Origin: Actinomycetes bacterium
GTDB lineage: Bacteria > Actinomycetota > Acidimicrobiia > Acidimicrobiales > Acidimicrobiaceae
Direction of reading: 5' to 3'
Assembly: GCA_021803345.1 (NCBI GenBank)
Contig: JAJZLS010000062.1
Span: 1 to 34,644 of the forward strand
Length of the DNA: 34,644 bases
The stretch's first letter is position 1; each line of letters starts with the position of its first letter. Below are positions 1-34,644 of this stretch, one piece after another. The notes under the pieces are model-generated. The model worked only from the letters and a program-made list of their open reading frames with translations, made no database searches and was not told the origin of the DNA. A program made the translations under genes and the position numbers.

Positions 1-204
1 TGTGCGCCTTCCGGCGTGACCGATTGCAGTGGCATCAACCTTGTCCATTCCAACCCTAGCGTGAAAAGGCTGCCGTCAGTATCGCAAAGGTGAAAAACCG
101 GGTCTCTTTATGAGGCCTTTGGAAGGCTTGAGCCGAGTGCGGTGAAAATCGCCAGCTCTGGTTCTTAGGGGGTGCGACCCAGTAATGGGCCGTGCCTACC
201 CGAC
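1..204 (+). mobile_element. Group II intron 3' end (domains V and VI), possibly a reduced intron
   Basis: Domain V is visible at 130-164: GAGCC (130-134) pairs with GGTTC (160-164), GAG (135-137) can pair with CTC (156-158), and GCGGT/ATCGC closes a GAAA tetraloop at 144-147. Domain VI follows at 168-204: GGTGCG (171-176) pairs with CGTGCC (191-196), CCCA/TGGG closes a GTAA loop at 182-185, and GGG (168-170) pairs with CCC (199-201), leaving A198 bulged. A198 lies seven bases from the end at C204, the spacing expected of the lariat branch point. A seven-pair hairpin at 113-129 sits where a tiny ORF-less domain IV would be. GTGCG at 2-6 matches the 5' intron consensus GUGYG, so the element may be only about 203 bases, too short for a normal domain I; alternatively the window cuts a longer intron. 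No maturase is seen. Domain V is slightly imperfect (unpaired U138 and C153), suggesting decay. Confidence 0.6.
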
Positions 205-342
205 GTGAAATCAAAAAGTTATTTTTCGAGATACTGCCAAACTGAGAGCTATGGAATTGCAGATGTTATTCAAATAATCCAGTTAAGCCAAAGTAGCAGC
301 TGACCGAAGGCTCGCATCTCGCAGGTTTTATCGGTCCTATGC

Positions 343-377
343 TTGGAGATTCGTAATGCCTGGCTAGAATATGCACC
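343..377 (+). promoter_or_regulatory. Promoter of the PRC/MgtE_N/CBS gene, apparently leaderless
   Basis: A -10 hexamer TAGAAT (365-370) lies seven bases before the GTG start at 378, with a weak -35 TTGGAG (343-348) 16 bases upstream. No ribosome binding site precedes the GTG. This is the geometry of a leaderless transcript. Confidence 0.4.
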
Positions 378-1628
378 GTGAATCAAATGCTGTGGTTCTC
401 TGAACTTCTGCGCACCCCAATTGATGAGGACCAACAGGAGATCGGCAAGGTCCAGGATATTGTGTTGCGCCTGGAAGAATCAGGTTTCCCAACCCTCACT
501 GGCATACTGGTGTATATCGAAGATATGCCAATATTCATTCCCACTCACGCAATTAGGGAGTTGACACCCGAAAGGATTATCACTTCCAAAACACTGAATC
601 AGTTCTCACCATTTGAGAGGCGCACGGGAGAAGTCCTTATCGGGCGCGATTTACTTGACCACCATCTGATATGGACCAGACCACGACATCGACCCAGGCT
701 CGTGATGGCTCGTGACATTGCTTTTATCAATAATGGCGGATGGAAAGCGGTTGGAATTGACGCTACAAGTCACAGGCTGGGTCTCAGGCTATTCTCAAAA
801 CATTCGAGTCCGGATAGACAGGTAGTAGATTGGCGGGAACTGCTTCCATTAGTTGGCCACGTTCCAACAGCACGAAGAAGACTTGAACTTGGTAAGATCC
901 GCAAACTTCATCCAGCCCAGCTGGCTGATCTCCTTGAACAAGCCTCCGAAGATGAAGGGAAGGAGATATTTGGAGCCCTTCAGGCTGATCCGGAATTCGA
1001 GGCTGACGTTGTCGAAGAAATGGAACCAAACAGGCGCCGTGAAGCTCTTCGAGAGAAGACCGACAATGAACTTGGTGAGTTACTGGGCACAATGGAACCC
1101 GATGACGCGGTTGACATGCTGCTTTCACTGGACCAAGACCGAAGGGAAAACGTTTTAGCCTTAATTCCAAAACCTCAGCAGAAGGATGTAAAAAGGCTAC
1201 TGCTCTACCATCCTGATACTGCTGGTGGCATAATGACTACCGATTTCATCACGGTCCGCTCAAGTGACACAGTGGAAGCCTGCTGCGAAGCCCTTCGGTT
1301 GAAGCCAGAACTTCCAGGTAACTTATGGTCAATTTTCGTGATAGACAGTCAACGTCGCCTCATTGGGCAGCTTCCACTGGCATGTCTGATAACGGCGCCG
1401 CCAGAAACGATCGTGACTGCACTTATTGCCGATATGAATCCCGCCACGGTTTCTCCCGATGCAGACCTTACCGATATAGCGGTGACGATGGCTGACTACA
1501 ATTTGGCAGCCTTGGCAGTCTTGGACTCATCAGAACATATCCTCGGAGTCGTCACTGTAGACGATGTGCTCTCCCGTACCATACCAGCCAACTGGAGACG
1601 CAGAAAAGAAGCGCTAGACGAGGGGTAA
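378..1628 (+). CDS. PRC-barrel / MgtE_N / CBS-domain protein (soluble MgtE-like)
   Basis: This 416-residue protein begins with two PRC-barrel-like modules (about residues 1-70 and 85-155), followed by a helical MgtE N-terminal (superhelical) domain (about 170-280) rich in the Leu/Glu/Asp repeats of the family, and then a CBS pair (about 283-395) containing the hallmark ending GVVTVDDVL. The five-helix transmembrane channel of true MgtE is absent, and I see no membrane segment at all, so it is probably a cytoplasmic sensor rather than a transporter. In MgtE the N and CBS domains bind Mg2+ and gate the pore; a similar sensing role here is inference. It converges on the Nramp-related transporter gene, 82 bases away. 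GTG is chosen as the start because a TAGAAT hexamer sits seven bases upstream; ATG at 387 is an alternative. Confidence 0.8.
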   Translation: MNQMLWFSELLRTPIDEDQQEIGKVQDIVLRLEESGFPTLTGILVYIEDMPIFIPTHAIRELTPERIITSKTLNQFSPFERRTGEVLIGRDLLDHHLIWTRPRHRPRLVMARDIAFINNGGWKAVGIDATSHRLGLRLFSKHSSPDRQVVDWRELLPLVGHVPTARRRLELGKIRKLHPAQLADLLEQASEDEGKEIFGALQADPEFEADVVEEMEPNRRREALREKTDNELGELLGTMEPDDAVDMLLSLDQDRRENVLALIPKPQQKDVKRLLLYHPDTAGGIMTTDFITVRSSDTVEACCEALRLKPELPGNLWSIFVIDSQRRLIGQLPLACLITAPPETIVTALIADMNPATVSPDADLTDIAVTMADYNLAALAVLDSSEHILGVVTVDDVLSRTIPANWRRRKEALDEG

Positions 1629-1710
1629 GTCTTTTGACGTCCTCTCGCCATGACGAAATCGGGTATAACCTAGACCAGCGGCAACTTACACTGCGTCATT
1701 CGGAAGGTCA

Positions 1711-3306
1711 TCAGCCACCTCCAAGCCTGACAAAACTGACAATCATCAAAGCAATCGCCACGATGAGATAGATGCGCAAGCCACCCAATACCAGGGAGCG
1801 CCCACGATTTACCCGGGGGCGATGCAAAAGTGCGGAGGCCGGCATCGACCAGCTAAGGCGAGCCACTTTGTCCACGATAGGGCGCGAATTTCTCGATCTC
1901 CATTGTGAAATCCATACTCCAACCGTCACTAGAGCCACAAGTGAGAGACCCACTATAAGAATTGAAAGAACGTTTACACTTGGAACAACCGTCACTACTG
2001 TCAAAATAAGCGATAACTCCAGTAAAAGACCAATAATAAACGTAGCGACGACATTTAACCAGGGCGGGTTCACCCAAGGACCGAGGATTTCCTTATCATT
2101 GCAAAGCAGAAGCAAAAAAGCAAGAGCACTGGGCAATAACACTCCTGCCAGTACCTGAACAGCTAAGTTAATCAAACTCAAAGGAAGCCGTGGGATCAGA
2201 ACGATCCCTGCAGCAAGAATTACTAGGATCAGGTAGGAGCCATAAAAACCCTTTGCATCCCGAACCGGTCGGTTTAACGACTGGTCCACTCCAAAAAGAT
2301 CACCCAAGGCATATGAAGTTGAAAGGGTAACGGTTGCTGCACCTATTAGAGACGCTTCAAGCAAAACCAGCGCAAATAGGTAACCTCCCAACGACCCCAG
2401 GCTGTGTGCGAATCCGCGAATTAACCCGCCTGCATCCTGGAATTGACCGGTCACGCCTCCTAAAGCGAACGCCGCTGCCACCATTACCGCCGCAGCCGCA
2501 ACATTGGTTAGAAGCGACCCAATAAACGTGTCGGCTCGCTCATACCGTATCCACCGTGGAGTTATCCGCTTGTCTATGATATTTGACTGTTGAAAAAATA
2601 ATTGCCAAGGAGCAACTGTCGTTCCTACGATTCCGATGATGAATATCACAGCGGTTGAGGTGAGTCCGCCCTTGATGCTGGGAAATAATGCTCCAACTGC
2701 AACCGAGCTCCAACGAAATGGTGACAAAGCCATTAGTGGAAAAACCGCCAGGCTAACCAGCACGAGAACGAGCATAAACCGCTCCCATCGCTCAAATCTC
2801 CCGCTAATCACGCTTGCCACAAGAACGGCGGCCATCAAAAATACAGAGGCATAAGGCGGGATACCGATGTATCCCAGCGCATAGCGAACTCCGATAAATT
2901 CAGTTACCAGTGTCAAAAAGTTAAGGACAAACAAATCTATGACCGAAAACACTGCCCAGAATTTTCCAAAGCGCTCCTTGAGAAGTCTTCCGTGGCCAAC
3001 TCCAGTAACGGCGCCCAGACGAACCACCATTTCCTGAGATACTGCCAAAACTACCACCAAGAGCGGGAGAGTCCATAATAGTGAGGTTCCATAGGCCTGG
3101 CCTGCTTGAGCGTATGTGGTAATCCCTCCAGCATCGTTGTCACCCACCATAACAATGATGCCTGGTCCCATTATTGCCAATAGCGCCAGCAGCCGGCGCT
3201 TAATGCTGGGGCTTTGAACATCAGAGGTGGTAATTCGACCAAATCCTCCGCGAATGGTTTCGTCAGCCGCACCCAGACCTGTAGCTTGCAGTTTTGGATT
3301 ACTCAT
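1711..3306 (-). CDS. Nramp-related divalent metal transporter (NRMT-like)
   Basis: A 531-residue polytopic protein of the SLC11/Nramp fold with about 11-12 hydrophobic helices. The TM1 motif that is DPGN in Mn/Fe Nramps reads DAGG here (residues 58-61), and the TM6 motif that is MPH reads APW (232-234). Loss of the metal-binding Asn and of the soft-metal-selective Met is what is described for Nramp-related magnesium transporters, so Mg2+ import is more likely than Mn2+ or Fe2+; this is inference from two motifs. I chose ATG 3306 because AGGTGG lies five bases upstream; an upstream GTG at 3315 would overlap that site. The start codon overlaps the stop codon of a 35-residue leader ORF, implying translational coupling. 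It converges with an MgtE-like soluble protein, which supports a Mg2+ theme. Confidence 0.85.
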   Translation of the reverse strand: MSNPKLQATGLGAADETIRGGFGRITTSDVQSPSIKRRLLALLAIMGPGIIVMVGDNDAGGITTYAQAGQAYGTSLLWTLPLLVVVLAVSQEMVVRLGAVTGVGHGRLLKERFGKFWAVFSVIDLFVLNFLTLVTEFIGVRYALGYIGIPPYASVFLMAAVLVASVISGRFERWERFMLVLVLVSLAVFPLMALSPFRWSSVAVGALFPSIKGGLTSTAVIFIIGIVGTTVAPWQLFFQQSNIIDKRITPRWIRYERADTFIGSLLTNVAAAAVMVAAAFALGGVTGQFQDAGGLIRGFAHSLGSLGGYLFALVLLEASLIGAATVTLSTSYALGDLFGVDQSLNRPVRDAKGFYGSYLILVILAAGIVLIPRLPLSLINLAVQVLAGVLLPSALAFLLLLCNDKEILGPWVNPPWLNVVATFIIGLLLELSLILTVVTVVPSVNVLSILIVGLSLVALVTVGVWISQWRSRNSRPIVDKVARLSWSMPASALLHRPRVNRGRSLVLGGLRIYLIVAIALMIVSFVRLGGG

Positions 3307-3406
3307 AGTCACCACCTGTCAGACGAATCTGGCAACTAATCGATTGGAAACTGGCTCTATAAGGGGCTAACTTTCGGGTGTTGGGGCTGAGGCGCTCAAG
3401 AGCCAT
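3299..3406 (-). CDS. Upstream leader ORF of the Nramp-related gene (35 aa)
   Basis: ATG at 3404-3406 is preceded seven bases upstream by AAGGAGG (3414-3420), one of the best ribosome binding sites in the window. The frame runs 35 codons and stops with TAA at 3299-3301, overlapping the ATG of the transporter (ATGAGTAA). The peptide starts MALERLSPNTRKLAPY, has two prolines in its first half, and ends GGDYE; it has no signal peptide or membrane helix and matches no family I know. TGGCTCT around its start codon (3399-3405) is complementary to AGAGCCA (3352-3358), and a local hairpin (TGAG/CTCA) competes with that pairing. A regulatory leader or a coupling ORF is more likely than a functional protein. 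Short length keeps confidence moderate. Confidence 0.55.
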   Translation of the reverse strand: MALERLSPNTRKLAPYRASFQSISCQIRLTGGDYE

Positions 3407-3509
3407 CAACTTTCCTCCTTTCGATTCGGAACACGGCCCTCGAAAGGATTAGCTAAATACCCTGAAATGAAAACTTAAATAAGATCGATGACTTCACATC
3501 TTAGGGTTG

Positions 3510-3584
3510 CTAAAAGCTGACCAATCGGAGGGACGCAGTAGATGAAAAATTGAACTCGGTACTGTGGGGTTCACTAGGTTTCAC
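3510..3584 (-). CDS. Possible second upstream mini-ORF (24 aa)
   Basis: GTG at 3582-3584 is preceded by GAGGAGGTGA (3591-3600), a nearly complete complement of the 16S tail, with six bases between. The frame runs 24 codons to TAG at 3510-3512 and begins with Lys-Pro-Ser-Glu-Pro. It lies about 100 bases upstream of the coupled leader ORF, so the transporter may have two translated leader elements. GTG start and very short length make this tentative. The rest of 3407-3730 shows no other gene I can support. Confidence 0.3.
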   Translation of the reverse strand: MKPSEPHSTEFNFSSTASLRLVSF

Positions 3585-3730
3585 TTACTGTCACCTCCTC
3601 AACTAGGCCAATACGCAACTGCTGCAAAAATTAGGATAGTTGATTCTTGCACTGATGCGGCGCAGCAAGCTAAAGATCTTCACGAAACCATGAGGATCTT
3701 AGGCAATCTGGCACAGTTGATTAAGGCTAA

Positions 3731-4444
3731 TTAGCGCAGTGGTTTTACGCCAAAAACAATTGCCGCCTCTGCAACTATTGACTCTGAACCGACCTGAGCA
3801 AATCCAGCTTCCTGAAACAGCCGCTCCCAGGCTTCACGAGAAATTGGTTTTTCCTGCACTCTTACCAAATATCTGACCGAATTCTTGGCTATGCGCCACC
3901 ATCCACCCGGCCCCTTGCGCAACATCAGACTGACCTTGGAAGCTATTATCTCCCGATCCTGTTTGCTTGAGCCGCGTCCGAACATCATGTCTCCAAAAAC
4001 AATTCGGCCGCCCGGCTTTAGCCATTGGTACGCTCTGCCAACCGCCCATTTCTTCTGATCGTCGCTCAAATGGTGCAGAGCGTAATTGGATACTACCAAA
4101 TCAAAACTCTCGGGCTGGTAATCCAGCTCCTGGATACTTGCTACCCGCGTCGAAAGGTTTTCAATACCAGAACTAGTCACCTTGTTTTGAAGCAGTTGAA
4201 TCATCTTTGGCGATATATCAACAGCCAATACAGACTTCGCCTCTCTGGACAACGGTAGCGACAGCTGACCTGATCCACAGCCAAGATCGAGAACCACGGT
4301 GGTTGAGTCGGGGCTGGCATGGTCTAATACGGCAGAGACCACCTTTCCCAGACCAGGATTATCCGCATGATCCCAGCTATCTGCGCGCTTTGACCATACA
4401 GCCTTCTGGAACGACAGACCAAGTTTTTCAATAGCCGAAGACAA
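3731..4444 (-). CDS. Class I SAM-dependent methyltransferase
   Basis: A 237-residue soluble protein with the class I Rossmann methyltransferase core. Motif I reads LDLGCGSGQL (about residues 53-62), an acidic residue after the next strand (VLAVDIS) would bind the SAM ribose, and FDLVVSNYALHHL plus LKPGGRIVFGDM are the motif IV and post-motif strands. This pattern is of the UbiE/Methyltransf_11 type; the substrate cannot be told. The start is TTG at 4442-4444 with GAGAGG upstream (about nine bases). It is a single gene with no tight neighbour; the Nramp-related gene downstream has its own long leader. Confidence 0.8.
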   Translation of the reverse strand: MSSAIEKLGLSFQKAVWSKRADSWDHADNPGLGKVVSAVLDHASPDSTTVVLDLGCGSGQLSLPLSREAKSVLAVDISPKMIQLLQNKVTSSGIENLSTRVASIQELDYQPESFDLVVSNYALHHLSDDQKKWAVGRAYQWLKPGGRIVFGDMMFGRGSSKQDREIIASKVSLMLRKGPGGWWRIAKNSVRYLVRVQEKPISREAWERLFQEAGFAQVGSESIVAEAAIVFGVKPLR

Positions 4445-4707
4445 TAATTAACCTCTCTGGTGACAAGAAATTCTCATGGATCCTACACAAGTTTGAACCG
4501 TATCAGCGTCGTTTCTGTAACTTAACTCGCCATCTCGGGATTCGACACAACGCTCTTAGTTCCTTTAGTCCCAGAAATTAGCCCTATGACATGGGATCCG
4601 AATCGTAAACCCGTGGCATACGTCAAACCTGTAATAAAACCCTCAGATTAAAACTACAACTTCAAATATCAGAACACCATGAGAAGACATTTTGCACAAT
4701 AGCGAGC
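4445..4707. other. Intergenic stretch without a gene
   Basis: Together with the hairpin at 4708-4745 this is a gap of about 316 bases between the methyltransferase start and the end of the DHA2 exporter gene. It should contain the methyltransferase promoter on the minus strand. I see no supported ORF, RNA or repeat in it. Confidence 0.5.
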
Positions 4708-4745
4708 CTTACTATCTGCCGCCAGGACGGCTGACAGATAGTAAG
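4708..4745 (-). terminator. Hairpin terminator of the DHA2 exporter gene
   Basis: CTTACTATCTG (4708-4718) and CAGATAGTAAG (4735-4745) are perfect 11-base inverted repeats, with an inner GCCG/CGGC pairing. It begins 16 bases after the exporter stop codon. There is no clean U-run after it on the minus strand, so it may be an RNA-stabilising hairpin rather than a canonical intrinsic terminator. Confidence 0.6.
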
Positions 4746-4760
4746 TGAAATTCATCAAAA

Positions 4761-6404
<1,644 letters not shown>

Positions 6405-6489
6405 CTAATAATTTGGTGATTGATTCCCTACTAAAATAATTTTATTTACAAAACTAATTACACTCCCAATCGGTTCCTGGAGATGGATA

Positions 6490-7179
6490 ATGTGTGGGCG
6501 ATTTGTACAGATTGACCAGAATATTGAAAGAATGAAGTCACTGCTAAATCCCCTCTTTAGCCTGGATACCTATCCGCCCCACCCAAAGGGGTTGGAAAAT
6601 TACAATGTCACTCCGGGCAGCACCGTAGTGGTCGCCACTAAGCCAAATGCCAATCTGGAACTTTCCCAAATGAAATGGGGACTAATTCCAAGCTGGGCCA
6701 AAGAGAAACGTAAACTGATTTTCAATGCCAGAAGCGAGACCATAACCGAAAGGCCAACTTTCAAGACCGTGGTTTCCAACAGGGCGATCATTCCCATAGA
6801 AGGGTTTTACGAATGGAAAAAATCGACCCAGACCGACGGCAAACAGGGTAAACAGCCTTACTTCTTTCACCGCGCAGATAGCGATACGATGTTACTCGCC
6901 GGTCTCTACGAACGCCAAGTCAACCATGACACTGGCGAAATAACTGACGACTTTGTGATTCTCACTATGGGTGCAAACTCGTTTATGAAGCCTTACCATG
7001 ACAGGATGCCAGTAATAATTGAGCCGGATCAAGTTGAGAACTGGCTGTCAAACGCGCCCATAGGTTCACATATCAAATACCTGACACATAATCCGGCAAG
7101 CTCAATAAGGTGTTACCCGGTTTCGGATCAGGTAAACCGTGTGACGAACAATCATCGGCTACTAATGCAACCGATCTAA
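6490..7179 (+). CDS. SRAP-family protein (YedK/HMCES), abasic-site DNA-protein crosslinker
   Basis: A 229-residue SRAP (SOS response-associated peptidase) protein. Family members cleave their own Met1 so that Cys2 becomes the N-terminus and forms a thiazolidine with abasic sites in single-stranded DNA. The sequence begins MCGRF, which fixes the start, and the other active-site residues are present: Asn79 (NARSET), Glu108 (FYEWK) and His170 (PYHDRMP). GGAG (6479-6482) lies seven bases before the ATG. It is a lone gene divergent from a drug exporter. I see no convincing LexA box in the shared promoter, so damage induction is not shown. Confidence 0.92.
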   Translation: MCGRFVQIDQNIERMKSLLNPLFSLDTYPPHPKGLENYNVTPGSTVVVATKPNANLELSQMKWGLIPSWAKEKRKLIFNARSETITERPTFKTVVSNRAIIPIEGFYEWKKSTQTDGKQGKQPYFFHRADSDTMLLAGLYERQVNHDTGEITDDFVILTMGANSFMKPYHDRMPVIIEPDQVENWLSNAPIGSHIKYLTHNPASSIRCYPVSDQVNRVTNNHRLLMQPI

Positions 7180-7214
7180 CCGCCAGACCAGGAATCTCGA
7201 ATCCAAAAGATCCC

Positions 7215-9104
7215 TCAAACTATCTGAGCAAGAGAACTGGCGATCGACTTGGCAATACCCTCGGCATTGAGCCCCAATGAAGATAGAATATCATCTGCCT
7301 TTCCATGAGGTAAATAGCCCACCGGAACCCCCAGCTCAAGAAACTGCAGCTCCAATTTGTGAGGTGTATTTTCAAGGTGGTACCTTAGATGGGATCCATA
7401 CCCCCCGGGAATAAATCCATCCTCGATTGTTGCCACGAACCTATAGTCGCGCAGTCTGGCCAGATAAGCCCCGTCAAACCTACTTAGTATCCTCGGGTCC
7501 CAAACCGAGGCTGAAATCCCAGACTCGGCCAATAGCTCTGCCGCCCGCAACGAGGGCTCCACCATCTTGCCTACTGCCACTATTCCAACCTCATTGCCGG
7601 TCACCAGTTCCCTGGGAGCAATTTCGGGCGATCCCTTTATCGACAAACACTTTGGACCTGGAGTCTTTGGGAAACGAATCATCGATGGGCCAGCAAGCGT
7701 CAACGCGTAATTCAGCATCTGATCTATATCTTCTAGCGAGCTTGGCGCAAGTACAGTCATGCCGGGTATTGCCAGAAATTCGACCAGATCCAACACTCCA
7801 TGATGAGACGGACCATCATCGCCAGTGATTCCCGCCCTGTCGAGAACAAATACCACCGGGACCCTATGCAGGCCAACGTCGAGGTTTACCTGGTCTAATG
7901 CTCTGGAGATAAAAGTGGAATATATAGCCACCACTGGTCTCAAATTACCCATCGCCATACCTGCGGCAGCCGTCACTGCATGGGCTTCAGCAATTCCCAC
8001 ATCAAAAAATCTCTCAGGGAACCTCTCTTCGAATGCCAGCAAACCTGTTGGCCCCGGCATTGCAGCAGTAATAGCCACTACTTCAGGAGTCTTTTCAGCT
8101 ATTGATACGAGTGATGTCGAAAATGCATCGGTGTAGGAACCGTACTCAACTTCCGAATGAAGCGTGGGCTGGAGGACTTTCAGGTCATGAAGACGCTGAA
8201 TCTCGTCGTCTTCAGCCGGTCCATAACCCCTCCCCTTCTGGGTCAAAACATGGATAACAATGGGACCATCCCAACTTTCAGCATTTTTGAACGCGTACTC
8301 CATGGCTGCAACATCATGACCCTCAATCGGCCCTGTATAACGGACGCCCAGCGATTCGAAGAAAACCTTGGGTTCAATTACTTCTCTAAGGGCAGAAGTT
8401 ATGCCAGCAATCCCAGACACGGCCAAACCTCCTACCGCCGGGAGCTCCGCTATCATCTGCTTTATCTTTGACCGGGCCTGCATATATGAAGGATTCAACC
8501 TAAGTCTGGTCAAGCCGCTTGAAAGTTTGGAAACCGTTGGAGCATAGGATCGACCGTTATCATTCCAAATGATTACCACTCGTTTGCCTGAATGGCCGAT
8601 GTTGTTGAGCGCCTCATACGCCAATCCCCCGGTCAGGGCTCCATCACCAACTATTGCGACGACTGTTCGCGGCTCACCGCCTAATTGATCCCCTACCGTT
8701 GGACCCTTTCCCAGTTCCAAGGCAGTAGAAAGCCCATATGCGTAGGAAAGCGCTGTGGAGGCGTGAGAATTCTCGATCCAATCGTGGGGAGACTCCTTTC
8801 GTGAAGGGTACCCCGAGAGCCCACCAGCTTTGCGCAAATAGGGGAAATCAGCCATCCTCCCGGTCAGTAGCTTGTGAACATAAGCCTGGTGACCTGTGTC
8901 AAAAAGAATTATGTCACGGGGAGAATTGAATACTCTATGAAGCGCGATAGTAATCTCCACAATTCCCAGATTCGAACCCAAATGTCCGCCAGTCTCAGTA
9001 ACCGTGTCGACAATAAACTTTCGAATTTCCTCGCAAAGTTGAACGAGTTCTCTTTCATCCAATGCGCGCACGTCTTGCGGACCCTTGATTTTTTCTAGGA
9101 TCAT
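7215..9104 (-). CDS. dxs: 1-deoxy-D-xylulose-5-phosphate synthase
   Basis: This 629-residue ThDP enzyme condenses pyruvate and glyceraldehyde 3-phosphate to DXP, the first step of the MEP isoprenoid route. The ThDP site is marked by VGDGALTGG and NDNGRSYAP in the N-terminal third, the middle domain has GPIEGHD and GRGYGPA, and the catalytic Glu lies in GIAEAHAVTAAAG (usually GIAEQH). The DRAGITGDDGPSHHG motif binds substrate phosphate. Length and the NDNGRSYAP form agree with actinobacterial Dxs. GGGAAG is four to five bases before the ATG. It is the last of three minus-strand genes after a GGPP synthase and a membrane protein, consistent with a prenyl-lipid group. Confidence 0.95.
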   Translation of the reverse strand: MILEKIKGPQDVRALDERELVQLCEEIRKFIVDTVTETGGHLGSNLGIVEITIALHRVFNSPRDIILFDTGHQAYVHKLLTGRMADFPYLRKAGGLSGYPSRKESPHDWIENSHASTALSYAYGLSTALELGKGPTVGDQLGGEPRTVVAIVGDGALTGGLAYEALNNIGHSGKRVVIIWNDNGRSYAPTVSKLSSGLTRLRLNPSYMQARSKIKQMIAELPAVGGLAVSGIAGITSALREVIEPKVFFESLGVRYTGPIEGHDVAAMEYAFKNAESWDGPIVIHVLTQKGRGYGPAEDDEIQRLHDLKVLQPTLHSEVEYGSYTDAFSTSLVSIAEKTPEVVAITAAMPGPTGLLAFEERFPERFFDVGIAEAHAVTAAAGMAMGNLRPVVAIYSTFISRALDQVNLDVGLHRVPVVFVLDRAGITGDDGPSHHGVLDLVEFLAIPGMTVLAPSSLEDIDQMLNYALTLAGPSMIRFPKTPGPKCLSIKGSPEIAPRELVTGNEVGIVAVGKMVEPSLRAAELLAESGISASVWDPRILSRFDGAYLARLRDYRFVATIEDGFIPGGYGSHLRYHLENTPHKLELQFLELGVPVGYLPHGKADDILSSLGLNAEGIAKSIASSLAQIV

Positions 9105-9262
9105 TATCTCTTCCCTTTGCGCTTCAGCTGCGCCCAGTCCTGCCTCATCGAATAGAGTCTAAGTCTGTATCGTACCTAGCTGGGACCAGGAACACGGTTT
9201 CTTACAAGATTATTCCATTCTGCGTTCTAGCGTTAGCTACCCGATCCTGCAATCAGCATCGG

Positions 9263-10927
9263 CTAATTACTGCAAGAGTGAGTTGCGCTCCCGATAATCG
9301 ATTCTGCCACAGTTGACAGAGCCACATGGAATTCAAGCCTAACTGGACCGGTTCGATCAAGCTTCCAGCTGATTAGTCCGCTTTGCTCCCGGCAAATGTT
9401 GCCAGCATTCGGTTCAAGATAAGGACTGTAGCTGACACTGAGATGATAGGTGCCAACTTGCTTGGCATCAAAGGAGAGAGTACTTATTCCTACAGTTGAA
9501 GCTATGTATTGCCCGCTTGGGGAGCGCACGATAGTTGGCCTTCGGGGTACCTGATAGATTCTGAATCCACCGGTCCGGGCAACCAGCCTAAGGCCAGACC
9601 TCCCTGAACTAAGTAGCGATGCTTCGGCCTGAGAGGAAAAGTCATAGGGTCCTGGCGGGAGAAGGACTAACGAAGCTCCCGACCTTTGCAACCAGGAAAT
9701 GTATCCAGATGAAGAAAGCTTGCCAGAATAAAGTATCTTGTTTTGCGGAAAATCATCTTGACGAAACCATCCCCTCACTATCGGATATCCCATCGCCGGC
9801 AGATAGTAATCTCCTTCGTGGTTTACGGTGTCCACCAGCTCTATCCTGCTGCCCGACAGGTAGTACTTAGCTAATGCTGGCTTCAGGTGATTCCAAAAGG
9901 AAGGAGTGGAAATCCGGTAAACCGAAGGTGTCGCTATAAGTGAAACCGGCATCAGGTTATAAATTAGGGCCAACACCAAGACAGAAAGCCGAATAAATCT
10001 CACATTGAGCCTGCGGTATGACAATAATGCGACAACTATCGGAAAAGCTAGATCCTGAATCCGAGCTGCATTAGACCCTAAATTTGACTTGATCACAAAG
10101 GATATTAAATTCGTGATGCCATAAAGGACTATCACTGCTTTTGCCTTTGACGCACGAACAGAAGTTCCCTTGATGAGGAAAAAGCAAACCGCGGCAAATA
10201 CTTCCACCAATACCAGATCGGTCCACCAATATGGATAGAAGCCATGGTCAGGGAAAGCCCTAATGGAAATCAACTGTACAAGGCCAAGAAGAACAGAACA
10301 AAGAAGATATGGATTTCTAACCGAAGACTGAATGGCCTCGACTATTCGGGTCCAGCCGGTAAGACGATAGAAGGGGACCTCGACTCCGACAGTTACGATG
10401 ATCAGAGCCAGCAGCGCCAAAGGGCTTGATAGCAGCACTAAAGTCGAGAAAACAAAATATAGGTATTTTCTCCCATAGCTCCGCATCAGCAGGGCTACGA
10501 ACATAAACGCTGTTCCCAGCAGAAACGGCCAAGCTCCGTTTAGCACCATTATCGGTACCAGCAGTAGCGCTGCTCGCTTCTTGCCAGCCAGGGCTTTGGG
10601 CAGATACCTATCGCTAAGCAGACTCAGCGATGCCACTGAAAGACCTACGCTTAGCAAAGCTACGGATTTAATCCCCAGCAAAAACCCAAATACGTAGAAC
10701 GCAAAGGAATAGTTCACGAAACTATAGCGCCCCAGGTACCAGGTATTATCCCAGAGATCAAATCCATGTGAGTCAAATATCGACTGTAAATGGAAATGTG
10801 CAGCCTGATCGACTGCCGGAGGACCAAATAGTAAAAGAATCAGAGCAAGTAAAAGCGAAGCCAGTGTGACCCAGAACGTATCACCAAGATTTCGCATTAC
10901 CTTGCCGATTTGTAATTGATCCCTCAA
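9263..10927 (-). CDS. Polytopic membrane protein, GT-C-like, with C-terminal extracytoplasmic domain
   Basis: A 554-residue protein with about 10-12 hydrophobic helices over its first two thirds and a soluble, Ser/Gly/Tyr-rich C-terminal domain of roughly 180 residues. The first loop carries acidic and His residues (VDQAAHFH and later WDNTWYLGRYS) in the place where GT-C glycosyltransferases have their catalytic loop, and this architecture fits such enzymes, which use polyprenyl-phosphate sugars. I do not recognise the exact family, so the call is architectural. I chose TTG at 10925-10927 because GGGAGG (10933-10938) lies five bases upstream; an upstream in-frame TTG at 10969 has no binding site. 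It sits between GGPP synthase and dxs genes, which suggests lipid-linked glycan work. Confidence 0.6.
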   Translation of the reverse strand: MRDQLQIGKVMRNLGDTFWVTLASLLLALILLLFGPPAVDQAAHFHLQSIFDSHGFDLWDNTWYLGRYSFVNYSFAFYVFGFLLGIKSVALLSVGLSVASLSLLSDRYLPKALAGKKRAALLLVPIMVLNGAWPFLLGTAFMFVALLMRSYGRKYLYFVFSTLVLLSSPLALLALIIVTVGVEVPFYRLTGWTRIVEAIQSSVRNPYLLCSVLLGLVQLISIRAFPDHGFYPYWWTDLVLVEVFAAVCFFLIKGTSVRASKAKAVIVLYGITNLISFVIKSNLGSNAARIQDLAFPIVVALLSYRRLNVRFIRLSVLVLALIYNLMPVSLIATPSVYRISTPSFWNHLKPALAKYYLSGSRIELVDTVNHEGDYYLPAMGYPIVRGWFRQDDFPQNKILYSGKLSSSGYISWLQRSGASLVLLPPGPYDFSSQAEASLLSSGRSGLRLVARTGGFRIYQVPRRPTIVRSPSGQYIASTVGISTLSFDAKQVGTYHLSVSYSPYLEPNAGNICREQSGLISWKLDRTGPVRLEFHVALSTVAESIIGSATHSCSN

Positions 10928-11030
10928 AGCATCCTCCCGCAGGCTGCTGTAAATGTTATAGCCACACAAGAGAAAACTGTTCGAGACAACTTTTGCGTAA
11001 ACTTAATTAGGGATATCTCGGGAATTTAGT

Positions 11031-12116
11031 TTAAAAATCTCGGTTAGCCACAAATATTGCAAGTGCTTCCAGTTCGGAAATAGCCTCAGGTGCAAGACCC
11101 GATTTATAAATCGCTTTTATTGCTTGCGAGCAAAGCTGATCAGAAAGCTGTTCCACCTCTTTGCGCGCACCTGTTGAGATCAAAATCTCCTGGAAGCGAA
11201 ATACCTCATCTTGAGTTAGATCCTCAGCGCCAAACCGAGCTTGCATGAATTTTGCATCCTGCCCCGTGGATCTCTCCATTGCAATCGCAGCCAAGACCGT
11301 CGGTTTCCCTTCCCTCAAATCCTCTCCTACCGGCTTTCCAGTTAGGGACTGGTCACCAAAGGTACCAAGCAAATCATCCCGAAGCTGAAATGCTTCGCCC
11401 AGAGGAAGGCCGTATTCACTAAGAGGCTGTTCAAAATGGTCCAGCTTGTCGAGCAAAGCCACCCCTAGATGCAGTGGTCGCTCCACCGTATATTTCCCGG
11501 ACTTGTAAAGACATATCTTCCTGGCTTGACTCCTAGATATCCTCGGCTGTGAGCTGCCATTAGCCGTGCCTATCAGGTCTAAGTACTGACCTATGTTTAC
11601 CTCAAGTCTCAATTCGGTGAAAATATCAAGCGCTTGCCGAGGTGCACTTTTAAGCATCATATCGGCATAAACAAAAGCCATATCACCCAAAAGAATTGCC
11701 ACACCTTCGCCGAACCGACGTGACTCACCGGCCCAAAGAATGCCTTCATGCTTATCTTGGAACTGCTTGTGAATCGCTACCAGACCTCTTCGGGTAAGGG
11801 AAGCATCCATGATATCGTCGTGAATGATGGCGAAAGTGTGAAGCAACTCAAGCGCACAGCCTGCTCGGAGAATCTCGACTGCGTCGGGATCTCCCCCAGC
11901 CCCAACATACGCCCAGTGACTAAACGCCGGCCTCAACCTCTTGCCCCCAGCCAGCACCATCTCTTTTAGCAGAGTCAGAGGCTCAGCAAGGCTCGGATCA
12001 AGCGAATTCCAACGCCCAATCTCCGCTGTGAGCATATCATTTATATGACTGCCTACCGCTTTCGCAATGATATCAAGAGATTCAGGAGCTCTTTGCCCAA
12101 CTATTTTGTCAATCAA
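11031..12116 (-). CDS. Polyprenyl (geranylgeranyl) diphosphate synthase
   Basis: A 361-residue all-helical trans-prenyltransferase that adds isopentenyl diphosphate to allylic diphosphates. KRLRPAF (about 59-65) binds the diphosphate, the first Asp-rich motif is HDDIMD (Asp100, Asp101, Asp104), and the second region reads LRDDLLGTFGD followed by TGKPVGEDLREGKPT, a form typical of actinobacterial IdsA-type GGPP synthases. Phe95 lies five residues before the first Asp motif, as in C20 enzymes of this group, but product length cannot be fixed by eye. TTG at 12114-12116 is the likely start, with AGGAG 11 bases upstream, slightly far. It leads a minus-strand set with a membrane protein and dxs, and is divergent from tldD. 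Confidence 0.88.
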   Translation of the reverse strand: MIDKIVGQRAPESLDIIAKAVGSHINDMLTAEIGRWNSLDPSLAEPLTLLKEMVLAGGKRLRPAFSHWAYVGAGGDPDAVEILRAGCALELLHTFAIIHDDIMDASLTRRGLVAIHKQFQDKHEGILWAGESRRFGEGVAILLGDMAFVYADMMLKSAPRQALDIFTELRLEVNIGQYLDLIGTANGSSQPRISRSQARKICLYKSGKYTVERPLHLGVALLDKLDHFEQPLSEYGLPLGEAFQLRDDLLGTFGDQSLTGKPVGEDLREGKPTVLAAIAMERSTGQDAKFMQARFGAEDLTQDEVFRFQEILISTGARKEVEQLSDQLCSQAIKAIYKSGLAPEAISELEALAIFVANRDF

Positions 12117-12326
12117 GAGTTGAAATGCTCCTCAAAATAGGTTCTTCCCTGACTATTAGTAAAATATATCTACTTCGCCTTGGTTATATCCTATTAGAGA
12201 ACTGATAGATACAAGAAGCTAATATCGTCTTACTTCTTCAATCTGGCTCGAACAACCTAGCATCCAAATAGACCACCAGTCCCTAATAGAGTGTATTTAA
12301 AAGAAGGCCATACCTAAGGAGCGCAC

Positions 12327-13718
12327 TTGATATCAAATGACCTAGTCCAAAAGGTGCTCGCCTCCGCCGTAGCACGTGGAGGAGAATTTGCCGAAATTTT
12401 CGTAGAAGATAAAAAAACTTCCTCAGCATCTCTTGATGACGGGAAGGTAGAAGAACTGAGTTCGGGAATTTCCAGAGGAGCAGGCATTCGGGTAGTCGTC
12501 GGCGACACCACCGGCTTTGCTCACACTGCAGATCTGAGTGAATCAGGACTTCTAAAAGCGGCTGAGGCAGCCAGAAGCGTTGCTCTCTCCGCTCAGGGTG
12601 GAATAAAAGCAGTCCAGGTTGGGCCACCAGACATTTACTCGGCCAGATCGCTTACAATAAATCCCAGTCAGATCGGCAAGCGCGAAAAGATCCACCTGCT
12701 TGAGCGAATGGATAATGCTGCGCGGTCCACCTCTGGGTCAATTCGTCAGGTGTCTGCGGGATACGGCGACTCATACAGACAAATACTGGTTGCCAATACC
12801 GACGGTGTGTTTGCTACCGACCAGCAGGTGCGGACCAGAATTGCAGTTTCCACCATTGCTTTCGGCGATACCGGTATGCAAACAGGATATGAGACTGCTG
12901 CATACACAATGGGCTATGAGATGTTTGACGATGTAGTCGTCGAAGAACTCGCAAGAATGGCTGCAGAACGGGCGGTTAGAAAACTATCAGCGCGACCGGC
13001 ACCTTCCGGGATTCTTCCGGTGGTACTAAAGGGAGGATCAGGAGGAATCCTGTTTCACGAGGCATGTGGTCATGGACTCGAAGCAGACCATATCGTCAAG
13101 GACTCTTCCGTCTATAAGGGCAAAATCGGCGAACTGGTGGCATCGCCTTTGATCACTTTGGTAGACGATGGCACAGTAAATCAGCAATGGGGTACCGCCA
13201 ATATCGACGACGAAGGAAAGCCGTCACAACGCAATGTCCTGATAGAAAATGGGGTCCTGACTGACTATATGTGGGATGGTTTGCGGGCCAGGAAATCCCA
13301 TCGATCCTCCAGCGGCAACGGGAGAAGACAGAGCTACCAGCATCTACCTATGGTAAGAATGACGAATACATATCTTTTGGAAGGATCTGAAACCCCAGAG
13401 TCACTTATTAGTAACACTGACCATGGCATCTACGTGGCGCGTCTCGGCGGTGGACAGGTAAACACTGCAACTGGCGACTTTGTGTTTGGTATGACTGAAG
13501 CTTATCTAATCGAAAATGGACAAATCACTCACCCATTGAGAGACGCAAATCTGATAGGGAACGGCCCTGATGTTCTAAAGAAAATCGACGGAGTCGCTAG
13601 TGACTTCTCAATTACGCCCGGTACCTGCGGTAAAGATGGTCAGAGTGTTCCAGTCGGATGCGGACAGGCGACATTGCGAATTACCGGAGTCACTATTGGA
13701 GGAACCGCAAATGGATGA
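12327..13718 (+). CDS. tldD: TldD metalloprotease subunit
   Basis: This 463-residue protein is the catalytic half of the TldD/TldE heterodimeric protease, which in E. coli trims unfolded peptides such as microcin B17 precursor and CcdA. The zinc motif HEACGHGLEAD is at residues 244-254, with His244, Glu245 and His249. The C-terminal Cys-rich end (CGKDGQSVPVGCGQ) is typical of the family. Start is TTG 12327 with AAGGAG five bases upstream. The last eight bases overlap the start of tldE. No peptide-toxin or RiPP precursor is recognisable nearby, so the natural substrate is open. Confidence 0.93.
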   Translation: MISNDLVQKVLASAVARGGEFAEIFVEDKKTSSASLDDGKVEELSSGISRGAGIRVVVGDTTGFAHTADLSESGLLKAAEAARSVALSAQGGIKAVQVGPPDIYSARSLTINPSQIGKREKIHLLERMDNAARSTSGSIRQVSAGYGDSYRQILVANTDGVFATDQQVRTRIAVSTIAFGDTGMQTGYETAAYTMGYEMFDDVVVEELARMAAERAVRKLSARPAPSGILPVVLKGGSGGILFHEACGHGLEADHIVKDSSVYKGKIGELVASPLITLVDDGTVNQQWGTANIDDEGKPSQRNVLIENGVLTDYMWDGLRARKSHRSSSGNGRRQSYQHLPMVRMTNTYLLEGSETPESLISNTDHGIYVARLGGGQVNTATGDFVFGMTEAYLIENGQITHPLRDANLIGNGPDVLKKIDGVASDFSITPGTCGKDGQSVPVGCGQATLRITGVTIGGTANG

Positions 13719-15054
13719 TCTGCAAATTATTGCTGAAAAAATCGTTAGCCAGGCCAAGCCGGACGAACAAATCGAGGCTTTTATTGCATGGGACGAAGAA
13801 ACATCAATAAGGGTTTATAACCGGGGAATAGAAAACCTTTCACAGTCGCAATCGAGCGGGGTTGGCATACGGGTGGTATCGGATCAACGGCAGGGTTTCG
13901 CATGGGCAGGGACGTTGGAACCATCAGCTATTGAATTTGCACTTTCCGAAGCCAGAGATAACGCCAAATTCGCAACTCAGGACGAATACCTCGGTCTCGG
14001 TATTCCAGACGGGGTTGAACCCCAAAACCTCGACCTATGGCAAGAAGACCTGGCAAACCATTCAACCGAAGAAAAGGTCAGTCTGGCTCTGGAGCTAGAA
14101 GAAGCTGTTAGAAAATCTGACAAACGCATTACCAGCATAGAGTCCGCAAACTACGGAGATGTGCGGTCGATCGCAAGCGTTCTTACAAGCACAGGGCTTA
14201 GCGCAACGTTCAAGCAGACGTTCAGCTATATATCCGCTCATGCAATTGCCACCCAGGGTCAAGAGACGCAAACCGGTGGAGGTTACTCAGTTGGACGCAC
14301 CCTGGGCGAGTTGGACCTGCAGAAAGCTGCATCGGATGCCTCAATCAGGGCCACGAGGATGCTGGGCGCCACAAAGCCATCCTCTTCACGGCTAACTGTG
14401 ATATTTGATCCTCAGGTTGCCACCACTCTCTTGGCAATTATTGGAAGCACCCTTTCTGGAGAAGCAGTGCTTAAAGGCAGATCACTTTTCGCTGACAGAC
14501 TGGCGGAAAAGGTGGCCTCTGACGTTGTCACCCTGGTTGACGACCCTACTAATCCCAATGCCTTTGGAGCAAGTGTTTATGATGCAGAAGGATATGCATC
14601 CAGACAAACCACGTTAATATCTGACGGCATTCTCAATGGCTTCCTCTATGACACCTATTCCTCAAGGAGGGCCGGTGTCAACTCAACTGCTTCTGCCACA
14701 AGGGGTGGATTTGCCTCAACCCCCGGTGTCGGTGCCAGAGCGCTCCTTCTATCGCCCGGGGATAAAAGTCAATCAGAACTTATATCTTCGATTGAAAATG
14801 GGGTGCTGGTTCAGTCAATCAGCGGTGTCCATTCAGGTGTCAATCCAATCTCTGGTGATTTTTCAGTTGGAGCAGAAGGACTACAAATCCGATCTGGAAC
14901 TATTGGGGCTCCAATAAAAGAGTTCACAATTGCTTCATCACTGCAAAAGATGCTGCAGGACATAGTGGCGGTGGGTAATGACCTGGAATGGATCCCTTCA
15001 GTGGCCGCTGGCGTGAGCATTGTGGTTGAGGGTATTTCCGTCAGTGGCGCGTAA
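13711..15054 (+). CDS. tldE: TldE/PmbA protease partner subunit
   Basis: A 447-residue paralogue of TldD that lacks the HExxxH zinc motif; in the heterodimer it completes the chamber without catalysing. Its N-terminal half shows the shared pattern (NLSQSQSSGVGIRVV, QGFAWAGTL) and the C-terminal half has SGDFSVGAEGLQI. The start ATG 13711 is fixed by GGAGG (13698-13702) eight bases upstream, inside the end of tldD, so the two are translationally coupled (ATGGATGA). Longer readings from 13600 lie entirely inside tldD and are not credible. Confidence 0.9.
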   Translation: MDDLQIIAEKIVSQAKPDEQIEAFIAWDEETSIRVYNRGIENLSQSQSSGVGIRVVSDQRQGFAWAGTLEPSAIEFALSEARDNAKFATQDEYLGLGIPDGVEPQNLDLWQEDLANHSTEEKVSLALELEEAVRKSDKRITSIESANYGDVRSIASVLTSTGLSATFKQTFSYISAHAIATQGQETQTGGGYSVGRTLGELDLQKAASDASIRATRMLGATKPSSSRLTVIFDPQVATTLLAIIGSTLSGEAVLKGRSLFADRLAEKVASDVVTLVDDPTNPNAFGASVYDAEGYASRQTTLISDGILNGFLYDTYSSRRAGVNSTASATRGGFASTPGVGARALLLSPGDKSQSELISSIENGVLVQSISGVHSGVNPISGDFSVGAEGLQIRSGTIGAPIKEFTIASSLQKMLQDIVAVGNDLEWIPSVAAGVSIVVEGISVSGA

Positions 15055-15790
15055 GCCTGAAGCGGCCGAAGCTAAAGCTGCAAAGTCATGGCAATATAAT
15101 TTGGAGCTCAAAGAAATTAGTTCAGAAAAACGTTTAGCCCTAGTGGATTGCCACACCCATAGCTATTTTTCAGGCGATTCCAGTACCCTCGTTGAGGAGT
15201 ACATCGATCAATTCGAAAAGTCTGGACTAACCCATATAGCAATTACAGACCATCAAAGTATCGATGCTTACCCATTACTACGGGAGAAACTTGGTCCGCG
15301 GATCATATGTGGTCAAGAACAGCGGATTAAAGAAGGCGAAATAATCGGTTTGTTTATAAATAAGAGGATTCCGCCAGGACTTTCCCTAGCGGAAGCAGCT
15401 GCAAGAATTAGGGAGCAGGGTGGACTGGTCTACCTCTGTCACCCGCTGGATCCCAAAAGAGCGTCGCTCGATATGGAAGCGTTGATGTACGGCCTTGAGC
15501 GCCAGCTATTCGACATGATCGAATTTTGCAATTCCAAGTCAACTTTATTAAACAGGGCCGTACAAAAGTTAGCCTCCCAGTACGAAATCCCGCTCATGGG
15601 AGGCTCAGACGCACACGTTCCCGATGCGATCGGCAGCTCAGGAACGATTATTCCTTGGTTTGAGTCGTCGGAGACCTTTAAAAAGTCAAGTAAGGGCGCA
15701 GTCCCTTACGGAAGGTACTACGACCCGCCCCGGATTTGGCAAAATCGATCCGTGCCCGCAACCTCACAACTTCGGCCAAATACGCTATGA
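15044..15790 (+). CDS. PHP-domain metal-dependent phosphoesterase
   Basis: About 248 residues of PHP fold. The metal ligands appear in order: DCHTHSYFSGDS near residue 36, ITDHQS near 69, LCHPL near 132 and GGSDAH near 187, the pattern of TrpH/YciV-like nucleases and histidinol-phosphatase relatives. Likely acts on a phosphorylated nucleotide or short RNA, but the substrate is not determined. The start is uncertain: GTG 15044 is taken, TTG 15020 or 15101 are possible; all begin inside or just after the end of tldE, so it is probably in the same transcript. The last six bases overlap the convergent fmdB-type gene. Confidence 0.78.
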   Translation: MARKPEAAEAKAAKSWQYNLELKEISSEKRLALVDCHTHSYFSGDSSTLVEEYIDQFEKSGLTHIAITDHQSIDAYPLLREKLGPRIICGQEQRIKEGEIIGLFINKRIPPGLSLAEAAARIREQGGLVYLCHPLDPKRASLDMEALMYGLERQLFDMIEFCNSKSTLLNRAVQKLASQYEIPLMGGSDAHVPDAIGSSGTIIPWFESSETFKKSSKGAVPYGRYYDPPRIWQNRSVPATSQLRPNTL

Positions 15791-15982
15791 TTCCGAAGCT
15801 GGGGATGGACGTGAATCAGTCTTGTAAAAACCGGAACCCTTAAAGGTAATCCCGATATTTCCAAACACTTTCTTCAACTCGCCACCGCAAACTTCACAAG
15901 TGGACAGGGCCTCTTCAGTAAATGACTGAAAAACTTCAAAACTGCGGCCACAACTTTTACAAACGTATTCGTAGGTTGGCAC
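15785..15982 (-). CDS. FmdB-family zinc ribbon protein, Ruc-like redox-regulated chaperone
   Basis: A 65-residue protein beginning MPTYEYVCKSCG, the FmdB/CxxC signature, with one zinc knuckle of Cys8, Cys11, Cys29 and Cys32 and a short Ser/Pro-rich tail. The mycobacterial homologue Rv0991c (Ruc) is a chaperone switched on by oxidation of these cysteines, and is co-regulated with hsp60 and hsp70. A perfect HrcA operator (CIRCE) at 16001-16027 lies just upstream here, matching that control. The tail is much shorter than in Rv0991c, whose disordered C-terminus is long, so chaperone activity is inferred, not shown. AGGTG sits five bases before the ATG. Next to it are galU and moeA, as in mycobacteria. 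Confidence 0.85.
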   Translation of the reverse strand: MPTYEYVCKSCGRSFEVFQSFTEEALSTCEVCGGELKKVFGNIGITFKGSGFYKTDSRPSPASES

Positions 15983-15997
15983 CTACTCCCTCCAGCC

Positions 15998-16030
15998 TTA
16001 TTAGCACTCTACTATTATGAGTGCTAATAA
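15998..16030 (-). promoter_or_regulatory. CIRCE element (HrcA operator)
   Basis: TTAGCACTC (16001-16009), a nine-base spacer (16010-16018) and GAGTGCTAA (16019-16027) match the CIRCE consensus at every position. The inverted repeat extends three more bases on each side (TTA/TAA), giving perfect 12-base arms. It lies 15 bases upstream of the FmdB-type start codon and covers its probable -10 box. Confidence 0.93.
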
Positions 16031-16042
16031 TACCAGCAGCAA
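16015..16042 (-). promoter_or_regulatory. Probable promoter of the FmdB/Ruc gene
   Basis: On the minus strand TTGCTG (16042-16037) and CATAAT (16020-16015) are separated by 16 bases. The -10 box falls inside the CIRCE spacer and right arm, so HrcA binding would block polymerase, as at groE promoters. Confidence 0.45.
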
Positions 16043-16549
16043 ATGTACTTACCTGATGTTAGGTTTGTTATTCCCAAAAAAGTCCAGTCCAGAACCAAAA
16101 AATTGATTTGTCCGAAGTCCAGATTGTAAACATGACGGGTCGCTCAAAATTGAGCAATTCAAAAATCTCAAGAAATAGAAAACGTTGATCTGAGATAAAA
16201 TCCCGTATTTGAAAACTACCTTGAACCAACGGCTAAAGCTGGCGAAAAGTGCGGGACCGGTAGCCACAACCACAAATTGAGAAGTGCAGTTTGAACCAGT
16301 TGTACATTAATGGATTAGCCCAGCCGCATCGATACACTATAGTAAAGCGATACTAGCGAAGGATTCACCTCCGCTGGTTCCGAGAAACCAAGGACCAGCG
16401 GTGAAGTCGAAGTCATTAGGGTCTCATGTTCGCAGGCTGTGAAATTTGTCTCAACCAAATACAATAAAGTCCACTAACTGCATAGGTCTAATAAAGTCGA
16501 ATGTATTTCGCGTAGGTCCTTCACAACTCGTGATTCAAAGGAGTAAGTA
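16031..16549 (+). promoter_or_regulatory. Long galU leader region with a strong hairpin
   Basis: No supported gene lies in this 519-base stretch. A TATAGT hexamer at 16338-16343 could be a -10 box for galU. Just downstream, 16364-16381 and 16392-16406 form a strong hairpin (TTCAC/GTGAA, CGCTGGT/ACCAGCG, two C-G pairs at the top, loop of about 10 bases). If transcription starts near 16350, galU has a 200-base 5' leader with this hairpin at its very 5' end. No known riboswitch consensus was recognised. Confidence 0.35.
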
Positions 16550-17428
16550 GTGCATGATTTGCCTAGAAAAGCCGTAATACCAGCTGCAGGACTTGGCACC
16601 AGGCTTCTACCGGCAACAAAAGCTCAACCAAAGGAAATGTTGCCGTTAGTTGACCGACCAGCAATTCAGTACATAATTGAAGAAGCGGTTACTGCTGGCC
16701 TGAACGACATATTGGTAATCACGGGAAGATCAAAAAGATCAATCGAAGACCACTTTGACAAATCGGTTGAACTCGAAACCTACTTGGAAGCAAACCATAA
16801 ATTTGAAGAACTCGAGATAGTTCGTTCTATTTCTGATCTTGCTGAAGTCCATTATGTGCGACAAGGCGAACCGTTGGGTTTGGGACATGCGGTAGCAAGT
16901 GCACGCCAGCACATTTCCAACGAAGCGTTTGCGGTCCTGCTTGCAGATGACATCATTAGTGAAAATCACCCTATTCTCCCTAAAATGATGGAGCTCTACG
17001 GTGAAACTGAATGTTCAGTTTTAGCTTTGATGGAAGTCCCATCGGCTGATATATCGTTATACGGTTGCGTCGCTTATGAGGAGGTTAAAGATGGCGTGGT
17101 GACCATTAGCCAGATCGTCGAAAAACCTGATCCCGAAGAAGCTCCATCCAATCTTGCAGTAATAGGCCGATACGTTTTTACTCCAAATATTTTCAGCTGC
17201 CTTGACCATATAACACCTGGAAGAAATGGCGAGCTTCAACTGACTGATGCAATATCTCTTTTATTGGAAGAGCAACCAGTGTATGGCTGTCTTATCACTG
17301 AGGGAAGATTCGACGTCGGGACAAAGATCGATTATCTAAAAGCTATCGTAGAACTAGCTCTGATGCGGGAGGATCTGGGTCCTGCGTTCAAGGAGATATT
17401 GCAAGAAATCGTTAGCAAGATGAACTAG
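16550..17428 (+). CDS. galU: UTP--glucose-1-phosphate uridylyltransferase
   Basis: A 292-residue nucleotidyltransferase making UDP-glucose for cell-envelope glycans. The N-terminal nucleotide-binding signature reads AAGLGTRLLPATKAQPKEMLP, the bacterial GalU form, followed by VDRPAIQYIIEEA; GLGHAV, the metal-binding LADD and FDVGTKIDYLKA near the end are also diagnostic. GTG 16550 is the start, with AAAGGAG (16537-16543) six bases upstream. It is followed after 74 bases by moeA, the order found in many actinobacteria (Rv0993-Rv0994 in M. tuberculosis). Confidence 0.95.
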   Translation: MHDLPRKAVIPAAGLGTRLLPATKAQPKEMLPLVDRPAIQYIIEEAVTAGLNDILVITGRSKRSIEDHFDKSVELETYLEANHKFEELEIVRSISDLAEVHYVRQGEPLGLGHAVASARQHISNEAFAVLLADDIISENHPILPKMMELYGETECSVLALMEVPSADISLYGCVAYEEVKDGVVTISQIVEKPDPEEAPSNLAVIGRYVFTPNIFSCLDHITPGRNGELQLTDAISLLLEEQPVYGCLITEGRFDVGTKIDYLKAIVELALMREDLGPAFKEILQEIVSKMN

Positions 17429-17502
17429 TACATTTCTAATTGAAAAAGGTTGACCAACGACGGACAACATCAAAATCACTGAGAGCTAGGAAGTAGAAAG
17501 AG

Positions 17503-18723
17503 ATGATCAAACTCGAAGAAGCGCAAAAAATAGTCTTGGATAGCATTTCCCGCCTCCAGCCAGAGGACATACCCTTGGAGGATTGCGATGGTCTTGTAAC
17601 CGCCGAACCACTTTATGCTGGCGAATCAATACCTCCATTTGATAACACTGCAGTGGACGGATTTGCTCTCAATTCCCATGACATCGACAGTGGATTTAAA
17701 GAGTTTGAGATTCTTGGAACCATAGCAGCAGGTGGCTACCAGGAGTCGCCACTTCCAACCGGCAAAACCTATCGGATAATGACCGGAGCACCAATGCCAC
17801 CAAACTCCGACTGTGTGCTTATGGTCGAAGATTCGCTAATTACTGACAGGGACGGCAAAAGCTATCTAAGCTTTCAGTCGGCTCCAAAGAAGTCTGACAA
17901 CGTCAGAGAAGCTGGCAGTGACATAAAGGAAGGACAGCTCCTATTCGAGGCCCAAACCAGACTTACAGCTGGCCATCTTGGAGTGCTTGCAAGCCTTGGT
18001 ATGTACAGAGTACGCGTATATCCACGACCCCGAGTCGGAATCCTTTCAACAGGAGATGAACTTTCAAATGACTCAGGACCTCTTCAGCCAGGGCAAATAC
18101 GAGACTCGAACCGTCAAACCCTAGCAAGCCTTGTAAGAGAGATGGGAGCGGATCCTATCGACTTCGGGACAATCAAAGACGACCCAGACCAGCTAAGAGA
18201 CGCATTCACTAAAGCTGCGTCGTCATGTGATGCGGTACTTTCATCAGGCGGCGTCAGCGTGGGAGACTTTGACTACACCAAGGCAGTACTTGACGAGCTT
18301 TCTTCAGGCTCTATGTCATGGATGCAAATTGCAATACGACCTGCCAAACCGTTTGCCTTTGGCCATATCGCAACGACGCCAGTGTTTGGTTTACCGGGAA
18401 ATCCAGTCTCGTCAATGGTTTCTTTTGAACTTTTGGCAAGACCAGCGATACTTAAGATGATGGGATCTTCAAACCTGTTTCGTTCTCAAATAGCAGCTGT
18501 CAGCGACAGCGAACTCCGACGTCGACCCGATGGAAAAACTCATTTTCTACGAGTAACCGCTTCTTGGGACGATCAAGGTCGGATCCACGTCAAGCCGCAG
18601 AGCGGCCAATCGAGCCACCTCCTCTACTCTATGGCAAACTCAAACGCCCTTGCCGTGGTACCGGATGGGCACGGAGTACCCGTCGGCGAAATGACCCACA
18701 TAATTCTTTTGAGGGAAATATAG
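17503..18723 (+). CDS. moeA: MoeA/gephyrin-like molybdopterin molybdenumtransferase (or Glp)
   Basis: A 406-residue protein with the MoeA order: N-terminal domain with PPFDNTAVDGFAL, MTGAPMPPNSDCVLMVED, the MoCF_biosynth domain with GILSTGDEL, GQIRDSNR and SSGGVSVGDFDY, and RPAKPFAFG...GLPGNPVSS. MoeA inserts molybdate into adenylated molybdopterin. In corynebacteria the galU-adjacent copy, Glp, has been recruited to the divisome with a membrane receptor encoded nearby; both readings are possible here because a three-TM protein is encoded downstream, while moaA and moaC in between favour a cofactor role. AGGAAG lies about nine bases before the ATG. Confidence 0.92.
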   Translation: MIKLEEAQKIVLDSISRLQPEDIPLEDCDGLVTAEPLYAGESIPPFDNTAVDGFALNSHDIDSGFKEFEILGTIAAGGYQESPLPTGKTYRIMTGAPMPPNSDCVLMVEDSLITDRDGKSYLSFQSAPKKSDNVREAGSDIKEGQLLFEAQTRLTAGHLGVLASLGMYRVRVYPRPRVGILSTGDELSNDSGPLQPGQIRDSNRQTLASLVREMGADPIDFGTIKDDPDQLRDAFTKAASSCDAVLSSGGVSVGDFDYTKAVLDELSSGSMSWMQIAIRPAKPFAFGHIATTPVFGLPGNPVSSMVSFELLARPAILKMMGSSNLFRSQIAAVSDSELRRRPDGKTHFLRVTASWDDQGRIHVKPQSGQSSHLLYSMANSNALAVVPDGHGVPVGEMTHIILLREI

Positions 18724-18852
18724 ATCGGGATTTACAATTCTCTAACTCTAAATAAATCTAACAAGGAAAACCGTTTTACAAACAGGTAGCAGAGACGAGG
18801 AATTGATTAGTTAATCTGGGAAAATGCCTAACGTTTACTTTTCGATTCACAG

Positions 18853-18865
18853 TAGGCTTTAAGTA
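18853..18865 (+). promoter_or_regulatory. -10 box of moaA, leaderless geometry
   Basis: TAGGCT (18853-18858) is followed by seven bases and then the GTG start of moaA at 18866. No good ribosome binding site is present. Confidence 0.35.
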
Positions 18866-19882
18866 GTGTCAACTTCAAAAGTCACCCCGCTAGTCGATTC
18901 TTATAACCGCAGAGTTCGAGACCTGAGAATCTCTGTGACTGACAGATGCAACTTTAGATGCACATATTGCATGCCGGCCGAGGGTATGAAATGGCTCGAC
19001 CGCTCCCAGATTCTTTCATTTGAGGAGACAACACGGCTGGCAAGAATATTTGTAGAGCATTTTGACTTCGATGGCATACGGCTAACAGGTGGAGAGCCGA
19101 CCGTACGTGCGCAACTTCCTGTCCTCATAGAAAAGCTGTCTCAACTCGTTGTTCCATCCACCGGTAAAAAAGTGGACTTGGCAATGACCACCAATGGTTC
19201 TGCACTTAGAAACCTTTCTGACGACCTGAAAAAAGCAGGACTGAATAGGCTGAACATCTCTATTGACTCTCTTGACCGGGATATCTTCTCCCAAATGACC
19301 CGGCGTGACCAACTTGACAAAGTCCTTGACGGTATCGATGCAGCAATAGATTCGGGTTTTGACCCGGTGAAGATCAATATCGTCATGATACGGGGAGTCA
19401 ACGACCATGAGATCGTCGATTTTGCCACCTTTGGGCGCCGAAAAGGAGTGCAGCCACGGTTCATAGAATTCATGCCCCTGGATGCCGATGACGCTTGGAG
19501 CATGGAAAAGGTCGTGCCCGCTGACGAAATCATCGACAAGATAAACCAGGTATATCCACTTGAGCCGATAGTACACGGACCAGAACCTGCGCAACGATTC
19601 AAATACAAAGACGGAGCCGGCGAAGTTGGAATCATCCCATCAGTGACAAAGCCCTTTTGCGGAAACTGTGACAGGGTCCGATTGACAGCCGAAGGACAGT
19701 TCATGACCTGCCTTTTCGCGATTGACGAATTCGACTTGCGCTCCATTTTGCGTACAGGTGGCACTGATGAGGAACTCATTACGGAAATCGAACGGGCAGT
19801 CGGTAAAAAGTGGGCCGGGCATCAAATTGGAAACGTGAACTTTATAAAACCTCCTCGTTCAATGAGCCAAATCGGCGGATAA
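18866..19882 (+). CDS. moaA: GTP 3',8-cyclase
   Basis: This 338-residue radical SAM enzyme starts molybdopterin synthesis by cyclising GTP. The SAM cluster motif is CNFRCTYC, followed by RLTGGEPTVR; the second cluster motif is CGNC with a further Cys 13 residues later (FMTC); and the chain ends in Gly-Gly, required for catalysis in the family. The GTG start has a TAGGCT hexamer seven bases upstream and weak ribosome binding, so the mRNA may be leaderless. It lies between moeA and moaC on the same strand. Confidence 0.95.
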   Translation: MSTSKVTPLVDSYNRRVRDLRISVTDRCNFRCTYCMPAEGMKWLDRSQILSFEETTRLARIFVEHFDFDGIRLTGGEPTVRAQLPVLIEKLSQLVVPSTGKKVDLAMTTNGSALRNLSDDLKKAGLNRLNISIDSLDRDIFSQMTRRDQLDKVLDGIDAAIDSGFDPVKINIVMIRGVNDHEIVDFATFGRRKGVQPRFIEFMPLDADDAWSMEKVVPADEIIDKINQVYPLEPIVHGPEPAQRFKYKDGAGEVGIIPSVTKPFCGNCDRVRLTAEGQFMTCLFAIDEFDLRSILRTGGTDEELITEIERAVGKKWAGHQIGNVNFIKPPRSMSQIGG

Positions 19883-19937
19883 TCAAATTTTTTAAACTAT
19901 TCAGGCTAATTCTTCGAAAATCAGGTCTGTTAAGCTT

Positions 19938-19949
19938 TAGAGTGGATTT
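19938..19949 (+). promoter_or_regulatory. -10 box of moaC, leaderless geometry
   Basis: TAGAGT (19938-19943) is followed by six bases and the ATG of moaC. There is no convincing ribosome binding site. Confidence 0.35.
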
Positions 19950-20456
19950 ATGTCCGACGCAAGTTTAACCCATCTTGATCCTCTCGGTCGTGCTCGCATG
20001 GTCGATGTCACTCCAAAAGACCCAACACATAGGCGAGCCACCGCGAGATGTAAAGTTTTCATGCTTCCTGAAACCACCGCAAAGGTGGCCACCAACGCAA
20101 TCACCAAAGGAGATGTCCTTGGTGCGGCACGAATTGCTGGAATCCAAGCAGCAAAGCGTACTTCGGATTTGATACCCCTTTGTCATCCATTGTTAGTTGG
20201 ATCTGTTTATATCAATTTCACAATTGGAGACGACCACGTCGAGATTGAAAGTCAAGTGGAGACAGTGGACCGTACCGGAGTGGAAATGGAAGCTCTAACC
20301 GCCTGCTCAGTTGCAGCATTGACCATCTACGACATGTGCAAATCAGCAGACCGAACTATGGTAATTGGAGAACTTGCGTTATGGGAAAAAGTTGGAGGTC
20401 GTTCCGGCACCTGGAAGCGTCCTGGATCCGACGCCCAGACTGAATTCAATCTCTAA
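19950..20456 (+). CDS. moaC: Cyclic pyranopterin monophosphate synthase
   Basis: A 168-residue MoaC, which converts the MoaA product into cyclic pyranopterin monophosphate. The family core is complete: MVDVTPKDPTHRRATA, NAITKGDVLGAARIAGI, LIPLCHPLLV and DRTGVEMEALTACSVAALTIYDM, followed by KVGGRSG. Sixty-seven bases separate it from moaA. Its own TAGAGT hexamer six bases before the ATG suggests an internal, leaderless promoter. moaB/mog, moaD/moaE and mobA are not in the window, so the rest of the pathway must lie elsewhere. Confidence 0.95.
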   Translation: MSDASLTHLDPLGRARMVDVTPKDPTHRRATARCKVFMLPETTAKVATNAITKGDVLGAARIAGIQAAKRTSDLIPLCHPLLVGSVYINFTIGDDHVEIESQVETVDRTGVEMEALTACSVAALTIYDMCKSADRTMVIGELALWEKVGGRSGTWKRPGSDAQTEFNL

Positions 20457-20468
20457 CCTGTAATACAC

Positions 20469-20482
20469 GCTGGTAAACCAGC
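20469..20482 (+). terminator. Small hairpin after moaC
   Basis: GCTGG and CCAGC enclose a TAAA loop 12 bases after the moaC stop. No U-run follows on the plus strand, so termination is uncertain. Confidence 0.3.
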
Positions 20483-20574
20483 AATTCTAAAAAATCACCG
20501 AATTGCTGTGACGCGCGCCAAAATAAGTTATATATTTGTAATTACACGATTGTAGTTAAGGGACAAGGTTTTAA

Positions 20575-21069
20575 ATGCTACTCGCACTAGTCGCTTCAAT
20601 GTGGGCTGCTGTTATAACCATTCCGCTGATAGTGAGATGGCGAGATTCCCGTCACGTTCAATCGGTTGGAAGTTTTTCTAGGTCACTTGGTGTGCTTGGG
20701 CACCAGTGCTCAACCTCAGTTACCGCCATACCGGGACGTAGAACCGTCGCTAAATCTTCATGGGCAATACTTACCAAATTTGGTCGAATTGAACCAGAAG
20801 TTCTCCTCACAAGTCAATACGGATCGAGCGTTAAACCTTCAGTCCGAGTAGGAAATTACAGACGCCGCGTTTCGCGCCTCGCCCACCAAAAAATGCTCCG
20901 TCGCCGTAAAAACATTTTGTTTAGCTTGCTTGGAGCCACGATCTTTTTCTTCCTCGTCAATGCGATACATGGATCTAGACTCGTTGAATTGCTGGCACTT
21001 CTCACATTTCTAGCTTTGGCATTCTATGTCGGTTTACTTATTCAACTCAAAAAAGTAGTATTCGGCTAA
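20575..21069 (+). CDS. Three-TM membrane protein in SepX/GlpR-like position
   Basis: A 164-residue protein with one hydrophobic helix at the N-terminus (about 1-20), a basic soluble stretch (about 22-114, many Arg/Lys/Ser, with RRRVSRLAHQKMLRRRK near its end), and two C-terminal helices (about 115-135 and 138-158). I do not recognise it by sequence. Position suggests a relation to the membrane protein encoded downstream of galU-moeA in actinobacteria (Rv0996, GlpR/SepX), which tethers division proteins; that is inference from synteny and topology, and this protein is shorter. AAGG precedes the ATG by six bases. It lies 118 bases after moaC and just before a tRNA gene. Confidence 0.6.
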   Translation: MLLALVASMWAAVITIPLIVRWRDSRHVQSVGSFSRSLGVLGHQCSTSVTAIPGRRTVAKSSWAILTKFGRIEPEVLLTSQYGSSVKPSVRVGNYRRRVSRLAHQKMLRRRKNILFSLLGATIFFFLVNAIHGSRLVELLALLTFLALAFYVGLLIQLKKVVFG

Positions 21070-21116
21070 ATTACGACTCTTAGGCAAGATATTGCGGGTA
21101 AGATCGAACTCTGCCT

Positions 21117-21192
21117 GGGGGTGTAGCTCAGTTGGTAGAGCGCTACGTTCGCAATGTAGAGGTCGAGGGTTCGAATCCCTTCACCTCCACCA
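21117..21192 (+). tRNA. tRNA-Ala (anticodon CGC)
   Basis: A 76-base cloverleaf including an encoded CCA. The acceptor stem GGGGGTG (21117-21123) pairs with CACCTCC (21182-21188) and contains the G3:U70 wobble that identifies alanine tRNAs. The anticodon loop is TTCGCAA, giving anticodon CGC (codon GCG), and the T arm has GGTTCGAATCC. I found no copy of its 3' end elsewhere in the window, so there is no sign that it serves as an attachment site here. Confidence 0.97.
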
Positions 21193-21548
21193 GGGTTCTT
21201 GCAACAAAAAACCTTATCGTCGCAATGGCAAGAGCGTGCCGCCTTTATAACGGTATCAAGTAATTTTTATTGTACATCTTCGAAGTGCTGAAATGTAATA
21301 TCTAAGTTCATCAGACCCCAAACAAAATCAATCTGTGTCAACGGAGAAATCCTTTATAAAAGAATTCATTGAGCGACGCCCTTAAAGGCCCGGTGATACA
21401 CCTCGCCCTAACCAGGAGCCTCAGGGCGGGTACCAGCCTTTGGTACCGGGACAGTCTTTATCGGTCACATATTCGACCAGCCTGAAGCTCCCCGTCTGCA
21501 ATTGAAACATGCCGACCCGGGCTCATCTTCCAACTAGAACAGTTCCGA
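21193..21548. repeat. Intergenic stretch after tRNA-Ala holding two adjacent hairpins
   Basis: No gene is supported here. Two perfect hairpins lie back to back: CGCCCT (21404-21409) with AGGGCG (21423-21428), then immediately GGTACCA (21429-21435) with TGGTACC (21441-21447) around a five-base loop. No U-run follows on the plus strand. They could be transcript ends, RNA processing sites or a small RNA. Confidence 0.4.
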
Positions 21549-21577
21549 TTTCGAATACACGACTCACCTGCTAAAAT
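21549..21577 (+). promoter_or_regulatory. Promoter before the DUF1697 gene pair
   Basis: TGCTAAAAT gives an extended -10 (TAAAAT at 21572-21577), with a weak TTTCGA 17 bases upstream. It lies about 50 bases before the coupled small ORF. Confidence 0.3.
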
Positions 21578-21629
21578 CGGCCGATGAGTGCACAATCCAT
21601 AGCGTGGTCCCGGTTACCGAGGAGGCTCG

Positions 21630-21746
21630 TTGCAGAACCAATCAATAGTTAAGTCCGATCACTTCCGCAATGTCACCAATTGGATTACCGACCTGACCGA
21701 TGATGAGAACCTATCCGCCTCTGGTACCTGCAAATACACCAAATGA
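21630..21746 (+). CDS. Small 38-aa ORF coupled to the DUF1697 gene
   Basis: A TTG at 21630 follows GAGGAGG (21619-21625) with four bases between. The frame runs 38 codons and stops with TGA at 21744-21746, overlapping the ATG of the next gene (ATGA). The peptide is hydrophilic (includes NWITDLTDDENLSA) and matches no family I know. It may be a translational coupler for the downstream gene, a leader peptide, or a small real protein. The arrangement mirrors the leader ORF before the Nramp-related gene. Confidence 0.45.
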   Translation: MQNQSIVKSDHFRNVTNWITDLTDDENLSASGTCKYTK

Positions 21747-22345
21747 CGAATACCTATTTGGTACTGCTGCGAGGAATTAATGTTGGCGGCAAAAATCTTG
21801 TACCTATGGCTGGTCTAAAGAAATTCCTGGAAGAATTGGGATATTTCAATGTCTCAACCTACATTGCAAGCGGCAACGTAATTTTAAAATCAGACAAGCC
21901 AATTGAAGAGATAAAAGCCCAGATAGAATCCAATCTTACTAAAAATTTTAAGCTCGACAGCGAACTCATCAGAGTCTTGGTACTAACACAAAAACAAGTT
22001 AATGGTATCGTAAACCAAAAACCGGATACTTTCGGTGACCAACCGGAAAAATACTACAACGACGTAATTTTTCTGATGGATATTGACCAAACTCAAGCAA
22101 TGACAGTTTTCAAACCCCGGGAGGGAGTTGACAAGGTCTGGCTCGGAATTGGAGTAATCTATTGGCAGCGTCTCAGTGCTTTACGCACCCAAAGCCGTCT
22201 AAGTGCAATTATGGCATCTCCGCTTTACAAATCCATGACCATCCGCACCTGGAACACCAAAGTAACTGATAGACGGAACATGCATCAAGCAGCTTTGTGG
22301 CAAACAGGCACGGCGAAGGGAGGCATGAAATTCTACAGGTTATAA
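21743..22345 (+). CDS. DUF1697 family protein
   Basis: A 200-residue protein of the DUF1697 family, function unknown. The N-terminus carries the family signature LLRGINVGGKN with TYIASGNVIL, and the C-terminal half has RLSALRTQSRLSAIM and SPLYKSMTIRTWNT. About 25 residues follow the RTWNT motif, more than usual, and are not obviously conserved, so a late frameshift or a lineage-specific tail is possible. Its ATG overlaps the stop of the 38-codon ORF. Confidence 0.85.
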   Translation: MTNTYLVLLRGINVGGKNLVPMAGLKKFLEELGYFNVSTYIASGNVILKSDKPIEEIKAQIESNLTKNFKLDSELIRVLVLTQKQVNGIVNQKPDTFGDQPEKYYNDVIFLMDIDQTQAMTVFKPREGVDKVWLGIGVIYWQRLSALRTQSRLSAIMASPLYKSMTIRTWNTKVTDRRNMHQAALWQTGTAKGGMKFYRL

Positions 22346-22622
22346 CCGCGATAGAAAGTGATCCGTGTTGCTAATCAATGCTGGGATGTCAATCTGAAGT
22401 CCTGCTTGATCTGCTGCGCAAGATTTGACACTATAAACAGTGGCATCGCTAAAACTGTCGTCACCGCTACTGCAGACTCTATTTACCTTCAGCACCTCTT
22501 TATCCAGGAAATACTCTATGGCTTGGGTAAATCGATCCAGTCAGCTTTGTGTCCTGACAAGCAGCTTCAAAGCCCATAGACTGGTACCTCTGAACCTTTG
22601 CAGCCAATCTACTAATCCCAGT

Positions 22623-23627
22623 ATGAAAAAGAATCTTCTTCACACTATCGCAATTTTGTTTACCTTGGCGCTTTGTGTCTCAGGATGCGGAGCAACTGTA
22701 AATCATAACGCAATTTCTGCAAATGGAAATACTTCTAATTCATTACCGAGTACAACCACCACTATATTGCCAAGCCCACGGTCGACGACGACAGTGGCAA
22801 GTAAGGCTCAATTCAAACATCCGCATGTCTTTGTAATCCTGATGGAAAACCTGGGCTACAGCGCCGCCTTGGGTACCCCTGAACTACATGCCCTGGCAAG
22901 CAAATGGGCTTATGCCAGCAATTATTATGCCACTACCCACCCTTCACTTCCTAACTACCTTTCACTTATCGGCGGAAGCACATTCTCAATCACAACTGAC
23001 TGCACGAGCTGCTATGTCAATTCCAACAACCTTCCAACCGAGTTAACCCAGCATTCAATATCGTGGGGAGCTTACATGGAGTCAATTCCTAGTGACTGCT
23101 ACCTTCCTCCATACGCACCAAGTGGCCTATATGCCGGCAAACACGATCCGTTTAGATATTTTGACAATATCCGCAGCTCAACAACCTTATGTTCGAATAT
23201 CCAACCGCTCCACACCCTCGAAAATACACTCGCAAACTCCTCGAGCTCATTGCCCCATTTCATCTGGATAACTCCAAATATCTGCAACGATGGTCACAAC
23301 TGTTCGGCCTCGGTAGCTGCCAACTGGCTTGGGAACATGATCTCGAAAATCACCTCCAGCAGTACATGGCAAGATAACGGTGCTTTATACGTGACCTGGG
23401 ACGAAGGTAATGGAGGCGATTACCGTGGACTAAACAGCACTGGGTCAATAGCACCGAATGGCGGCGGTGGACATGTACTGACCCTGGTTATCGAACCTGG
23501 GCTAAAGCATGGAACGATCCTACCGCAATTGACAGACCACTATGGCCTGCTCAAATCGATCGAGAACAACTTCCATGTACCGCTGCTCGGCCTGAGTGCA
23601 AATTCAAGCCTCGCCACGCTACCGTGA
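22623..23627 (+). CDS. Acid phosphatase / phosphoesterase-family lipoprotein
   Basis: A 334-residue exported protein. Residues 1-22 form a lipoprotein signal peptide ending in the lipobox VSGC (Cys22), followed by a Ser/Thr-rich linker. The catalytic domain is of the PF04185 phosphoesterase type (acid phosphatase/phospholipase C relatives): VILMENLGYSA, HPSLPNYLSLIGGS, KHDPFRYF, TPNICNDGHNC, TWDEG and DHYGLLKSIE. It probably hydrolyses phosphate esters outside the membrane, perhaps for phosphate supply. ATG 22623 is chosen because the signal peptide starts there; a longer frame to 22440 adds no domain. No ribosome binding site is seen; TACTAA seven bases upstream may mark a leaderless start. 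Confidence 0.85.
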   Translation: MKKNLLHTIAILFTLALCVSGCGATVNHNAISANGNTSNSLPSTTTTILPSPRSTTTVASKAQFKHPHVFVILMENLGYSAALGTPELHALASKWAYASNYYATTHPSLPNYLSLIGGSTFSITTDCTSCYVNSNNLPTELTQHSISWGAYMESIPSDCYLPPYAPSGLYAGKHDPFRYFDNIRSSTTLCSNIQPLHTLENTLANSSSSLPHFIWITPNICNDGHNCSASVAANWLGNMISKITSSSTWQDNGALYVTWDEGNGGDYRGLNSTGSIAPNGGGGHVLTLVIEPGLKHGTILPQLTDHYGLLKSIENNFHVPLLGLSANSSLATLP

Positions 23628-23648
23628 AAATACCAAAGAAAGCCCGGG

Positions 23649-23873
23649 TCAGGGAATTCGTATATCGTGCACCTTACTTGCTGCATCAACGTCAGCTTGA
23701 TTTTCTGGTTCATCTTTGACAACCGACACCATTGCCCAATGCTTCCCCACCGGACAATACTGATAACGCCTGAACCCCAACCTCAGCGCCTTAAAAGACC
23801 CGAGTGGAACCCAAATGGTAGTAAATAGATGACCTGAACTGCATCGAACCGGCTTGTCAAAGCTGTCCAGCAT
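23649..23873 (-). CDS. Small conserved-looking Cys/His protein (74 aa)
   Basis: A 74-residue protein with CSSGHLFTTIWVPLGSFKAL and later CPVGKHW. The Cys11-x3-His15 and Cys40-x4-His45 pairs look like a small metal site. I recall similar short uncharacterised proteins in other actinobacteria with the same CxxGHLFTTIW and CPVGKHW blocks, but cannot check that here. ATG 23873 has AAGG about eight bases upstream. It converges with the acid phosphatase gene, 21 bases away, and lies just downstream of the cytochrome b561 gene. Function unknown. Confidence 0.6.
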   Translation of the reverse strand: MLDSFDKPVRCSSGHLFTTIWVPLGSFKALRLGFRRYQYCPVGKHWAMVSVVKDEPENQADVDAASKVHDIRIP

Positions 23874-23909
23874 ACGCCAAACCTTATCACAATTCAGAAA
23901 TCAAATCTA

Positions 23910-24566
23910 TCAAGTGGAGTCCTCACTTTCGTGATTTGATTCCCTAAGCCAGAGAGGAGCATGCCTTTCTGCCCATGATGATGGAATGCGACCAGTAAGC
24001 ATCGAGCGAAGAGCTTTCCTATGGGTAACTGCCATAAAAATATGGCCAGCTAAAACCAATACGAACAAAGTTGCAAAGGTGTCATGGACAAAAGTTGCCC
24101 CAGTTCTCCAGCTAAGTGGGAAAAAATTAAACCATTTCAATATTATGCCAGTCGCTAACATCACAGAAATTACTGATCCGGTGAACAAAGCATTCAATTT
24201 CTGGCCCGGATTGAATTTTCCAAGCTCTACCATGGGATCTCGGGCCAAGGATTTCAACCACCTGACCTCATCACTTGTCCAGAGATTGAATCGGCCAATA
24301 TCTGATCTCAAGCCTTTCCCCCAGTTACCGAACAACGCTATTACCAAAGGAATCGGTAGAGCAATTCCTACCCAGGTATGAATATTTGCCAACAAAAGTC
24401 GTCGACCAACAATGGCTTCAATTGATGGGAAATAGAGTGGCAGCGCAGTCGCTATCAAAATAAAAAACAAGAATGCCAAGCTCCAATGGACTACTCGCTC
24501 CACCACGTCAAATCGAATCAATGACCGAGAGTAAGCGTCTTTGGCGGATCTCATTTCCTTGGTCAT
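23910..24566 (-). CDS. Cytochrome b561-type membrane subunit
   Basis: A 218-residue membrane protein with four to five helices and candidate haem-ligating histidines His27 (VVHWSLAF), His63 (IHTWVG), His161 (VHDTF), His175 and His182 (THRK), the layout of bacterial di-haem cytochrome b561/Ni-hydrogenase b-type subunits. It would pass electrons between the quinone pool and the molybdoenzyme encoded just before it. Its ATG overlaps the stop of that gene (ATGA), so they are coupled. Confidence 0.82.
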   Translation of the reverse strand: MTKEMRSAKDAYSRSLIRFDVVERVVHWSLAFLFFILIATALPLYFPSIEAIVGRRLLLANIHTWVGIALPIPLVIALFGNWGKGLRSDIGRFNLWTSDEVRWLKSLARDPMVELGKFNPGQKLNALFTGSVISVMLATGIILKWFNFFPLSWRTGATFVHDTFATLFVLVLAGHIFMAVTHRKALRSMLTGRIPSSWAERHAPLWLRESNHESEDST

Positions 24567-25267
24567 GTAATCGGAGCATCCTGCCGGCCATTATAGTTAC
24601 CTACCCAGGCATCAACTGGGTATCCATTCTGTTCCCAGAATCCAAGTGACGCCTTCTTGACAAGTCGTATCTCCGAAAGCCATTTCAACGACTTATATCC
24701 ATACATTGGAGCCACGTATAACCGGACCGGGCCCCCATGAGCTGTCGTTATAGGGCCACCTAGCATTCGATAGGCAACGATCACGTCTGAAAGGCGGGCC
24801 TGACTAATTGTCAAACTCTCGGTATCGGCGCCGTCATAGGAATAAAACTCCACCGCCCGTGCCTCAGTGGTAGCTCCTGCAGCATCGATGACATCGGAAA
24901 GTTTCACTCCTTCCCAGGGAACTTGTGATACTCTCCACCCAGTAACACACTGGAAATCTTTTACCAGGCTGACACTCGGCATCGACTGGATTTGATCCAG
25001 ACTGAGCGTTAGAGGAGTGTGAACCAAACCGGTAACTTTGAGTTTATATGAAGCAGGTTTAATATTTGGAAATGATCCGGTGATACTGTATATACGGAAG
25101 CGATTTCCCCCGGGCAAAAGTCCACCTAAACCGGAGCCAATTGCATCTGAAACTGATCGTTGCGCTTTGGAACCAAAAATAATGCCCAGTAATCCCAGAC
25201 CAGTAATCCCTAAAAATACACGGCGACCTATAGGCCTAACTTGGCCTGTCGAGCTACTGCCATCCAT
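24563..25267 (-). CDS. Sulfite-oxidase-like molybdopterin oxidoreductase, Tat-exported
   Basis: A 234-residue oxidoreductase with the SUOX molybdopterin fold. The N-terminus has a twin-arginine motif (GRRVFLG, Arg15-Arg16) and a hydrophobic segment, so it is probably exported by Tat. Cys107 in DFQCVTGW is the expected molybdenum ligand, and AHGGPVRLYVAPMYGYKSLKWL is the conserved cofactor-binding stretch. It lacks the C-terminal dimerisation domain of true sulfite oxidases, so it resembles the MsrP/YedY-like small group; substrate unknown. It uses the cofactor whose early steps (moaA, moaC, moeA) are encoded 5 kb away. TATTTT lies six bases before the ATG, with no ribosome binding site. Confidence 0.87.
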   Translation of the reverse strand: MDGSSSTGQVRPIGRRVFLGITGLGLLGIIFGSKAQRSVSDAIGSGLGGLLPGGNRFRIYSITGSFPNIKPASYKLKVTGLVHTPLTLSLDQIQSMPSVSLVKDFQCVTGWRVSQVPWEGVKLSDVIDAAGATTEARAVEFYSYDGADTESLTISQARLSDVIVAYRMLGGPITTAHGGPVRLYVAPMYGYKSLKWLSEIRLVKKASLGFWEQNGYPVDAWVGNYNGRQDAPIT

Positions 25268-25374
25268 AACATGAAAATAGCAGTAAGGGGAAGCTACTAT
25301 AGGGCATCTTCAATTATATTTTCTGATGCCATGATTATTTATCGTAATACTTCTAAAGTTGGTATGCTAAAAAC
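25268..25374. promoter_or_regulatory. Divergent promoter region, molybdoenzyme and pirin
   Basis: On the plus strand TATGCT (25363-25368), preceded by TGG as an extended -10, is six bases before the pirin ATG. On the minus strand TATTTT (25274-25279) is six bases before the molybdoenzyme ATG. Both starts lack a ribosome binding site and look leaderless. Confidence 0.4.
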
Positions 25375-26310
25375 ATGAGCGGCCCTGTGGAATATTCAGA
25401 TGCGTCTTTCACAGTTGATCTGGTTCACGAAGAACGTGGTCTGGCGTTCGATATATTTCCTTCTCGAAATACTACAGTTGGGCATACTTTAGTCCGCAGA
25501 GCGCTGCCAAAGAGGCAGCGGCGAACCATTAGTCAATGGTGCTTCGCTGATCACTTTGGTCCCATTGAATTGCCGCCTGGCGAGGCTGCAATGGAGGTAG
25601 GACCACATCCACATATAGGAATACAAACTGTCACATGGTTGCTGGAAGGAAAAATCATTCACAGAGACAGCCTGGGGTATGAGCAGTTGATATCGCCGGG
25701 CCAACTCAATCTGATGACAGCCGGATTTGGTGTAGCCCACTCAGAAGAGTCCCCTGCCAAAGCAGGGCAGAAACTGCACGGAATTCAACTCTGGATAGCT
25801 CAACCTAATTCCACGCGAAATGGTGAGCCAACCTTTGAACACCATTCTGGATTGCCTCAAACCAATTTCGACAATGCAACCGCAACTGTGTTGATCGGCA
25901 ATTATGGAAATACAACCTCTCCGTCCGATAACGATGGGAAGATCGTAGGAGCAGAAATTAGTTTCGCAATTGGAGAAAGCATTCTCGAACTAAAGTCGGG
26001 ATTCGAATACGGGATTATCGTCCTTGAGGGACAGGCAATCATCGGCACTAAAGTGGTCGCTCCTGGCATGCTGCTTTATTTGGGAAAAGGCAGAAACGAA
26101 CTTCCAGTGTATGCACCGCAACCATCCACGATGATGCTCCTCGGCGGCGAGCCATTTGAGGAACCAGTTCTAATGTGGTGGAACTTCGTAGCAAGGACCC
26201 AAAGTGAAATAACAGAAGCGTACCAAGCATGGCAAGGTCGCGACACTCGATTCGGCAAAGTTGAATCAGGCTTGACCAGAATTGAAGCCCCCAAGCCTTA
26301 CTGGCTTTGA
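25375..26310 (+). CDS. Pirin family bicupin
   Basis: A 311-residue pirin. The metal site is intact: His78 and His80 in GPHPHIGIQ, His122 and Glu124 in AHSEES; FADHFGP and LHGIQLWIA are family blocks. Bacterial pirins are reported as quercetinase-like dioxygenases or as redox or metabolic regulators; neither can be chosen here. The protein is somewhat longer than human pirin. Start ATG 25375 has a TATGCT hexamer six bases upstream. It is divergent from the molybdoenzyme gene and 129 bases before the cyclodeaminase-family gene. Confidence 0.9.
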   Translation: MSGPVEYSDASFTVDLVHEERGLAFDIFPSRNTTVGHTLVRRALPKRQRRTISQWCFADHFGPIELPPGEAAMEVGPHPHIGIQTVTWLLEGKIIHRDSLGYEQLISPGQLNLMTAGFGVAHSEESPAKAGQKLHGIQLWIAQPNSTRNGEPTFEHHSGLPQTNFDNATATVLIGNYGNTTSPSDNDGKIVGAEISFAIGESILELKSGFEYGIIVLEGQAIIGTKVVAPGMLLYLGKGRNELPVYAPQPSTMMLLGGEPFEEPVLMWWNFVARTQSEITEAYQAWQGRDTRFGKVESGLTRIEAPKPYWL

Positions 26311-26359
26311 CGTGCAGCCATAAACCTGAAAATCCGAAGAACATAACGAACGAAAACTA

Positions 26360-26409
26360 GTCTATATCCAGGATAATTTTGTTTCGAAATTAGTAGACTT
26401 GTCTATAAA
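26360..26409 (+). promoter_or_regulatory. Promoter/operator of the OCD-MFS operon
   Basis: TATAAA (26404-26409) with TTGTTT (26379-26384) upstream (19-base spacing) is a plausible promoter. GTCTATA occurs twice in direct orientation, at 26360-26366 and 26401-26407, 41 bases or about four helical turns apart. TAGAC-TT-GTCTA (26394-26405) is a small palindrome overlapping the -10 box. This looks like an operator, regulator unknown. Confidence 0.35.
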
Positions 26410-26439
26410 TATCTATTTGCAAAAAGAAATGGTAAGTGA

Positions 26440-27348
26440 ATGTCAGTTCCGATACTTGATGATGCCGAAATACTGCGAAAAATCACCCCCAAACTGGCTG
26501 TGGCTGCAATGAGGTCCGCCCTACAGGCACTCAGCGACGGGCAGCTGTCAGCACCACCAAGAATTTCGTCTGATCTCGAAACTGTGAAGATCGATTTCAC
26601 AAGCGGAAGTTTTAAAAACAACTGGTTCGGATATCGCTCCAATCCTACGATAAACGGTCAAGAAGGCGAGCAAATCGTTACCTTGCATGACTATGCGACC
26701 GGCAAAATACAGGCAGTTAGTATTGGGAATGTACTTGGGCCACTCCGGACTGGCGCTATAGGAGCTTTAGCGGTAGATCTGATGTCTCGAAAAACTGCCT
26801 CCACTCTGACAATACTTGGCAGTGGACCCCAGGCATGGAGCCAGATATGGGCCATCTCTTCGGTCCGCGACCTAAGTAAAGTCAAAATATATAGTCCAAA
26901 CGAACAAAGAAGAACCGCTCTGGTACAGCGCATACGAACTGAACTACAAATAGATACGATAACGGCAGAGAACGAACAAGCTGCGGTACAAGATAGCGAT
27001 ATCATCGTTTTAGCCACCAATAGCAGGCAACCAGTCATAAATTCAGATTGGCTCAGTCCCCAGGCTCACATCAATACCCTTGGACCGAAATACCGTGGCA
27101 ATAGCGAGTTTGGAACTGACCTCATTGAAAGATGCAAACTTGCGGCCACTGACTCCCCCAAGCAACTCGAGACCTATGCGGATCGTCTTATATTCTCAAA
27201 AGAGCAGCTCAATGGGGTCATTGGACTATCAAGCCTGATTAACAAGACCGATCTAAATCAGCTTGAATCCAGACGCCCCACGATATTTTTATCTTTAGGC
27301 CTAGCTGGGACCGAAGTGTTTCTTCTGCAAGCACTTTTCAATCAATAA
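26440..27348 (+). CDS. Ornithine cyclodeaminase / mu-crystallin family NAD(P) enzyme
   Basis: A 302-residue protein of the OCD/mu-crystallin family. The Rossmann motif GSGPQAWSQ (about 127-135) and LRTGAIGALAVDLMSR (N-terminal domain, cofactor and substrate contacts) are typical, as is NTLGPKYRGNSEF. Members include ornithine cyclodeaminase, ketimine reductase, alanine dehydrogenase and SbnB of siderophore synthesis; the substrate is undetermined. It is followed after 21 bases by an MFS exporter, a likely operon, so a small amino-acid-derived product may be made and exported, or the pair may detoxify. No strong ribosome binding site precedes the ATG. Confidence 0.85.
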   Translation: MSVPILDDAEILRKITPKLAVAAMRSALQALSDGQLSAPPRISSDLETVKIDFTSGSFKNNWFGYRSNPTINGQEGEQIVTLHDYATGKIQAVSIGNVLGPLRTGAIGALAVDLMSRKTASTLTILGSGPQAWSQIWAISSVRDLSKVKIYSPNEQRRTALVQRIRTELQIDTITAENEQAAVQDSDIIVLATNSRQPVINSDWLSPQAHINTLGPKYRGNSEFGTDLIERCKLAATDSPKQLETYADRLIFSKEQLNGVIGLSSLINKTDLNQLESRRPTIFLSLGLAGTEVFLLQALFNQ

Positions 27349-27369
27349 CACAGATCGACAGGAAACCCT

Positions 27370-28677
27370 TTGAGTCCAGAGTCAAATAATCAAGAGAATG
27401 CTAAAGAAGCAAATATTGAGGACGTCGAACAAGATACTTCCTTATTTGCGGCTTTCAAGGTGTCGGGCTTTCCTAGAATCTGGACGAGCATCCTAAGTGG
27501 GAACTCCGGAAGGTTCAGCATCCTGGTTGTGGCGGGATGGGAAGCCTTCAAACTGTCACATTCTGCCTTATGGTCCAGCATAATTGCATTCTGCATCCTT
27601 ATACCAGTTGCATTTGTTGGGCCGATCGCAGGTGCCTATGCTGATCGGTACAATAAGACGCTGATAATGTCTCTTGGCCAATCTATAGCGGCAATTTCAT
27701 GTCTGGTTGCGGGAGTCCTGGTTTACCTCGGCCATCTCAACCTGACGCTACTGGTGATCACCACTTTGGGAGTTGGGATAGCAAACGCTATCCAGAATCC
27801 AGCCTGGTCCTCTCTTGTTCCTGCTGTAATCGGAGTAAAGAGGATGGTTAACGGGGGCGCTATGGTGAGGATAGCTCAGCAAGGTTCGGAGTTCCTCGGA
27901 CCACTTGTAGCAACACCACTGCTGGTGGGAGTCGGACCCGACGCAGTATATCTCCTGAGTGCTCTGTTTTACCTTGCCGGCGCCACATTTGCATTTAGCC
28001 TGCGTAACCAGGTTCCATTTGTGGCCGCGACGCATCGCGGCATTTACCGTCCACTTAAAGAAGCTTTTGTATATGTATCAACAAGACAACGCCTTCTCGG
28101 TACCTTACTAATTCTTGTAGGACTTCATTGCGGCTTGACAATGGCGTATACCGGCATAATTCCAAAACTAGCTGAACACAACCTCAGAGGGAGCAGCGGT
28201 GGGATTTATGGTGAATTACTCACCGCGGTGGGGGTGGGAGCTATCTTGGGGGCAATAATGGTGATTGTAGTTACTAGATGGCTAGATCTCAAGTTCGTTC
28301 TAATCATCACTGGAGTCGTCAGTGGGCTGTCGCTCGTAATGCTCGGATTTTCAACCTTGGTTTGGCTTTCTTTGGTCGGTGCAATCCTCGTCGGAGCAAG
28401 CCAATCAGCTTTTATGGCACTCTACCTGGCACTTCTTCAAGGAAGTACGATTCCCGAGATGAGAGGAAGGGTTGCAGCTATGTCTAACATCCTGGTGGGA
28501 TCGACCATGTCCTCATTTGCTCTCCTTTGGGGAGGGCTGACAAACAGTAATTCGGTTGAATGGGTCATTGCCACCCCAGGACTGGTTTTCACATTGATAT
28601 TAGGACTGATGCTCGTGAAAATACCTTGGCTGAGGCCCTCAAAACTGACAGCACTGAAATTCTCTCCGACGAATTGA
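27370..28677 (+). CDS. MFS transporter, MFS_3/EntS-like, 12 TM
   Basis: A 435-residue transporter with about 12 hydrophobic helices and short hydrophilic ends. GPIAGAYADRYNKTLIMS is the motif A loop between helices 2 and 3, and GIANAIQNPAWSSLVPAVIG follows the pattern of the MFS_3 group (enterobactin exporter EntS and macrolide exporters). Start is TTG 27370 with AGGA six bases upstream. The acidic N-terminal tail (about 30 residues) is unusual but within the family's range. It is 21 bases after the OCD-family gene. Confidence 0.85.
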   Translation: MSPESNNQENAKEANIEDVEQDTSLFAAFKVSGFPRIWTSILSGNSGRFSILVVAGWEAFKLSHSALWSSIIAFCILIPVAFVGPIAGAYADRYNKTLIMSLGQSIAAISCLVAGVLVYLGHLNLTLLVITTLGVGIANAIQNPAWSSLVPAVIGVKRMVNGGAMVRIAQQGSEFLGPLVATPLLVGVGPDAVYLLSALFYLAGATFAFSLRNQVPFVAATHRGIYRPLKEAFVYVSTRQRLLGTLLILVGLHCGLTMAYTGIIPKLAEHNLRGSSGGIYGELLTAVGVGAILGAIMVIVVTRWLDLKFVLIITGVVSGLSLVMLGFSTLVWLSLVGAILVGASQSAFMALYLALLQGSTIPEMRGRVAAMSNILVGSTMSSFALLWGGLTNSNSVEWVIATPGLVFTLILGLMLVKIPWLRPSKLTALKFSPTN

Positions 28678-28695
28678 GATCTCACGCAAAGGTAC

Positions 28696-28717
28696 CTTTC
28701 AATAAGCTTTCAATAAG
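28696..28717. repeat. Tandem 11-mer duplication
   Basis: CTTTCAATAAG is repeated twice head to tail at 28696-28706 and 28707-28717, followed by a partial copy CTATAAG. It lies just downstream of the MFS stop codon. Probably a replication-slippage trace. Confidence 0.6.
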
Positions 28718-28825
28718 CTATAAGCTCTCAATGACCTAGCCACTGGCATTCTGAAAATCAGGACCGGGTCCTTACTCAGCGTAAACATTTTGAAAATCAC
28801 AATTTAAATGTACAGCTTAAATGCC

Positions 28826-28863
28826 AAGTGGGCACCCCCCGGAATGGCGAGGCGTGCCCACTT
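28826..28863. terminator. Bidirectional hairpin between convergent MFS and binding-protein genes
   Basis: AAGTGGGCAC (28826-28835) and GTGCCCACTT (28854-28863) are perfect 10-base inverted repeats with a G/C-rich loop. The stem lies 23 bases after the binding-protein stop and about 150 bases after the MFS stop. No U-run follows on either strand. Confidence 0.6.
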
Positions 28864-28886
28864 GAAGAGATATATGCTTCCCAGCG

Positions 28887-29963
28887 CTACCCAGCCGACG
28901 ATGATGGAAGATCAGCAGTGGTATATGACTTGGATAAGACCGACGAAGATATCGGCTTACTCAGCAGATGGAAACTTTCAAGAGCAGCAAGTCCATTAGT
29001 CCATTGACTGGCTGTCATTTGCGCATCCTTGACCCATTTGTAACTAACTAACGCACTCTTTAGCAACGACGGGCTTAGCTTGGCGAAAGTTGGTTGCAGG
29101 TCAGTGGTTGCAGCGCTCGGATTACTGATCAGATAGTTGTCTGCCTGGGAAATCGCTTTACATACTCCCTTGACAATTTTCGCATGTGAAGCAATATACG
29201 ATTTAGCCGCAACGATTCCTTCCCAAGGAACAGAAGCCAGGGATGGAATTTCGGTTGTGTCAAAAACAACCTTACCTGCATTAAGTTTCTGGGCCTCAGC
29301 TGGAATCGGCTGAGTGTCGAAGATGGCCTGAACCTCGTTATGCTGCAGTGACGTCACAAGTGCGCTTGAACTTTGAACCGCGAAAATAGTGAACAGGTTT
29401 GAGGGCAGATTGTAGTGCGCCAAAAGCCCAAGCAACATTACCCCAGGAGCTGCTGCTGGCCCTCCAACTGCTGCCACTTTGTCGCCCTTTAATGCCTCAA
29501 GCACTGCTTTTGGCGAAGAGCTAGAACTAAGTCCAGCCGAGGTGGCAATCTGGTTTGTCACAGCCATCGCCCATTCAGGCCCGTCATACTCCATGCAAGC
29601 CATCTGAATTGGAATACCCTTGGAGTTAGCGGTCAAGAGTGACACTGCATTTACCGAGGTGAATTGGACACTATTTGAAACTAAAGCAGAGTTGACTATA
29701 ACGTCACCGGCCAATACCACAATCTTAGGATCTATCCCCTCTTTCTGAAAATAACCCTTGATTTTGGCAAGATATACCGGTGACTGAACTGGTTCGGCAA
29801 CTGGCAATGCGATTGTTACTTTGGTAGGTGCTGCCGTTGACGTGGTCGCCGACGCAGCAGCGGTCGTAGCAGATGAGGAACTGGATGAACCAGAGCCGCA
29901 GGCTGCCAAAATTACAGCCGATATCGCCAAAGAGGCCACTATCGACTTTTTGCTTCTGAACAT
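28887..29963 (-). CDS. ABC substrate-binding lipoprotein, NMT1/SsuA/TauA-like
   Basis: A 358-residue extracytoplasmic binding protein. A lipoprotein signal ends at LAAC (Cys22), followed by a low-complexity Ser/Ala/Thr linker (about 24-52), usual for actinobacterial lipoproteins. The mature domain has SPVYLAKIKGYFQKEGID and GGPAAAPGVMLL, matching the NMT1/SsuA/TauA group that binds sulfonates, nitrate, thiamine precursors or aromatic acids. The ligand cannot be read. The start ATG 29963 is chosen because it begins the signal peptide and follows a G-run (GGGGGG) four bases upstream; an earlier in-frame start at 29993 is less likely. It is divergent from the ATPase of the same transporter, sharing about 350 bases. 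Confidence 0.88.
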   Translation of the reverse strand: MFRSKKSIVASLAISAVILAACGSGSSSSSSATTAAASATTSTAAPTKVTIALPVAEPVQSPVYLAKIKGYFQKEGIDPKIVVLAGDVIVNSALVSNSVQFTSVNAVSLLTANSKGIPIQMACMEYDGPEWAMAVTNQIATSAGLSSSSSPKAVLEALKGDKVAAVGGPAAAPGVMLLGLLAHYNLPSNLFTIFAVQSSSALVTSLQHNEVQAIFDTQPIPAEAQKLNAGKVVFDTTEIPSLASVPWEGIVAAKSYIASHAKIVKGVCKAISQADNYLISNPSAATTDLQPTFAKLSPSLLKSALVSYKWVKDAQMTASQWTNGLAALESFHLLSKPISSSVLSKSYTTADLPSSSAG

Positions 29964-30312
29964 GATTCCCCCCTGAAAGTAATTACGAGGCAACGGTAAA
30001 AGGCAACGAATTACACCTTGATGTTATATCACATGAAACCGGCCAGTTTCTATACAACCCATAAAAATTATCAAAAAAATACCAGTATTAACGGGTTATT
30101 ACTATCGATAGCGAGCCTGATTGCAAGCGATCTAACTTTATATTCCCAGCTCAATACCGAATTTCCATGCGTTACAAATTTGTAATTACCACTTCGAGTA
30201 AAAAAGAAATAGTCCAATTACTATGCTTAGTTGAAATCGACCGGATAAGTAGTAGGGTATTTCAAGATGTAATATTGTTATCTAGTTTACTTTTCAAATA
30301 GGAGGCTATCCT
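29964..30312. promoter_or_regulatory. Shared regulatory region of the ABC importer with palindromes
   Basis: This A/T-rich 349-base gap separates the divergent binding-protein and ATPase genes. It holds a perfect 14-base palindrome TTACAAATTTGTAA (30172-30185) and a 10-base palindrome CTATCGATAG (30102-30111), both candidate operators. A TATAAC-like -10 for the binding protein lies near 30025 on the minus strand. AGGAGG (30300-30305) is the ribosome binding site of the ATPase. No gene is seen. Confidence 0.4.
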
Positions 30313-31101
30313 TTGCTGGAATTTCGAAACGTAACCAAACGCTTCGAGACACCGGGGGGCCAGGAAGTCAACGTTCTCCAAGATGTGTCATTTACGATTG
30401 AAGACGACGAATTCTGTGTCGTCGTTGGTCCCAGTGGATGCGGAAAGAGTACTCTGCTCAACTTAGCCCTTGGTCTGATACCCGCTTCAGTTGGAGAAGT
30501 CATACACAATGGGAAAACCGTGAATTCGATTGTTTCCAGCGATGTCGGCTATATCACCCAAGATGCGAACTTGCTGCCTTGGTCCACAGTTCTTGAAAAC
30601 ATCATGTCCCCTCTTGAAATACGAGGCGTGCCAAAAAACGAACGGAGGGAAAAGGCAATGGAGTGGGCGGTAGCGGTCGGACTCGAAAAATTTGTCGATT
30701 TTTATCCGGGCCAGCTATCAGGAGGAATGCAGAAAAGATGCTCTATAGCTAGAACGATGGTATACGACCCAGCCATGATCTACATGGACGAACCATTCGG
30801 CCCACTCGATGCAATCACTCGGACAATTCTTCAAGAAACGCTGCTAAATCTATGGCAGTCAAAAAGAAAGACCATTCTCTTTATAACCCACGATCTGGTG
30901 GAGGCTATTGCGCTTGGCGACACTGTGGTAGTGATGCACGGCCAACCGGGAATGGTGAAGACCCGGATCCCGATCCCGCTTTCCCGACCAAGAGAAATCA
31001 GACACTTAGCAGCGTCGAGTGAGTTTGTAGAACTTCATACCAAGATTTGGTCATATCTGGAACCTGCAGCCAACCAACAGGAGGAAAACGAACTCATCTA
31101 A
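30313..31101 (+). CDS. ABC transporter ATPase, SsuB/TauB/NrtD-like
   Basis: A 262-residue ATPase with all expected motifs: Walker A GPSGCGKST (39-47), Q-loop TQDANLLPW, signature LSGGMQKR, Walker B AMIYMDEP with the FGPLDAITR D-loop, and switch His in FITHD. The FGPLDAxTR form is that of sulfonate/taurine/nitrate importers. Start is TTG 30313 with AGGAGG seven bases upstream. It pairs with the divergent binding protein and the permease 244 bases downstream. Confidence 0.92.
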   Translation: MLEFRNVTKRFETPGGQEVNVLQDVSFTIEDDEFCVVVGPSGCGKSTLLNLALGLIPASVGEVIHNGKTVNSIVSSDVGYITQDANLLPWSTVLENIMSPLEIRGVPKNERREKAMEWAVAVGLEKFVDFYPGQLSGGMQKRCSIARTMVYDPAMIYMDEPFGPLDAITRTILQETLLNLWQSKRKTILFITHDLVEAIALGDTVVVMHGQPGMVKTRIPIPLSRPREIRHLAASSEFVELHTKIWSYLEPAANQQEENELI

Positions 31102-31258
31102 TCTTTCTGAGATGGGATAACTCGTAAAGGAAATTGCCTAACAACATAAGTCAAAAGATCACAGACAGTTTACAAAACCGAAGTTATCGCAACCACCAAC
31201 ACTCTCAACTGAACTGCATTGTTATTTGAAAATAGATAACATCACAAATGGAAACAAA

Positions 31259-31300
31259 GTGAACAATGTGAACAATGTAAATATGTAAATATGTAAATAA
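31259..31300. repeat. Short tandem repeats before the permease gene
   Basis: Two copies of GTGAACAAT (31259-31276) run into two copies of GTAAATAT (31277-31292) and a variant GTAAATAA (31293-31300). The gap between ATPase and permease (31102-31345) has no gene; this repeat lies 46 bases before the permease start. Confidence 0.8.
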
Positions 31301-31345
31301 AACTACTTATCTGGTCAGATAAACACGTTCGGGGGGAACACTAAA

Positions 31346-32200
31346 ATGAGCACACAGATGCAGCAACGCTCCAGCACCGCACTTGACGGAGAAGTCATTG
31401 CTCCCAAAACTTCCACTAGATCTCAACGAGATCGAAAATGGCGCATCAAGGTTACAATAGGTCAAGTTACAGCTATCGTCCTCATCCTTGCCATTTGGCA
31501 GCTAGTTAGCGGAAGACTAATCGCCACCTTCCTGATTAGCTCACCGACTGGAGTGGCAAAAGATTTCGTAGACCTGATTCAGACCAAGACTATGTGGCAA
31601 GACATACTTACCACAAGCCAAGAATTGGTACTGGGATATGGTATCGGTGTGATATTTGGAATCGCGGTCGGAGTTCTGATGGGTTCGGTCAAATTTCTCT
31701 CAGATGTGTTTGAGCCGATAATTGCGGGAATAAACGGAATACCTAAAATCGCCCTCGCACCCTTGTTCCTTCTATGGTTCGGCTTGGGAATCTGGTCCAA
31801 AGTAGCCCAGGCTTCAATGATTGTTTTCTTTGTGATGTATTACAACGTCTACATGGGAATGCTGAGCATCTCGCCCATGTTGGTAAAGCTGTTCCAAGTC
31901 ATGGGAGCCAAGCGAGGCTACGTTGCCAGAAAAGTTGTCCTGCCTTCTTTGTCAGTTCCAATCTTTGCAGGCCTGAAAGCGAGCGTGCCATTTGCAATGA
32001 TTGGTGTGATTGTAGGCGAGTTCATCGCCGCTGACCGTGGGGTCGGTTACTTCGTACTTCAGGCAACCCAACAGTTTGATTCGGCCGGGTTATTTTCCGG
32101 AATCCTTGTGATGGTGGCGATGGTTCTCATCGGAATGGGCATCGTCGGTTTCGCACAAAAAAGAGTGCTGTATTGGCAGAAAGTCGGTAACGGAAGATAA
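31346..32200 (+). CDS. ABC transporter permease, SsuC/TauC-like
   Basis: A 284-residue membrane protein with about six helices. The cytoplasmic EAA-type loop is VMGAKRGYVARKVVLPSLSVPIFAGLK, where it would contact the ATPase. The family core GINGIPKIALAPLFLLWFG is the BPD_transp_1 signature of sulfonate, taurine and nitrate permeases. The ATG is preceded by a G-run (GGGGGG) about 9 bases upstream, the same unusual site as at the binding protein. The N-terminal 35 residues are hydrophilic. Confidence 0.9.
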   Translation: MSTQMQQRSSTALDGEVIAPKTSTRSQRDRKWRIKVTIGQVTAIVLILAIWQLVSGRLIATFLISSPTGVAKDFVDLIQTKTMWQDILTTSQELVLGYGIGVIFGIAVGVLMGSVKFLSDVFEPIIAGINGIPKIALAPLFLLWFGLGIWSKVAQASMIVFFVMYYNVYMGMLSISPMLVKLFQVMGAKRGYVARKVVLPSLSVPIFAGLKASVPFAMIGVIVGEFIAADRGVGYFVLQATQQFDSAGLFSGILVMVAMVLIGMGIVGFAQKRVLYWQKVGNGR

Positions 32201-32234
32201 GAGATATTAACTGGCAACCAAATCAACACCCTCT

Positions 32235-32291
32235 GGATCAATTGATTGAATGATCCACTGCAAGAACGTGCCACATCAGGTGGTATCACCT
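32235..32291 (+). terminator. Two weak hairpins between permease and ThDP-enzyme genes
   Basis: GGATCA (32235-32240) with TGATCC (32251-32256), then AGGTG (32278-32282) with CACCT (32287-32291). No U-run follows. They may attenuate transcription into the next gene. Confidence 0.25.
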
Positions 32292-32395
32292 AGAATCCCG
32301 GGCCACGATTTTCATCGGGCAACACAAAAATAAGAAAATGTGTATGCAAACAGGGAACTTCAGGAGAACCAAAACGAATTCACTAGGAGACAATA

Positions 32396-34177
32396 ATGAA
32401 AATTGAAAAGCTGACGGTTCCGATTGCCGAGCGGCCAAAAATGGAGTGGGGAAGCGACGTAGTTGCCGAGGTTCTGAATCAACTTGACCTCCCGTTTATA
32501 AGCTTGACCCCCGGTGCCAGCTATAGAGGGGTGCACGACAGTCTGGTAAACTACTTGGGAAATTCAAAACCTGAGATGATCCTCTGCCTCCACGAAGAAC
32601 ACGCCGTTGCGGTTGCTCACGGATATGCAAAGGTGACGGGAAAGCCTATGGCCGTTGCGCTTCACAGCAATGTCGGTCTGATGCATGCAACCATGGCAAT
32701 CTTTAATGCCTTTTGTGACCGCATGCCGATGCTAATCCTGGGAGCAACCGGGCCGCTTGACGCCTCAGAAAGACGTCCCTGGATCGATTGGATCCATACC
32801 GCCAGCGACCAAGCTGCCCTGATCCGACAGTACTGCAAATGGGATGACCAACCAGGATCCATTTCAGCAGCGGCAAACTCTATCGCACGTGCAGACATGA
32901 TTACACGTTCCTACCCTTGTGGCCCCACATATGTTTGTCTTGATGCCGGTCTTCAGGAAGAACAGATAAGTGCCGAAGTTGAGTTACCTAACTTAAAGCG
33001 CCACTTGCCTCCTTCTCCACCAGCTCCATCCCAAAAAGACGTGGACCAAGTTTGGCAGTTATTGTTGCAAGCCAAGAAGCCCCTTATCCTGGTTGGCCGA
33101 GTCTCGCGAACTGAAAAAACCTGGAACGATCGGGTTCGGCTTGTAGAACGGTTAGGTGCTTGTGTGCTTACAGACTTGAAAGTTGGGGCAGTCTTCCCAA
33201 CCAAACATCCGGCTCAACCTGCCTGGCCAGGTTCCAGAGTCACCGCACCAGGTAGAGACCTTATCAATCAGGCAGATCTTATTTTGAGTCTGGACTGGGT
33301 TGACCTCGGAGGGACATTGCAGACTGCTGATGCGGGAAACACCCAGATCATTATTTCGTGCAGCAATGATGCCGCTTTACACAACGGATGGAGCAAAGAT
33401 CACTACCAAATGCCGGAGGTTGACCTGTCAATCTGCGCGGATCCAAATGCCATGGTGGATGCCCTTTTAGCCAAAGCGGAAAAAGAGTCAGCCATTTCTC
33501 GAACTGACTGGCCTCCGCCCCCAGCCCAAAGCGAACCAGAGAGTGAAGGGAAAGAGTCTGACCAGCTACTAATGTCAGAGCTTGCCGCAGAGCTGCGCAA
33601 TGCTCTGGAGGGAACAAAAGTTACCTGGACAGGTCTACCACTCGGATGGTCGAGAGGAGACTTGGATTTCGATAATCCACTCGATTACCTGGGCCGAGAC
33701 GGTGGCGCCGGCGTTGGCGCTGGTCCTGGGCTGGCAGTTGGAGCTGCACTCGCATTAGCTGGATCTGGGCGAATTCCTGTAGCAGTTCTTGGCGATGGTG
33801 ATTACCTAATGGGATCCTCTGCACTTTGGACAGCGGCCCACCATAAACTCCCCCTTCTGGTGGTTATAGCCAACAACCGGTCCTACTATAACGATGAGGT
33901 TCACCAGCAAAGAATGGCGATCACTAGAGGACGGCCAGTGGAAAATAGGTGGGTTGGACAGCATCTCCGCGATCCTGATCCCGATTTGGCAACAATAGCC
34001 AAAGGCCACGGTCTGAAAGGTTATGGTCCGATAAAGTCAACCGAAGAGCTTGCTGGTGCATTGAAAGAAGCGCTCCTAGAAGTAAAGGCTGGAAATGCTG
34101 CCCTCATTGACGTACGAGTAAGCGCCAGAGGTTACCAGGGGGCCCCGCCAGAGATGTCCAACCAAGGCCGAGGCTAG
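32396..34177 (+). CDS. ThDP-dependent decarboxylase/synthase of the acetolactate-synthase superfamily
   Basis: A 593-residue enzyme with the three-domain layout of acetolactate synthase and benzoylformate decarboxylase. The catalytic Glu is in CLHEEHAVAVAHGYA (Glu67), a central FAD/Rossmann-like domain spans about 210-370, and the ThDP motif runs GDGDYLMG (466-473) to ANNRSYYND about 20 residues later. It decarboxylates a 2-oxo acid or handles a 2-hydroxyacyl-CoA; I cannot tell which. A Pro/Glu-rich linker (about 372-392) is unusual. AGGAG precedes the ATG by seven bases. An ABC importer lies upstream and an SDR downstream, which suggests catabolism of the imported compound. It is not IlvB: no ilvN neighbour and divergent catalytic neighbourhood. 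Confidence 0.82.
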   Translation: MKIEKLTVPIAERPKMEWGSDVVAEVLNQLDLPFISLTPGASYRGVHDSLVNYLGNSKPEMILCLHEEHAVAVAHGYAKVTGKPMAVALHSNVGLMHATMAIFNAFCDRMPMLILGATGPLDASERRPWIDWIHTASDQAALIRQYCKWDDQPGSISAAANSIARADMITRSYPCGPTYVCLDAGLQEEQISAEVELPNLKRHLPPSPPAPSQKDVDQVWQLLLQAKKPLILVGRVSRTEKTWNDRVRLVERLGACVLTDLKVGAVFPTKHPAQPAWPGSRVTAPGRDLINQADLILSLDWVDLGGTLQTADAGNTQIIISCSNDAALHNGWSKDHYQMPEVDLSICADPNAMVDALLAKAEKESAISRTDWPPPPAQSEPESEGKESDQLLMSELAAELRNALEGTKVTWTGLPLGWSRGDLDFDNPLDYLGRDGGAGVGAGPGLAVGAALALAGSGRIPVAVLGDGDYLMGSSALWTAAHHKLPLLVVIANNRSYYNDEVHQQRMAITRGRPVENRWVGQHLRDPDPDLATIAKGHGLKGYGPIKSTEELAGALKEALLEVKAGNAALIDVRVSARGYQGAPPEMSNQGRG

Positions 34178-34222
34178 CCGAATTCAAAAAATATCTGCCA
34201 CAACTGTCAAATAGAAAATGTT

Positions 34223-34279
34223 TCCACCGGTGGATTGGCCGATAGCTAAATGGATTACAGGTGCTGAGATTGTTATAAT
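34223..34279 (+). promoter_or_regulatory. Promoter of the SDR gene with an upstream palindrome
   Basis: TGTTATAAT at 34271-34279 is an extended -10 (TATAAT at 34274-34279), the strongest promoter-like hexamer in this part. The perfect 12-base palindrome TCCACCGGTGGA (34223-34234) lies 39 bases upstream of it, a likely activator or repressor site. The SDR can therefore be transcribed separately from the ThDP enzyme. Confidence 0.45.
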
Positions 34280-34331
34280 TGTCACACCAACACCTTTTTG
34301 GAAATATTCTCCTGATTGAAAGGAACTTGCC

Positions 34332-34644
34332 TTGAGCACCATAGAGTCTGCAAAAATCATCAGCAACCGCTTAGCGGGTAAAGTTGCCATAGTCACCGGC
34401 GCTGGACATGGAATTGGGCTGGCCTATGCCCGGAGATTAGCTTCAGAAGGTGCTTCCGTCGTAATAGCCGAGATTGACGGTGATGCCGCGGACAAAGCCG
34501 CTAAGGACCTTAGCAGCGATGGATTTTCCGCACTGGCTACCACCACCAACGTAATCGAGCCGAAGTCACTTGAGGAAATGACCTCAAAAACACTTGAGAA
34601 ATTTGGAAGGATCGACATTTTGGTTAACAATGCGGCGATCTTTT
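34332..34644 (+). CDS. Short-chain dehydrogenase/reductase, truncated by window end
   Basis: The first 104 codons of an SDR are present and the frame is open to the window edge. TTG 34332 is the start, with AAAGGA seven bases upstream. The cofactor motif TGAGHGIG (about 23-30) and LVNNAAIF (97-104) identify the classical SDR fold; an acidic residue after the second strand (IAEID) suggests NAD rather than NADP. It probably oxidises or reduces an alcohol or ketone in the same pathway as the ThDP enzyme. The catalytic Tyr-x3-Lys lies beyond the window. Confidence 0.9.
   Translation, partial: MSTIESAKIISNRLAGKVAIVTGAGHGIGLAYARRLASEGASVVIAEIDGDAADKAAKDLSSDGFSALATTTNVIEPKSLEEMTSKTLEKFGRIDILVNNAAIF

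Follow-up and report, generated by a model that had tools for sequence, protein, structure and literature searches.

A conserved short leader ORF ahead of an NRMT-type Nramp gene: a candidate control region of actinobacterial magnesium uptake genes

In the DNA analysed here (the window, a stretch of 34,644 nucleotides from an Acidimicrobiaceae assembly), the gene nramp1, which encodes an Nramp transporter of the NRMT type, is preceded by a short leader ORF on the minus strand (3584-3510), and it is fairly probable that translation of this leader regulates nramp1 in an Mg2+-dependent manner. The Mg2+ response, a structural switching of the leader and a role of its AGU codon are what we infer from the comparisons described below. 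The leader lies ~180 bases upstream of an ORF (3406-3299) that a sequence-only reading of the same DNA had proposed as leader of the transporter, and was absent from that reading, which was right in kind, an NRMT-type Nramp with a leader ORF ahead of it, and wrong as to the ORF. The features of the locus are as follows.

378 to 1628, plus strand: convergent gene for a protein with MgtE_N and CBS domains by Pfam matches (mgtE_N1)
1711 to 3315, minus strand: nramp1, NRMT-type Nramp with DAGG in TM1 and TTVA in TM6
3299 to 3406, minus strand: ORF of 35 amino acids named by the sequence-only reading; body without detectable relative
3414 to 3421, minus strand: downstream Shine-Dalgarno sequence (SD) AAAGGAGG, aligned to the SD of mgtE_N2 in congeners
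3416 to 3424, minus strand: predicted hairpin, 3' arm UCGAAAGGA, which shares bases with the SD at 3414-3421
3440 to 3448, minus strand: 5' arm of this predicted hairpin, UCCUUUCGA, which would close the downstream SD
3510 to 3584, minus strand: leader ORF of 24 amino acids with a GTG start, MKPSEPHSTEFNFSSTASLRLVSF; frame and start position shared with seven congeners
3527 to 3531, minus strand: CCTCC in leader codons 18-20, with two predicted pairing partners, the leader SD (in helix P1) and, alternatively, the downstream SD
3558 to 3572, minus strand: motif E-P-H-S-T (GAA CCC CAC AGT ACC) with the serine codon AGT at 3561-3563
3591 to 3599, minus strand: leader SD AGGAGGTGA, of which GGAGGTGA is invariant in alignment A3
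3731 to 4444, minus strand: SAM methyltransferase, upstream neighbour of the leader

Two short minus-strand ORFs with strong SDs are thus found between the methyltransferase gene (3731-4444) and nramp1, and neither a sigma-70-type promoter nor an intrinsic terminator was found in 3280-3760. Candidate starts of nramp1 are GTG 3315, GTG 3312 and ATG 3306, of which ATG 3306 is the likeliest; its own SD is weak (AGGTG). Pfam did not detect the MgtE membrane domain in the protein encoded by the convergent gene, and genes of this MgtE_N-CBS type are frequent partners of Nramp genes of the window's kind. The closest solved structure to the transporter is 7qia (E 7.4e-54, 186 bits; the next reached 67 bits), which we take to be EleNRMT (structure record: divalent metal cation transporter). 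Its DAGG and TTVA agree with the NRMT signature, DxxG in TM1 and TxxA/T in TM6, as given in a passage of PMC8806188. The window's transporter has this Mg2+ signature, by which Mg2+ would be its substrate.

The beginning of the leader is its constrained part. For codons 2-12, pN/pS amounted to 0.06 between the window and seven congeners and to 0.13 over all pairs, and after removal of the motif codons that had been searched for it was still 0.07 and 0.16, respectively; the other frames gave 3.1 or an undefined ratio. Codons 13-23 were without comparable constraint (0.77; other frames 1.86 and 0.52), and six leaders of another genus gave 0.75 over codons 2-17 vs 1.22 and 0.66 in the other frames. 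As judged by these ratios, purifying selection in the leader is limited to its first codons. What precedes the transporter, to which Mg2+ transport is assigned by signature only, is a short ORF conserved as coding over codons 2-12. Loss of the frame in close relatives that retain the transporter, which the sequence-only reading had named as refuting its claim, was observed for 3406-3299 in nine of nine syntenic relatives with readable upstream DNA; 3584-3510 is conserved over its first 12 codons.

Similar leaders, each a short ORF led by a strong SD and with (S)EPP(S)(T) or a variant of it among its first codons, were found ahead of related transporter genes, for example:

L002, L004, L005, L007, L008 and L112: MRSEPPST
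L016: MARSSEPHST
L026: MKLEPPSTW
L114: MKSEPPSTC
L104 (Aciditerrimonas ferrireducens): SSEPPSR, leader MRTIERSSEPPSRRPSA
L042: MDADSEPRST

The serine codon of the P-x-S leaders was AGT in 35 of 35 cases vs 6.7% of the 3141 serine codons in Nramp genes, and the sole Q-P-P-N-T leader (L101) has an AAT codon. The residue before the motif proline is frequently not acidic (K, L, N, Q, R or M), with E-P in the window and at many loci. A loose pattern, counting a second class of leaders (see below), matched at 51 of 113 loci, a number that includes duplicates (L032 and L033 are contigs of L004 and L009) and one match taken as chance (L076); 62 loci were without a match, some of them without a gap before the Nramp gene, and KPPS ORFs present at L028-L030 and L092 were missed by the pattern. 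Short ORFs with a strict E-P-[PHRS]-S motif occurred in 18 of 93 upstream regions (zero for the reverse strand as well as for 12 shuffles), and those with P[PHRSL]S in 31 of 93 vs 2 (reverse strand) and a mean of 0.7 (shuffles); the loci are related to one another and the counts not independent, and the 93 regions exclude L010, L031, L032, L033, L112 and loci with less than 180 nt upstream. The distance from start to motif differs between loci by whole codons, an in-frame start having been demanded by the scan. Motif-type leaders also precede NRMT genes that are located apart from the methyltransferase, e.g. at L016, L026 and L104.

A sequence model of the leaders (R1) was searched against 61 genomes, and all 15 places at E <=0.028 adjoined mgtE_N/Nramp operons, eight of them from sequences used to build the model, and at L125 the contig stops before the Nramp gene. 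Some of the matches stood ahead of a paralogous operon, mgtE_N2-nramp2; the weaker matches examined (L130-L134, L138, L139, L144) were without such an operon. Over 247 genomes of the class, R1 matched in nine at E 0.01 or better. Six of these nine matches were at NRMT or mgtE_N2 genes (three new, one at an NRMT already met and two model sequences, G012 and G015), and the three new leaders, MQAGEPPST or MKSGEPPST, stand ahead of mgtE_N2. The matches at L177 and L178 were taken as chance, being inside longer frames and without an mgtE_N or Nramp match; the match at L181, immediately 3' of an NRMT gene, falls in neither group. R1 missed the window's own leader in both scans and, therefore, undercounts.

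A candidate second class of leaders, with a CTG start and beginning MSADRG(S/T)P or MSAERGSP, was seen at L011, L013, L014, L015, L038, L054, L060 and L068, and MHAD leaders at L056, L066 and L067 are candidates for the same class; seven MSADRG rows gave a pN/pS of 0.58 in two frames.

The leader had no Rfam match at gathering score, the mgtA leader RNA family included. An M-box (RF00380) was found by Rfam scan neither in the window nor at 20 leader loci nor at 13 mgtE_N2 loci. Upstream of the same transporter family, M-boxes are present at three Alicyclobacillus loci (L063, L082, L086), which are without the motif leader; a fourth Alicyclobacillus locus (L079) has neither. PMC4072509 records M-boxes before nrmT, chiefly from Clostridia and Deltaproteobacteria. 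Together with the NRMT signature, the M-box before the same family in Alicyclobacillus argues against a leader that senses something else than Mg2+, such as another divalent ion, proline or tRNA charging, or the state of the ribosome. Such a signal would fit the proline codons at the motif, since mgtP of Salmonella responds to charged tRNA-Pro according to a passage of PMC8092293, and also the invariant AGT codon, which is otherwise infrequent; we regard a non-Mg2+ signal as a possibility of lesser weight than the Mg2+ response.

Which genes follow the leader differs between the window and its own genus. In seven of nine congeners a leader MKPSEPHST(D/E)F, nearly the window's ORF, heads an mgtE_N2-nramp2 pair, and in one further congener (L154) the locus is cut by the contig end. 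Window and congeners can be aligned from ~60 nt before the leader as far as the SD and the ATGGC of mgtE_N2. Identity of the window to six of the seven congeners was 64-70% upstream, 68-77% in the leader, 36-50% in the spacer and 56-64% in the SD region; the seventh, L151, which the pattern had missed, is present in alignments A3, A4 and A5. In the congeners, the methyltransferase that precedes the leader is 66-74% identical to the window's, as compared to 50-55% at mgtE_N2 loci of other genera and 48-52% in nine syntenic relatives, which have nramp1 behind. Of 15 readable mgtE_N2 loci, 13 have an EP(P/H)ST leader, the two without being L158 and L159; five of the 15 were fetched via the leader match, and eight of the other ten have the leader. 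A second model (R2) gave one strong match each in eight of ten genus genomes, seven at mgtE_N2 and one, in the source assembly of the window (G000), at nramp1; this sole match in G000, 3522-3609, had an E of 3.6e-23, the window being part of the model. Seven of the ten genus genomes have mgtE_N2; in G000 the sole match was mgtE_N1 (30% identical), and neither mgtE_N2 nor nramp2 was found. With nramp1 as query, one Nramp gene was found in G000 and nramp2 in eight of nine congeners.

By these comparisons, methyltransferase and leader are one locus shared with the congeners, and the module behind differs. The transporter modules would have been exchanged behind a resident leader, mgtE_N2-nramp2 in the congeners vs nramp1 with the convergent mgtE_N1 in the window and in other genera. 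The leader is taken as resident and not captured because the methyltransferase of the congeners also adjoins it; for the same reason, a capture of the leader by nramp1 from elsewhere was rejected. The same pattern could arise if the junction of leader and nramp1 were an assembly chimera: the genome is fragmented (90 contigs, 94.9% complete), nramp1 and mgtE_N1 are placed at the end of a contig and have their best matches in other genera, methyltransferase and leader match congeners, and one join, placed somewhere from about 3306 to 3402, would suffice. However, the G+C content of nramp1 and mgtE_N1 equals that of the window's other genes (0.50), while nramp1 has 0.54-0.68 in the syntenic relatives; the codon usage of mgtE_N1 is ordinary, and among 13 genes the synonymous score is lowest, by a small margin, for nramp1. 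Since, in addition, the order methyltransferase-leader-nramp1-mgtE_N1 is common to the window and the syntenic relatives, we consider a chimera very unlikely.

The ORF 3406-3299 itself was found as the sequence-only reading had described it: 35 codons and stop on the minus strand, from ATG 3406 to 3299, with a near-ideal SD (AAAGGAGG) that ends 7 nt ahead of the ATG and a stop codon TAA (3301-3299) that overlaps the Nramp start, be it GTG 3315, GTG 3312 or ATG 3306. The claim that it is a conserved leader did not hold: a homologue is absent from all nine syntenic relatives that keep the Nramp gene (L002-L009 and L112, defined by shared gene order, an Nramp 71-73% identical and readable upstream DNA). 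Complementary segments (3399-3405 with 3352-3358) had also been pointed out, and the 7-nt match is present, but the ORF folds no better than shuffles (z -0.05; 98 of 200 equally good). Its open length is unremarkable, 22.9% of shuffled ORF bodies being free of stops. Codon usage of 3406-3299 was under that of 98.6% of 212 in-frame windows from the region's genes and over that of 85% of out-of-frame windows; the leader 3584-3510 scored likewise, so that codon usage does not tell the two ORFs apart. In the eight syntenic relatives examined, the Nramp start is preceded by its own GGAGGT-type SD. SD-led ORFs ending at the Nramp start occur at 12 loci, i.e. the window with 3406-3299 and 11 loci with other ORFs.

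SD and start codon of 3406-3299 align with the SD and start codon (ATGGC) of mgtE_N2 in the congeners, and it is because of this alignment that the strong SD is taken to be meaningful. Only SD and start align, and the idea that the ORF is what remains of a decayed mgtE_N2 N-terminus was rejected: position-anchored scores against the seven congeners gave p 0.0125-0.042, but local alignment (p 0.21-0.72) and HMM score (rank 393 of 942 in a set with shuffles) were at the level of shuffles, and the body was 37-46% identical at the DNA level. A frameshifted N-terminus of nramp1 was rejected as well, since the N-terminus from ATG 3306 already has the usual length. That 3406-3299 is nevertheless the sensing leader peptide of nramp1 would agree with its strong SD within a predicted hairpin, with the overlap of its stop and the start of nramp1, whose SD is weak, and with three loci (L026, L113, L114) at which a different ORF ends at the Nramp start with the common C-terminus DCSPRHVL; given the missing homologues in nine of nine syntenic relatives, fold and openness at chance level and a body without detectable relative, we regard this as highly improbable, and as a conserved leader the ORF was rejected. 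As the overlap of its stop with the start of nramp1 suggests, 3406-3299 probably hands ribosomes to nramp1, and a stop-start coupling of the two is plausible.

In the predicted fold of the window's leader, SD and start pair with codons 13-20 in a helix that encloses the motif (z -2.45; 3 of 200 shuffles equally good). The congener alignment predicts the same helix and a hairpin over the downstream SD; in the window, this hairpin had a z of -1.59 with 13 of 200 shuffles equally good. The helix pairs hold in 94.4% of cells vs 44-55% when slid, the structure being derived from the same sequences, and covariation was weak, with three pairs changed on both sides, a number reached by 37 of 500 shuffles. 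A duplex of SD and leader body was matched by <=1% of shuffles in L145-L149 and L151; in the window 11.5% and in other congeners 4.5-26.5% of shuffles were as good. L145-L149, mgtE_N2 leaders from outside the genus, have a long helix of differing sequence. Pairing of SD and body was barely above that of shuffled bodies (13 of 13 vs 11.4 expected; 28 of 35 vs 23.7 expected). Closure of the Nramp SD over 47 loci (leaving out L032, L033, L076 and L112) gave p 0.096 vs shuffles and p 0.035 vs the leader SD; the Nramp SD is clearly closed in some lineages only, and a general closure was rejected as not significant over the 47 loci. Support for the predicted leader structures is mixed. The window's fold, the AGT codon invariant in 35 of 35 leaders and the lack of a clear coding constraint past codon 12 would fit a conserved element that is an RNA sensor, a riboswitch or a protein-binding site, with an incidental reading frame. 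The pN/pS of 0.06-0.13 at codons 2-12 vs 3.1 or undefined in the other frames, the start-motif distance that changes in whole codons (under a scan that required an in-frame start) and the missing Rfam match speak against it, and we hold an RNA sensor to be unlikely.

For the preferred reading, a translated leader that controls nramp1, we propose the following mechanism, which is an analogy modelled on mgtL, corL, mgtQ and the competing SD1, anti-SD and SD2 of M. tuberculosis pe20. At low Mg2+ the E-P-x-S(AGU) codons, close to the leader start, would slow the ribosome down or make it drop off, and this would alter which SD pairs with the CCUCC inside the leader. Through this shift in pairing, the downstream SD (3414-3421) may be released from its hairpin, premature termination may be prevented, or both. 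Ribosomes would then be loaded at the start of 3406-3299, a site that belongs to mgtE_N2 in the congeners, and would reach nramp1, with its weak SD, through the overlapping stop and start. More tentatively, and with a good deal less confidence than in the control of nramp1 itself, an actinobacterial family of Mg2+-sensing leaders (P-x-S with an obligatory AGU), so far undescribed, might replace the M-box before NRMT and mgtE_N2-nramp2 genes, non-orthologous Mg2+ uptake modules having been swapped behind one resident leader and sensing being by codon-specific decoding (a wobble-read AGU after proline) and not by acidic residues.

A search of the literature by title and abstract, mostly of papers outside subscription, found no description of an NRMT leader ORF or of an actinobacterial mgtE_N/Nramp leader, and this type of control region ahead of actinobacterial Nramp-type genes for magnesium uptake is apparently undescribed. 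Translation-based sensing of Mg2+ by leader peptides is, to our knowledge, known only from enterobacteria. If the reading is true, a conserved leader would be found on a different transporter family, in another phylum and in the slot where relatives have a riboswitch, which would suggest that peptide and riboswitch sensors are interchangeable at the same gene. It would also offer a defined codon (AGU after Pro-x) for studying effects of Mg2+ on decoding, and a regulatory mark by which to recognise NRMT/MgtE_N systems.

Among known systems, the M-box (RF00380) is found at the corresponding position upstream of this transporter family but is without a match at the leader loci scanned. The pe20 locus of M. 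tuberculosis has an Mbox with uORF1 and uORF2 (rv1805A), in which competition occurs between SD1, SD2 and an anti-SD within uORF1, as described in PMC12810186; it is similar in having a conserved uORF ahead of Mg2+-related genes and differs by its Mbox sensor, none having been found here. Like mgtQ between mgtC and mgtB of Salmonella, many of the leaders are short intercistronic ORFs; mgtQ, as described in a section of PMC8092293, has a strong AGGAGG, a downstream SD in a stem-loop and competing structures, whereas the leaders studied here often follow mgtE_N and not mgtC, and SD closure is not general across their loci. The comparison with mgtL that the sequence-only reading had drawn is apt: MgtL and CorL of Salmonella and E. 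coli are encoded by short ORFs upstream of the Mg2+ uptake genes mgtA and corA, and translation efficiency of these ORFs is inverse to transporter expression, as stated in a passage of PMC11552253. mgtL has proline and acidic codons; the window leader has E-P, with an acidic residue that is not constant across loci. The leader described here is proposed to work like these Mg2+ leader peptides by analogy, with no claim of homology to any of them, and differs from MgtL and CorL in its transporter family, its peptide and its P-x-S with an invariant AGU.

The serine codon following P-x in the P-x-S leaders, the short upstream ORFs before many actinobacterial mgtE_N/Nramp modules, was invariant, being AGT in 35 of 35. 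A second leader class, with a CTG start, is possibly present in the compared loci L011, L013, L014, L015, L038, L054, L060 and L068 (peptides MSADRG(S/T)P or MSAERGSP) and in L056, L066 and L067 (MHAD(G/P)SP); evidence for coding of this candidate class is weak. Furthermore, at loci L026, L113 and L114 a second short ORF is found upstream, which stops at the Nramp start and has the common C-terminus DCSPRHVL, encoded by codons that differ synonymously among the three; this ORF may be a second peptide element in the family of the window.

Two further features were found in the window:

128-204, plus strand, match to the group II intron family RF00029 at 44 bits
4761-6392, minus strand, MFS transporter gene (Pfam MFS_1)

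The intron match lies at the left edge, immediately 5' of the MgtE_N-CBS gene, and locus L016 also has a group II intron match (3210-3344), close to its gene for an Nramp-related Mg2+ transporter (NRMT). The MFS transporter gene is located upstream of the methyltransferase gene.

In the Alicyclobacillus loci L063, L082 and L086, the NRMT gene is preceded by an M-box riboswitch. In the paralogous nramp2 of locus L152, TM1 contains GNDAGG and TM6 contains TTIS; DxxG of NRMT is present, whereas Ser occupies the position of Ala/Thr in NRMT. L152 and other nramp2 genes possibly represent another substrate clade.
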